Positions 1 through 34,863 of a DNA stretch of 34,863 nt are shown in pieces. Both the position numbers and the translations under genes were made by a program. Numbering within the stretch: position 1 is the first letter of the stretch; every line of letters begins with the position of its first letter. Under the pieces are notes generated by a model, which worked only from the letters and a program-made list of their open reading frames with translations, did not search any database and had not been told where the DNA came from. This DNA is from an uncultured Acidobacteriia bacterium (GTDB lineage: Bacteria > Acidobacteriota > Terriglobia > Bryobacterales > Bryobacteraceae): assembly GCA_903882645.1 (NCBI GenBank), contig CAIRXZ010000285.1, positions 1 through 34,863 of the forward strand. Direction: 5' to 3'.

Positions 1-113
1 GCTCCGGGTCGTTCTGGACTGTCGCCGGCGCCAATGCCATCATCGCTTTGCGCTGCTGCCGCCTTAGCCACAGGTTCGAAGACTACTGGGAAACCCGTTC
101 CCGAGCCGCCTGA
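1..113 (+). mobile_element. C-terminal end of a transposase (ISKra4-like), cut by the window edge
   Basis: The third forward frame is open from base 3 to a TGA at 111-113. It encodes a tail containing [11 protein letters not shown] and RFEDYWE, which I recognise as the C-terminus of a transposase group usually assigned to ISKra4. The rest of the gene lies outside the window, so completeness cannot be judged. Just downstream, at about 120-140, a T-rich stretch runs into GTCGTGCACCCCC, which could be the right end of the element; that is an inference. Its closeness to purQ means an insertion once landed directly upstream of the purine operon. The family name is from memory and could be wrong; a transposase tail is fairly sure. 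Confidence 0.6.
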
Positions 114-217
114 TTACCCACTTTTTTGTCGTGCACCCCCCGGCGCTTGCCCTGGCGGGCGAGATGGAACCCGATTTCCGCCGGCTTCACGCGTCCGCGA
201 CCTATCGGGCCACCTGT

Positions 218-223
218 TAGAAT
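218..223 (+). promoter_or_regulatory. Putative -10 box of the purine operon
   Basis: TAGAAT lies 32 bases before the purQ ATG at 256. No convincing -35 box is seen. It lies between the transposase remnant and purQ, so the operon promoter may have been rebuilt after the insertion. Positional inference only. Confidence 0.35.
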
Positions 224-255
224 GGACCTTAGCCACCCCCGCAAGAACATTCGTC

Positions 256-924
256 ATGAAATTCGGCGTCATCGTCTTTCCCGGCAGCAACTGCGATCAC
301 GACGCTTTCTACGCCGCCAGCCAGAACCTCGGCCAACAGGCGGAGTACATCTGGCACGATTCCGCCACGCTCGGCGATGTGGACGCCGTCATTCTCCCCG
401 GCGGCTTCTCTTACGGCGATTACCTCCGTTGCGGGGCAATCGCCAAGTTCTCTCCGGTGATGAACGCGGTGCGCGGGTTCGCCCGCGAAGGCGGCCTCGT
501 GCTGGGAGTGTGCAACGGGTTCCAGATCCTCGTGGAAGCCGGTCTGCTTCCAGGCGCCTTGATCCGCAATCGCGGCCTCAAATTCATCTGCCGCGAGCTT
601 CGGCTGCGCGTCGGAACCTCGCGTTCGCCCTTCACCAGCGCCGCCGTGAAAGGCCAGGCGCTGCGCATGCCCATCGCGCACGGCGAAGGCCGCTACTTCG
701 CCGACGAGCGCACGCTCGACGAGCTCGAAGCCGAAGACCGCGTCGCGTTCCGTTATATCGATAACGCCAACGGATCGCTGCGCGACATCGCCGGCATCCT
801 CAGCCGGGAGCGCAACGTGATGGGCATGATGCCGCACCCGGAGCGCGCCACCGAACCGCTGATGGGATCGTCGGACGGACTGGTGGTGTTCCGGTCCATG
901 CTGGAAGCGGCGGTGCGCGCATGA
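256..924 (+). CDS. purQ: Phosphoribosylformylglycinamidine synthase, glutaminase subunit PurQ
   Basis: PurQ releases ammonia from glutamine for PurL in the fourth step of de novo purine synthesis. The 222-residue product begins [14 protein letters not shown], the family start, so the ATG at 256 is chosen although the frame stays open upstream to base 34. The class I amidotransferase nucleophile is Cys86 in LGVCNGFQ, and the His194/Glu196 pair lies in MPHPER. The stop codon overlaps the purL start (ATGA at 921-924), so the two are translationally coupled. The length is right for the small PurQ that works with a small PurL and with PurS; no purS is seen upstream, where a transposase tail lies instead. 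Confidence 0.97.
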
Positions 925-3140
925 CCGCCACGGCCATCACTCCCGAGCTGATCGCCCAGCATCAATTGACGCCGGATGAATACGGCAAGATCGTTGCGAT
1001 CCTCGGACGCGAGCCCAGCTACACCGAATTGGGCATCTTCTCGGTGATGTGGAGCGAGCACTGCTCCTATAAGAGTTCCCGCCTGCACCTGAAGAAGCTG
1101 CCGACGCGGAGCGAACTGGTGGTGCAAGGGCCCGGCGAGAACGCGGGCGTCGTCGATATCGGCGGCGGCTACGTCATCGCGTTCAAGATCGAGTCGCACA
1201 ACCACCCCAGCTTCATCGAGCCGTTTCAGGGCGCGGCCACGGGCGTAGGCGGCATTCTGCGCGATATCTTCACCATGGGCGCGCGCCCCATCGCGGTGAT
1301 GGATTCGCTGCGATTCGGCCGCCTCGACGACCCTCGAACGGGTCCGCGCAACCGCCGGGTTCTTTCGGGCGTGGTGGCGGGCATCGCGCATTACGGCAAT
1401 TGCTTCGGCGTTCCCACCGTCGGCGGCGAGTGCCTTTTCGAGCCGTGCTACGACGGCAACCCGCTGGTCAACGTCTTCGCTTTGGGCGTCTGCCGCAAGG
1501 AGGACATCTTCTACGCCAGGGCCGCCGGCGCCGGAAACCCGGTGATCTACGTCGGCGCGCGCACCGGCCGCGACGGCATCCACGGCGCCTCCATGGCCAG
1601 CGCCGAATTCACCGAGGAATCCAAACAGAAACGGCCCAACGTGCAGGTGGGCGACCCGTTCATGGAGAAACTCCTGCTGGAGGCCTGCCTGGAAGCCATG
1701 CGGACCGGCGCCATCGTCGGCATTCAGGACATGGGCGCCGCCGGCCTCACCTGCTCCACGTGCGAAATGGGCAGCCGCGGCGAGGTAGGCATCGAGATCG
1801 AGCTCGACCTTGTCCCGCAGCGCGAGACCGGCATGTCGCCCTATGAGATCATGCTTTCCGAATCGCAGGAGCGCATGCTGCTGGTGTCCGAAAAAGGCCG
1901 CGAAGATGAGGTCTTCCGGGTGTTTCGCAAGTGGGGCCTGGAATCCGCCGAGATCGGCGCGGTCACCGGGGACGGCAAGCTGCGAGTCAGGCATCACGGC
2001 GAGGTGGTCGCCGAAATCCCCAACCGCGAGCTCGCCGACGAGGCTCCGCTCTACGACCGCCCCCATGGCAAGCCGTTGCGCCACGCCGGGGACGCTCCGG
2101 AGTTTCTCCCGGCCAGCGTGCAGGAAGCCCTCCCCGCCCTGCTGGCTTCCTCCGACGTCTGTTCCAAGCGCTGGATCTGGGAACAATACGATTACCAGGT
2201 CCGCACCAATACCATCGCCGGTCCCGAGCGGACCGACGCGGCCATCGTGCGCATCAAGGAGACCGGCTCGTCGGTGGCCATGTCGCTCGACGGCAATGGC
2301 CGGTACTCCTACCTGGACCCCCGCGAGGGCGCGAAGCTCGCGGTGGCCGAGTGCTGCCGCAACCTGGCCACGGTTGGCGCGCTGCCGGTGGCGGCCACCA
2401 ATTGCCTCAACTTCGGAAACCCCGAGCGGCCCGAGATCATGGCGCAGCTCGTGGAAGCCATCGAAGGCATGGCGGATGCCTGCCGATTCTTCGGGACGCC
2501 CATCACGGGCGGCAATGTAAGCCTCTACAACGAAACGCTGGGCGAGGGCATCTATCCCACGCCGGTGCTGGGCATTGTGGGGCTGATGAAGACCGCCGCC
2601 CCGGTCACCATCCCGTTCAAGAACGCCGGCCGTAGCGTGGTCCTGTTGGGCGGTCTGGGCGGCTGCAACGATACGGATTTTGGCGGGACGGAGTACGCCA
2701 AGGTGGTCGTGGGCCGGCTCTGGGGTCTTCCGCCCGCGCTCGATATGGACCGCGAAAAGCGCGTTCACGACGCCATGCGCGCCGTCCTGGCCGAGAATCT
2801 GGCGGAGTCCGCCCACGATCTCAGCGATGGCGGCCTCGCGGTGGCGCTGGCCGAGTGCGCTTTCGGCACGGCGGAGATCGGCGCCGAGATCGATCTCGAT
2901 TCGGACCTCCGCCCCGAGATGCTCTGCTTCCACGAAGGGCCATCGCGTATCCTCGTCTCCACCGCGCATCCCCACAGGGTCGCGGCCATCGCGGCCGCGC
3001 ACGGGGTGGACGCTCCGGCGCTGGGCGTTACAATCGAGAGGGGAATCGAGATCCGGCAACGGACCATGACGCTGGGTTCATGGGACATCTCGAGTTTGAA
3101 ATCGGTTTACTGCCAGGCGCTCGAATCGCATGTCAAATAA
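921..3140 (+). CDS. purL: Phosphoribosylformylglycinamidine synthase, small-type PurL
   Basis: PurL is the ATP-dependent synthase subunit that converts FGAR to FGAM with ammonia from PurQ. At 739 residues it is the Bacillus-type small PurL rather than the fused enzyme of about 1300 residues. The conserved block [20 protein letters not shown] and the following DIFTMGARP are intact, as is the second AIR-synthase-like half with NCLNFGNPE and [10 protein letters not shown]. It overlaps purQ by 4 bases, and its last 11 bases overlap the purF ATG at 3130. The small type normally needs PurS as a bridge, so purS should be elsewhere in the genome. Confidence 0.97.
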
Positions 3141-4713
3141 GCCGTCAGCCTTCAGCGATCGGCCGTCAGCTAAGAGCCGGTCGGGCAGGCCTGACGGCCT
3201 GCCCGCGGTTCCGGCCTGCCTTGTATCGGGGCATGGCTTTTGCCGTGCCGAACCTTCCGGGAAAGAGCCCGGGCTTCAGCCCCTGGGTCCGCCTTCTTCG
3301 GACAAATTCCACGACGAGTGCGGCGTTGTCGCCGTTTATGGGCACCCCGAAGCGGCCAAGCTGGCGTACCTGGGGCTGTACGCCTTGCAGCACCGCGGCC
3401 AGGAGAGCGCGGGCATCTGCACCAGCGACGGCGCGGTCATTCATTGCCGGAAGTCCATGGGCCACGTGGCGGACATCTTCACCAGTTCCGTTCTGGCGGA
3501 GCTTCCCGGCGAGCGGGCTATCGGCCACACGCGCTATTCGACCGCCGGGGACACGGCCCTGCTCAACGCCCAGCCGTTCGCGGTGGCGTGCAACAAAGGC
3601 CGCGTGGCCATCGCCCACAACGGCAACATTACCAACGCCGCCGACTTGCGGCACGACCTGGAGCGCGGCGGCTCCATCTTCCAGGCCAACAGCGATACGG
3701 AAGTGATCCTCCACCTGGTGGCGCGCTCCTCGGAGCGCACCCTGGCGGGCGCTCTGCGCGACGCGCTGCTGCAACTGGAAGGCGCCTTCTCGCTCGTGTT
3801 CCTGGCCGAAGACCGCGTCATCCTGGCGCGCGACCCGCACGGCTTCCGCCCTTTGGCCGTGGGCGAAATGGAGTTTTCCGGCGGCCGGAAATGTCACGTG
3901 GCCGCTTCGGAAACATGCGCCTTCGATCTGATCGGGGCCGCCTACCTGCACGAAGTGGACCCCGGCGAAATGGTCGTCATCGGCCCGGTGGGCATCACCC
4001 GCGAGCGATGGGCGCCCGAGCAGCCCCGCTCGCAGTGCGTCTTCGAGCACGTCTATTTCTCGCGGCCCGATTCCATCGTGTTCGGGCGCGCGGTGCAGGA
4101 GTCGCGCGAGAACCTGGGCCGCCTGCTGGCCCGCGAATGCCCGGCGGACGCCGACATCGTGGTCCCCGTCCCGGATTCGGGCGTCGCCGCGGCGCTCGGC
4201 TATTCTTCCGAGTCCGGCATTCCTTTCCGCCACGCCCTCATCCGCAATCACTACGTGGGCCGCACCTTCATCGAGCCTTCGCAGGCCATCCGCGATTTCG
4301 GCGTCAAGCTCAAGCTCAACCCCGTCCGCTACCTGCTGCAGGGCAAAAGCGTGATCCTGGTGGACGATTCCATCGTGCGCGGCACCACCAGCCGCAAGAT
4401 CGTCCGCATGGTGCGCCAGGCCGGCGCCCGCGAAGTGCACCTGCGCATCTCCTGTCCGCCCACCGTTTCACCATGTTTCTACGGCGTGGACACGCCGACG
4501 CGGGGCGAGTTGATCGGCTCCAGCCACAACGTGGAAGAGATCCGGCGGTTCGTCGAAGCCGACTCGCTGGGCTACCTGTCCCTCGCTTCCCTCCGCCTTG
4601 CGGTGGACGACGACCGGCGCCACGAATACTGCTACGCCTGCTACACCGGCGACTACCCCACGGACCTGGTCAACATCGAAGAGCTGATCGCGGCGCGTCC
4701 CAAGAGGCGCTGA
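3130..4713 (+). CDS. purF: Amidophosphoribosyltransferase PurF with an unusually long N-terminal propeptide
   Basis: PurF makes phosphoribosylamine from PRPP and glutamine, the committed step of purine synthesis. The catalytic N-terminal Cys is Cys64 (codon 3319-3321) in [10 protein letters not shown], followed by [11 protein letters not shown]. The PRPP loop [13 protein letters not shown] is intact. Cysteines at SETCAFD, RISCPP and the pair in YCYACY match the four ligands of the [4Fe-4S] cluster of the Bacillus-type enzyme, which is made with a short propeptide. The only in-frame ATG before the catalytic Cys is at 3130, inside purL, which gives a 63-residue propeptide encoded by repeat-like DNA. 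No in-frame ATG or ribosome site lies nearer the Cys. The enzyme identity is certain; the true start is not. Confidence 0.93.
3141..3300 (+). repeat. Intergenic repeat-like insert translated as the PurF N-terminus
   Basis: The segment starts directly after the purL stop. It holds GCCGTCAGC twice (3141-3149 and 3162-3170), a perfect hairpin GGGCAGGCC-TGAC-GGCCTGCCC at 3183-3204, and at 3285-3300 the 16-mer GGGTCCGCCTTCTTCG. A copy of this 16-mer with one mismatch lies in the spacer after efp (16540-16555). The segment looks like a cluster of dispersed palindromic repeats, not protein-coding sequence, yet it is open in the purF frame from end to end. Confidence 0.6.
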
Positions 4714-4754
4714 GAACCGGGACCGCCCCCCGAGGTGCAAAGTGCCGGGCGGGC

Positions 4755-5120
4755 CTAGCCGGCCCCGCCGGCACGCTTGAGCAGCAGCTTCAGGCCGTCG
4801 GCGCAGAGGGTCGCCGCATGCTTCGACGCCGGCGGCAGGCCGCCCAGCGCCTCGTCGATGACGGAAGGATCGAAGGCCGCCAGTCCGTCGCGGCCCTTTC
4901 CCTGCATCCATTCCGCAAGCGCCGAACCGGCCGCGATGGACGCCGCGCAGCCGAGCGCCTTGTAGCGCACCTCGACCGCTACGCCTCCTTCGAACCTCGC
5001 CGAGAGCCGCAGGATGTCGCCGCAGGCGGGGTTCGAGACCTCCACCGCTACCGCCGGCGGCGCGAGCTCACCGACGTTGCGCGGGTTGCTGAAGTGCTCG
5101 ATGAGGCGCTCCGGGTACAT
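4755..5120 (-). CDS. IscU/NifU-N-like iron-sulfur cluster scaffold protein
   Basis: Scaffold on which Fe-S clusters are assembled before transfer to client proteins. The 121-residue product has the family start MYPERLIEHFSNPRNVG and the three ligand cysteines: Cys33 in NPACGDIL, Cys58 in ALGCAAS and Cys106 in ATLCADG. An upstream in-frame ATG at 5141 would add seven residues, but the start at 5120 matches IscU and SufU better. The gene converges on purF, itself probably a [4Fe-4S] enzyme, and diverges from the Nudix gene with only 19 bases between the starts. No isc or suf genes adjoin it, so iscU versus sufU cannot be decided; the K-H-A-A motif before Cys106 is IscU-like. Confidence 0.88.
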   Translation of the reverse strand: MYPERLIEHFSNPRNVGELAPPAVAVEVSNPACGDILRLSARFEGGVAVEVRYKALGCAASIAAGSALAEWMQGKGRDGLAAFDPSVIDEALGGLPPASKHAATLCADGLKLLLKRAGGAG

Positions 5121-5128
5121 CGTATGTT

Positions 5129-5138
5129 CCAATATTGG
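5129..5138. promoter_or_regulatory. 10-bp palindrome between divergent starts
   Basis: CCAATATTGG is a perfect palindrome in the 19-base gap between the scaffold start (5120, minus) and the Nudix start (5140, plus). It could be an operator acting on both genes, but a 10-bp palindrome may also be chance. Confidence 0.25.
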
Positions 5139-5139
5139 C

Positions 5140-5574
5140 ATGCTTCAGGTGGTCGCCGCGATTATTGAGCGGGAGGGCCGCGCGCTGATTTGCCGCCGCA
5201 GGCCCGAACAATCCCATCCGCTGCAATGGGAGTTCCCGGGAGGCAAGGTCGAGCCGGGCGAGACACCCGCCCAGGCGCTGGCGCGCGAACTGGAAGAAGA
5301 GACCGGCATCCGCGGCGCGACCGGCGATGAGGTCGCGCGCTACGAGTTCGCTTATCCCGGCAAACCGCCCGTCGAGTTGATCTTCTACCGCGTGCTGGCG
5401 TTCCAGGGAGAGCCGCGCAACCTGATCTTCCAGGAAATGCGCTGGGAGACGCCCGAAAGGCTCGGCGAGTACGATTTCGTCGAAGGCGACCTCGAATTCC
5501 TGCGCGGGTTCTCCGCCGGGCGGGATGGGCGCGAACCGGGGTCGCCACAGGCCCGCCATCGCGAAATCACGTAA
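5140..5574 (+). CDS. mutT: Nudix hydrolase, MutT-like (8-oxo-dGTP diphosphatase)
   Basis: Nudix enzymes hydrolyse nucleoside diphosphate derivatives; MutT removes 8-oxo-dGTP from the nucleotide pool and prevents A:T to C:G changes. The 144-residue product begins MLQVVAAIIEREGRALICRR. The Nudix box is complete: GKVEPGE, seven residues, then RELEEETGI. The WEFPGGK lead-in and the length are typical of MutT. The ATG at 5140 is preferred over an upstream ATG at 5014, which would add 42 residues antisense to the scaffold gene. Substrate specificity cannot be read from sequence, so another small Nudix activity is possible. Confidence 0.88.
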   Translation: MLQVVAAIIEREGRALICRRRPEQSHPLQWEFPGGKVEPGETPAQALARELEEETGIRGATGDEVARYEFAYPGKPPVELIFYRVLAFQGEPRNLIFQEMRWETPERLGEYDFVEGDLEFLRGFSAGRDGREPGSPQARHREIT

Positions 5575-5587
5575 ACTGAGATCAGGT

Positions 5588-5917
5588 ATGAGCGCTCTGC
5601 GCCAAGTCGAGAAACTGCTTCCAGCCCTCAGCCGCGCCGAAAAGGCGCAACTGCTTCGCCTCGTCGCGCAGGACCTGAATGATGCGTTTCCCGGAATCGA
5701 TTCGACTCCGGGAGTTTGCGGTGGCGAACCGTGCATCGTTCGCACCCGCATCCCAGTCTGGGCGCTCGAACAGTCGCGCCGCCTGGGGATGAGCGAAGAT
5801 GCGCTCCTGCGATCCTATCCGGCGTTGCGCGCCGAAGACCTGGTCAATGCGTGGGCCTACGCGCGTTCGCATCGCGCGGAAATCGAAGACCAGATCCGCG
5901 AGAACGAAAGCGCCTGA
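5588..5917 (+). CDS. DUF433 family antitoxin
   Basis: A 109-residue protein whose second half, from GVCGGEPCIVRTRIPVW through DLVNAWAYARSHRAEI, is the DUF433 winged-helix domain found in antitoxins. The N-terminal 35 residues are a helical extension. The start at 5588 follows the mutT stop by 13 bases; a longer frame reaching back into mutT is open but lacks family support. The partner gene follows after 4 bases, the usual antitoxin-first order. Such antitoxins usually bind their own promoter; TAAACT at 5572-5577 is a possible -10 box. Confidence 0.85.
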   Translation: MSALRQVEKLLPALSRAEKAQLLRLVAQDLNDAFPGIDSTPGVCGGEPCIVRTRIPVWALEQSRRLGMSEDALLRSYPALRAEDLVNAWAYARSHRAEIEDQIRENESA

Positions 5918-5921
5918 ACCG

Positions 5922-6269
5922 ATGGCCCGCTTCTATTCGAACGAGAACTTCCCGCTACTGACGGCGGTGAACCTTCGGGAACTCGGACACGAAGTAATGA
6001 CCGCCTTTGAGGCCGGGAACGCCAATCGACGCGTGGCGGATGAGGCCGTCCTTGCCTATGCCATGTCTGGGAATCGCGCCGTTCTGACCATCAATCGCAA
6101 GCACTTCATCGCGCTTCACCACCGAACGCCGACTCATTGCGGAATCGTGGTTTGCTCATTAGACTCGGACTTCGCCGGACAAGCAAATCGCATCCACGCG
6201 GCGGTCTCGATCCACGCGGACCTGACAGGCATGCTGATTCGCGTGAACCGGCCGGATCAAACGTTTTGA
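5922..6269 (+). CDS. DUF5615 PIN-like toxin of the DUF433/DUF5615 pair
   Basis: A 115-residue protein of the DUF5615 (Mut7-C-like, PIN-fold) family, regularly encoded after a DUF433 gene and presumed to be an RNase toxin. It begins MARFYSNENFPLLTAVNLRELGHEV and has the family core AVLTINRKHFIALHH and HCGIVVCS. The family start as I know it is YADENFP with Asp; here it is YSNENFP. The usual RRDF is RKHF. If these are catalytic acids, the toxin may be weak or dead. The start ATG is 4 bases after the antitoxin stop. Confidence 0.82.
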   Translation: MARFYSNENFPLLTAVNLRELGHEVMTAFEAGNANRRVADEAVLAYAMSGNRAVLTINRKHFIALHHRTPTHCGIVVCSLDSDFAGQANRIHAAVSIHADLTGMLIRVNRPDQTF

Positions 6270-6274
6270 ACCAC

Positions 6275-8308
6275 ATGGAAACGCTCTTGCGGGTCCGCGA
6301 CAAGCGGCGCGCCGGCGCGCTGCCATGGATCTATGCGTGCATCCTCGCCGGGATTGGGGTCTTCATCTGCCGGGAAGCCTTCGTCACGGAAGCGGCCCCG
6401 CATTTCAATTCCATGCAAGGGGAGTGGCTGGCGCTGGCGCGAATCGCCGGGCTCGGCTGGGTCTCGCCCCGCTGGTGGCCTTACTGGGGCGCGGGCGCGC
6501 CCGTCGAGTACGCCTACGCCCCGCTGATTCCCTTCTCGATCGCGGCGCTGGCGCGCATCCTTCACTCCTCGCCGGCGCTGGCTCTTAACGTCATCCTGGG
6601 CGTGGTCTATTGCCTCGGTCCTCTCACGCTGTACGTGGCGATGTGGCGGCTGACAAAGGCGCCCGGCTGGAGTTTCCTGGCCGCGCTGGTTTATCTGCTC
6701 GCGGCGCCTCCGGCGGGCGTCGATCCCGGCAGCGGTTTCGGGCTTGCCTGGTTCGCGACCGCGCGGCGCGGCTCCCGGCTGTTCGAATGGGACGACCTGC
6801 CGCATCAAACCTGCCTCGCGCTCCTGCCCGTCCTCGTCTGGCTGCTGGCGCGCGCTCTGAAGGGGCGGCGCGCGTTCGATTACGCCGCGGCCGGCGCCGC
6901 GATGGCTCTCATGATGCTCGCCAGCATGTTCGGGTTCGTGCTGGCGGCGCTTGCGGCCGTCTGCGTGCCCCTGGCGATGGAGAATCGTCTCTGGCGGCAG
7001 GGGCTTGCGCGCGCGGCGCTGGCGCTGGCGGCGGCGTATCTGGCGGCCAGCCCATGGGCGCCGCCTTCCTTGTTTGTGACGATCCGCTCCAACTCCGTCT
7101 TCGACCACGAGGCGGGTCCGCCGGCGCGCGCGATGCTGGCTTTAGCCATCGTGGCCTTCGCCTGGTGGCTCACGTGGCGCCTCTCGCGCCGGCGCATTCG
7201 CGACTGGCCGGTGCGCTGGATTGCGCTGTTTGCCTGCCCCGCCATCCTGGTTCCGGCGCTCGACCGCTACCTGGCGCTGCATTTCCTCCTTCAGCCGCAG
7301 CGGTACGTGGTCGAGATGGAGCTGGCGCTGGCTCTTTCGCTCGTGTTCGCGCTGCGGCCCGCGCTCCGGCGCATCCAGCCGCGCGTGCGCGCGCTGCTGG
7401 CGATCCCGCTGCTGCTCTTAGCCGTCCGCCAAGTGGAGACGCATCGCCGATCCGTCAAGACGATGCTGCGGCCTGTCGATACCGCCGGGAGCATCGAGCG
7501 CCGCTCGGCGAAGTGGGTTGCGGCGGCCTTGCCCGGGCAGCGCGTCATGATGACTGGATCAATGGCCGCCTGGCTGAACGCGTTCACGGACTCGCCGCAA
7601 CTGGGCGCGCAGTCCTACAGCACCGCTCCGAACCAGTTGCAGCAGGTCGCGCAGTACGCCATCTTTTCCGGTCAAGGCATGGGCGAACGCGACGCGGAGT
7701 ACTCCATCCTGTGGCTGAAGGCGTTCGGCGCGCAGGCCGTGGCCGTTCCCGGGCCGCAAAGTCCGGAGTACTGGAAACCGTTCGCGCACCCGCGCAAGTT
7801 CGACGGCGTTCTTCCCGTCCTGTGGCGCGAGGACGACACCACCATCTACCGCGTGCCGCAAGTCTCCGCCTCGCTGGCCCACGTAATGCGGCCCGAGCAG
7901 TTGGTGCGCCGGCGGCCGTTCGACGGCGTGGACGTGGAAGAACTGCGGCAGTATGTCGCGGCGCTCGATAACCCGCCCGCCCCGGCATCATTCGAATGGC
8001 GTGGCGCCAACCAAGCCGCGATCCGCGCTCGCCTCGAACCGGGGCAGGCGATTTCGGTTCAAATCACGTTCGATCGGGGCTGGCGCGCACGGGTGAACGG
8101 CTCCCCGCGCGTGGTCCGCGCGGACGGGATCGGGCTGATGGTTGTGGAACCGGACTGCGCCGGCGAGTGCGCGATCACGCTCGATTACGACGGCGGCTGG
8201 GAAGCCAAGGCGTGCCGGGCGGCGAGCATCGGCACGCTGCTGCTGGCGGCGGGAGCCCTAGTCTTCTCGCGGCGGCGCGGACAGCCAATACCGATGCAAT
8301 CCGCGTAA
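6275..8308 (+). CDS. Large multi-spanning membrane protein, GT-C / PTPS_related-like
   Basis: A 677-residue protein with about ten hydrophobic helices in the first 430 residues and a soluble C-terminal part ending in one more helix and RRRGQP. The early region (HFNSMQGEWLALARI, then WWPYWGAGAPVEYAYAPLIP) resembles the lumenal loop of GT-C-fold membrane glycosyltransferases and the Pfam group called 6-pyruvoyltetrahydropterin synthase related, despite no enzymatic relation to PTPS. A beta-rich segment near residues 570-640 recalls the C-terminal domain of YfhO-type proteins. The ATG at 6275 lies 5 bases after the toxin stop; the longer frame from 6137 overlaps the toxin and is rejected. The function is unknown; transfer of lipid-linked sugars is a guess. 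Confidence 0.7.
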   Translation: METLLRVRDKRRAGALPWIYACILAGIGVFICREAFVTEAAPHFNSMQGEWLALARIAGLGWVSPRWWPYWGAGAPVEYAYAPLIPFSIAALARILHSSPALALNVILGVVYCLGPLTLYVAMWRLTKAPGWSFLAALVYLLAAPPAGVDPGSGFGLAWFATARRGSRLFEWDDLPHQTCLALLPVLVWLLARALKGRRAFDYAAAGAAMALMMLASMFGFVLAALAAVCVPLAMENRLWRQGLARAALALAAAYLAASPWAPPSLFVTIRSNSVFDHEAGPPARAMLALAIVAFAWWLTWRLSRRRIRDWPVRWIALFACPAILVPALDRYLALHFLLQPQRYVVEMELALALSLVFALRPALRRIQPRVRALLAIPLLLLAVRQVETHRRSVKTMLRPVDTAGSIERRSAKWVAAALPGQRVMMTGSMAAWLNAFTDSPQLGAQSYSTAPNQLQQVAQYAIFSGQGMGERDAEYSILWLKAFGAQAVAVPGPQSPEYWKPFAHPRKFDGVLPVLWREDDTTIYRVPQVSASLAHVMRPEQLVRRRPFDGVDVEELRQYVAALDNPPAPASFEWRGANQAAIRARLEPGQAISVQITFDRGWRARVNGSPRVVRADGIGLMVVEPDCAGECAITLDYDGGWEAKACRAASIGTLLLAAGALVFSRRRGQPIPMQSA

Positions 8309-8356
8309 TCGGCGCACGTCGCGGACATTGCCGGCGCGTCCTTGCTGTCCGGCGGT

Positions 8357-8362
8357 TATACT
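8357..8362 (+). promoter_or_regulatory. Putative -10 box before the nitrilase-family gene
   Basis: TATACT stands 90 bases before the GTG start at 8453. No good -35 hexamer is at the expected distance. It resembles the TATACT and TATAAT boxes before several other genes here. Confidence 0.4.
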
Positions 8363-8452
8363 GAGGCGAGGAATCTCCATCGGAAAGGCCGGTTGCCAAA
8401 GCGCGGGATTCGGCGCCGCCGGTCTTGCTGAGCGTAACCCTGGGACAAACCC

Positions 8453-9334
8453 GTGCAGCTTTCCAAATTCCACATCGGCTTGATCCAGATGGCCTGCTCG
8501 GCCGATCCCAACGAGAATCAGGCCAAGGCCGAATGGCGCATCCGCGAGGCCGCCGGAAACGGGGCGCAAATCGTCTGCCTGCAGGAGTTGTTCCGTTCGC
8601 AGTACTTCTGCCGCGAGGAGAACGCCCGGTGGTTCGACCTCGCCGAGCCGGTTCCAGGGCCCACCACAGGCGCCCTGGCCCGCTTGGCGCGGGAGCTTGA
8701 GGTCGTCGTGATCGCCCCGGTGTTCGAGCGCCGCGCCGCGGGCGTGTACCACAACACCGCGGCGGTCATCGATGCCGATGGCGCGCTGCTCGGCGCGTAC
8801 CGCAAGATGCACATCCCGGAAGATCCCCTCTACTTCGAGAAGTACTACTTCACGCCCGGCGACCTGGGGTTCCGCTGCTTCGATACGCGATACGCGCGCT
8901 TGGCGCCGCTGGTGTGCTGGGATCAGTGGTATCCCGAGGCCGCGCGCCTGGCCGCTCTGAACGGGGCGCAGATCCTGTTCTACCCCACCGCGATAGGCTG
9001 GCATCCTTCCGAGAAGGCGCAACACGGCGCCGCGCAACACGACGCGTGGCGGACCATCCAACGCGCGCACGCCATCGCCAACGGCGTCTACGTGGCGGCG
9101 GTGAACCGCGTCGGGTACGAGGGACCTCAAGAAGCTGGCCTCGAGTTCTGGGGCGGCTCGTTTGTGGCCGATCCGTTCGGCCAGGTGCTGGCCGAGGCTT
9201 CGCACAGCCGCGAAGAGACGCTAATCGTGGAATGCGATCCCCGCCGCATCGAAGAGGCGCGCCGCGACTGGCCGTTTCTCCGCGACCGCCGCATTGACGC
9301 CTATGGCGGCCTCTTGAGCCGCGTGATCGACTGA
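8453..9334 (+). CDS. aguB: Nitrilase-superfamily amidohydrolase, N-carbamoylputrescine amidase-like
   Basis: The product probably hydrolyses N-carbamoylputrescine to putrescine, ammonia and CO2, the last step of the agmatine route. The 293 residues match AguB in length. The Glu-Lys-Cys triad is visible: Glu45 in LQELF, Lys118 in YRKMHIPED and Cys155 in PLVCWDQWYPE. The segments EDPLYFEKYYFTPGD and GWHPSEKAQHGAAQHDAW are strongly AguB-like. The start is a GTG, the only good start giving the family N-terminus MQLSKFHIGLIQMAC. No agmatine deiminase (aguA) is adjacent; polyamine context is absent, so a related amidase role remains possible. Confidence 0.88.
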   Translation: MQLSKFHIGLIQMACSADPNENQAKAEWRIREAAGNGAQIVCLQELFRSQYFCREENARWFDLAEPVPGPTTGALARLARELEVVVIAPVFERRAAGVYHNTAAVIDADGALLGAYRKMHIPEDPLYFEKYYFTPGDLGFRCFDTRYARLAPLVCWDQWYPEAARLAALNGAQILFYPTAIGWHPSEKAQHGAAQHDAWRTIQRAHAIANGVYVAAVNRVGYEGPQEAGLEFWGGSFVADPFGQVLAEASHSREETLIVECDPRRIEEARRDWPFLRDRRIDAYGGLLSRVID

Positions 9335-9379
9335 GCGGCGGGCACAAGGACAGAAGACAGACCGGGACGCCCGCCCCAC

Positions 9380-9385
9380 TATAAT
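9380..9385 (+). promoter_or_regulatory. TATAAT -10 box abutting thrC
   Basis: A consensus TATAAT ends 9 bases before the thrC ATG at 9395. Transcription would then start within about 3 bases of the start codon, so the mRNA is probably almost leaderless; no ribosome site is present. Confidence 0.6.
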
Positions 9386-9394
9386 AGAGACTTC

Positions 9395-10702
9395 ATGCCC
9401 GCCGAACTTGCCTGTTTCCAGGAACGCTGCCGCGCGCGCTTCCCGGTCTCCGAAGTCATCTACAACTGCCCGCAGTGCGGAAGCCTGCTGGAAGCGGTCT
9501 ATTCCGGGGCGCGGCAGCCGGCCGCCGATCTCCGCGCGCTCTGGCTCGCGCGGCGGACCTCCAACGCGCCTCTCGATCAGAGCGGCGTCTGGCGTTTTCG
9601 CGAGTTCCTTCCGTTCCTGCCCTCCTACGATTCCGTGGTGACCCTGCGCGAAGGAAACACGCCTCTGCTCGGCGCTCCGCGCGCCGCGCGCTACGGCGGT
9701 CTCGACCGTCTGACCTTCAAGCACCAGGGCTTCAACCCGACGGGATCCTTCAAGGACAACGGCATGACCTGCGGCGTGGCGCAAGCCCTGCGCCTCGGCA
9801 TGCGGCGCGTCGCCTGCGCTTCCACGGGCAACACCTCGGCTTCCATGGCCGCTTACGCCAGCGCCGCCGGATTGCAGCCGGTGGTTTTCATTCCCCACGG
9901 GAACATCGCCTACGGCAAACTGGCCCAGGCGCTCGAGTACGGCGCCCTCACGCTTCAGATCGAGGCCAATTTCGATCAAGTCCTGGCCCTGTTGCGGCGC
10001 CTCGCGGAACGCCTGGGGATCTATCTGCTCAACTCCATCAACCCCTTCCGCATCGAAGGACAAAAGACCATCATGGTCGAAATGATGGAGCAGCGCGGCT
10101 GGCGCCCGCCGGATTGGGTAGTGCTGCCGGGCGGCAACCTGGGCAACATCTCCGCCTTCGGCAAGGCGCTGCGCGAGTTGAAGGACGCCGGCTTGATCGA
10201 TCGCCTGCCGCGCCTGGCCGTCGTGCAGGCCGAGGGCGCCGCGCCGTTCTACAATTTGCTCCGCGCCGCTGACCGCTCGCGCCTGAACCCCGTCGGGCAT
10301 CCTCAGACCCTCGCCACGGCCATCCGCATCGGCGCCCCGGTCTCCTGGCCTAAGGCGCTCCGCGAGGTGGAAGCCTCGGGCGGCCTGGTCGAGAAGGTCA
10401 CGGAGCAGGAAATCGCCGACGCCAAGGCGGTCATCGGCCGCTGCGGCATCGGCTGCGAACCGGCCTCGGCGGCCACTCTGGCGGGCATTCGCAAGCTGGT
10501 CCACGCGGGCGCCGTCCGGGCCGATGCGGACGTAGTTGCCATCCTGACGGGCAACGTGCTGAAGGATCCCGACTACATCTATCGGTACCACACGGGCGTC
10601 CTGGAATCGCCCGGCGGCGGCTTGATTCAGCCGAACTTCGGCAACAAGCCAGTCGTCGTGCCCAACAACGAAGCCCAGATTGCTGCAATTCTCGACAGAT
10701 GA
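9395..10702 (+). CDS. thrC: Threonine synthase
   Basis: PLP enzyme that converts O-phosphohomoserine to threonine. The 435-residue product has an N-terminal zinc-ribbon-like segment (ELACFQERC and YNCPQCGS), common in this thrC class. The PLP lysine lies in NPTGSFKDNGMT, the substrate loop in ASTGNTSASMAAYA, and the phosphate-binding glycine loop in VLPGGNLGN. The start at 9395 gives the family N-terminus and sits just after a TATAAT box. It stands as a single gene between the amidase and a small ORF. The length and all main motifs are normal. Confidence 0.95.
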   Translation: MPAELACFQERCRARFPVSEVIYNCPQCGSLLEAVYSGARQPAADLRALWLARRTSNAPLDQSGVWRFREFLPFLPSYDSVVTLREGNTPLLGAPRAARYGGLDRLTFKHQGFNPTGSFKDNGMTCGVAQALRLGMRRVACASTGNTSASMAAYASAAGLQPVVFIPHGNIAYGKLAQALEYGALTLQIEANFDQVLALLRRLAERLGIYLLNSINPFRIEGQKTIMVEMMEQRGWRPPDWVVLPGGNLGNISAFGKALRELKDAGLIDRLPRLAVVQAEGAAPFYNLLRAADRSRLNPVGHPQTLATAIRIGAPVSWPKALREVEASGGLVEKVTEQEIADAKAVIGRCGIGCEPASAATLAGIRKLVHAGAVRADADVVAILTGNVLKDPDYIYRYHTGVLESPGGGLIQPNFGNKPVVVPNNEAQIAAILDR

Positions 10703-10707
10703 TCAGG

Positions 10708-10756
10708 AATACCCTCAAATAGGGGAAGTAATACCCTCAAACGATACTAGGAATAC
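10708..10756. repeat. Three 22-bp-phased repeats, operator-like
   Basis: AATACCCTCAAA occurs perfectly at 10708-10719 and 10730-10741, and the core AATAC recurs at 10752-10756 (preceded by GG as in the first copy). The three AATAC cores are exactly 22 bases apart, two helical turns, so a bound protein would face one side of the DNA. They lie just upstream of a likely promoter for the 56-residue ORF and directly after thrC. Confidence 0.6.
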
Positions 10757-10769
10757 TTGTACTTTTCGC

Positions 10770-10799
10770 TTGCTTTTTCCTTGGGACTTCCGGTACTTT
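10770..10799 (+). promoter_or_regulatory. Likely promoter of the 56-residue ORF
   Basis: TTGCTT (10770-10775) and TACTTT (10794-10799) are 18 bases apart, and the ATG at 10806 follows by 6 bases, giving an essentially leaderless transcript. The region is markedly AT-rich compared with its surroundings. Confidence 0.45.
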
Positions 10800-10805
10800 G
10801 ATACC

Positions 10806-10976
10806 ATGACCGCGAAGAAAGTCCCCGTGGATCTCACTCGTGCCGTGCGGTTCGAGGCCGAACTCAACACTCTCTACGCCCGCCGCTCCGCGATCGACCT
10901 GGTGATCGAGTCCATGAAGGAATACCAGAGATATCGGGCGAGGCGGCTCCACGACCGCAAGCTGAAAACGGCATAA
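10806..10976 (+). CDS. Small charged protein, unknown
   Basis: A 56-residue, strongly basic and probably all-helical protein: MTAKKVPVDLTRAVRFEAEL, then a helix rich in Arg, Tyr and Glu, ending in KLKTA. The frame stays open upstream to 10680, inside thrC, but the ATG at 10806 has a promoter-like sequence in front of it and gives a sensible N-terminus. I do not recognise the family. The phased repeats upstream hint at regulated expression, and the size and charge would suit a DNA-binding or antitoxin-like protein, but no partner toxin adjoins it. It converges on the thioredoxin remnant. Confidence 0.5.
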   Translation: MTAKKVPVDLTRAVRFEAELNTLYARRSAIDLVIESMKEYQRYRARRLHDRKLKTA

Positions 10977-10983
10977 GCTCCGG

Positions 10984-11139
10984 TCATCTCGCCATCACGG
11001 ATCGGACTTGCGCGGCCAGTTCCGCGTCCGGAATCGCGCCGGGATGGTACAAACGGACGATGCCCTGGCCATCGAGGAGCACGAGCGTTGGCGTCGTGCT
11101 TGCCCCATAAGCCGCGAAGACGGGGATCATGTTCGGCCG
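10984..11139 (-). pseudogene. Remnant: C-terminal half of a second thioredoxin-fold protein
   Basis: Past the TAG that ends the TlpA-like gene, the same frame stays open for 51 more codons to a TGA at 10984-10986. The encoded text (VFAAYGASTTPTLVLLDGQG, then VRLYHPGAIPDAELAAQV) is the C-terminal half of a thioredoxin fold, with the cis-proline in TTPT. The CXXC half is missing. It has no start of its own beyond an internal ATG near its beginning. It is best read as the tail of a lost tandem thioredoxin gene; readthrough of the TAG would give a longer fusion but seems less likely. Confidence 0.65.
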
Positions 11140-11667
11140 CTACAGCAGCGAGTCGATGTACGCCCGCAACTTGGGATCCGACCAATCGGCTGGCTGCTCG
11201 ATCTTCAGCGCCACCTTGCCGGCCGAATCGATGATGTAGGTCTCCGGGTACATGAACGTCCCGAAATCGCGGTGAATCAGCGAATCGCGGACGGTCGAAA
11301 AGTACGGTTTGTACTTCGCGAGAAATGCGCGGTAGGCCCGATCGCTCGCGTCCACGCTGATGCCCAGCACCACTACGCCGCGGCCGGCGTAATCCTGGGC
11401 GAACCGGCTCAGCGACGGCGTTTCCTCGACGCAGGGCCCGCACCACGTCGCCCAGAAGTTCAGAACCAGCAGCTTGCCCGCGAAGCCCGGCGTCGAAATG
11501 GCTTTGCCGTTATCGGCGGTGATGCGGAAGCGCGGCGCTTGTTCGCCCGCGACTACCACGTGGATGGGCCGTTCGTACACGGCCCGAGCCACCACCGCGA
11601 CAAACGCAACCAGCAGGACGACAAGCGCGCCGCGCAGGACCCGATCGGTGGTTTTGACGCTTTGCAT
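11140..11667 (-). CDS. TlpA/ResA-like membrane-anchored thioredoxin
   Basis: A 175-residue thiol-disulfide oxidoreductase. Residues 12-30 form one hydrophobic helix (LRGALVVLLVAFVAVV), which anchors it with the catalytic domain outside the membrane. The active site is WCGPC with Cys76 and Cys79; the cis-proline is in MYPETYIID. Family members reduce apocytochrome or other exported proteins. The start at 11667 is preceded on its strand by TATAGT (11681-11676), about 8 bases away, so the mRNA may be leaderless. It diverges from the pterin operon. A decayed second thioredoxin tail lies immediately downstream in the same frame. Confidence 0.88.
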   Translation of the reverse strand: MQSVKTTDRVLRGALVVLLVAFVAVVARAVYERPIHVVVAGEQAPRFRITADNGKAISTPGFAGKLLVLNFWATWCGPCVEETPSLSRFAQDYAGRGVVVLGISVDASDRAYRAFLAKYKPYFSTVRDSLIHRDFGTFMYPETYIIDSAGKVALKIEQPADWSDPKLRAYIDSLL

Positions 11668-11683
11668 GGGGGAAAACTATAAT
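11654..11683 (+). promoter_or_regulatory. Promoter of the pterin operon, inside the divergent thioredoxin gene
   Basis: TTGACG (11654-11659) and TATAAT (11678-11683) are 18 bases apart, a good sigma-70-type promoter. The -35 box lies within the first codons of the minus-strand thioredoxin gene, whose own -10 (11676-11681) overlaps this -10, so the two promoters should compete. Confidence 0.65.
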
Positions 11684-11730
11684 CTAATTGTATCTCCCGC
11701 GCGGCCCTCGTAGTCGAACAAGAGACCCTG

Positions 11731-12156
11731 ATGGTGATCACTCGCAAGATCGAGTTCTCGGCCAGCCACGTTTGCCGCAATCCCGAAATGTCGGAGCCGG
11801 AGAACCAGGCTCTGTTCGGACTGGAGGCCAACCCTCGCGGACACGGGCACAACTACGTCGTGGAAGTGAGCGTACGAGGCGATCCCGACGCTGTCACCGG
11901 CATGGTCATGGACCTCAAGGAGCTCCAGGAGATCCTGAATCGCGAGGTGGTGGGGCCTTACGACCACCGGTTCTTGAACTACGAGACTCCCCCGTTCGAC
12001 CGCGTCATTCCCACGGCCGAGAACATCGCCCACGACATTTGGCGCCGCGTGGCGCCGTGCGTGGGCAACCCGGTCCGGGGGCTGTATGCGGTGCGCGTCC
12101 GCGAAACCCCGGATCTGTATGTCGACTATTTCGGAGAGACTCCATGTTCCGCGTGA
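11731..12156 (+). CDS. 6-pyruvoyltetrahydropterin synthase paralogue with Glu in place of catalytic Cys (PTPS-III-like)
   Basis: A 141-residue PTPS-fold protein acting on 7,8-dihydroneopterin triphosphate, the FolE product. Zinc ligands are His13 (FSASH), His38 and His40 (GHGHNY). The pterin-anchoring Glu is in RVRETPD, and the Asp78-His79 pair is in YDHRFLN. At the catalytic Cys position (human GKCNNP) it reads GLEANP, with Glu32. This Cys-to-Glu change is the hallmark of PTPS-III, which makes 6-hydroxymethyldihydropterin directly and replaces FolB in folate synthesis in Plasmodium and several bacteria. The gene is the first of a three-gene operon; its end overlaps the next paralogue by 13 bases. 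Confidence 0.85.
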   Translation: MVITRKIEFSASHVCRNPEMSEPENQALFGLEANPRGHGHNYVVEVSVRGDPDAVTGMVMDLKELQEILNREVVGPYDHRFLNYETPPFDRVIPTAENIAHDIWRRVAPCVGNPVRGLYAVRVRETPDLYVDYFGETPCSA

Positions 12157-12605
12157 CGCGCCGCTACCAGTTCGCCGCGTCGCACCGTTTGAACGCGCCG
12201 CAACTGAGCGAACGGGAGAACCGGCGCGTGTACGGCAAGTGCAATAATCCTTACGGGCACGGCCACAACTACGTCCTGGAAGTGAGCGCGCGCGGCCCGC
12301 TGGACCCCGCGACGGGGCGCGCCGCGGACCCGGCCGCGCTCGACGAGCTGGTGATGCGGCACGTAATCCGCCCTTTCGACCGCCGGGATCTGAACGCGGA
12401 GGTGGAGGCGTTCGCGCGCGTGGTCCCCACCTCGGAGAACCTGGCGGTCGAGATCCGCCGGCGTCTGAGGGTGAACTGGACCGCCGCTTTTCCCCGCGAG
12501 TGGCCGAAGCTCGACCGGGTCCGAATCGCCGAGACGGGCAAGAACATCTTTGAGATTGGAGCCGATGAAATCGAATCGCGCAGTGGTGAAGGCGATGTCC
12601 CATAA
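12144..12605 (+). CDS. 6-pyruvoyltetrahydropterin synthase paralogue with Cys but no catalytic His
   Basis: A 153-residue PTPS homologue that keeps the Cys motif almost as in animal enzymes: GKCNNP at Cys33, then GHGHNY. Zinc ligands are His14, His39 and His41; the anchoring Glu is in RIAETGKN. The conserved Asp-His of the catalytic triad reads Asp79-Arg80 (PFDRRDLN), so proton transfer should be impaired or altered. It overlaps the upstream paralogue by 13 bases and the downstream folE by 41, so all three are coupled. It may be a specialised lyase, a queuosine-type enzyme (QueD-like) or a partner of the first paralogue. No queC or queE is adjacent. Confidence 0.82.
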
Positions 12606-13179
12606 GAGCGCCGGGCAGTCCCTGGCGCCGCAGGTGAGGGAGATCCTCGCCAAACTGGGCGAAGATCCCGGACGCGAGGGCCTCCTCCGCACGCCCGACC
12701 GCGTGGACCGAGCCCTCAAGTTCCTTACGAGCGGCTACGGCGTGGACATCCGGAAGATCCTGAACGGCGCGCTCTACGAAGTGAAGTACGACGAGATGGT
12801 GCTGGTAAAGGACATCGAATTCTTCAGCCTTTGCGAACACCACCTGCTGCCGTTCTACGGCAAGGTGCATGTCGCCTATCTGCCGCGCCAGCGCGTGATC
12901 GGCTTGAGCAAGCTGCCCCGCATCGTGGACGTCTTCGCGCGCCGGCTCCAGATCCAGGAGCGGCTGACCCAGGACGTGGCGCAGACCATTCAGGAGGTGG
13001 TGAACCCTCTGGGCGTGGGCGTAATCTGCGAGGCCCGCCATTTCTGCATGATGATGCGCGGCGTGGAAAAGCAGCACTCCGGCGCCATGACCAGCGCCAT
13101 GCTCGGCGCCTTCCGCGACCGCAAAGAGACCCGCGACGAATTCCTGGCGCTGGTGAACCACAGGAGCAACGGCTTCTAA
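12565..13179 (+). CDS. folE: GTP cyclohydrolase I
   Basis: FolE converts GTP to 7,8-dihydroneopterin triphosphate, the substrate of both upstream PTPS paralogues. From ATG 12565 the product is 204 residues. Zinc ligands are Cys90 and His93 in [10 protein letters not shown] and Cys161 in [30 protein letters not shown] is the family signature. The 12565 start has GGAG a few bases upstream. A TTG at 12550 and an ATG at 12595 are alternatives; the conserved part starts later, so all are possible. The gene overlaps the preceding one and ends the operon. Confidence 0.93.
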
Positions 13180-13212
13180 CGACCGGGGGCGGAACGTTTC
13201 CCGCGCCCTGTC

Positions 13213-13586
13213 TCGAAGTGGTGGGACGAGAGCGTTGGATACTACCGCGAGAACGCGAGCCAGCCGTTCGTCCCGGGCATGGCCATTTTCCCGCTGGCGT
13301 TCAACTTGGTCCCCGACGAGAAGCGCGCGGGCTTACAGGCCAAGTTGGTCCGTATGAGAGCGTACGCGGCAAGATCGCCTCATCGTGGGCCAGGAGCGGA
13401 CCGGCGCCGACTATGGACGTAACCGTGCCGCCGAACGCCGCCGGCGTGGTATACGTTCCAGGGTCGGACCCCAGCTCCGTCACGGTCGGCGATGCCGCAG
13501 ACGCGAAGTACATCGGCAAGCGGGGCAATCGGCTCGTTTACGAAGTGGACTCGGGCAGCTACCACTTCGCAGTGCGAGCGAACTAA
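13213..13586 (+). pseudogene. Decayed GH78 alpha-L-rhamnosidase fragment
   Basis: Two frames hold pieces of one rhamnosidase. From 13216 the frame reads KWWDESVGYYREN, then MAIFPLAFNLVPDEKR, which matches a late (alpha/alpha)6-barrel part of GH78 enzymes. From about 13350 another frame reads YESVRGKIASSW, MDVTVPPNAAGVVYVPG and YEVDSGSYHFAV to a TAA at 13584. This is the C-terminal beta domain; compare YQSIHGRIVSDW and MDVTVPPGTAATVYVP of the intact gene at 18580-21360. The segment between them is deleted and the frame is shifted, and the N-terminal two thirds are gone. It lies directly after folE. Divergence from the intact gene says it is not a recent duplicate. Confidence 0.8.
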
Positions 13587-13617
13587 ACAGAACGTCGGAA
13601 GTAATTGCGCATCCACC

Positions 13618-13645
13618 GTAGGGGTCGGGCATGCCCGACCCCTAC
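13618..13645. repeat. 28-bp perfect palindrome
   Basis: GTAGGGGTCGGGCA is followed at once by its exact reverse complement. The palindrome has no spacer and no T-run, which argues against a simple terminator; it looks like a mobile palindromic intergenic repeat. It lies 31 bases after the rhamnosidase remnant. Confidence 0.7.
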
Positions 13646-13740
13646 CTGGCAGGCGAGCCGCACCGCAAACGAGCGCTCGTTGCGCAAACAATAACGACGC
13701 CACGTTTAGCGGCCGCTTGGTCCGGCGGATCATGGGCGGC

Positions 13741-13759
13741 GGCGGACTGAGAGTCCGCC
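13741..13759. repeat. Hairpin GGCGGACT-GAG-AGTCCGCC
   Basis: An 8-bp perfect stem with a 3-base loop. The arm GGCGGAC recurs at spacer elements near 16530, 21453 and 30013, so it is probably a fragment of the same dispersed repeat family. Confidence 0.5.
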
Positions 13760-13783
13760 CGGCGGGGGCTGGCGCAAGGGCGC

Positions 13784-13789
13784 TACAAT
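13784..13789 (+). promoter_or_regulatory. -10 box abutting the Gfo/Idh/MocA gene
   Basis: TACAAT ends 6 bases before the ATG at 13796, so the transcript is probably leaderless. No ribosome site is seen. Confidence 0.5.
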
Positions 13790-13795
13790 CTCCGT

Positions 13796-14995
13796 ATGTC
13801 TGAAACGGATGTTCCTCGCAGGGCCATTTTGCGCGGCGTGGCGGCCGCGACGGCGCTTTCTTATTCCCGCGTCATGGGAGCCAACGACCGGGTACAGCTC
13901 GCCCTGATTGGGTGCGGCGACCGCGGCACGGGCGACCTGGGCAATTTCGTCCGGCTAGGGACGATCGACGTGGTGGCGCTGTGCGACCTTTGGCCGACGA
14001 AGATGGACCGGGCCAAGCAGAACTCGCCCAACGCGAAGACGTTTTCGGACCACCGCAAGCTGCTCGAGCTGAAGGAAGTGGACGCGACGCTGATCGCCGT
14101 TCCGGACCACTGGCACGCCGCCATCGCCATGGATGCGCTGAACGCCGGCAAGGACGTCTACTGCGAGAAGCCGCTGACGCGCAGGATCGAGGAAGGTCCG
14201 GCGATCGTGAAGACGGCGCGAATCAACAAGCGCGTCTGCCAGGTCGGCATGCAACAGCGTTCCGGCAAGCACTATCTTCAGGCCAAGGCGGAGTACATCG
14301 ATACCAAGAAGCTCGGCAAGATCACGCTGGCGCGCACATGGTGGCACGGCAACTCCTATCACCTGCGCAAAGCGCCGGCCAGCCTGCAGACCTTGCCGGC
14401 CGACCTCGATTGGACGCATTTCCTGGGTCCGCTGACGTGGCGCGATTGGGACCCGCAGCAATATTACAACTGGCGCGCGTATCTGGATTTCGGCGGCGGG
14501 CAGGTGACCGACCTCTTCACGCACTGGATCGACGTGGTTCACATGTACATGGGGCAGGACATTCCCACCGCCGCGGTGGCGGCGGGCGGCGTATACAACT
14601 ATAAGGACGGCCGCACGGCGCCGGACACCATCAACGTGCTGCTCGAGTACCCCACGGATTTCACGGCCACGTTCGAAGCGACGCTCGTGCCCGGCATCTC
14701 GGGCTACGGGATCGAATTCTGCGGCGCGGAGGGCAAGCTGCTGATCGACCGCGAGCATTACGAATTCCGTCCGGTGGGACGAAACGCGCAGCCGGTGACC
14801 GTACGTGCGTCGAGCAACATCGATCAGGACCACATGCAGAATTTCCTGGACTGCGTGAAGTCGCGCAAGAACCCGAACGGCGACGTGCTAATTGGGCACC
14901 GGTCCGCGCAGGCCTCGCACCTGGGGAACATTGCCTACATGCAGAAGCGGCGGATCGATTTCGATCCGGTTCGGGAAGAGATTCTGCCGTTCTAG
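13796..14995 (+). CDS. Gfo/Idh/MocA-family oxidoreductase, Tat-exported
   Basis: A 399-residue NAD(P)-dependent sugar dehydrogenase-like protein. The N-terminus carries a twin-arginine motif (PRRAILRG) and a hydrophobic stretch, so it is probably exported folded with its cofactor. The Rossmann loop is IGCGDRGTG; the conserved EKP lies in VYCEKPLTR, and the WHG and HWIDVVHMY segments are typical of the Acidobacteria and Planctomycetes secreted group. A DUF1080 gene follows after 15 bases, an arrangement linked with oxidation of glycosides to 3-keto sugars and later cleavage. The sugar substrate cannot be told from sequence. Confidence 0.88.
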   Translation: MSETDVPRRAILRGVAAATALSYSRVMGANDRVQLALIGCGDRGTGDLGNFVRLGTIDVVALCDLWPTKMDRAKQNSPNAKTFSDHRKLLELKEVDATLIAVPDHWHAAIAMDALNAGKDVYCEKPLTRRIEEGPAIVKTARINKRVCQVGMQQRSGKHYLQAKAEYIDTKKLGKITLARTWWHGNSYHLRKAPASLQTLPADLDWTHFLGPLTWRDWDPQQYYNWRAYLDFGGGQVTDLFTHWIDVVHMYMGQDIPTAAVAAGGVYNYKDGRTAPDTINVLLEYPTDFTATFEATLVPGISGYGIEFCGAEGKLLIDREHYEFRPVGRNAQPVTVRASSNIDQDHMQNFLDCVKSRKNPNGDVLIGHRSAQASHLGNIAYMQKRRIDFDPVREEILPF

Positions 14996-15010
14996 AGGGA
15001 GCCAATTGAT

Positions 15011-15862
15011 ATGACGCGCAAGGAGTTCCTCCTGATGTCTACGGCGGCCGCCGCCGGCGGGGCCGCCCTGGCCAACGCGCAGCAGACCAGTGCGCCGCAG
15101 CCCAACCCGGACCTGGGATTCAAGGACACCCCCATGGAGCCGGGCATGCCGTGGCACGTTCACGACCCGGACCGCCCCCATCCCAAAGTGGTCACGCCCG
15201 CCGCCACGCTTGGCGGCGCGCCCTCGGACGCGATTGTTCTGTTCGACGGCAAGGACCTCTCGAAGTGGTATCACCGCGGCCGGGGAGCGAATCGGGACGC
15301 CCAGGTAAACGCGGGATGGAAGGTGGAGAACGGCTGTTTCGAGATCACGCGCGGCTTCGGAGATCTGCTGACCCGCGAGAAGTTCGGAGACATCCAACTC
15401 CACGTCGAATGGGCTTCGCCCGCGGCCGTCACCGGCACCAGCCAAGGCCGGGGCAACAGCGGCGTTTTGGTGATGGCCCGGTACGAAATCCAGGTGCTCG
15501 ACATGTGGGACAACCCGACCTACGCGGACGGCGGGGCCGGGGCGATTTACGGCCAGTGGCCGCCGCTGGTCACGCCGGCGCGCCGGCCAGGCGAGTGGAA
15601 CACCTACGACATCGTGTTCGAGGCGCCGCAATTCGAGGGCGAGAAGCTCGTCAAGCCCGCCTTCTTCACGGTCTTTTACAACGGCGTGCTGGCTCACAAC
15701 CGCAAGGAGAGCATGGGCCCGATGGTCTACCGGCAGGTGGCGCATTACACGCCGCATCCGGCCGAGGATTCGCTCATGCTGCAGGACCACAACAGCAATC
15801 CCGTGCGCTACCGGAATATCTGGATCCGGCGGCTGGCGGGGTACGATCGGCCGGAGAAATAA
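15011..15862 (+). CDS. DUF1080 protein (3-keto-glycoside hydrolase-like), secreted
   Basis: A 283-residue protein with a signal sequence (TRKEFLLMSTAAAAGGAALA) and a concanavalin-like DUF1080 domain: LFDGKDLSKWYHRG, then FGDIQLHVEWASP, RGNSGVLVMARYEIQVLD, and the C-terminal MLQDHNSNPVRYRNIWIR. DUF1080 members have been described as 3-keto-disaccharide hydrolases, which would use the keto product of a Gfo/Idh/MocA enzyme like the one just upstream. GAGGGAG before the ATG at 15011 is a clear ribosome site, and the 15-base spacing says the two form an operon. The final substrate is unknown. Confidence 0.87.
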   Translation: MTRKEFLLMSTAAAAGGAALANAQQTSAPQPNPDLGFKDTPMEPGMPWHVHDPDRPHPKVVTPAATLGGAPSDAIVLFDGKDLSKWYHRGRGANRDAQVNAGWKVENGCFEITRGFGDLLTREKFGDIQLHVEWASPAAVTGTSQGRGNSGVLVMARYEIQVLDMWDNPTYADGGAGAIYGQWPPLVTPARRPGEWNTYDIVFEAPQFEGEKLVKPAFFTVFYNGVLAHNRKESMGPMVYRQVAHYTPHPAEDSLMLQDHNSNPVRYRNIWIRRLAGYDRPEK

Positions 15863-15927
15863 GCGTCCGCGGCGATGGCGGCGGGGTCTCCGCCTGTTCG
15901 CGAAACGTGAGCGAACGGCGCGCCTGT

Positions 15928-15962
15928 TATACTGAGTAATTCAAGCTCATATCATTGGGAGA
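15928..15962 (+). promoter_or_regulatory. efp promoter -10 and ribosome site
   Basis: TATACT (15928-15933) stands 34 bases before the ATG at 15968, and GGGAGA (15957-15962) is a ribosome site 5 bases before it. efp therefore has a normal short leader, unlike several neighbours. Confidence 0.55.
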
Positions 15963-15967
15963 ATTGC

Positions 15968-16525
15968 ATGATTTCGGCAACACAATTGCGTCCGGGGATG
16001 GTAGTCAAGTTCAATAACGAGCTGTACTCGATTTTCAGCGTGAATCACCGGACGCCAGGCAATCTGCGCGGGTTCGTGCAGGCGCGAATGCGGAGCCTGC
16101 GCTCCGGCACGATGACGGAGCACCGGTTCTCCTCCGAAGATCGCGTGGAAAAGGCCCTCCTCGAAGAACACCAGATGGAGTACCTGTACGACGACGGCGA
16201 GTTCTTCTATTTCATGAACACGGAGAACTTCGAGCAGATGCACCTGATGAAGGACCTGCTCGGCGATGCGACGCAGTACTTGATCCCGAGTCTCCAGGTG
16301 AGCGTGGAATTCTACGAAGGCAAGCCGATCAGCGTGGAACTGCCGGCGACCGTGGACATGACCGTAGTGGAAACCGAGCCCGGCCTCAAGGGTGCGACGG
16401 TGTCCAACGTCACCAAGCCGGCCAAACTGGAGACCGGGCTGGTGGTGCAGGTGCCGGCTTTCATCACCGAGGGCGAAAAAATCCGCGTGAACACGGCGGA
16501 AGGCACGTACCTCGAGCGGGCGTAG
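15968..16525 (+). CDS. efp: Translation elongation factor P
   Basis: EF-P rescues ribosomes stalled at polyproline stretches by placing its loop near the peptidyl-transferase centre. The 185-residue product has all three domains, ending in [12 protein letters not shown]. The loop that normally reads PGKGQ (Lys34 in E. coli) or PGR (Arg32 in Pseudomonas) here reads PGNLRG, with Asn32 directly after Pro-Gly. Neither the lysine-modifying (EpmA) nor the arginine-rhamnosylating (EarP) route could act on Asn, so this EF-P is probably unmodified at the tip or uses the nearby Arg34. No modification gene is adjacent. The gene stands alone with its own promoter. Confidence 0.95.
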
Positions 16526-16836
16526 CGGGGCGGACCTCCGGGTCTGCCTTCTTCGCTCTCGATCCCCCGCCGCGCCGCTTCACGCCGGCGCGATTCTTCT
16601 CTTGCTAAGCGGAGTGCTGCGTAGCGGCCTCGGCATCCGCGCTTCCAAACGCGCAAGCCCGGGGCCGCGCTCTCAGCGCCTCTGGCAGGGGGCGGACCCG
16701 CGGAATCGAGAAGCTCAGAACCGGCGAGCCCCTCTGCCGGATGTTCATCCGGTCACGGGCGCCCCCCAGACGCTTATCGGCCATCCGCCGAGGGTCTTGA
16801 GGCGGCGACCGGTCGGGACGTACTAATCTGGTCGAT
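16526..16836. other. Non-coding spacer with repeat pieces
   Basis: This stretch of 311 bases has no credible gene; the open frames in it give low-complexity Arg-rich text. It holds the 16-mer related to the purF insert (16540-16555), a hairpin CCGGAT-GTTC-ATCCGG (16737-16752), and imperfect inverted arms GGCAGGGGGC (from 16684) and GCCCCTCTGCC (from 16728). TACTAAT at 16821-16827, 9 bases before the next ATG, is a possible -10 box. It appears to be a graveyard of dispersed intergenic repeats. Confidence 0.5.
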
Positions 16837-17682
16837 ATGGCGGCAAGATGGCAGTGGTGGCAAGTGGCGGCATTGTTCCTGGCCGCGGCCGCAGCCCCCG
16901 CGGCGGAGCCCGATACGGAACTGCTGACCGCGGCGCGTAACGGCTATACGTCCATCGTACGCGCGCTGCTTGACTCCGGCGCGGACCTCGAGGTGAAAGA
17001 CGCGGACGGAAAGACCGCGCTCATGCTGGCGGCCGAGAAGGGCCGCTCTTTGATCGTGCGCCTGCTGCTCGACAAGGGCGCCAATCCCGAAGCGCGCGAC
17101 AAGGAAGGCCTCACGGCGTACGGCCTGGCTCTGCTCTCTTCACCCGCCAAACACGGGGCCATCCTGGCGATGCTTCCCAAGCCGCCGGCCGTTCGCATCG
17201 ACGTGGAGGCGGTCTGGCTGCCGGAGAGCATGGTCAGTTCCTGTTTCCTGAGCCGGGAGGAACTCGCGCGCGTAATTGCGGCCATCCATCCCGACGCGCT
17301 GGCGCTGGCCGCGTTCGCAAAATACGCGCGCGCCGCGGGTAAGGACCTTGTGGAGATCCTGCGCGCCGATTCAGAGGGACTGAAGCCGGAGATCCCCACG
17401 CCGCCGCCCGGCGATGCCGAGGCCACCGTGGTGCTGGCCGTGCGGCCGGAAGTGTCCTGCGCGGGGCAATCCGACAACCTGGGTCTGGCGATCGACGTCC
17501 GCGTGATACGCCCTGGAAACGCCGGGCCCGTTTATCGTAAGACCTTCGGCGGCGGGCTGAAAGGCCTCTTCGCCCGGTCGCTGACCGGCCCCGCCCAGTA
17601 TCCTCCGTACCTCGAGAAGTGGGCCGCGTCCCACGCCAGCTCGATCTACTGGGCCGTCCTGCCCGCGGTGATGGGGCGGTGA
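16837..17682 (+). CDS. Secreted ankyrin-repeat protein
   Basis: A 281-residue protein with an N-terminal signal peptide (hydrophobic VAALFLAAAAAPAAA) and three ankyrin repeats at about residues 27-115, seen in TELLTAARNGYTSIVRALLD, LEVKDADGKTALMLAAEKG and PEARDKEGLTAYGLAL. The remaining 165 residues are unassigned; they include a cysteine pair (SSCFLS and VSCAGQ) that could form a disulfide outside the cytoplasm. Ankyrin repeats bind other proteins; no partner is obvious. It stands alone between repeat-rich spacers. Confidence 0.75.
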   Translation: MAARWQWWQVAALFLAAAAAPAAEPDTELLTAARNGYTSIVRALLDSGADLEVKDADGKTALMLAAEKGRSLIVRLLLDKGANPEARDKEGLTAYGLALLSSPAKHGAILAMLPKPPAVRIDVEAVWLPESMVSSCFLSREELARVIAAIHPDALALAAFAKYARAAGKDLVEILRADSEGLKPEIPTPPPGDAEATVVLAVRPEVSCAGQSDNLGLAIDVRVIRPGNAGPVYRKTFGGGLKGLFARSLTGPAQYPPYLEKWAASHASSIYWAVLPAVMGR

Positions 17683-17720
17683 AGGGCGCGGCCCGGGCCC
17701 GCGCTTTGCGCCGGCAAAAC

Positions 17721-17752
17721 GGCAGACCACGAACTGCGATGGTCCGCCCCAC
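17721..17752. repeat. Partial copy of the dispersed GTCCGCCCCAC element
   Basis: The segment ending GATGGTCCGCCCCAC at 17752 matches the right end of the element at 30009-30112 in about 28 of 32 positions (shared CCACGAAC, then CGATGGTCCGCCCCAC). A clear left arm is missing, although ATGGGGCGGT at the end of the ankyrin gene (17671-17680) resembles it. Confidence 0.55.
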
Positions 17753-17756
17753 CGCT

Positions 17757-17776
17757 TTGAGTTCTGTTAAACTCAA
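17757..17776. promoter_or_regulatory. Inverted repeat TTGAGTT-N6-AACTCAA before the NIPSNAP operon
   Basis: Perfect 7-bp arms flank a 6-base spacer, 17 bases before the ATG at 17794. The place and symmetry suit an operator for the NIPSNAP-rhamnosidase pair; no regulator gene is adjacent. AGGA at 17783-17786 is the ribosome site. Confidence 0.4.
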
Positions 17777-17793
17777 CTCGCCAGGATATTCTT

Positions 17794-18576
17794 ATGACCC
17801 GCCGGGAAATGTTAGCCGCAACCTTGGCCGCGGGCGCGGCGTCGTCCAGCGCCCAAACGGCCTCCAAGAGCGCCTACTATGAGCTGCGTTATTACCGGAT
17901 GCGCACGGAGCACAGCGAGCAGTCCAGGCGTACCACGGAGTTTCTGACCAGATCGTACGCGCCGGCCGCCAAGCGCGCGGGCGCCGGCCCCATCGGGCTC
18001 TTCAATGCCTCGATCGCGCCGGCTGCGCCCTCTATTCTTCGCATTGCCAGCTATCCCTCGCTGGCCGCGATGGAAACCGCCCGCGAAAAACTCGCCGGCG
18101 ATGCCGACTACCAGAAGGCCTTGGCCGACTACAACGCCAACCCCGATCCGGGCTTCATGCGGATGGAGAGCTGGCTGCTGCGCGCCTTCGATTCCTTCCC
18201 CGCCATCGAAACCGGGCCTGCCGAACCCACCCGCGCGGCGCGCATCTTCGAGCTGCGCACCTACGAATCGCAAAACGAATCGACGCTGCGCGAGAAGATC
18301 AAGATGTTCGGGGAGGGCGGCGAGATCGGCATTTTCCGCGCGTGCGGGATGCAGCCGGTTTTCTTCGGCGAGTCCGTCGTGGGCGCCAACATGCCGCACG
18401 TGACCTACATGCTGGCGTTCGAGAACCTGGCGGCCCGCGAGAAACTCTGGGCCGTGTTTCAGACCAACCCGGACTGGCAGAAGCTGCGGAGTACGCCCGA
18501 ATACGCCGCGCCGGGGCTGGTCGTCAATATCAGCAACTCCATACTGAGCCCGGTGGCCGGCTCGGACATTCGATAG
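17794..18576 (+). CDS. Secreted NIPSNAP-family protein
   Basis: A 260-residue protein with a Tat-like signal (TRREMLAATLAAGAA) and two NIPSNAP domains (ferredoxin-like alpha/beta), one from YYELRYYRMRTEHSEQSRR and one from FELRTYESQNESTLREKI. NIPSNAP proteins are of unsettled function; many secreted copies occur in Acidobacteria and Planctomycetes. The rhamnosidase start follows after 3 bases, so the two form an operon and NIPSNAP may assist carbohydrate use, which is inference only. Confidence 0.85.
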   Translation: MTRREMLAATLAAGAASSSAQTASKSAYYELRYYRMRTEHSEQSRRTTEFLTRSYAPAAKRAGAGPIGLFNASIAPAAPSILRIASYPSLAAMETAREKLAGDADYQKALADYNANPDPGFMRMESWLLRAFDSFPAIETGPAEPTRAARIFELRTYESQNESTLREKIKMFGEGGEIGIFRACGMQPVFFGESVVGANMPHVTYMLAFENLAAREKLWAVFQTNPDWQKLRSTPEYAAPGLVVNISNSILSPVAGSDIR

Positions 18577-18579
18577 GCG

Positions 18580-21360
18580 ATGGCCCGGCGAGCAAGAGGC
18601 GCGTGGACGGCCGCGCTGTTTCTGCCGGCCGCGATCCTGGCCGCTGGCGCCGCCGCGCCCGCGGCCGGTCCCACAGTCGAACGACTCCGTTGCGAGTACC
18701 TTGCGAATCCTCTCGGCATCGACGTTGAGAAGCCCCGCTTGAGCTGGATTCTTAGCGGGGACGCACGCGGGCAGCGCCAGACCGCCTACCGCATCCTCGC
18801 CGCCAGTTCTCCCGAGAACCTCATGGACAACCAGGGCGACCTCTGGGATTCGGGCAAGGTAAGCTCGGACCAATCGACCTGGGTGGTCTATGCGGGCAAA
18901 CCTCTGACTTCCGGCATGCGGGTCTACTGGAAGGTGCGCGTCTGGGACGGCGCCAACCGCCAGTCGCCGTGGAGCGGTCGGGGCGCGTGGTCCATGGGGC
19001 TTCTCCATCCCCCGGATTGGCGCGCCCGCTGGATCGGCGAGTCGCGCCCCGCCGGCGTGAGAGAAGGCGCGCCGCTGCCGTTTCCGTGGCTGCGCAAGAC
19101 GTTCACGCTGGCGGGAAATCCGGCGAGGGCCACGGCCTATGTCAACCCGCTGGGCTACTACGAGCTGTACATCAATGGCAGGAAAGTCGGCGACGACGTG
19201 CTCAGCCCGGCCGTCAGCGACTACTCCAAGCGCAATCTGTACGTGACCCACGATGTGACCAGCTATCTTGTACCCGGGAAGAACGTAGTGGCTCTGTGGC
19301 TGGGCCGCGGCTGGTACGTCCGGGGCCATCCGGGCGTGATCCACGACGGTCCGCTGGTGCGCGCTCAGATTGACATCGCACAGCCCGATGGAACTTCCGT
19401 TTCCGTCGGCACGGACGATTCCTGGAAGGTCCGTGAAAGCCCCATTACTCCGCTCGGCCGCGGAACGGCGTTTGGCGATTACGGCGGTGAGCGCTACGAT
19501 TCCAGGCTCGAACTGACGGACTGGAACAGCGCCGGCCTGGACGATTCGAGTTGGATGACGGCGGCGCTGTTCGACCCGCCGGCCGTCTTGACTGCGGCCC
19601 AAATGGTCGAGCCGAACCGCATCATGCAGACGATCCAGGCGGTCAAGGTCGAGCCGTTCCCGCAGGGCGGCTACCTGATCGACATGGGCCGCGCCTTCAC
19701 GGGCTGGCTCGAATTCCGCATTCCGGCCGGTCTCCCGCCGGGAACCTCGGTGAAGTTGGAATACGCCGATGCCAGGCGGAACCCGCCCGCGGCAGGGGGA
19801 ACCGGGCTTCAAACCTATAATCAGCGCGACGAAGTAATCGTCAACGGGCAAGCGCTGACCTTCCGCTCCCGCTTCAACTACCATGGCTTCCAATATGTGC
19901 GCGTGACCGGCCTGGATCGGCCGCCCGCCGTTCAGGACGCCACCGGATATCTCATCCACACGTCCTACGATCCGGCGGGAGAGTTTGTGTCCTCCGACGA
20001 CCTCATGAACCGGATCTACCGGATGGTGACCTGGACTTACCGGTCCCTGACGTTGGGCGGCTACGTGGTGGATTGTCCGACGCGCGAGCGCCTGGGCTAT
20101 GGCGGAGACGCCGGCACGTCGCTCGAAACCGGCATGTTCAACTTCGCCTCGGGAGGGCTTTACAACCGCTGGCTGGCTAACTGGCGCGACGCGCAGCAGC
20201 CGGACACGGGAGACCTGCCGCACACCGCTCCGAACTATCGGGACCAGGGCGGCGGCGGTCCCATGTGGGGCGGTTTCGTGGTGACCCTGCCCTGGCAACT
20301 CTACCTGCAATACGGCGATAAGCGGGTTCTCGAAACTAACTATCCCATGATCGGGAAATGGCTCGCCCGTCTCCAATCGGAAGCCGTCGATAACGTCCTC
20401 GAGAACCATACCAGCTTCGCAATGCGCATGCAGCAGTGGAATTTCCTGGGAGACTGGGTTACTCCCCGGCCGGTGGGAGGCATCAACGGCGACCGCGGCG
20501 ATCCGCGCAGCGTCAAGCTCATCAACAGCCTCCACTATCTGTACACCGTTCAGCTCGCCGCGAAGATAGCCGCGGTCCTGGGCAAGCAGGCCGATGCGGC
20601 CAAGTACGACGCCTTGGCGTCGGCCATCGCCCGCGCGCTGCACCAGAAGTTCTACGACGCCGCCAACGCCGCCTATGCCACCGGCGAGCAGCCTTACGAG
20701 GCCTTTCCGCTGCTGGTGGGAGTGGTCCCGCGGGAGTTGCGGAAGGCCGTGGCGGATAATCTGGAGAACACCATCCGGGTCAAGAACGCCGGTCACTTCG
20801 ATTCCGGCATGCACGGAACTTACTTCCTGTTGAAGTACCTCATGCAGGCGGACCGGAACGATTTGATTTATCTGATGGCGAGTAAGACGGATTACCCTGG
20901 CTGGGGATACATGCTGGAACAGGGCGCGACCACAAGCTGGGAAGACTGGCAGGGCCGGAATTCGCACATTCACGACACGCTGATTTCCATCGGCTCGTGG
21001 TTCATCCAAGGCATCGGCGGCATTCGCATCGACGAGAAAGCGCCCGGCTTTCGGCGCTTCTTCGTCAAGCCGGAGCCGGTTGGCGGCCTCACGTTTGCGC
21101 GTGCGAGCTACCAATCGATTCACGGCCGGATCGTGAGCGATTGGAGAATCGAGAACGGCTCGTTCCACATGGACGTCACTGTCCCGCCCGGGACGGCGGC
21201 GACCGTTTATGTCCCCACCTCGGCGCCCGCCTCCGTGACGGAAAGCGGCCGTCCGGCAGCGCGGTCCGCCGGCGTGAAGTACGCTGGCGCGGCGAACGGC
21301 AGGGCTGTGTTCGAGGTGAGTTCGGGGCGCTACGCCTTCGAGGCGAAGCTGGGGCTATAA
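18580..21360 (+). CDS. GH78 alpha-L-rhamnosidase, secreted
   Basis: A 926-residue enzyme that removes terminal alpha-L-rhamnose from glycosides or pectic polymers. A signal peptide (AALFLPAAILAAGAAAPAAG) is followed by beta domains (LRCEYLANPLGIDVEKPRLSW; YINGRKVGDDVLSPAVSDY), the catalytic (alpha/alpha)6 barrel and a C-terminal beta domain. The catalytic acid motif is DCPTRERLGYGGDAG near residues 498-512, and a second conserved block is MLEQGATTSWEDWQG. The length is typical of GH78. The gene is the second of an operon with NIPSNAP; a decayed relative lies at 13213-13586. Confidence 0.92.
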   Translation: MARRARGAWTAALFLPAAILAAGAAAPAAGPTVERLRCEYLANPLGIDVEKPRLSWILSGDARGQRQTAYRILAASSPENLMDNQGDLWDSGKVSSDQSTWVVYAGKPLTSGMRVYWKVRVWDGANRQSPWSGRGAWSMGLLHPPDWRARWIGESRPAGVREGAPLPFPWLRKTFTLAGNPARATAYVNPLGYYELYINGRKVGDDVLSPAVSDYSKRNLYVTHDVTSYLVPGKNVVALWLGRGWYVRGHPGVIHDGPLVRAQIDIAQPDGTSVSVGTDDSWKVRESPITPLGRGTAFGDYGGERYDSRLELTDWNSAGLDDSSWMTAALFDPPAVLTAAQMVEPNRIMQTIQAVKVEPFPQGGYLIDMGRAFTGWLEFRIPAGLPPGTSVKLEYADARRNPPAAGGTGLQTYNQRDEVIVNGQALTFRSRFNYHGFQYVRVTGLDRPPAVQDATGYLIHTSYDPAGEFVSSDDLMNRIYRMVTWTYRSLTLGGYVVDCPTRERLGYGGDAGTSLETGMFNFASGGLYNRWLANWRDAQQPDTGDLPHTAPNYRDQGGGGPMWGGFVVTLPWQLYLQYGDKRVLETNYPMIGKWLARLQSEAVDNVLENHTSFAMRMQQWNFLGDWVTPRPVGGINGDRGDPRSVKLINSLHYLYTVQLAAKIAAVLGKQADAAKYDALASAIARALHQKFYDAANAAYATGEQPYEAFPLLVGVVPRELRKAVADNLENTIRVKNAGHFDSGMHGTYFLLKYLMQADRNDLIYLMASKTDYPGWGYMLEQGATTSWEDWQGRNSHIHDTLISIGSWFIQGIGGIRIDEKAPGFRRFFVKPEPVGGLTFARASYQSIHGRIVSDWRIENGSFHMDVTVPPGTAATVYVPTSAPASVTESGRPAARSAGVKYAGAANGRAVFEVSSGRYAFEAKLGL

Positions 21361-21482
21361 GATCGGGCGGGCCGTAGCGTTCACGATAGGGCGGATCGAC
21401 TCCCCGTCGCGTCAATTGGCGGCAAGCGAACAACGCTGGCGGGCTGCGGACAGGCGGACCGGGGCGTCCGCCCCGCCCGGCG
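21361..21482. other. Convergent spacer with GGCGGAC hairpin
   Basis: Arms GGCGGAC (21453-21459) and GTCCGCC (21466-21472) with a 6-base loop form a hairpin without a T-run, between the convergent rhamnosidase and holB genes. It shares the GGCGGAC core with the dispersed repeats and may stop transcription from both sides. Confidence 0.4.
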
Positions 21483-22508
21483 TCAGCTCGGGCGCAGTTC
21501 GGCAATCAGGGCGTCGAGGGCGATGGTCTTCTGAATGTTCCGGCGGAGCAACTGGGCGATCTCATCCACTCTCCCCACCGCCCGCCGCAACCACTCGAAC
21601 TGGACTTTTCCGGCCAGGGCTTCGAGATCGCCGCGGATATCCTGGTTGCGGATTTCGGCCACGCCCTCGCGAAGCAATAAGAGGTCGCGGAGGAGTTCGT
21701 GCAGCGTTTTCAAATACGGGTCCAGTTTCTCGCTTCGGGAGCGGCCCATGGAGTCCGAGACGGGAATCCACGAGCCGAACGGGGCCGCCCCGGCAGCCAC
21801 CTTGAGGAGCGCCAGCATGGCGGCGCGCCGCCGGTCGTAGGCCTCGATGTCGAGCGACGCCGCGAGGCCCGGGCTGCCGGCGGCCAGGGTCACGCGCCGC
21901 TCCGGTTGATCGAGCCCGCGCGCGCGCACGAACTCGCGCATCTCTTCCGGCGAAAGCGGCGCAAAGTAGAACGGCACGGCGCGCGAGCGGATGGTCGGCA
22001 GCAGATCGTAGGCGTTCTCCGCGGTCATGATCAGGATCAGGTGCGGGGGCGGCTCTTCCAGGGTCTTTAGAAGCGAGTTGGCGGCCTGGTCGTTGGCGCG
22101 GTCCACGCGGTCGATCAGGAATACGCGCCGGGGGCCTTTGTGCGGCAGGAACTGGGCGCGCTCTTTCAACAGGCGGGCCTGCTGGATCGTTATCTGGCGC
22201 AAGGGTCCGTCGGGCGCGAAGGTCACGAAATCGGGGTGCGAGGCGAACAGCAGCGGGTCTTCGTTACGCTTGTCGGCGGACCACTTTTCACGGCCGGCGA
22301 TGGTTTCCAGGTTGTGGGGCAGGCTGAGGTCGTCCTGTTCGATGCGGTCCGGACGCCCGAGCAAGCGCGCGCCGAGCCGGCGGGCCAGGGTGGCTTTCCC
22401 GGCGCCTTCGGCGCCCGCAAACAGGAGAGTCTGCGCGAGGCGCTCCTGCGCCAGCATCTGCTCCAATGCCCCGGTGACGTGCGGGTTGCCCCAGAAGTTG
22501 TCAAACAT
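21483..22508 (-). CDS. holB: DNA polymerase III delta-prime subunit
   Basis: Clamp-loader subunit of the replicative polymerase. The 341-residue product begins MFDNFWGNPHVTGALEQML and has a P-loop GAEGAGKAT (residues 32-40), VFLIDRVDRANDQAANSLLK (Walker B region and sensor), LKTLEEPPP and IRSRAVPFYF (SRC-like motif). The zinc-binding cysteines between P-loop and HPDF seen in many gamma and delta-prime proteins are absent. Its start overlaps the end of tmk by 8 bases, a common tmk-holB arrangement. The C-terminal third is diverged, as usual. Confidence 0.88.
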   Translation of the reverse strand: MFDNFWGNPHVTGALEQMLAQERLAQTLLFAGAEGAGKATLARRLGARLLGRPDRIEQDDLSLPHNLETIAGREKWSADKRNEDPLLFASHPDFVTFAPDGPLRQITIQQARLLKERAQFLPHKGPRRVFLIDRVDRANDQAANSLLKTLEEPPPHLILIMTAENAYDLLPTIRSRAVPFYFAPLSPEEMREFVRARGLDQPERRVTLAAGSPGLAASLDIEAYDRRRAAMLALLKVAAGAAPFGSWIPVSDSMGRSRSEKLDPYLKTLHELLRDLLLLREGVAEIRNQDIRGDLEALAGKVQFEWLRRAVGRVDEIAQLLRRNIQKTIALDALIAELRPS

Positions 22509-23139
22509 AGTGCGCCACGATGCTCCAGACCTCGCGCTCGATGGCGTCGATACCGGTCCGGCCGTTGACGATCTTCACGCGATCGGGTTCGCGCGCCGCG
22601 AGCGCGTGGTATGCCTCGTAAACCCTGCGGTGAAACTCGATGGACTGGTCGTCCATGCGGGTTTCGCAATGCGGTTCCGCGACGTTGCGGGCGCGGGCGC
22701 GCGCCAGGCTCGCTTCGGCGTCGATATCCACCAGCAGCGTGAGATCGGGCTTGATCCCGCGGCAGGCGATGGCCTCGAGAGCGGCCACGGTCTCCGCGCC
22801 GAGGCCGCGTCCGAAACCCTGGTACACGAGCGAGGAATCCGTGAAGCGGTCCGAGAGCACAATCTCGCCCCGGCCGAGCGCGGGCGCGATCCATTCGTCC
22901 ACGTTCTGCGCGCGGGAGGCGAAGTAGAGCAGCACCTCGGTTACGGGGCTGAGCTCCTGGTTGGCGGCATCGAGCAGAATGCGCCGGATCTTCATGGCGA
23001 TGGGCGGCCCGCCGGGCTCCACCGTCTCAATGACCGTGCGCCCCATCCCGCGCAGCCGCTCCGCCAACCGGCGCATCTGGGTGGTCTTGCCGGACCCATC
23101 CATGCCCTCAAAGGTGATGAAGCGGCCGCGATTGGTCAT
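22501..23139 (-). CDS. tmk: Thymidylate kinase
   Basis: Tmk phosphorylates dTMP to dTDP. The 212-residue product has the P-loop GMDGSGKTT (residues 12-20), the ETVEPGGPP motif (usually REPGG; here VEPGG), the DRF motif in SDRFTDSSLVYQGFGRG, and VDIDAEASLARARARN. The ATG at 23139 is preferred because GGAGG stands about 6 bases ahead of it; in-frame ATG codons at 23151 and 23226 give unsupported extensions. It overlaps holB. The Arg-to-Val change before EPGG removes a residue that contacts phosphate in several enzymes and may be worth checking. Confidence 0.93.
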   Translation of the reverse strand: MTNRGRFITFEGMDGSGKTTQMRRLAERLRGMGRTVIETVEPGGPPIAMKIRRILLDAANQELSPVTEVLLYFASRAQNVDEWIAPALGRGEIVLSDRFTDSSLVYQGFGRGLGAETVAALEAIACRGIKPDLTLLVDIDAEASLARARARNVAEPHCETRMDDQSIEFHRRVYEAYHALAAREPDRVKIVNGRTGIDAIEREVWSIVAHYV

Positions 23140-23208
23140 GGGAACCTCCATTGTAGGCAGGTTGCGCGCGCGAAAACCTGCGGTCGGGCGCTTCCTGGCG
23201 CCCGGCGC

Positions 23209-23214
23209 TATACT
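23209..23214 (+). promoter_or_regulatory. -10 box of the PemK/MazF-like gene
   Basis: TATACT ends 15 bases before the ATG at 23230, so the mRNA leader would be about 9 bases with no ribosome site. Confidence 0.45.
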
Positions 23215-23229
23215 CAGGGATCTCAAGTA

Positions 23230-23634
23230 ATGGCGATTACCTTTGTTCCAGACGCCGGAGACGTGCTGATCTGCGATTTCAGCACTGGTTTCAAGCCGCC
23301 AGAGATGGTCAAGATTCGGCGCGTTGTTGTTCTGTCTCCAAGGTCAAGGGTCAAGTTCCCGTCTACCTACATAGTGGTCCCGATCAGCAAGACGCCACCG
23401 TCAGCGCCGGACGGTTGCCACTGCGAGTTCGCCGCGCGAACTTATGAATTCTTCGATCTGGTCGAACCCGTATGGGCAAAGGCCGATATGGTCTCCTGTG
23501 TGGCGCATCACCGTTTGGATCGAATCCGGGTGAACGGGCGCTATTCCAGGGCGACAATACGAAAACCCGATCTGCACAGGATCCGAGTGGCCGTCTTGCA
23601 TGCTTTGGGGATGGAAGCATGGCGGCCGGCCTAA
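23230..23634 (+). CDS. PemK/MazF-like protein without an adjacent antitoxin
   Basis: A 134-residue protein that begins MAITFVPDAGDVLICDFSTG and continues EMVKIRRVVVLSPRS and YIVVPISKTPPS, the SH3-like barrel start of PemK/MazF endoribonucleases (GDVxxxDF, then KxRPVVVLS). The conserved Pro after Arg is replaced by Val (RRVVV for RPVVV). The C-terminal half (FDLVEPVWAKADMVSCVAHHRLDRI) matches a longer PemK subgroup. It has no antitoxin gene beside it: tmk is divergent upstream and a non-coding stretch follows. The ATG at 23230 was chosen because the upstream frame runs antisense through tmk and holB. Confidence 0.75.
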   Translation: MAITFVPDAGDVLICDFSTGFKPPEMVKIRRVVVLSPRSRVKFPSTYIVVPISKTPPSAPDGCHCEFAARTYEFFDLVEPVWAKADMVSCVAHHRLDRIRVNGRYSRATIRKPDLHRIRVAVLHALGMEAWRPA

Positions 23635-23687
23635 GCTCGCATCACGGGATCACATTCTTATGTAAATAATAGAGATACAAGAAGGCA

Positions 23688-23717
23688 TTGACTGGTATTC
23701 ACGAGTAGCCGTATAAT
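23688..23717 (+). promoter_or_regulatory. Strong sigma-70-type promoter of a short transcript
   Basis: TTGACT (23688-23693), an 18-base spacer and a consensus TATAAT (23712-23717). It is among the best promoters in the window and is followed by no gene for 260 bases, but by a hairpin cluster and a terminator. Confidence 0.75.
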
Positions 23718-23723
23718 AGGCCT

Positions 23724-23814
23724 GTAGCCCGTAATCAGTCGGGAATGCGAATTTCCGCCCGTAAATCGGGAATGCGAGAACGCCCCATCCGCGTGGTGGG
23801 GCGTTTTCATTTTT
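23724..23814 (+). ncRNA. Candidate small RNA or attenuator with two tandem hairpins and an intrinsic terminator
   Basis: The likely transcript starts near 23724 and is about 90 bases long. It holds two related units, 23727-23750 and 23757-23777, each starting GCCCGTAA and ending TCGGGAATGCGA, with a CCCG/CGGG stem; unit 1 has a loop three bases longer. A terminator follows: arms AACGCCCC (23779-23786) and GGGGCGTT (23798-23805), then a T-rich tail to 23814. It could be a free small RNA or a leader attenuator of the radical SAM gene that starts at 23981. I see no known RNA family. The strand between 23815 and 23980 shows nothing else I can name. Confidence 0.6.
23779..23814 (+). terminator. 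Intrinsic terminator
   Basis: A 9-bp stem, including the A-T pair that closes the loop, is followed by TTTTCATTTTT. It ends the transcript that begins near 23724. Confidence 0.75.
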
Positions 23815-23980
23815 GTAGCGAAGAGGGCTGGCCAAAGGGAATCTCACCGACAAGGATGCTGGGTGATATCCCCCTATTCCTTACGTAGTGTGATCGTGTT
23901 GTGGCGATTTTCCCCATGTTTTCAATGCCGTGGCACTGGCAACCTAGTTGCATCTGTTGTGTTCTTACCCTGGAGACGCG

Positions 23981-25048
23981 ATGAACTTCGATCAATGCCC
24001 GATGCTGGTGATCTGGGAAGTTACGCAGGCGTGCGACCTGGCCTGCGTCCATTGCAGGGCGTCCGCCCAATCGGAGCGGAATCCCGGCGAGCTGACCACC
24101 GAACAGGGTTACCGCCTGCTCGATGAGATCCGCTCGTTCGGCGAGCCGCTCATGGTCTTCACGGGCGGCGACCCGCTGAAGCGGCCGGACCTCTACGAGC
24201 TGATCCGCCATAGCGTCAAGATCGGGCTGCGCACCAACGTGACCCCCAGCGCCACCCCGCTGCTGACGGCCGAAGCGATCCAGGGATTCAAGGATTGCGG
24301 CATCACCCGGATGGCCATCAGCCTCGACGGGCCGGACGCCGCCACGCACGACGACTTTCGCGGCATCCCCGGCACGTTCGACCGCGCCATGTTCGCGCTG
24401 CGGCAGGCGCGCGATATCGGTCTCGATACGCAATTGCAGACCACCGTCACGCGGCGCAACATGCACCGGCTGCCCGAGGTGGCCGAAATCGCCAAAGAGG
24501 TCCGGACCAGGATGTGGAGCCTGTTCTTCCTCATCGTGACCGGCCGGGCGGCCGAGAGCGAAGATCTGCTGGCGCCCGAATACGAGCAGGTGTTCGAGTT
24601 CATGTACGAACTTTCCAAGACCGCGCCCTTCGGAGTGAAAACCACCGAAGCCATGCACTACCGGCGTTACGTGGCGCAGCGCATCAAGGCCGAGGGCGGC
24701 GTGACGCAGAACGAGAGCGCCAAGGGCGTGGCGTGGCGGACGGCGGGGGTGAGCGACGGCAAGGGGTTTGTGTTCGTCTCGCACACGGGAGAGATCTTCC
24801 CCAGCGGATTTCTGCCCGTCAGCGGCGGCAACGTATTGCAGGATTCGCTCACCGGCGTCTACCGGAACTCGGACTTGTTCCGCACGCTGCGCGATACCAC
24901 CCAGCGCGGCGGCAAGTGCGGGATCTGCGAATACCAGAAGATTTGCGGCGGATCGCGCTCTCGCGCCTATGCCCTGACCGGGGATTACCTGGCCGAAGAT
25001 CCGCGCTGCATCTACCAGCCCCATCTCGCGGACGCCCTGGCGGGGTGA
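23981..25048 (+). CDS. Radical SAM/SPASM-domain protein
   Basis: A 355-residue radical SAM enzyme. The cluster motif is CDLACVHC (Cys18, Cys22, Cys25), preceded by MLVIWEVTQA. The FTGGDPLKRPDLYELI block and the SLDGPDAATHDDFRG block are the classic SAM-binding elements. The C-terminus has a SPASM-like cysteine set in GGKCGICEYQKICGG and EDPRC, which binds extra Fe-S clusters. The form resembles the TIGR04053-like group near AhbC/AhbD and NirJ, for which substrates are unknown or tetrapyrroles. GGAG ahead of ATG 23981 fixes the start. No peptide precursor or heme gene is adjacent. A short structured transcript lies upstream on the same strand. Confidence 0.87.
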   Translation: MNFDQCPMLVIWEVTQACDLACVHCRASAQSERNPGELTTEQGYRLLDEIRSFGEPLMVFTGGDPLKRPDLYELIRHSVKIGLRTNVTPSATPLLTAEAIQGFKDCGITRMAISLDGPDAATHDDFRGIPGTFDRAMFALRQARDIGLDTQLQTTVTRRNMHRLPEVAEIAKEVRTRMWSLFFLIVTGRAAESEDLLAPEYEQVFEFMYELSKTAPFGVKTTEAMHYRRYVAQRIKAEGGVTQNESAKGVAWRTAGVSDGKGFVFVSHTGEIFPSGFLPVSGGNVLQDSLTGVYRNSDLFRTLRDTTQRGGKCGICEYQKICGGSRSRAYALTGDYLAEDPRCIYQPHLADALAG

Positions 25049-25099
25049 GAGAAGCGGCGATAGTTGCAGGCTACCGGCTATCCGCGAAGCGCGTCCGGC

Positions 25100-25120
25100 A
25101 ACGGCCGGCAAACGGCCGGC
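25100..25120. repeat. Tandem AACGGCCGGC repeat
   Basis: AACGGCCGGC occurs at 25100-25109 and 25111-25120, separated by one A, in the spacer between the radical SAM and ABC genes. Downstream TACGAT (25137-25142) is a likely -10 box, 6 bases from the GTG start at 25149. Confidence 0.35.
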
Positions 25121-25148
25121 TCCCGCGCTGGGCTGCTACGATTGGAGC

Positions 25149-26420
25149 GTGATTGCGCTCGACGGCGTCTCCAAGATGTACAAGCTCTATGGCCGGCCGG
25201 GCGACCGTCTGAGAGAGCTCGTCGCGTTTGGCCGGCGGAACCTCCACCGCGAGTATTGGGCGTTGCGCGATGTCGGTTTTGAGATCCGGAGAGGCGAAAC
25301 GTTTTGCATCGTCGGCGAAAACGGTTCCGGGAAGAGCACCCTCCTGAAGGTGATCGCCGGCATCCTTCAGCCGACTTCCGGCGCCGTTCTCACCAACGGG
25401 CGGTTGACCGCCTTGATGGAATTGGGGGCCGGCTTCAACCCCGAGTTTACCGGCCGCCAGAATCTGTTCTTGAACGGGGCTATCCTGGGACTCTCGACCC
25501 GCGAAGTGCGGGAGTGCGTGGACGGAATTCTCAGCTTCGCCGAAATCGGTCTGTACATCGACCAGCCCGTCAAGACTTATTCGAGCGGCATGGTCGTCAG
25601 GCTCGGGTTCGCGCTGGCTGTCCATCTGCATCCCGAGATCCTGATGGTCGATGAGGCTCTGGCGGTCGGCGACGTCTACTTCCGCCACCGGTGCATGCGG
25701 AAGATCCACGAACTCCGGGCCCGGGGCGTCACCATCGTCTACGTCACGCACGACGTCGCCGACATCAAGGCGCTGGGGGATCGGGCGCTGTGGCTGGAGC
25801 GCGGACGCGTACGCCAGATCGGCGAACCGGGCGAAATCGCCCATCAGTACCTCGACGCATTGGCGCGGAAGGGCGCGCAATACCAGGAGAGGCAAACACG
25901 TACGGCGAAGAATGCGGGCGGGGCCCGGCCGGCCCCGCCGGAAATAATCGCCTCGCTGCCCCCTGGTCTCACGCGCTATGGAGACCGTAGGGCCGAGATA
26001 TTGGGAGTAGCGCTGACCGATACCTGGGGGCGCCCCATGGAAGCCGTCCGCCTGCCGGCCCATATCGTGGTACGGATCAGCTTGAAAGCCATAGCGCCCC
26101 TGGAGCAGCCCATTGTGGGAGTGCTGCTGCGCAACGCGCAGGGAGTGGACGTCTCGGGAACCAACACCGCCCGTGAGGCCGTCCGCATGGAACCTTTAGC
26201 TCCCGGAGAGATCCGCACGCTCGACTTCCATTGGGAGCTGCCGGAGCTGGCCCCGGGCGATTACGCCCTCACCCCCGCGGTAGCCGATGGCGGGCTCTTG
26301 GATTATCGCTTTTGCGATCTTCTGGAGAATGCGATCCCCCTGCGGGTCCTTCCCGGCGGCCCGCCCGCGTATGGCGTGATGCGGCTCCCTTGCTCGGTAA
26401 GCGCACAGTATCCGGCTTAG
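25149..26420 (+). CDS. ABC transporter ATPase of the polysaccharide exporter type (Wzt-like)
   Basis: A 423-residue ATPase that would power export of a lipid-linked glycan. Walker A is GENGSGKST (residues 56-64), signature YSSGMVVRLGFALA from about residue 144, and Walker B ILMVDEALAVGD at 164-175. The ELGAGFNPEFTGRQN loop is typical of the Wzt/TagH group. Residues about 260-420 form a beta-rich C-terminal domain like the Wzt domain that recognises the glycan end. The start is a GTG. The membrane partner (Wzm) that normally lies next to it is absent, so it may serve a permease elsewhere. It converges with a second radical SAM gene. Confidence 0.88.
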   Translation: MIALDGVSKMYKLYGRPGDRLRELVAFGRRNLHREYWALRDVGFEIRRGETFCIVGENGSGKSTLLKVIAGILQPTSGAVLTNGRLTALMELGAGFNPEFTGRQNLFLNGAILGLSTREVRECVDGILSFAEIGLYIDQPVKTYSSGMVVRLGFALAVHLHPEILMVDEALAVGDVYFRHRCMRKIHELRARGVTIVYVTHDVADIKALGDRALWLERGRVRQIGEPGEIAHQYLDALARKGAQYQERQTRTAKNAGGARPAPPEIIASLPPGLTRYGDRRAEILGVALTDTWGRPMEAVRLPAHIVVRISLKAIAPLEQPIVGVLLRNAQGVDVSGTNTAREAVRMEPLAPGEIRTLDFHWELPELAPGDYALTPAVADGGLLDYRFCDLLENAIPLRVLPGGPPAYGVMRLPCSVSAQYPA

Positions 26421-26470
26421 CGCGCCTCGTTGCGGCTGGCGCGCAATGCGCATAGCACTGCCCGGCCCGT

Positions 26471-27688
26471 TTACGAGCGTTGGTCGCCGGGAAAGATCTC
26501 GGTGAACGCGTAGCTCTCGCGGTTTGAACAAATCTCGAGACAGTCGCGACAGATCGGGAGTTCCACGCGCCCGGCGAGAAACTGCCGGCGCGCCTCCAGC
26601 AGCCTGGGATGCCGCCGCCAGATCCAGGCCAGCGGTTTTTCCCAGATTTCTTCCGGCTCGGTAAAGACAGTCTTGGCCGTAATGTCCGCGCAGCAGAATC
26701 CCACGGCGCCATCCGAGTGGATCGAGAGGACCTTCCACGGCGAATCGCAAAATCCCCATTCCGGCGGCAGGCCCTGCGGGTATTGCAGGCCGCTGACGTT
26801 GGGGTATAGACCTCCTTCCGTGGTCTGCTGAAACCGAATGCGAAGCAGATTGCCGGACGGGTTTCTGAAGCGGAGTTCCGGGTTCCAGCCCGGCGGCTCC
26901 CAGCATCCCCCGGTTGCGATTCCGAACGCGCCGGCGAAATCCGCCACGAAACGCCGTTTCGCGAGCATCAGCTCCTCGTCAACGCTCTCCGCGGCGTTGA
27001 AGAAGACCTTCAGCTCGATATTCTGAACATAGGACCCCTGAACCCATTCGCCAACGTAGCGGCGAATCTTCTCCAGATAGCGCTCAAAACTCGCGGTCGA
27101 CCGCCGCGCGTGTTCGGCCGCGCTCGTTGAAACATGCACGATGAGATCCATATCGATGGCGAGGAACTCGCTGCGCACCGCGCTGGCGTTGCTGGCTACG
27201 GCCAGTCGATGCCCCGCGCGGTTGGCATCCAGGCAAATCTCCAGAAACTCCGGATGCAGCATGGGTTCCCCGTCGATGGCCACCCGCAGGCGGCGCTCCG
27301 TCAGTCCCTTCAGTTGCGGCAGAATGTGGTTGAACAGTTTCCTCGGCATGGCGCCCTTGCGCCGGTCGGAGATCGGGCTGCGGCAATAGTCGCAGTGGAA
27401 ATTGCATCTCGAGTTCAGCTCAACCAGCACGGCCGGGTTGCGGGCAAACTCTTCCAATTGGCTGAGATAGGAGGCGTCCGCCGCGGGGCCCTGAAAGTTC
27501 ATGGGAAGTTCCACCACCGAGGGGATGGGACGAATCTGAACAAGCCGCGAGCGCTCGACCGGGGGCGGCGACGCGGAACCCGTGCCGTCCGTCGCCCCGG
27601 GCGCGGGGCTCCGAATCAGGCCGTGGTCCGCGCCAACCTCGCGATTTCGCCCCGGCCAGGCCCGGCGCAGTCGTTCGAATCCGTCCAT
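26471..27688 (-). CDS. Radical SAM protein with C-terminal cysteine cluster (SPASM-like)
   Basis: A 405-residue radical SAM enzyme. The motif is CNFHCDYC (Cys95, Cys99, Cys102) after LVELNSR. The substrate-side motif VAIDGEPMLHPEFLEI takes the place of the GGEP motif. The C-terminus holds AVGFCCADIT and PICRDCLEICSNRES, a SPASM-like cysteine set. The first 60 residues are Pro/Ser-rich and not conserved-looking; AGGACGAGG just ahead of the ATG at 27688 supports that start, but an internal ATG at 27502 is possible. Substrate unknown: glycan or peptide modification are both possible. It converges on the Wzt-like gene. Confidence 0.82.
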   Translation of the reverse strand: MDGFERLRRAWPGRNREVGADHGLIRSPAPGATDGTGSASPPPVERSRLVQIRPIPSVVELPMNFQGPAADASYLSQLEEFARNPAVLVELNSRCNFHCDYCRSPISDRRKGAMPRKLFNHILPQLKGLTERRLRVAIDGEPMLHPEFLEICLDANRAGHRLAVASNASAVRSEFLAIDMDLIVHVSTSAAEHARRSTASFERYLEKIRRYVGEWVQGSYVQNIELKVFFNAAESVDEELMLAKRRFVADFAGAFGIATGGCWEPPGWNPELRFRNPSGNLLRIRFQQTTEGGLYPNVSGLQYPQGLPPEWGFCDSPWKVLSIHSDGAVGFCCADITAKTVFTEPEEIWEKPLAWIWRRHPRLLEARRQFLAGRVELPICRDCLEICSNRESYAFTEIFPGDQRS

Positions 27689-27826
27689 TATCCTCGTCCT
27701 TGTCGGGAAGACCAGGCGCCCTGCTCGATCGCGCGCTCACCCAGGCCGCGGCGGAAATCCGAGGCAACGAGCCCCCTGCTTATGGAGTTTAACACTGCCC
27801 CGCCAAGGGTCGGGGAATTCCGGCTA

Positions 27827-27854
27827 TTGACTTTATTGCGGGGACTGATATACT
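27827..27854 (+). promoter_or_regulatory. Promoter of a second short transcript
   Basis: TTGACT (27827-27832), a 16-base spacer and TATACT (27849-27854). Like the unit at 23688 it carries TTGACT preceded by AT and leads straight into a hairpin. Confidence 0.65.
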
Positions 27855-27860
27855 GGTAAT

Positions 27861-27915
27861 CGAAATTGCTCCCCGCTGGACATGCCGAAAGGCCCCAGCG
27901 GGGTTATTTATTGTG
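27861..27915 (+). ncRNA. Candidate small RNA or attenuator: GAAA-capped hairpin before the NYN gene
   Basis: The expected transcript begins near 27861. Arms CCCCGCTGG (27871-27879) and CCAGCGGGG (27895-27903) enclose an inner stem GCC-GAAA-GGC (27884-27893) capped by a GNRA tetraloop, followed by TTATTTATT. The outer 9-bp stem with a U-rich tail reads as an intrinsic terminator. It either ends a transcript of roughly 50 bases or attenuates the NYN gene, which starts 112 bases later on the same strand. The other bases of this 326-base gap (27689-28014) show no gene. Confidence 0.55.
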
Positions 27916-28014
27916 ATGGTCCTTCGTACCTTTAGCCCTCCTGGCGCTAATACTCGCTGAAGAATATCAATTACTCTTACTTGTTTCTTCGCAAAAGAAA
28001 AGGAGAATCAAGCC

Positions 28015-28623
28015 ATGGGACCAATTGAGCCCGCGGGTAAGCGCGTCGTCGCGTTCGTCGATGGTCAGAACCTCTACCGGTGTGCCAAGAACTGCTTCGG
28101 ATACCACTATCCAAATTACGATGTAGTGGCGCTTTCGCGGATCGCCTGCCGCCAACAATATGGCTGTGATCCCACCGAGGTCCGCTTCTATACTGGAGTC
28201 GCGCCCCTTTCCGAGAGCCCGCTCTGGCACGCCTTCTGGCACGCCAAGCTAAGGGCGATGGGGCAGCAAGGCGTGTACACCTTTAATCGTCCTACTCGCA
28301 ACGGAAAAGAGAAAGGAATTGACGTTCGCATTGCGCTCGACATCATTAGAATGGCTCACCGCAACCAATACGACGTCGCCCTCGTTTTCAGCCAGGATCA
28401 AGATCTTTCCGAGGCTGCCAACGAGATCAGAACCATCGCCGTCGAACAGCGGCGATGGATCAAGATCGCTTGTGCTTTTCCGTGCGCCGACCACGCGAAC
28501 AATAGGGGCATCAACTCGACTGACTGGATTCGTATCACAAGGGCAATGTACGACCGATGCATTGATCCCAGGGACTATCGGCCCAAGTCGGCACGTTCAG
28601 TTCCAGGGCCACTTCCACGCTAA
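28015..28623 (+). CDS. NYN-domain (PIN-like) nuclease
   Basis: A 202-residue protein of the NYN group (LabA/DUF88-like), presumed metal-dependent RNases. The acidic centre is seen in AFVDGQNLY (Asp16), KEKGIDVRIALDIIRMA (Asp103, Asp109) and LVFSQDQDLSEAAN (Asp128, Asp130). A GGAG (28002-28005) within AAAAGGAGAA is a good ribosome site 9 bases before the ATG. The sequence ahead and the early codons are less GC-rich than neighbouring genes, hinting at transfer. A hairpin transcript lies in its leader. Many such proteins are tied to defence or mobile DNA, but no partner is evident here. Confidence 0.87.
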   Translation: MGPIEPAGKRVVAFVDGQNLYRCAKNCFGYHYPNYDVVALSRIACRQQYGCDPTEVRFYTGVAPLSESPLWHAFWHAKLRAMGQQGVYTFNRPTRNGKEKGIDVRIALDIIRMAHRNQYDVALVFSQDQDLSEAANEIRTIAVEQRRWIKIACAFPCADHANNRGINSTDWIRITRAMYDRCIDPRDYRPKSARSVPGPLPR

Positions 28624-28664
28624 GACGCGACTATCCGCCCGCCAGCACTCTCCGGCCCCGCCGG

Positions 28665-29474
28665 GTGTATCCTGAAGTGTCGAGGGAGGTCCGAATCGTC
28701 AAGTTCTGCTCGCTGGCCAGCGGCAGCTCCGGGAATGCAGCTCTGCTGGCCACCGAAAACACGCGCATCCTGCTGGACGCCGGGTTGAGCATGCGGGAAC
28801 TCGGCCGGCGGCTGGCCGCCATAGGAGAGGATCTCCTGCGCGTCGATGCCATCCTGATCACTCACGAGCATTCCGACCATGTGGCCGGCCTTCCGGTGCT
28901 GGCGCGAAACAGGAATCTCCGCGCGGCGATCTACCTGACCAGGCTGACGGAGCCCGCCATCGACTGGGGCGAAGCCCCGCCGCCGCGCCTGGAGACGTTT
29001 CAGGCCGGCGCCGGCTTCAGGATCGGCGATATCGAAGTCCGGAGCTTCGGCATACCGCACGACGCGGCCGATCCCGTGGGTTTCCGCTTTGAAGCCGAAG
29101 GCGTAAGCATCGGCGTGGTCACGGACCTCGGCTACATCCCGGAGTCGGTCAAATTCCATCTGCGGCGCACGGACCTTCTTCTGCTCGAAGCCAATCACGA
29201 TCTCGACATGCTCAAAGTCGGCCCTTACCCGTGGGCGGTCAAGCAGCGCGTGATGAGCCGCGTGGGCCATCTCTCGAACCTGGTGGTATCGGACTTTCTG
29301 CTGGACGGTCTGGACTCTTCCACGTCGCGCCTGGTGCTGGGCCACATCAGCGAACACAACAACCACCCGGAGATCATACGCCTGGTGGCCACCCAGGCGC
29401 TGGAGCGGCGCGGCCTCGAGACGCGCCTGTCGCTGGCCGTCCAGCGTGCGCCGACCGAAGTGTTTCAGTTCTGA
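28665..29474 (+). CDS. MBL-fold hydrolase, YycJ/WalJ-like
   Basis: A metallo-beta-lactamase-fold protein of about 260-269 residues related to WalJ/YycJ, a proposed 5'-3' nuclease linked with the cell wall and DNA repair. The metal motif is THEHSDHVAG; the family start KFCSLASGSSGN, the DTDLGYIPES-like segment VVTDLGYIPES, EANHD, and LGHISEHNNHPE are all present. The start is uncertain: the only upstream GTGs (28665, 28677) have no ribosome site, while GGGAGG (28684-28689) stands 5 bases before an ATC codon exactly where the family begins. The methyltransferase gene follows after 6 bases. Confidence 0.88.
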   Translation: MYPEVSREVRIVKFCSLASGSSGNAALLATENTRILLDAGLSMRELGRRLAAIGEDLLRVDAILITHEHSDHVAGLPVLARNRNLRAAIYLTRLTEPAIDWGEAPPPRLETFQAGAGFRIGDIEVRSFGIPHDAADPVGFRFEAEGVSIGVVTDLGYIPESVKFHLRRTDLLLLEANHDLDMLKVGPYPWAVKQRVMSRVGHLSNLVVSDFLLDGLDSSTSRLVLGHISEHNNHPEIIRLVATQALERRGLETRLSLAVQRAPTEVFQF

Positions 29475-29480
29475 GGACCC

Positions 29481-30008
29481 ATGAGAATACTCGACGTCGG
29501 CTGTGGGATCCGCAAGCAGCCCGGCTCCATAGGAATCGACAGGAACCCCGCCGGCCGCGCCGACGTGCTGGTGGACCTGGATCGCGCGCCCTATCCCTTC
29601 GCCGGCGGTTCGTTCGACCGCGTGACCGCGATTCACGTGATCGAGCACCTGAGCGACGTCGTCGGCGCCATGGAGGAGTTTCACCGCCTGTTGCGCCCGG
29701 GCGGCACGGTGAGGATCGAGACGCCGCACTACACGGACTTCAGCTCCTTCTGCGATCCCACTCACAAAAGCCACCTGACCAGCTTCAGCTTTCGGTACTT
29801 CGGCGAAAACCATGGCGGATTCGGCTACTATTCGAAGGCCCGGTTTCGGGAGATCTCCGTGCGAGTCAAGCTGCTGGCGTTCTGGAGGTGGCTCGGTTTC
29901 GAGTTCCTGGTCAACCGGTTCCCGCGGTGTCGCCTTTTTTGGGAGCACTACCTGTGCTACGTGGTGCGGGGGAAAGCCATGGAGTTCGAATTCGAGGCGC
30001 TGAAGTAG
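29481..30008 (+). CDS. Class I SAM-dependent methyltransferase
   Basis: A 175-residue methyltransferase of the small Methyltransf_11 type. Motif I is LDVGCGIRKQPGSIGID; the second strand ends VLVDLD; the post-motif region is FDRVTAIHVIEHL, and motif III is LRPGGTVRIETPHY. The segment CDPTHKSHLTSFSFRYFGEN is seen in methyltransferases encoded with sugar and lipid genes. It lies 6 bases after the MBL gene, so the pair is probably one operon. Substrate unknown. Confidence 0.85.
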   Translation: MRILDVGCGIRKQPGSIGIDRNPAGRADVLVDLDRAPYPFAGGSFDRVTAIHVIEHLSDVVGAMEEFHRLLRPGGTVRIETPHYTDFSSFCDPTHKSHLTSFSFRYFGENHGGFGYYSKARFREISVRVKLLAFWRWLGFEFLVNRFPRCRLFWEHYLCYVVRGKAMEFEFEALK

Positions 30009-30112
30009 GTGGGGCGGACGATCGTGTTTTGTCGTCTGCCTGCGCCGCGGAGCGGCGCGGGAGGCGAGTTGCGCCCGCCGGGCGGTCCACGAACAACGAT
30101 GGTCCGCCCCAC
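30009..30112. repeat. 104-bp element with terminal inverted repeats
   Basis: GTGGGGCGGAC (30009-30019) and GTCCGCCCCAC (30102-30112) are exact reverse complements and form the ends; the match continues imperfectly for about 10 more bases inward (GATCGTG against CAACGATG). The element fills the gap between a stop codon (30006-30008) and the yraN start almost completely. A partial sibling ends at 17752. The size and ends suggest a palindromic REP/MITE-like element, with no room for a gene. Confidence 0.65.
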
Positions 30113-30124
30113 TGGCGGCGGGAC

Positions 30125-30532
30125 ATGATGAGTCTGCTCTATCGCGCGGCGGACGCGGTGCGGCGGCGCGTCCTGGCGGACGACCACGGACGGGTGGGCG
30201 AAGATCTCGCGCACCGCTACCTGCGCCGCCACGGATGCACGATCGTGGCGCGCAACTACCGCCCGCCTTACGGCGGCGTCGAAATCGACTTGGTGGCCTG
30301 GCACGCCAAGACCCTGGTATTCGTGGAGGTCAAGACGCGGTCCGCCGGCGATTTCGGAACTCCGGACCGCGCCGTCGACCGCGAAAAGCAGGACCACGTG
30401 AAGCGCGCCGCCCGGGACTACGCCCGCCGCGCCGGGGTGGACTGGGAGAAGACCCGCTTCGACATCGTGAGCGTGGTCCTGGGATCGCCGCCGCGCATCG
30501 AGTGGATTCGCGGGGCCTGGCGCAGCGTCTGA
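30125..30532 (+). CDS. YraN/UPF0102 family protein (restriction-endonuclease-like fold)
   Basis: A 135-residue protein with the family core GRVGEDLAHRYLRRHG, ARNYRPPYGGVEIDLVA and LVFVEVKTRSAGDFG. The D-to-EVK arrangement is the nuclease-like active site of YraN proteins, whose role is not settled. Two ATG codons (30125 and 30128) are usable; 30125 is given. The long open frame reaching back to 29231 is antisense or out-of-frame text of neighbours and is not used. Confidence 0.9.
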   Translation: MMSLLYRAADAVRRRVLADDHGRVGEDLAHRYLRRHGCTIVARNYRPPYGGVEIDLVAWHAKTLVFVEVKTRSAGDFGTPDRAVDREKQDHVKRAARDYARRAGVDWEKTRFDIVSVVLGSPPRIEWIRGAWRSV

Positions 30533-30544
30533 GCGGCCCCACGC

Positions 30545-30550
30545 TATAAT
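30545..30550 (+). promoter_or_regulatory. TATAAT -10 box of galT
   Basis: A consensus TATAAT 12 bases after the yraN stop, 43 bases before the TTG start of galT. GGAGGG at 30578-30583 is the ribosome site. Confidence 0.55.
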
Positions 30551-30593
30551 CGTCTCTTGCTTTCCGAAACCGATCCCGGAGGGTTGTCCCCGC

Positions 30594-31595
30594 TTGCCCG
30601 AATTGCGTAAGGATCCCGTTACAGGCCGATGGGTCATCATCGCCACCGACCGCGCGAAACGGCCCGGAGATTTCATCCGGCAGACCGTTCCTCCCGCCGT
30701 TTCCCGTGTCTGCCCGTTCGACGGCGGCAACGAGAGCAAGACGCCGCCCGAGATCCTGGCCTACCGCGACAGGGGCGGCCGCGACGAGCCGGGCTGGCGC
30801 GTGCGCGTGGTCCCCAATAAGTTCCCGGTCCTGGGAATCGAGGGCGATCTCAACCGCCAGGGCGACGGGATGTACGACAAGATGAACGGCATCGGGGCGC
30901 ACGAAGTCATCATCGAGACTCCCGACCACGCCGCGACGCTTTGCGAGATGCCGGAACGGCGGATCGAGGAAGTGCTCTGGGCCTTCAAGGAGCGGGTCAA
31001 CGACCTCAAGCGGGACCGCCGGTTCCGCTACATCATTCTGTTCCGGAACTACGGCGAGGCGGCCGGCGCCACTCTGGAGCACCCCCACTCCCAGCTCATC
31101 GCGCTGCCGGTGATTCCCAAACGCGCCAGGGAAGAGGTGGACGGCGCCAAGCTGTTCTACGACCTGAAAGAGCGCTGCATCTTCTGCGACATCATCCAGC
31201 AGGAGAGCGCGGGGGGCGCGCGGCTGGTGACCGAGACGGACCGGTTCGTGGCGCTCGAGCCATACGCGCCGCGCTTCCCGTTCGAGACCTGGATTTTGCC
31301 GAAACGGCACGCCTCCCACTTCGAGGAAGCCGACGCGCCCACGCTGCAGAATCTGGCGTGGGTGCTGCGGTCCACCATGCGCAAGATCGACCGGACGCTG
31401 GAAGGCCCGGCGTACAACCTGATTGTGCAGAGCGCGCCCGTGCAGGAGCCTCCGCTCGCGCACTACCATTGGCGGCTGGAAATCATCCCAAAACTGACAA
31501 AGGTGGCGGGCTTCGAGTGGGGGACGGGGTTCTATATCAACCCGACCCCGCCCGAGGAGTCGGCGCGTTTTCTGCGCGAGGCGGGGATCGGATAG
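30594..31595 (+). CDS. galT: Galactose-1-phosphate uridylyltransferase (HIT superfamily)
   Basis: GalT swaps UMP between UDP-glucose and galactose 1-phosphate in the Leloir pathway. The 333-residue product has the active-site HPH in LEHPHSQLIALP and the second-half CIFCDII and LAHYHWRLEIIPK. The start is TTG at 30594, which gives the family N-terminus MPELRKDPVTGRWVII; GGAGGG stands 10 bases ahead, a little far. The N-terminal zinc motif reads CPFDGGNE with only one Cys instead of CPFC. No galK or galE adjoins it. Related enzymes use ADP-glucose, so specificity is not certain. Confidence 0.9.
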   Translation: MPELRKDPVTGRWVIIATDRAKRPGDFIRQTVPPAVSRVCPFDGGNESKTPPEILAYRDRGGRDEPGWRVRVVPNKFPVLGIEGDLNRQGDGMYDKMNGIGAHEVIIETPDHAATLCEMPERRIEEVLWAFKERVNDLKRDRRFRYIILFRNYGEAAGATLEHPHSQLIALPVIPKRAREEVDGAKLFYDLKERCIFCDIIQQESAGGARLVTETDRFVALEPYAPRFPFETWILPKRHASHFEEADAPTLQNLAWVLRSTMRKIDRTLEGPAYNLIVQSAPVQEPPLAHYHWRLEIIPKLTKVAGFEWGTGFYINPTPPEESARFLREAGIG

Positions 31596-31682
31596 ACGCG
31601 CCGCGGTCCGTCCGGAGGGCGGCCCCGGCCGGCCCCGGAACACCGGCGCCGGGATGCCGGGCGCAAGTTTCGCGGATTTAGG

Positions 31683-31711
31683 TTGAAAATAGCGGCATTT
31701 CTGTCTACAAT
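31683..31711 (+). promoter_or_regulatory. Promoter of the holin-like gene
   Basis: TTGAAA (31683-31688), 17 bases, TACAAT (31706-31711): a near-consensus promoter. The ATG at 31796 follows an AAAGGGG ribosome site. Confidence 0.65.
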
Positions 31712-31795
31712 TGGACCTGCCAAGCGCCGGTTTTGCGAGGTTTGCGGCAAGCGGCGCTTGCGCCAGTACCAGAACCGGGAAAGGGGCGCCACATA

Positions 31796-32044
31796 ATGAA
31801 TCTGAAAGCTTCCGCGATAGCGGCGGGAATCTTGTGGGGATTCCTGGTCTTTGTTTTTACCATCATCGAGGCTGCGCGCGGCTTAGGCCAAACGCTAGGC
31901 AAGCTGACCGCCATCTACGTCGGCTACTCTGTCACGTATGCGGGAAGCCTCGTTGGCTTGGTCTATGGATTTGTCACCGGCGTGCTGATCGGCGCGGCTT
32001 TCTGCTGGCTCTACAACCGATTTTGTGGAGCGGCGGCAAAGTAA
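31796..32044 (+). CDS. Small two-helix membrane protein, holin-like
   Basis: An 82-residue protein with hydrophobic helices at about 8-26 (AIAAGILWGFLVFVFTII) and 47-75 (TYAGSLVGLVYGFVTGVLIG, then CWLYNRFC). It resembles a widespread group of chromosomal proteins labelled bacteriophage holin (AGGILWG near the start and a GSLIGxxYGF segment). No phage genes surround it, so a role in lysis is not supported. It has its own promoter and a terminator, hence a single-gene unit. Confidence 0.7.
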   Translation: MNLKASAIAAGILWGFLVFVFTIIEAARGLGQTLGKLTAIYVGYSVTYAGSLVGLVYGFVTGVLIGAAFCWLYNRFCGAAAK

Positions 32045-32058
32045 GCCGGCCGAAGAAG

Positions 32059-32091
32059 CCGCCGGCGGCTGTTCACGGCCGGCGGGTTTTT
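32059..32091 (+). terminator. Intrinsic terminator after the holin-like gene
   Basis: CCGCCGGC (32059-32066) pairs with GCCGGCGG (32078-32085), followed by GTTTTT. It lies 15 bases after the stop codon and between convergent genes. Confidence 0.8.
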
Positions 32092-32211
32092 AGGAAGCTG
32101 GACAGCGCGCTCCCAGGGCGCCCGGGCACGGCGGTTCCGCGCGCAGGGTTCATTTTTGCCCGATTCGAGGAGGCGGAAGCGGTGTTTGCGGGGCCGCTCC
32201 CCGGCCGCATC

Positions 32212-32670
32212 CTACAGGCTCCAGCTATGCGATGCGTAGGCCGGAACCGGCTCCGCGGGAAACGGCTGAACCCACGGCTTTTCGGCGGGGGCCGCCGGTT
32301 GAGGTTCCGGCTGGACGCCTTCCCACGCCTCCGAGAGCGTCGTGAGCAGTCCGAGGACCTCGGCCAGGGGAGCATCGGCCTGCCGCAAGTTGGCCTCGAT
32401 CAGCTTCCGGTGCATGTAGTCGTAGAGCGCCGCCAGACGCTGAGCGATCTCTCCGCCGCGCTCGCGGTCCAACGCGCTCAACAATTCGGTTAGAACCGCG
32501 CAGGCCCTGGAGATCGAACGCGACCGGGCGGCGATATCTCCCTCCTCACGGCGCCGGCGCGCGTCCCGCACCGCGCCGGTGGCGGCATGGTACAGGAGGC
32601 GGACCAACTCGATCGGGTCCGCCGAAAGCACGCGTGTTTCCAGGTAGGCGTTGTTCGCGTTGGAGTACAT
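32212..32670 (-). CDS. fliS: Flagellar export chaperone FliS
   Basis: FliS binds the C-terminus of flagellin in the cytoplasm and hands it to the export gate. The 152-residue product begins MYSNANNAYLETRVLSADP, the near-universal FliS start, and has IELVRLLYHAATGAVRDAR, AALYDYMHRKLIEANL and a Pro/Ala-rich tail of about 30 residues beyond the usual end. It follows flaG on the same strand with a gap of 55 bases; fliD, the usual neighbour, is missing. Confidence 0.93.
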   Translation of the reverse strand: MYSNANNAYLETRVLSADPIELVRLLYHAATGAVRDARRRREEGDIAARSRSISRACAVLTELLSALDRERGGEIAQRLAALYDYMHRKLIEANLRQADAPLAEVLGLLTTLSEAWEGVQPEPQPAAPAEKPWVQPFPAEPVPAYASHSWSL

Positions 32671-32725
32671 GGCTTTTCTCCCCTGAAACCCTTATCGGCG
32701 GAGCCCGGCTGTTTCGCCGCCGGGA

Positions 32726-32998
32726 TTACTTCGTCAGGTCCGCGGCGATCCGCAGGATATACTCCGCCGGGTATTGATCGACTACCTCTCTGGTATTGCG
32801 GTTGATCACGCGCATCAACATCCGATGGGTCCGCAGGTCCATTTGAAATGTCAGCTCGTTCTGGTCGCCAAACCACGCGGCGTTGTTCACGGCCTTGACG
32901 GCCTGAATGACTTCCCGGTTTTCGGCGGCCCTGTCGGCGGGTATCACGGGAGCCGCCGCAGGGAGGGCCGAGTTGTGATTCATAGGACCGATGTCCAT
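32726..32998 (-). CDS. flaG: FlaG-family protein
   Basis: A 90-residue FlaG-like protein that affects filament length in other bacteria. The C-terminal core (LTFQMDLRTHRMLMRVINRN, then EVVDQYPAEYILRIA) is the family signature; the first 40 residues are variable. GGAG ahead of the ATG at 32998 supports this start over the ATG at 32983. It forms an operon with fliS. Confidence 0.87.
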   Translation of the reverse strand: MDIGPMNHNSALPAAAPVIPADRAAENREVIQAVKAVNNAAWFGDQNELTFQMDLRTHRMLMRVINRNTREVVDQYPAEYILRIAADLTK

Positions 32999-33049
32999 GG
33001 CGGCTCTCCTGGGACGCCCGGAATCGGTCCGGACGTTCTCCGTTATTCC

Positions 33050-33077
33050 TTATCGGACGGCCGCGGCGAAAACCGCA
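33050..33077 (-). promoter_or_regulatory. Possible flagellar sigma-28 promoter of flaG-fliS
   Basis: On the minus strand TGCGGTTT (33077-33070), 12 bases, and TCCGATAA (33057-33050) lie 52 bases before the flaG start. The -10 part matches GCCGATAA in 7 of 8 bases; the -35 part matches TAAAGTTT in about 5 of 8, and the spacer is one base long. Confidence 0.3.
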
Positions 33078-33171
33078 ACGATCCCGTCCGCCGGGAGACC
33101 GACTGTGCTTTGCCGTACCTTCCTTTTTTGGCGGTTTTCCGCTTCGGACGAAAAGAGAGTCGAGACATTAC

Positions 33172-33360
33172 ATGGCTAAGACGGTTTCTGTGATTGGGAT
33201 CGAGGACAAGGAGCTGCGCTGGATCCGGGCCTTGGTATTGCTCCTCAGGCACCCCGACCCGAGCATCCCGGAGCTGGCGCGGCAGGCGCTGCTCTATCTG
33301 ACCGGCAGCGCGGCCGAGCGGCCGCCGCGGACAACCCGGACGCTGAACCGCGCGGGCTAG
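33172..33360 (+). CDS. Small conserved-looking protein, unknown
   Basis: A 62-residue protein: MAKTVSVIGIEDKELRWIRA, then a helical stretch LLLRHPDPSIPELARQALLYL and a short Arg/Thr-rich tail. It is divergent from flaG, with 173 bases between the starts. The folded-looking first 45 residues argue for a real gene. Function unknown; its position may tie it to motility, which is weak evidence. Confidence 0.6.
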   Translation: MAKTVSVIGIEDKELRWIRALVLLLRHPDPSIPELARQALLYLTGSAAERPPRTTRTLNRAG

Positions 33361-33425
33361 CGCCCGCGGGCCGCCGGCGCTCGCCGATTGAACAGACAAG
33401 GCCGTCGAGAGGTTCCCGGCGCCGC

Positions 33426-33431
33426 TACAAT
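33426..33431 (+). promoter_or_regulatory. -10 box abutting the zinc-ribbon gene
   Basis: TACAAT ends 5 bases before the ATG at 33437, so transcription must start at or next to the start codon (leaderless). Confidence 0.55.
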
Positions 33432-33436
33432 GGGAC

Positions 33437-33637
33437 ATGCCTAAGTGCCCTTATTGCAAGCAAGTCGTGACACTGGATAAGACGCGGAGAGACTGCGCGG
33501 ACGTCGCCGTCCCCGAGGGCGTCCATAGGGAAGTCTCCGGCCTGATCAAGAAGGAAATCATGTACTCCTGCCCGCATTGCGACTCGATCCTTGGGTTCGG
33601 GTTCTTTTTGGGGGGACTGCTGACCGACCGGCCCTAG
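33437..33637 (+). CDS. Small zinc-ribbon protein
   Basis: A 66-residue protein with two CPxC knuckles: CPYC near the N-terminus and CPHC near residue 45, spaced as in zinc ribbons. The middle is charged (LDKTRRDCADVAVPEGVHRE) and the end is hydrophobic (LGFGFFLGG). It may bind nucleic acid or a protein partner. It stands alone with a leaderless-type promoter. Not assigned to a named family. Confidence 0.7.
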   Translation: MPKCPYCKQVVTLDKTRRDCADVAVPEGVHREVSGLIKKEIMYSCPHCDSILGFGFFLGGLLTDRP

Positions 33638-33698
33638 CGCCGGTTCAACGGAAACCGTCCGGCGAGTTGCGGCCGCGGGAGTCCGGAAAGAGGCCCGT

Positions 33699-34622
33699 AT
33701 GAAGATGATTCTGATCGCCGCGCTGGGCGTATCCGCCGCCCTGGGGGCGGAGGTTCCCAGGCGTCCCAAGATCACCGGCGTGGCTCATATCGCCCTTTGG
33801 GTCCACGACATCGAGAAGTCGCGGGCATTCTACAAGGACTTCCTCGGATTTGGCGAGCCTTACAAGCTGGACAACCCCGATGGCAGCCTTGCTCTGACAT
33901 TCATCAAGATCGACGACCGGCAGTACATTGAGCTTTTCCCCGAAAAGGCGGCCGGCACGGACCGTCTGAATCACATCTCGATCGAAACCGACGACGCCGA
34001 GCGAATGCGCGTCTATCTCGGCGCCAACGGCGTCAAGGTCCCGGAAAAGGTTGGAAAGGGCCGAATCGGGAACTCCAACTTCAATGTGACGGACCCGGAC
34101 GGCCATACCGTGGAGATCGTGCAATACGAGCCGGATGGATGGAGCGCCCGGGAAAAGGGCAAGTTCATGGACGGCCCGCGGATTTCCGCGCGCATGACCC
34201 ATTTGGGAATCACCGTGCGCGCTCTCGATCCCGCCATGAAGTTCTACCGCGATCTGCTGGGATTCCAGGAGTTCTGGCGAGGCAGTTCGGGCGGTACGCA
34301 GTTGAGTTGGGTGAACATTCGGGTTCCGGATGGCGACGACTACCTCGAATTGATGTTGTACGGCCAGACGCCCTCGCTGGCGTCGCTGGGAACCCTAAAC
34401 CATATTTGCCTGGAGGCGCCGGACATTGCGGCCGCGGCGGCGGATCTGGAGAAGCGGCCCGCGCGCAGCGCCTACCCGCGCACGATCGAGACCAAGACGG
34501 GGGTGAATCGCAAGCGGCAAATGAACCTCTACGACCCGGACGGCACGCGCACGGAACTGATGGAACCTCGCACGGTGGACGGCGCGCCCGCGCCCTCCTC
34601 GAACGCGCCTCCGCCGCGCTAG
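33699..34622 (+). CDS. Secreted two-domain VOC (glyoxalase/dioxygenase-fold) protein
   Basis: A 307-residue protein with a signal peptide (MKMILIAALGVSAALGAEVP) and two VOC domains, at about residues 28-145 (ITGVAHIALWVHDIEKSRAF to DPDGHTVEIVQYEP) and 166-292 (MTHLGITVRALDPAMKFYRD to DPDGTRTELMEP). Metal-ligand positions are plausible: His and Glu in HIALWV and VEIVQ, His and Glu in HLGITV and TELME. The catalysed reaction is unknown; VOC enzymes include glyoxalases and extradiol dioxygenases. AAAGAGG ahead of the ATG at 33699 is the ribosome site. Confidence 0.85.
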   Translation: MKMILIAALGVSAALGAEVPRRPKITGVAHIALWVHDIEKSRAFYKDFLGFGEPYKLDNPDGSLALTFIKIDDRQYIELFPEKAAGTDRLNHISIETDDAERMRVYLGANGVKVPEKVGKGRIGNSNFNVTDPDGHTVEIVQYEPDGWSAREKGKFMDGPRISARMTHLGITVRALDPAMKFYRDLLGFQEFWRGSSGGTQLSWVNIRVPDGDDYLELMLYGQTPSLASLGTLNHICLEAPDIAAAAADLEKRPARSAYPRTIETKTGVNRKRQMNLYDPDGTRTELMEPRTVDGAPAPSSNAPPPR

Positions 34623-34633
34623 CGGGTGTGGCC

Positions 34634-34659
34634 CATGCCCTTTCGCCTGCCAGGGCATG
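34634..34659 (+). terminator. Hairpin after the VOC gene
   Basis: CATGCCCT (34634-34641) pairs with AGGGCATG (34652-34659). No clear T-run follows, so it is a weak terminator or merely a stable 3' end. Confidence 0.4.
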
Positions 34660-34804
34660 CGAAGCCCTTGGCTGGATTTCTCAGCACAATCACTCCCCCA
34701 AATCCATTCACCAAAACTTAAAAATTATATTTCCCCTCTTTTCAACACATTACAAACCTAGCCCCCCTTCAGCCGCCCCGCTCGCCCCTTACCCTGGGCT
34801 TAGG
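34660..34804. other. AT-rich spacer
   Basis: An unusually AT- and pyrimidine-rich stretch (for example AAAACTTAAAAATTATATTT from about 34713) in a GC-rich window, directly before the truncated last gene. It may be that gene's promoter region or mark acquired DNA. Confidence 0.5.
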
Positions 34805-34863
34805 ATGGCAACCAACGCACAGATCGAGGCTAACCGCCTCAACGCGCAGAAGTCCACTGGGCC
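34805..34863 (+). CDS. Start of an 'STGP' family protein, cut by the window edge
   Basis: Only the first 19 codons are inside the window: MATNAQIEANRLNAQKSTG. I recognise this as the N-terminus of a family of short uncharacterised proteins, abundant in Acidobacteria and Planctomycetes, in which QIEANRxNAxxSTGPRTxEGK is nearly constant and many paralogues occur per genome. Function unknown. The AT-rich upstream DNA differs from the rest of the window. Confidence 0.7.
   Translation, partial: MATNAQIEANRLNAQKSTG

Follow-up and report, generated by a model that had tools for sequence, protein, structure and literature searches.

Two overlapping PTPS paralogues of Acidobacteriota divide the residues of one catalytic triad and are very probably unlike subunits of a single enzyme

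In homohexameric 6-pyruvoyl-tetrahydropterin synthase (PTPS), each active site is composed of Zn ligands and a Cys from one subunit and an Asp-His from another. A 1995 paper by Burgisser reportedly described the PTPS catalytic triad as intersubunit in its title, and papers of 1994 and 1999 on the rat enzyme are said to place the Cys in one trimer and His89 in the opposite trimer. The partners of the Cys in the triad of rat PTPS are Asp88 and His89. The two trimers are joined head to head, with each site located between three monomers, according to PMC7546909. Rat numbering is used here as the PDB chain position plus four, which gives Zn histidines 23, 48 and 50 and Cys42, in agreement with PMC10767420 and PMC2229834.

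The rat enzyme belongs to type PTPS-II, with the motif CxxxxxHGH, within a family (COG0720) that is common to all of the enzymes considered here. PTPS-III, found in Plasmodium and as a bacterial bypass of FolB, has the motif ExxHGH, and enzymes with the hybrid PTPS-I/III motif CExxHGH serve both folate and queuosine, as described in PMC5041015. Heteromers that require a paralogue in addition to the catalytic subunit, such as metformin hydrolase MetCaCb and the trypanosome AdoMetDC with its prozyme, belong to other enzyme families, and among the heteromers with an inactive or divided subunit listed in a literature search there was neither a pterin enzyme nor a triad divided residue by residue. 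Searches of the open-licence literature, outside which most subscription papers lie, yielded neither a heteromeric PTPS nor an Acidobacteriota PTPS pair.

The DNA analyzed here (the window) is a stretch of 34,863 nt from the genome of an uncultured Acidobacteriia bacterium, a 5.27 Mb draft with 99.3% completeness. Gene 1 (11731..12156, + strand) is an ORF with an ATG start encoding 141 aa, and gene 2 (12144..12605, + strand), also with an ATG start, encodes 153 aa; the two overlap by 13 bases. The folE gene, encoding GTP cyclohydrolase I (12565..13179, + strand), is the sole PF01227 match in the genome, and its start overlaps gene 2 with either the ATG at 12565 or the alternative ATG at 12595. 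There was no ORF of at least 80 aa on the same strand directly after folE at this locus, and no short-chain dehydrogenase (SDR) gene was seen in the window. Both proteins matched PF01242 (112.9 bits for gene 1 and 82.3 bits for gene 2, with a cut-off of 22.4), and their matches to rat PTPS 1b66 (E 3.5e-29 and 2.6e-27, respectively), which is the closest solved sequence to both, settle the fold of each. The genome contains three PF01242 matches, namely, the pair and one gene on another contig (C89).

Alignment to 1b66 placed Glu32 of gene 1 (codon GAG, 11824..11826, + strand) at the position of the catalytic Cys42 and Asp78-His79 (11962..11967, + strand) at the position of Asp88-His89, within the gene 1 motifs GLEANPRGHGHNY and DHRFLN. 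In gene 2, Cys33 (codon TGC, 12240..12242, + strand) is at the Cys42 position, and the Asp-His site reads FDRRDLN, with Asp79-Arg80 (12378..12383, + strand) placing an Arg at the catalytic His. The Cys-Asp-His triad is complete in neither chain, and gene 1 and gene 2 together have all three residues. The two substitutions, each with the other triad element retained, and the mutual overlaps of the three genes had been noticed in the sequence-only reading of this DNA and were confirmed by the alignment and the coordinates. The likeness to rat PTPS extends to the Zn His triad, the CxxxxxHGH motif in gene 2 (gene 1 alone fails it, with E for C), the Asp-His in gene 1, and a triad that would be intersubunit; the difference is that the rat enzyme is a homohexamer with all of the residues in one chain, whereas here the triad is divided over two chains.

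The distribution of the pair was evaluated in 151 class genomes. Gene 2, used as the query, had matches in 122 genomes, of which 118 carry the pair; the other four, with a QueD-type gene only, were set aside (G031, G051, G114 and G138). The main alignment included 111 of the 118 pair genomes, five were read later (G009, G026, G033, G040 and G103), one (G123) conforms and was read after the count of 188 given below and is not included in it, and one (G145) was left out. In G145, gene 2 is split over two frames near a contig end (locus L126, 3258-3990), which is a frameshift or an assembly error. The 111 class pairs, 79 pairs from named GTDB contigs (from the best 80 loci of a longer list, the remaining locus being a single gene), and 25 pairs from a phylum search gave 215 pairs, and removal of 27 duplicates left 188 non-redundant pairs, including four from a family outside the class (f27). 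One record titled Betaproteobacteria (L242) contains an Acidobacteriota-type pair and is probably mislabelled or a mixed MAG.

It was found that genes 1 and 2 are together in every class locus read, apart from the G145 locus with its broken gene 2. The folE gene is downstream of the pair in 107 of the 111 class loci (the other four stop at contig edges) and within 700 bases of the gene 2 start in 104 of these 107. The pair is an old operon and not a local oddity, and the conservation of this operon across the class, together with the residue partition in all 188 pairs, goes beyond chance. An SDR gene related to the one behind folE in genome G147 was present in 25 of the 111 loci, chiefly those of families f5 and f10. 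The SDR near folE is a generic SDR by NCBIfam profile, and so its identity as a sepiapterin reductase is a guess from context.

The catalytic residues of the 188 pairs were then compared position by position. Gene 1 has the Asp-His in 188/188 pairs and gene 2 has the Cys in 188/188 (111/111 each in the class subset), and no pair among the 188 had lost Asp-His from gene 1 or Cys from gene 2. The reciprocal positions are variable: the gene 1 Cys was kept in 109 pairs and lost in 79 (C 109, A 42, E 17, S 5, G 5, N 5, D 2, L 2 and T 1), and the gene 2 Asp-His was kept in 117 of 186 readable sequences and altered in 69 (DQ 13, DR 9, EH 7, RY 6, DE 5, GH 5 and others). In Terriglobus roseus DSM 18391 (L284), for example, gene 2 carries Ala in place of the His. 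Both sites were altered in 41 of the 188 pairs and neither in 80. Two other residues, Arg24 and Asn137, go with the Cys side, with R in 187/188 gene 2 proteins compared to 11/188 gene 1 proteins, and N in 185/185 readable gene 2 proteins compared to 0/188 gene 1 proteins. The Zn ligands His48 and His50 were retained in both genes across the 188 pairs, and Glu133 was present in 188/188 gene 1 proteins and kept in gene 2 where readable. These results strongly support the complementary losses proposed in the sequence-only reading, in that the Asp-His of gene 1 and the Cys of gene 2 are invariant while the partner residue decays. Relatives whose gene 2 has Asp-His had been named as evidence against that proposal; such relatives do occur (the 117 above), but in our reading gene 2 is simply undecayed in these pairs, and they do not refute a heteromer. 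The four f27 pairs (G165, G178, G190 and G213), which have both residues in both genes and Leu for Asn137 in gene 1, are an early stage.

On a tree of the 188 pairs with the active-site columns left out, parsimony required a minimum of 4 state changes at the gene 1 Cys and a minimum of 23 at the gene 2 His (undirected). Loss of the gene 1 Cys was associated with loss of the gene 2 Asp-His in a Fisher test that ignores phylogeny (odds ratio 3.17, p 0.0004), but phylogenetically independent pairs on the 188-pair tree gave no support for the association. Therefore, a correlated timing of the two losses was rejected, and our claim is one of exclusivity of position and not of linked timing.

The partition also bears on the idea that only gene 2 is catalytic and that gene 1 is a pseudoenzyme with a regulatory or stabilizing role, in which the Asp-His would be structural only. 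The Cys-side residues are indeed in gene 2, and inactive paralogues are found in known enzymes (metformin hydrolase and the trypanosome prozyme), but the Asp-His is altered in 69/186 gene 2 proteins as opposed to 0/188 gene 1 proteins. Furthermore, the Asn of DHxxLN was present in 111/111 gene 1 and 108/109 readable gene 2 proteins of the class pairs, and so structure alone does not explain why the Asp-His is kept in gene 1 only. We regard this explanation as extremely improbable.

The Glu at the gene 1 Cys position had been taken in the sequence-only reading as typical of PTPS-III, in which case gene 1 would form 6-hydroxymethyl-dihydropterin and bypass FolB, and gene 2 would be a separate weak PTPS. 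A profile search of this 99.3% complete genome yielded no FolB match, whereas HPPK, QueC and two pterin-binding-domain matches were present, and a Cys-to-Glu change gives the PTPS-III activity in Plasmodium, as stated in PMC2229834. The lack of a FolB match is as the sequence-only reading had anticipated for a bypass. The gene 1 sequence is EANPRGHGH, with the Glu six residues before HGH; with this E-x5-HGH spacing, the Glu takes the place of the Cys in the PTPS-II motif, and ExxHGH is absent. Nor is the site conserved as Glu: of the 79 Cys-less gene 1 proteins, 42 have Ala here and 17 have Glu. In the class sample, in which FolB was above cut-off in 30 of the 151 genomes, Glu was present at this site in 6 of 8 pair genomes with FolB compared to 3 of 103 without, such that 6 of the 9 genomes with Glu have FolB, which is the opposite of the bypass prediction. 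Folate bypass by gene 1 was therefore rejected on the basis of the motif, the variety of residues, and the spread over FolB-positive genomes, and we consider it very unlikely.

The third paralogue, on contig C89, fits the missing FolB better. It reads CENVHGH, which is the hybrid CExxHGH motif and also fits the CxxxHGH of QueD, and it passes the cut-off of the QueD profile TIGR03367 (105.7 compared to 89.25 bits), whereas gene 1 (67.5 bits) and gene 2 (42.0 bits) fall below this cut-off and have longer Cys loops. In a sample of 72 class genomes in which the third paralogue or the sole PTPS-family gene was read, 43 of the 50 genomes without FolB have CExxHGH, compared to 0 of 21 with FolB; the one genome set aside has a sub-threshold FolB match and a third paralogue with CExxHGH. 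This distribution indicates that the third paralogue, and not gene 1, tracks the missing FolB, and it is the better bypass candidate, by a correlation that lies within one class and partly follows families. Seven FolB-lacking genomes are without CExxHGH (G008, G017, G025, G050, G057, G061 and G121). In three of these (G050, G057 and G121), in which FolB gives no match and the third paralogue is without the Glu of the hybrid motif, the Cys site of gene 1 is occupied by Asp or Glu, which gives slight room for gene 1 to act in folate synthesis locally. Three others (G008, G017 and G025, all of family f9; loci L156, L157 and L158) have no FolB match and a PTPS-family gene reading CMHPHGH, and no CExxHGH paralogue was present among the genes read, which do not include a second match in G008. 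Two genomes (G133 and G137; loci L154 and L155) have FolB and the pair, and no third PTPS paralogue at E 0.001.

A search of the phylum outside the class matched 46 genomes: 14 with a split of the residues, the four with intact f27 pairs, 21 complete one-gene genomes, G209, G469 and G328, G486 (cut by a contig end), and three that were left out of the reading (G371, G400 and G492). In 14/14 split genomes, a domain with the Cys is without an intact Asp-His, and the Cys-less domain or domains retain the Asp-His. The arrangement of the genes varies. Double fusions are present in family f24 (G162, G263, G340, G354 and G397) and family f17 (G155), triple fusions in family f86 (G476 and G494), unlinked genes in families f44, f76 and f88 (G309, G240, G201, G323 and G399), and an adjacent pair in family f63 (G291). 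The two triple fusions each have three PTPS domains in one frame followed by an SDR gene (L359, 1524-2915, - strand, 463 aa; L360, 1834-3060, - strand, 408 aa), with Asp-His and no Cys in domains 1 and 2, and Cys without an intact Asp-His in domain 3. The folE gene is directly after the f24 fusions in 4/4 checked (G162, G263, G340 and G397) and directly before the f17 fusion, whereas the unlinked genes that were checked had no folE next to them. Several Cys-less domains are also without a Zn ligand or the pterin Glu; the unlinked Asp-His partners (L323, L325, L327, L329 and L356) have Tyr for the Zn ligand His48 and a changed Glu133, with the Asp-His kept, which indicates that the partner's own half-site cannot work.

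In a domain tree that leaves many of the deep forks open and has long branches for some of the fusion domains, the Cys halves of families f44, f76 and f88 cluster with one-gene enzymes (100/97), away from class gene 2, and class gene 1 forms one clade (99/99). By these positions, the split probably arose more than once.

These arrangements can be set against the possibility that each gene forms its own homohexamer and catalyzes a different reaction, gene 1 with Asp-His and no Cys and gene 2 with Cys and no His, with the linkage due to a shared pathway. The retention of His48, His50 and the readable Glu133 in both genes means that both proteins could bind zinc and pterin. However, there is no consistent substitute at the lost positions, as noted above the two genes occur together throughout the class loci read (G145 with its broken gene 2 excepted), and in the fusions and triple fusions a single full Cys half-site is joined to one Asp-His donor or to two. 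The Cys-less domains elsewhere that drop the Zn ligand and Glu133 and keep the Asp-His are also unexpected for a separate zinc enzyme. Two independent homohexamers are improbable in our view.

As controls, we examined PTPS genes other than the pair. The third paralogue has Cys and Asp-His in 72/72 class genomes; the search pattern included the Cys but not the Asp-His, and every locus fitted it. One-gene PTPS-II relatives retain both Cys and Asp-His in 22 of 24 genomes, these being the 21 complete phylum genomes, Robertmurraya (complete), G469 and G328, where one-gene means at a limit of E 1e-17, at which a very divergent partner could be missed. The two exceptions break the rule: the single gene of G469 (L357) has the Cys together with Asp-Cys, and a search of that genome at E 1e-17 gave no partner, although its family, f44, otherwise has unlinked split pairs, and the single divergent gene of G328 (L370) has neither Cys nor Asp-His. 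Among 17 single-copy relatives, three are without Asn137 and two without Arg24. Genome G209 (L318) has a complete PTPS-II and, about 1.6 kb away, a copy with neither Cys nor Asp-His, and this second copy fits a plain pseudoenzyme better.

Because the triad is intersubunit, the best reading is that the products of genes 1 and 2 are the two different subunits of a single PTPS-II-type 6-pyruvoyl-tetrahydropterin synthase, and on the sequence comparisons we think it highly likely that they form an obligate hetero-oligomer. Composite sites in such an oligomer, as proposed in the sequence-only reading, appear strongly supported by the 188-pair partition and by the same split in fusions and unlinked pairs. 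From the residue partition, the operon, the fusions and the mostly intact one-gene relatives, we infer a physical hetero-assembly, its geometry, its catalysis and its product as follows. After gene duplication, sites of mixed origin would suffice, with gene 2 giving the Zn-Cys half-site and gene 1 giving the Asp-His, and the residues of the reciprocal site (the gene 1 Cys and the gene 2 Asp-His) would then decay. The simplest geometry would be one trimer of gene 1 and one of gene 2 stacked head to head, and this mixed hexamer would have three sites with the Zn, Cys and Glu of gene 2 and the Asp-His of gene 1, as well as three incomplete sites. This is the simplest assembly needing both genes, and it would explain the presence of one of each in the fusions. 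The pair probably makes 6-pyruvoyl-tetrahydropterin, which together with folE would give a route from GTP to dihydroneopterin triphosphate to 6-pyruvoyl-tetrahydropterin, and the SDR beside folE in some relatives may reduce the product towards a biopterin-type cofactor. The supply of tetrahydrobiopterin to phenylalanine hydroxylase was considered and rejected: PF00351 has no match in this genome and matches in 29 of the 151 class genomes, and so the pair is not tied to this enzyme.

Several observations count against the heteromer. His48, His50 and Glu133 are all present in 188/188 gene 1 proteins, which indicates that the gene 1 half-site is not simply dead; the 80 pairs with both residue sets could work as homomers; and G469, G328 and G209 depart from the rule. 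A broader reading, which we put forward tentatively and consider rather unlikely as a whole, would have the intersubunit triad split between paralogues several times in one phylum as a graded series, with the Cys-less Zn site of gene 1 retained in the class because it has taken on another function, for example pterin sensing; the enzyme would then be a heterohexamer in which three sites are catalytic and three are regulatory. The series in this joint reading would run from an intact single gene through an intact pair, a half-decayed pair, a fully complementary pair, and a double fusion to a triple fusion in which two domains donate Asp-His and one holds the Cys.

If the hetero-oligomer of genes 1 and 2 is true, it would be an unusually clean natural experiment in the change from a homo-oligomer to an obligate hetero-oligomer by complementary loss, with intermediate states existing in living relatives, and the residue-by-residue partition would show on which side of an intersubunit site each residue acts. 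The annotation would be corrected as well, in that neither gene would be fully active alone in the lineage of the window, and it would set the folate bypass, which is probably due to the third paralogue, apart from the pterin made by the operon of gene 1, gene 2 and folE.
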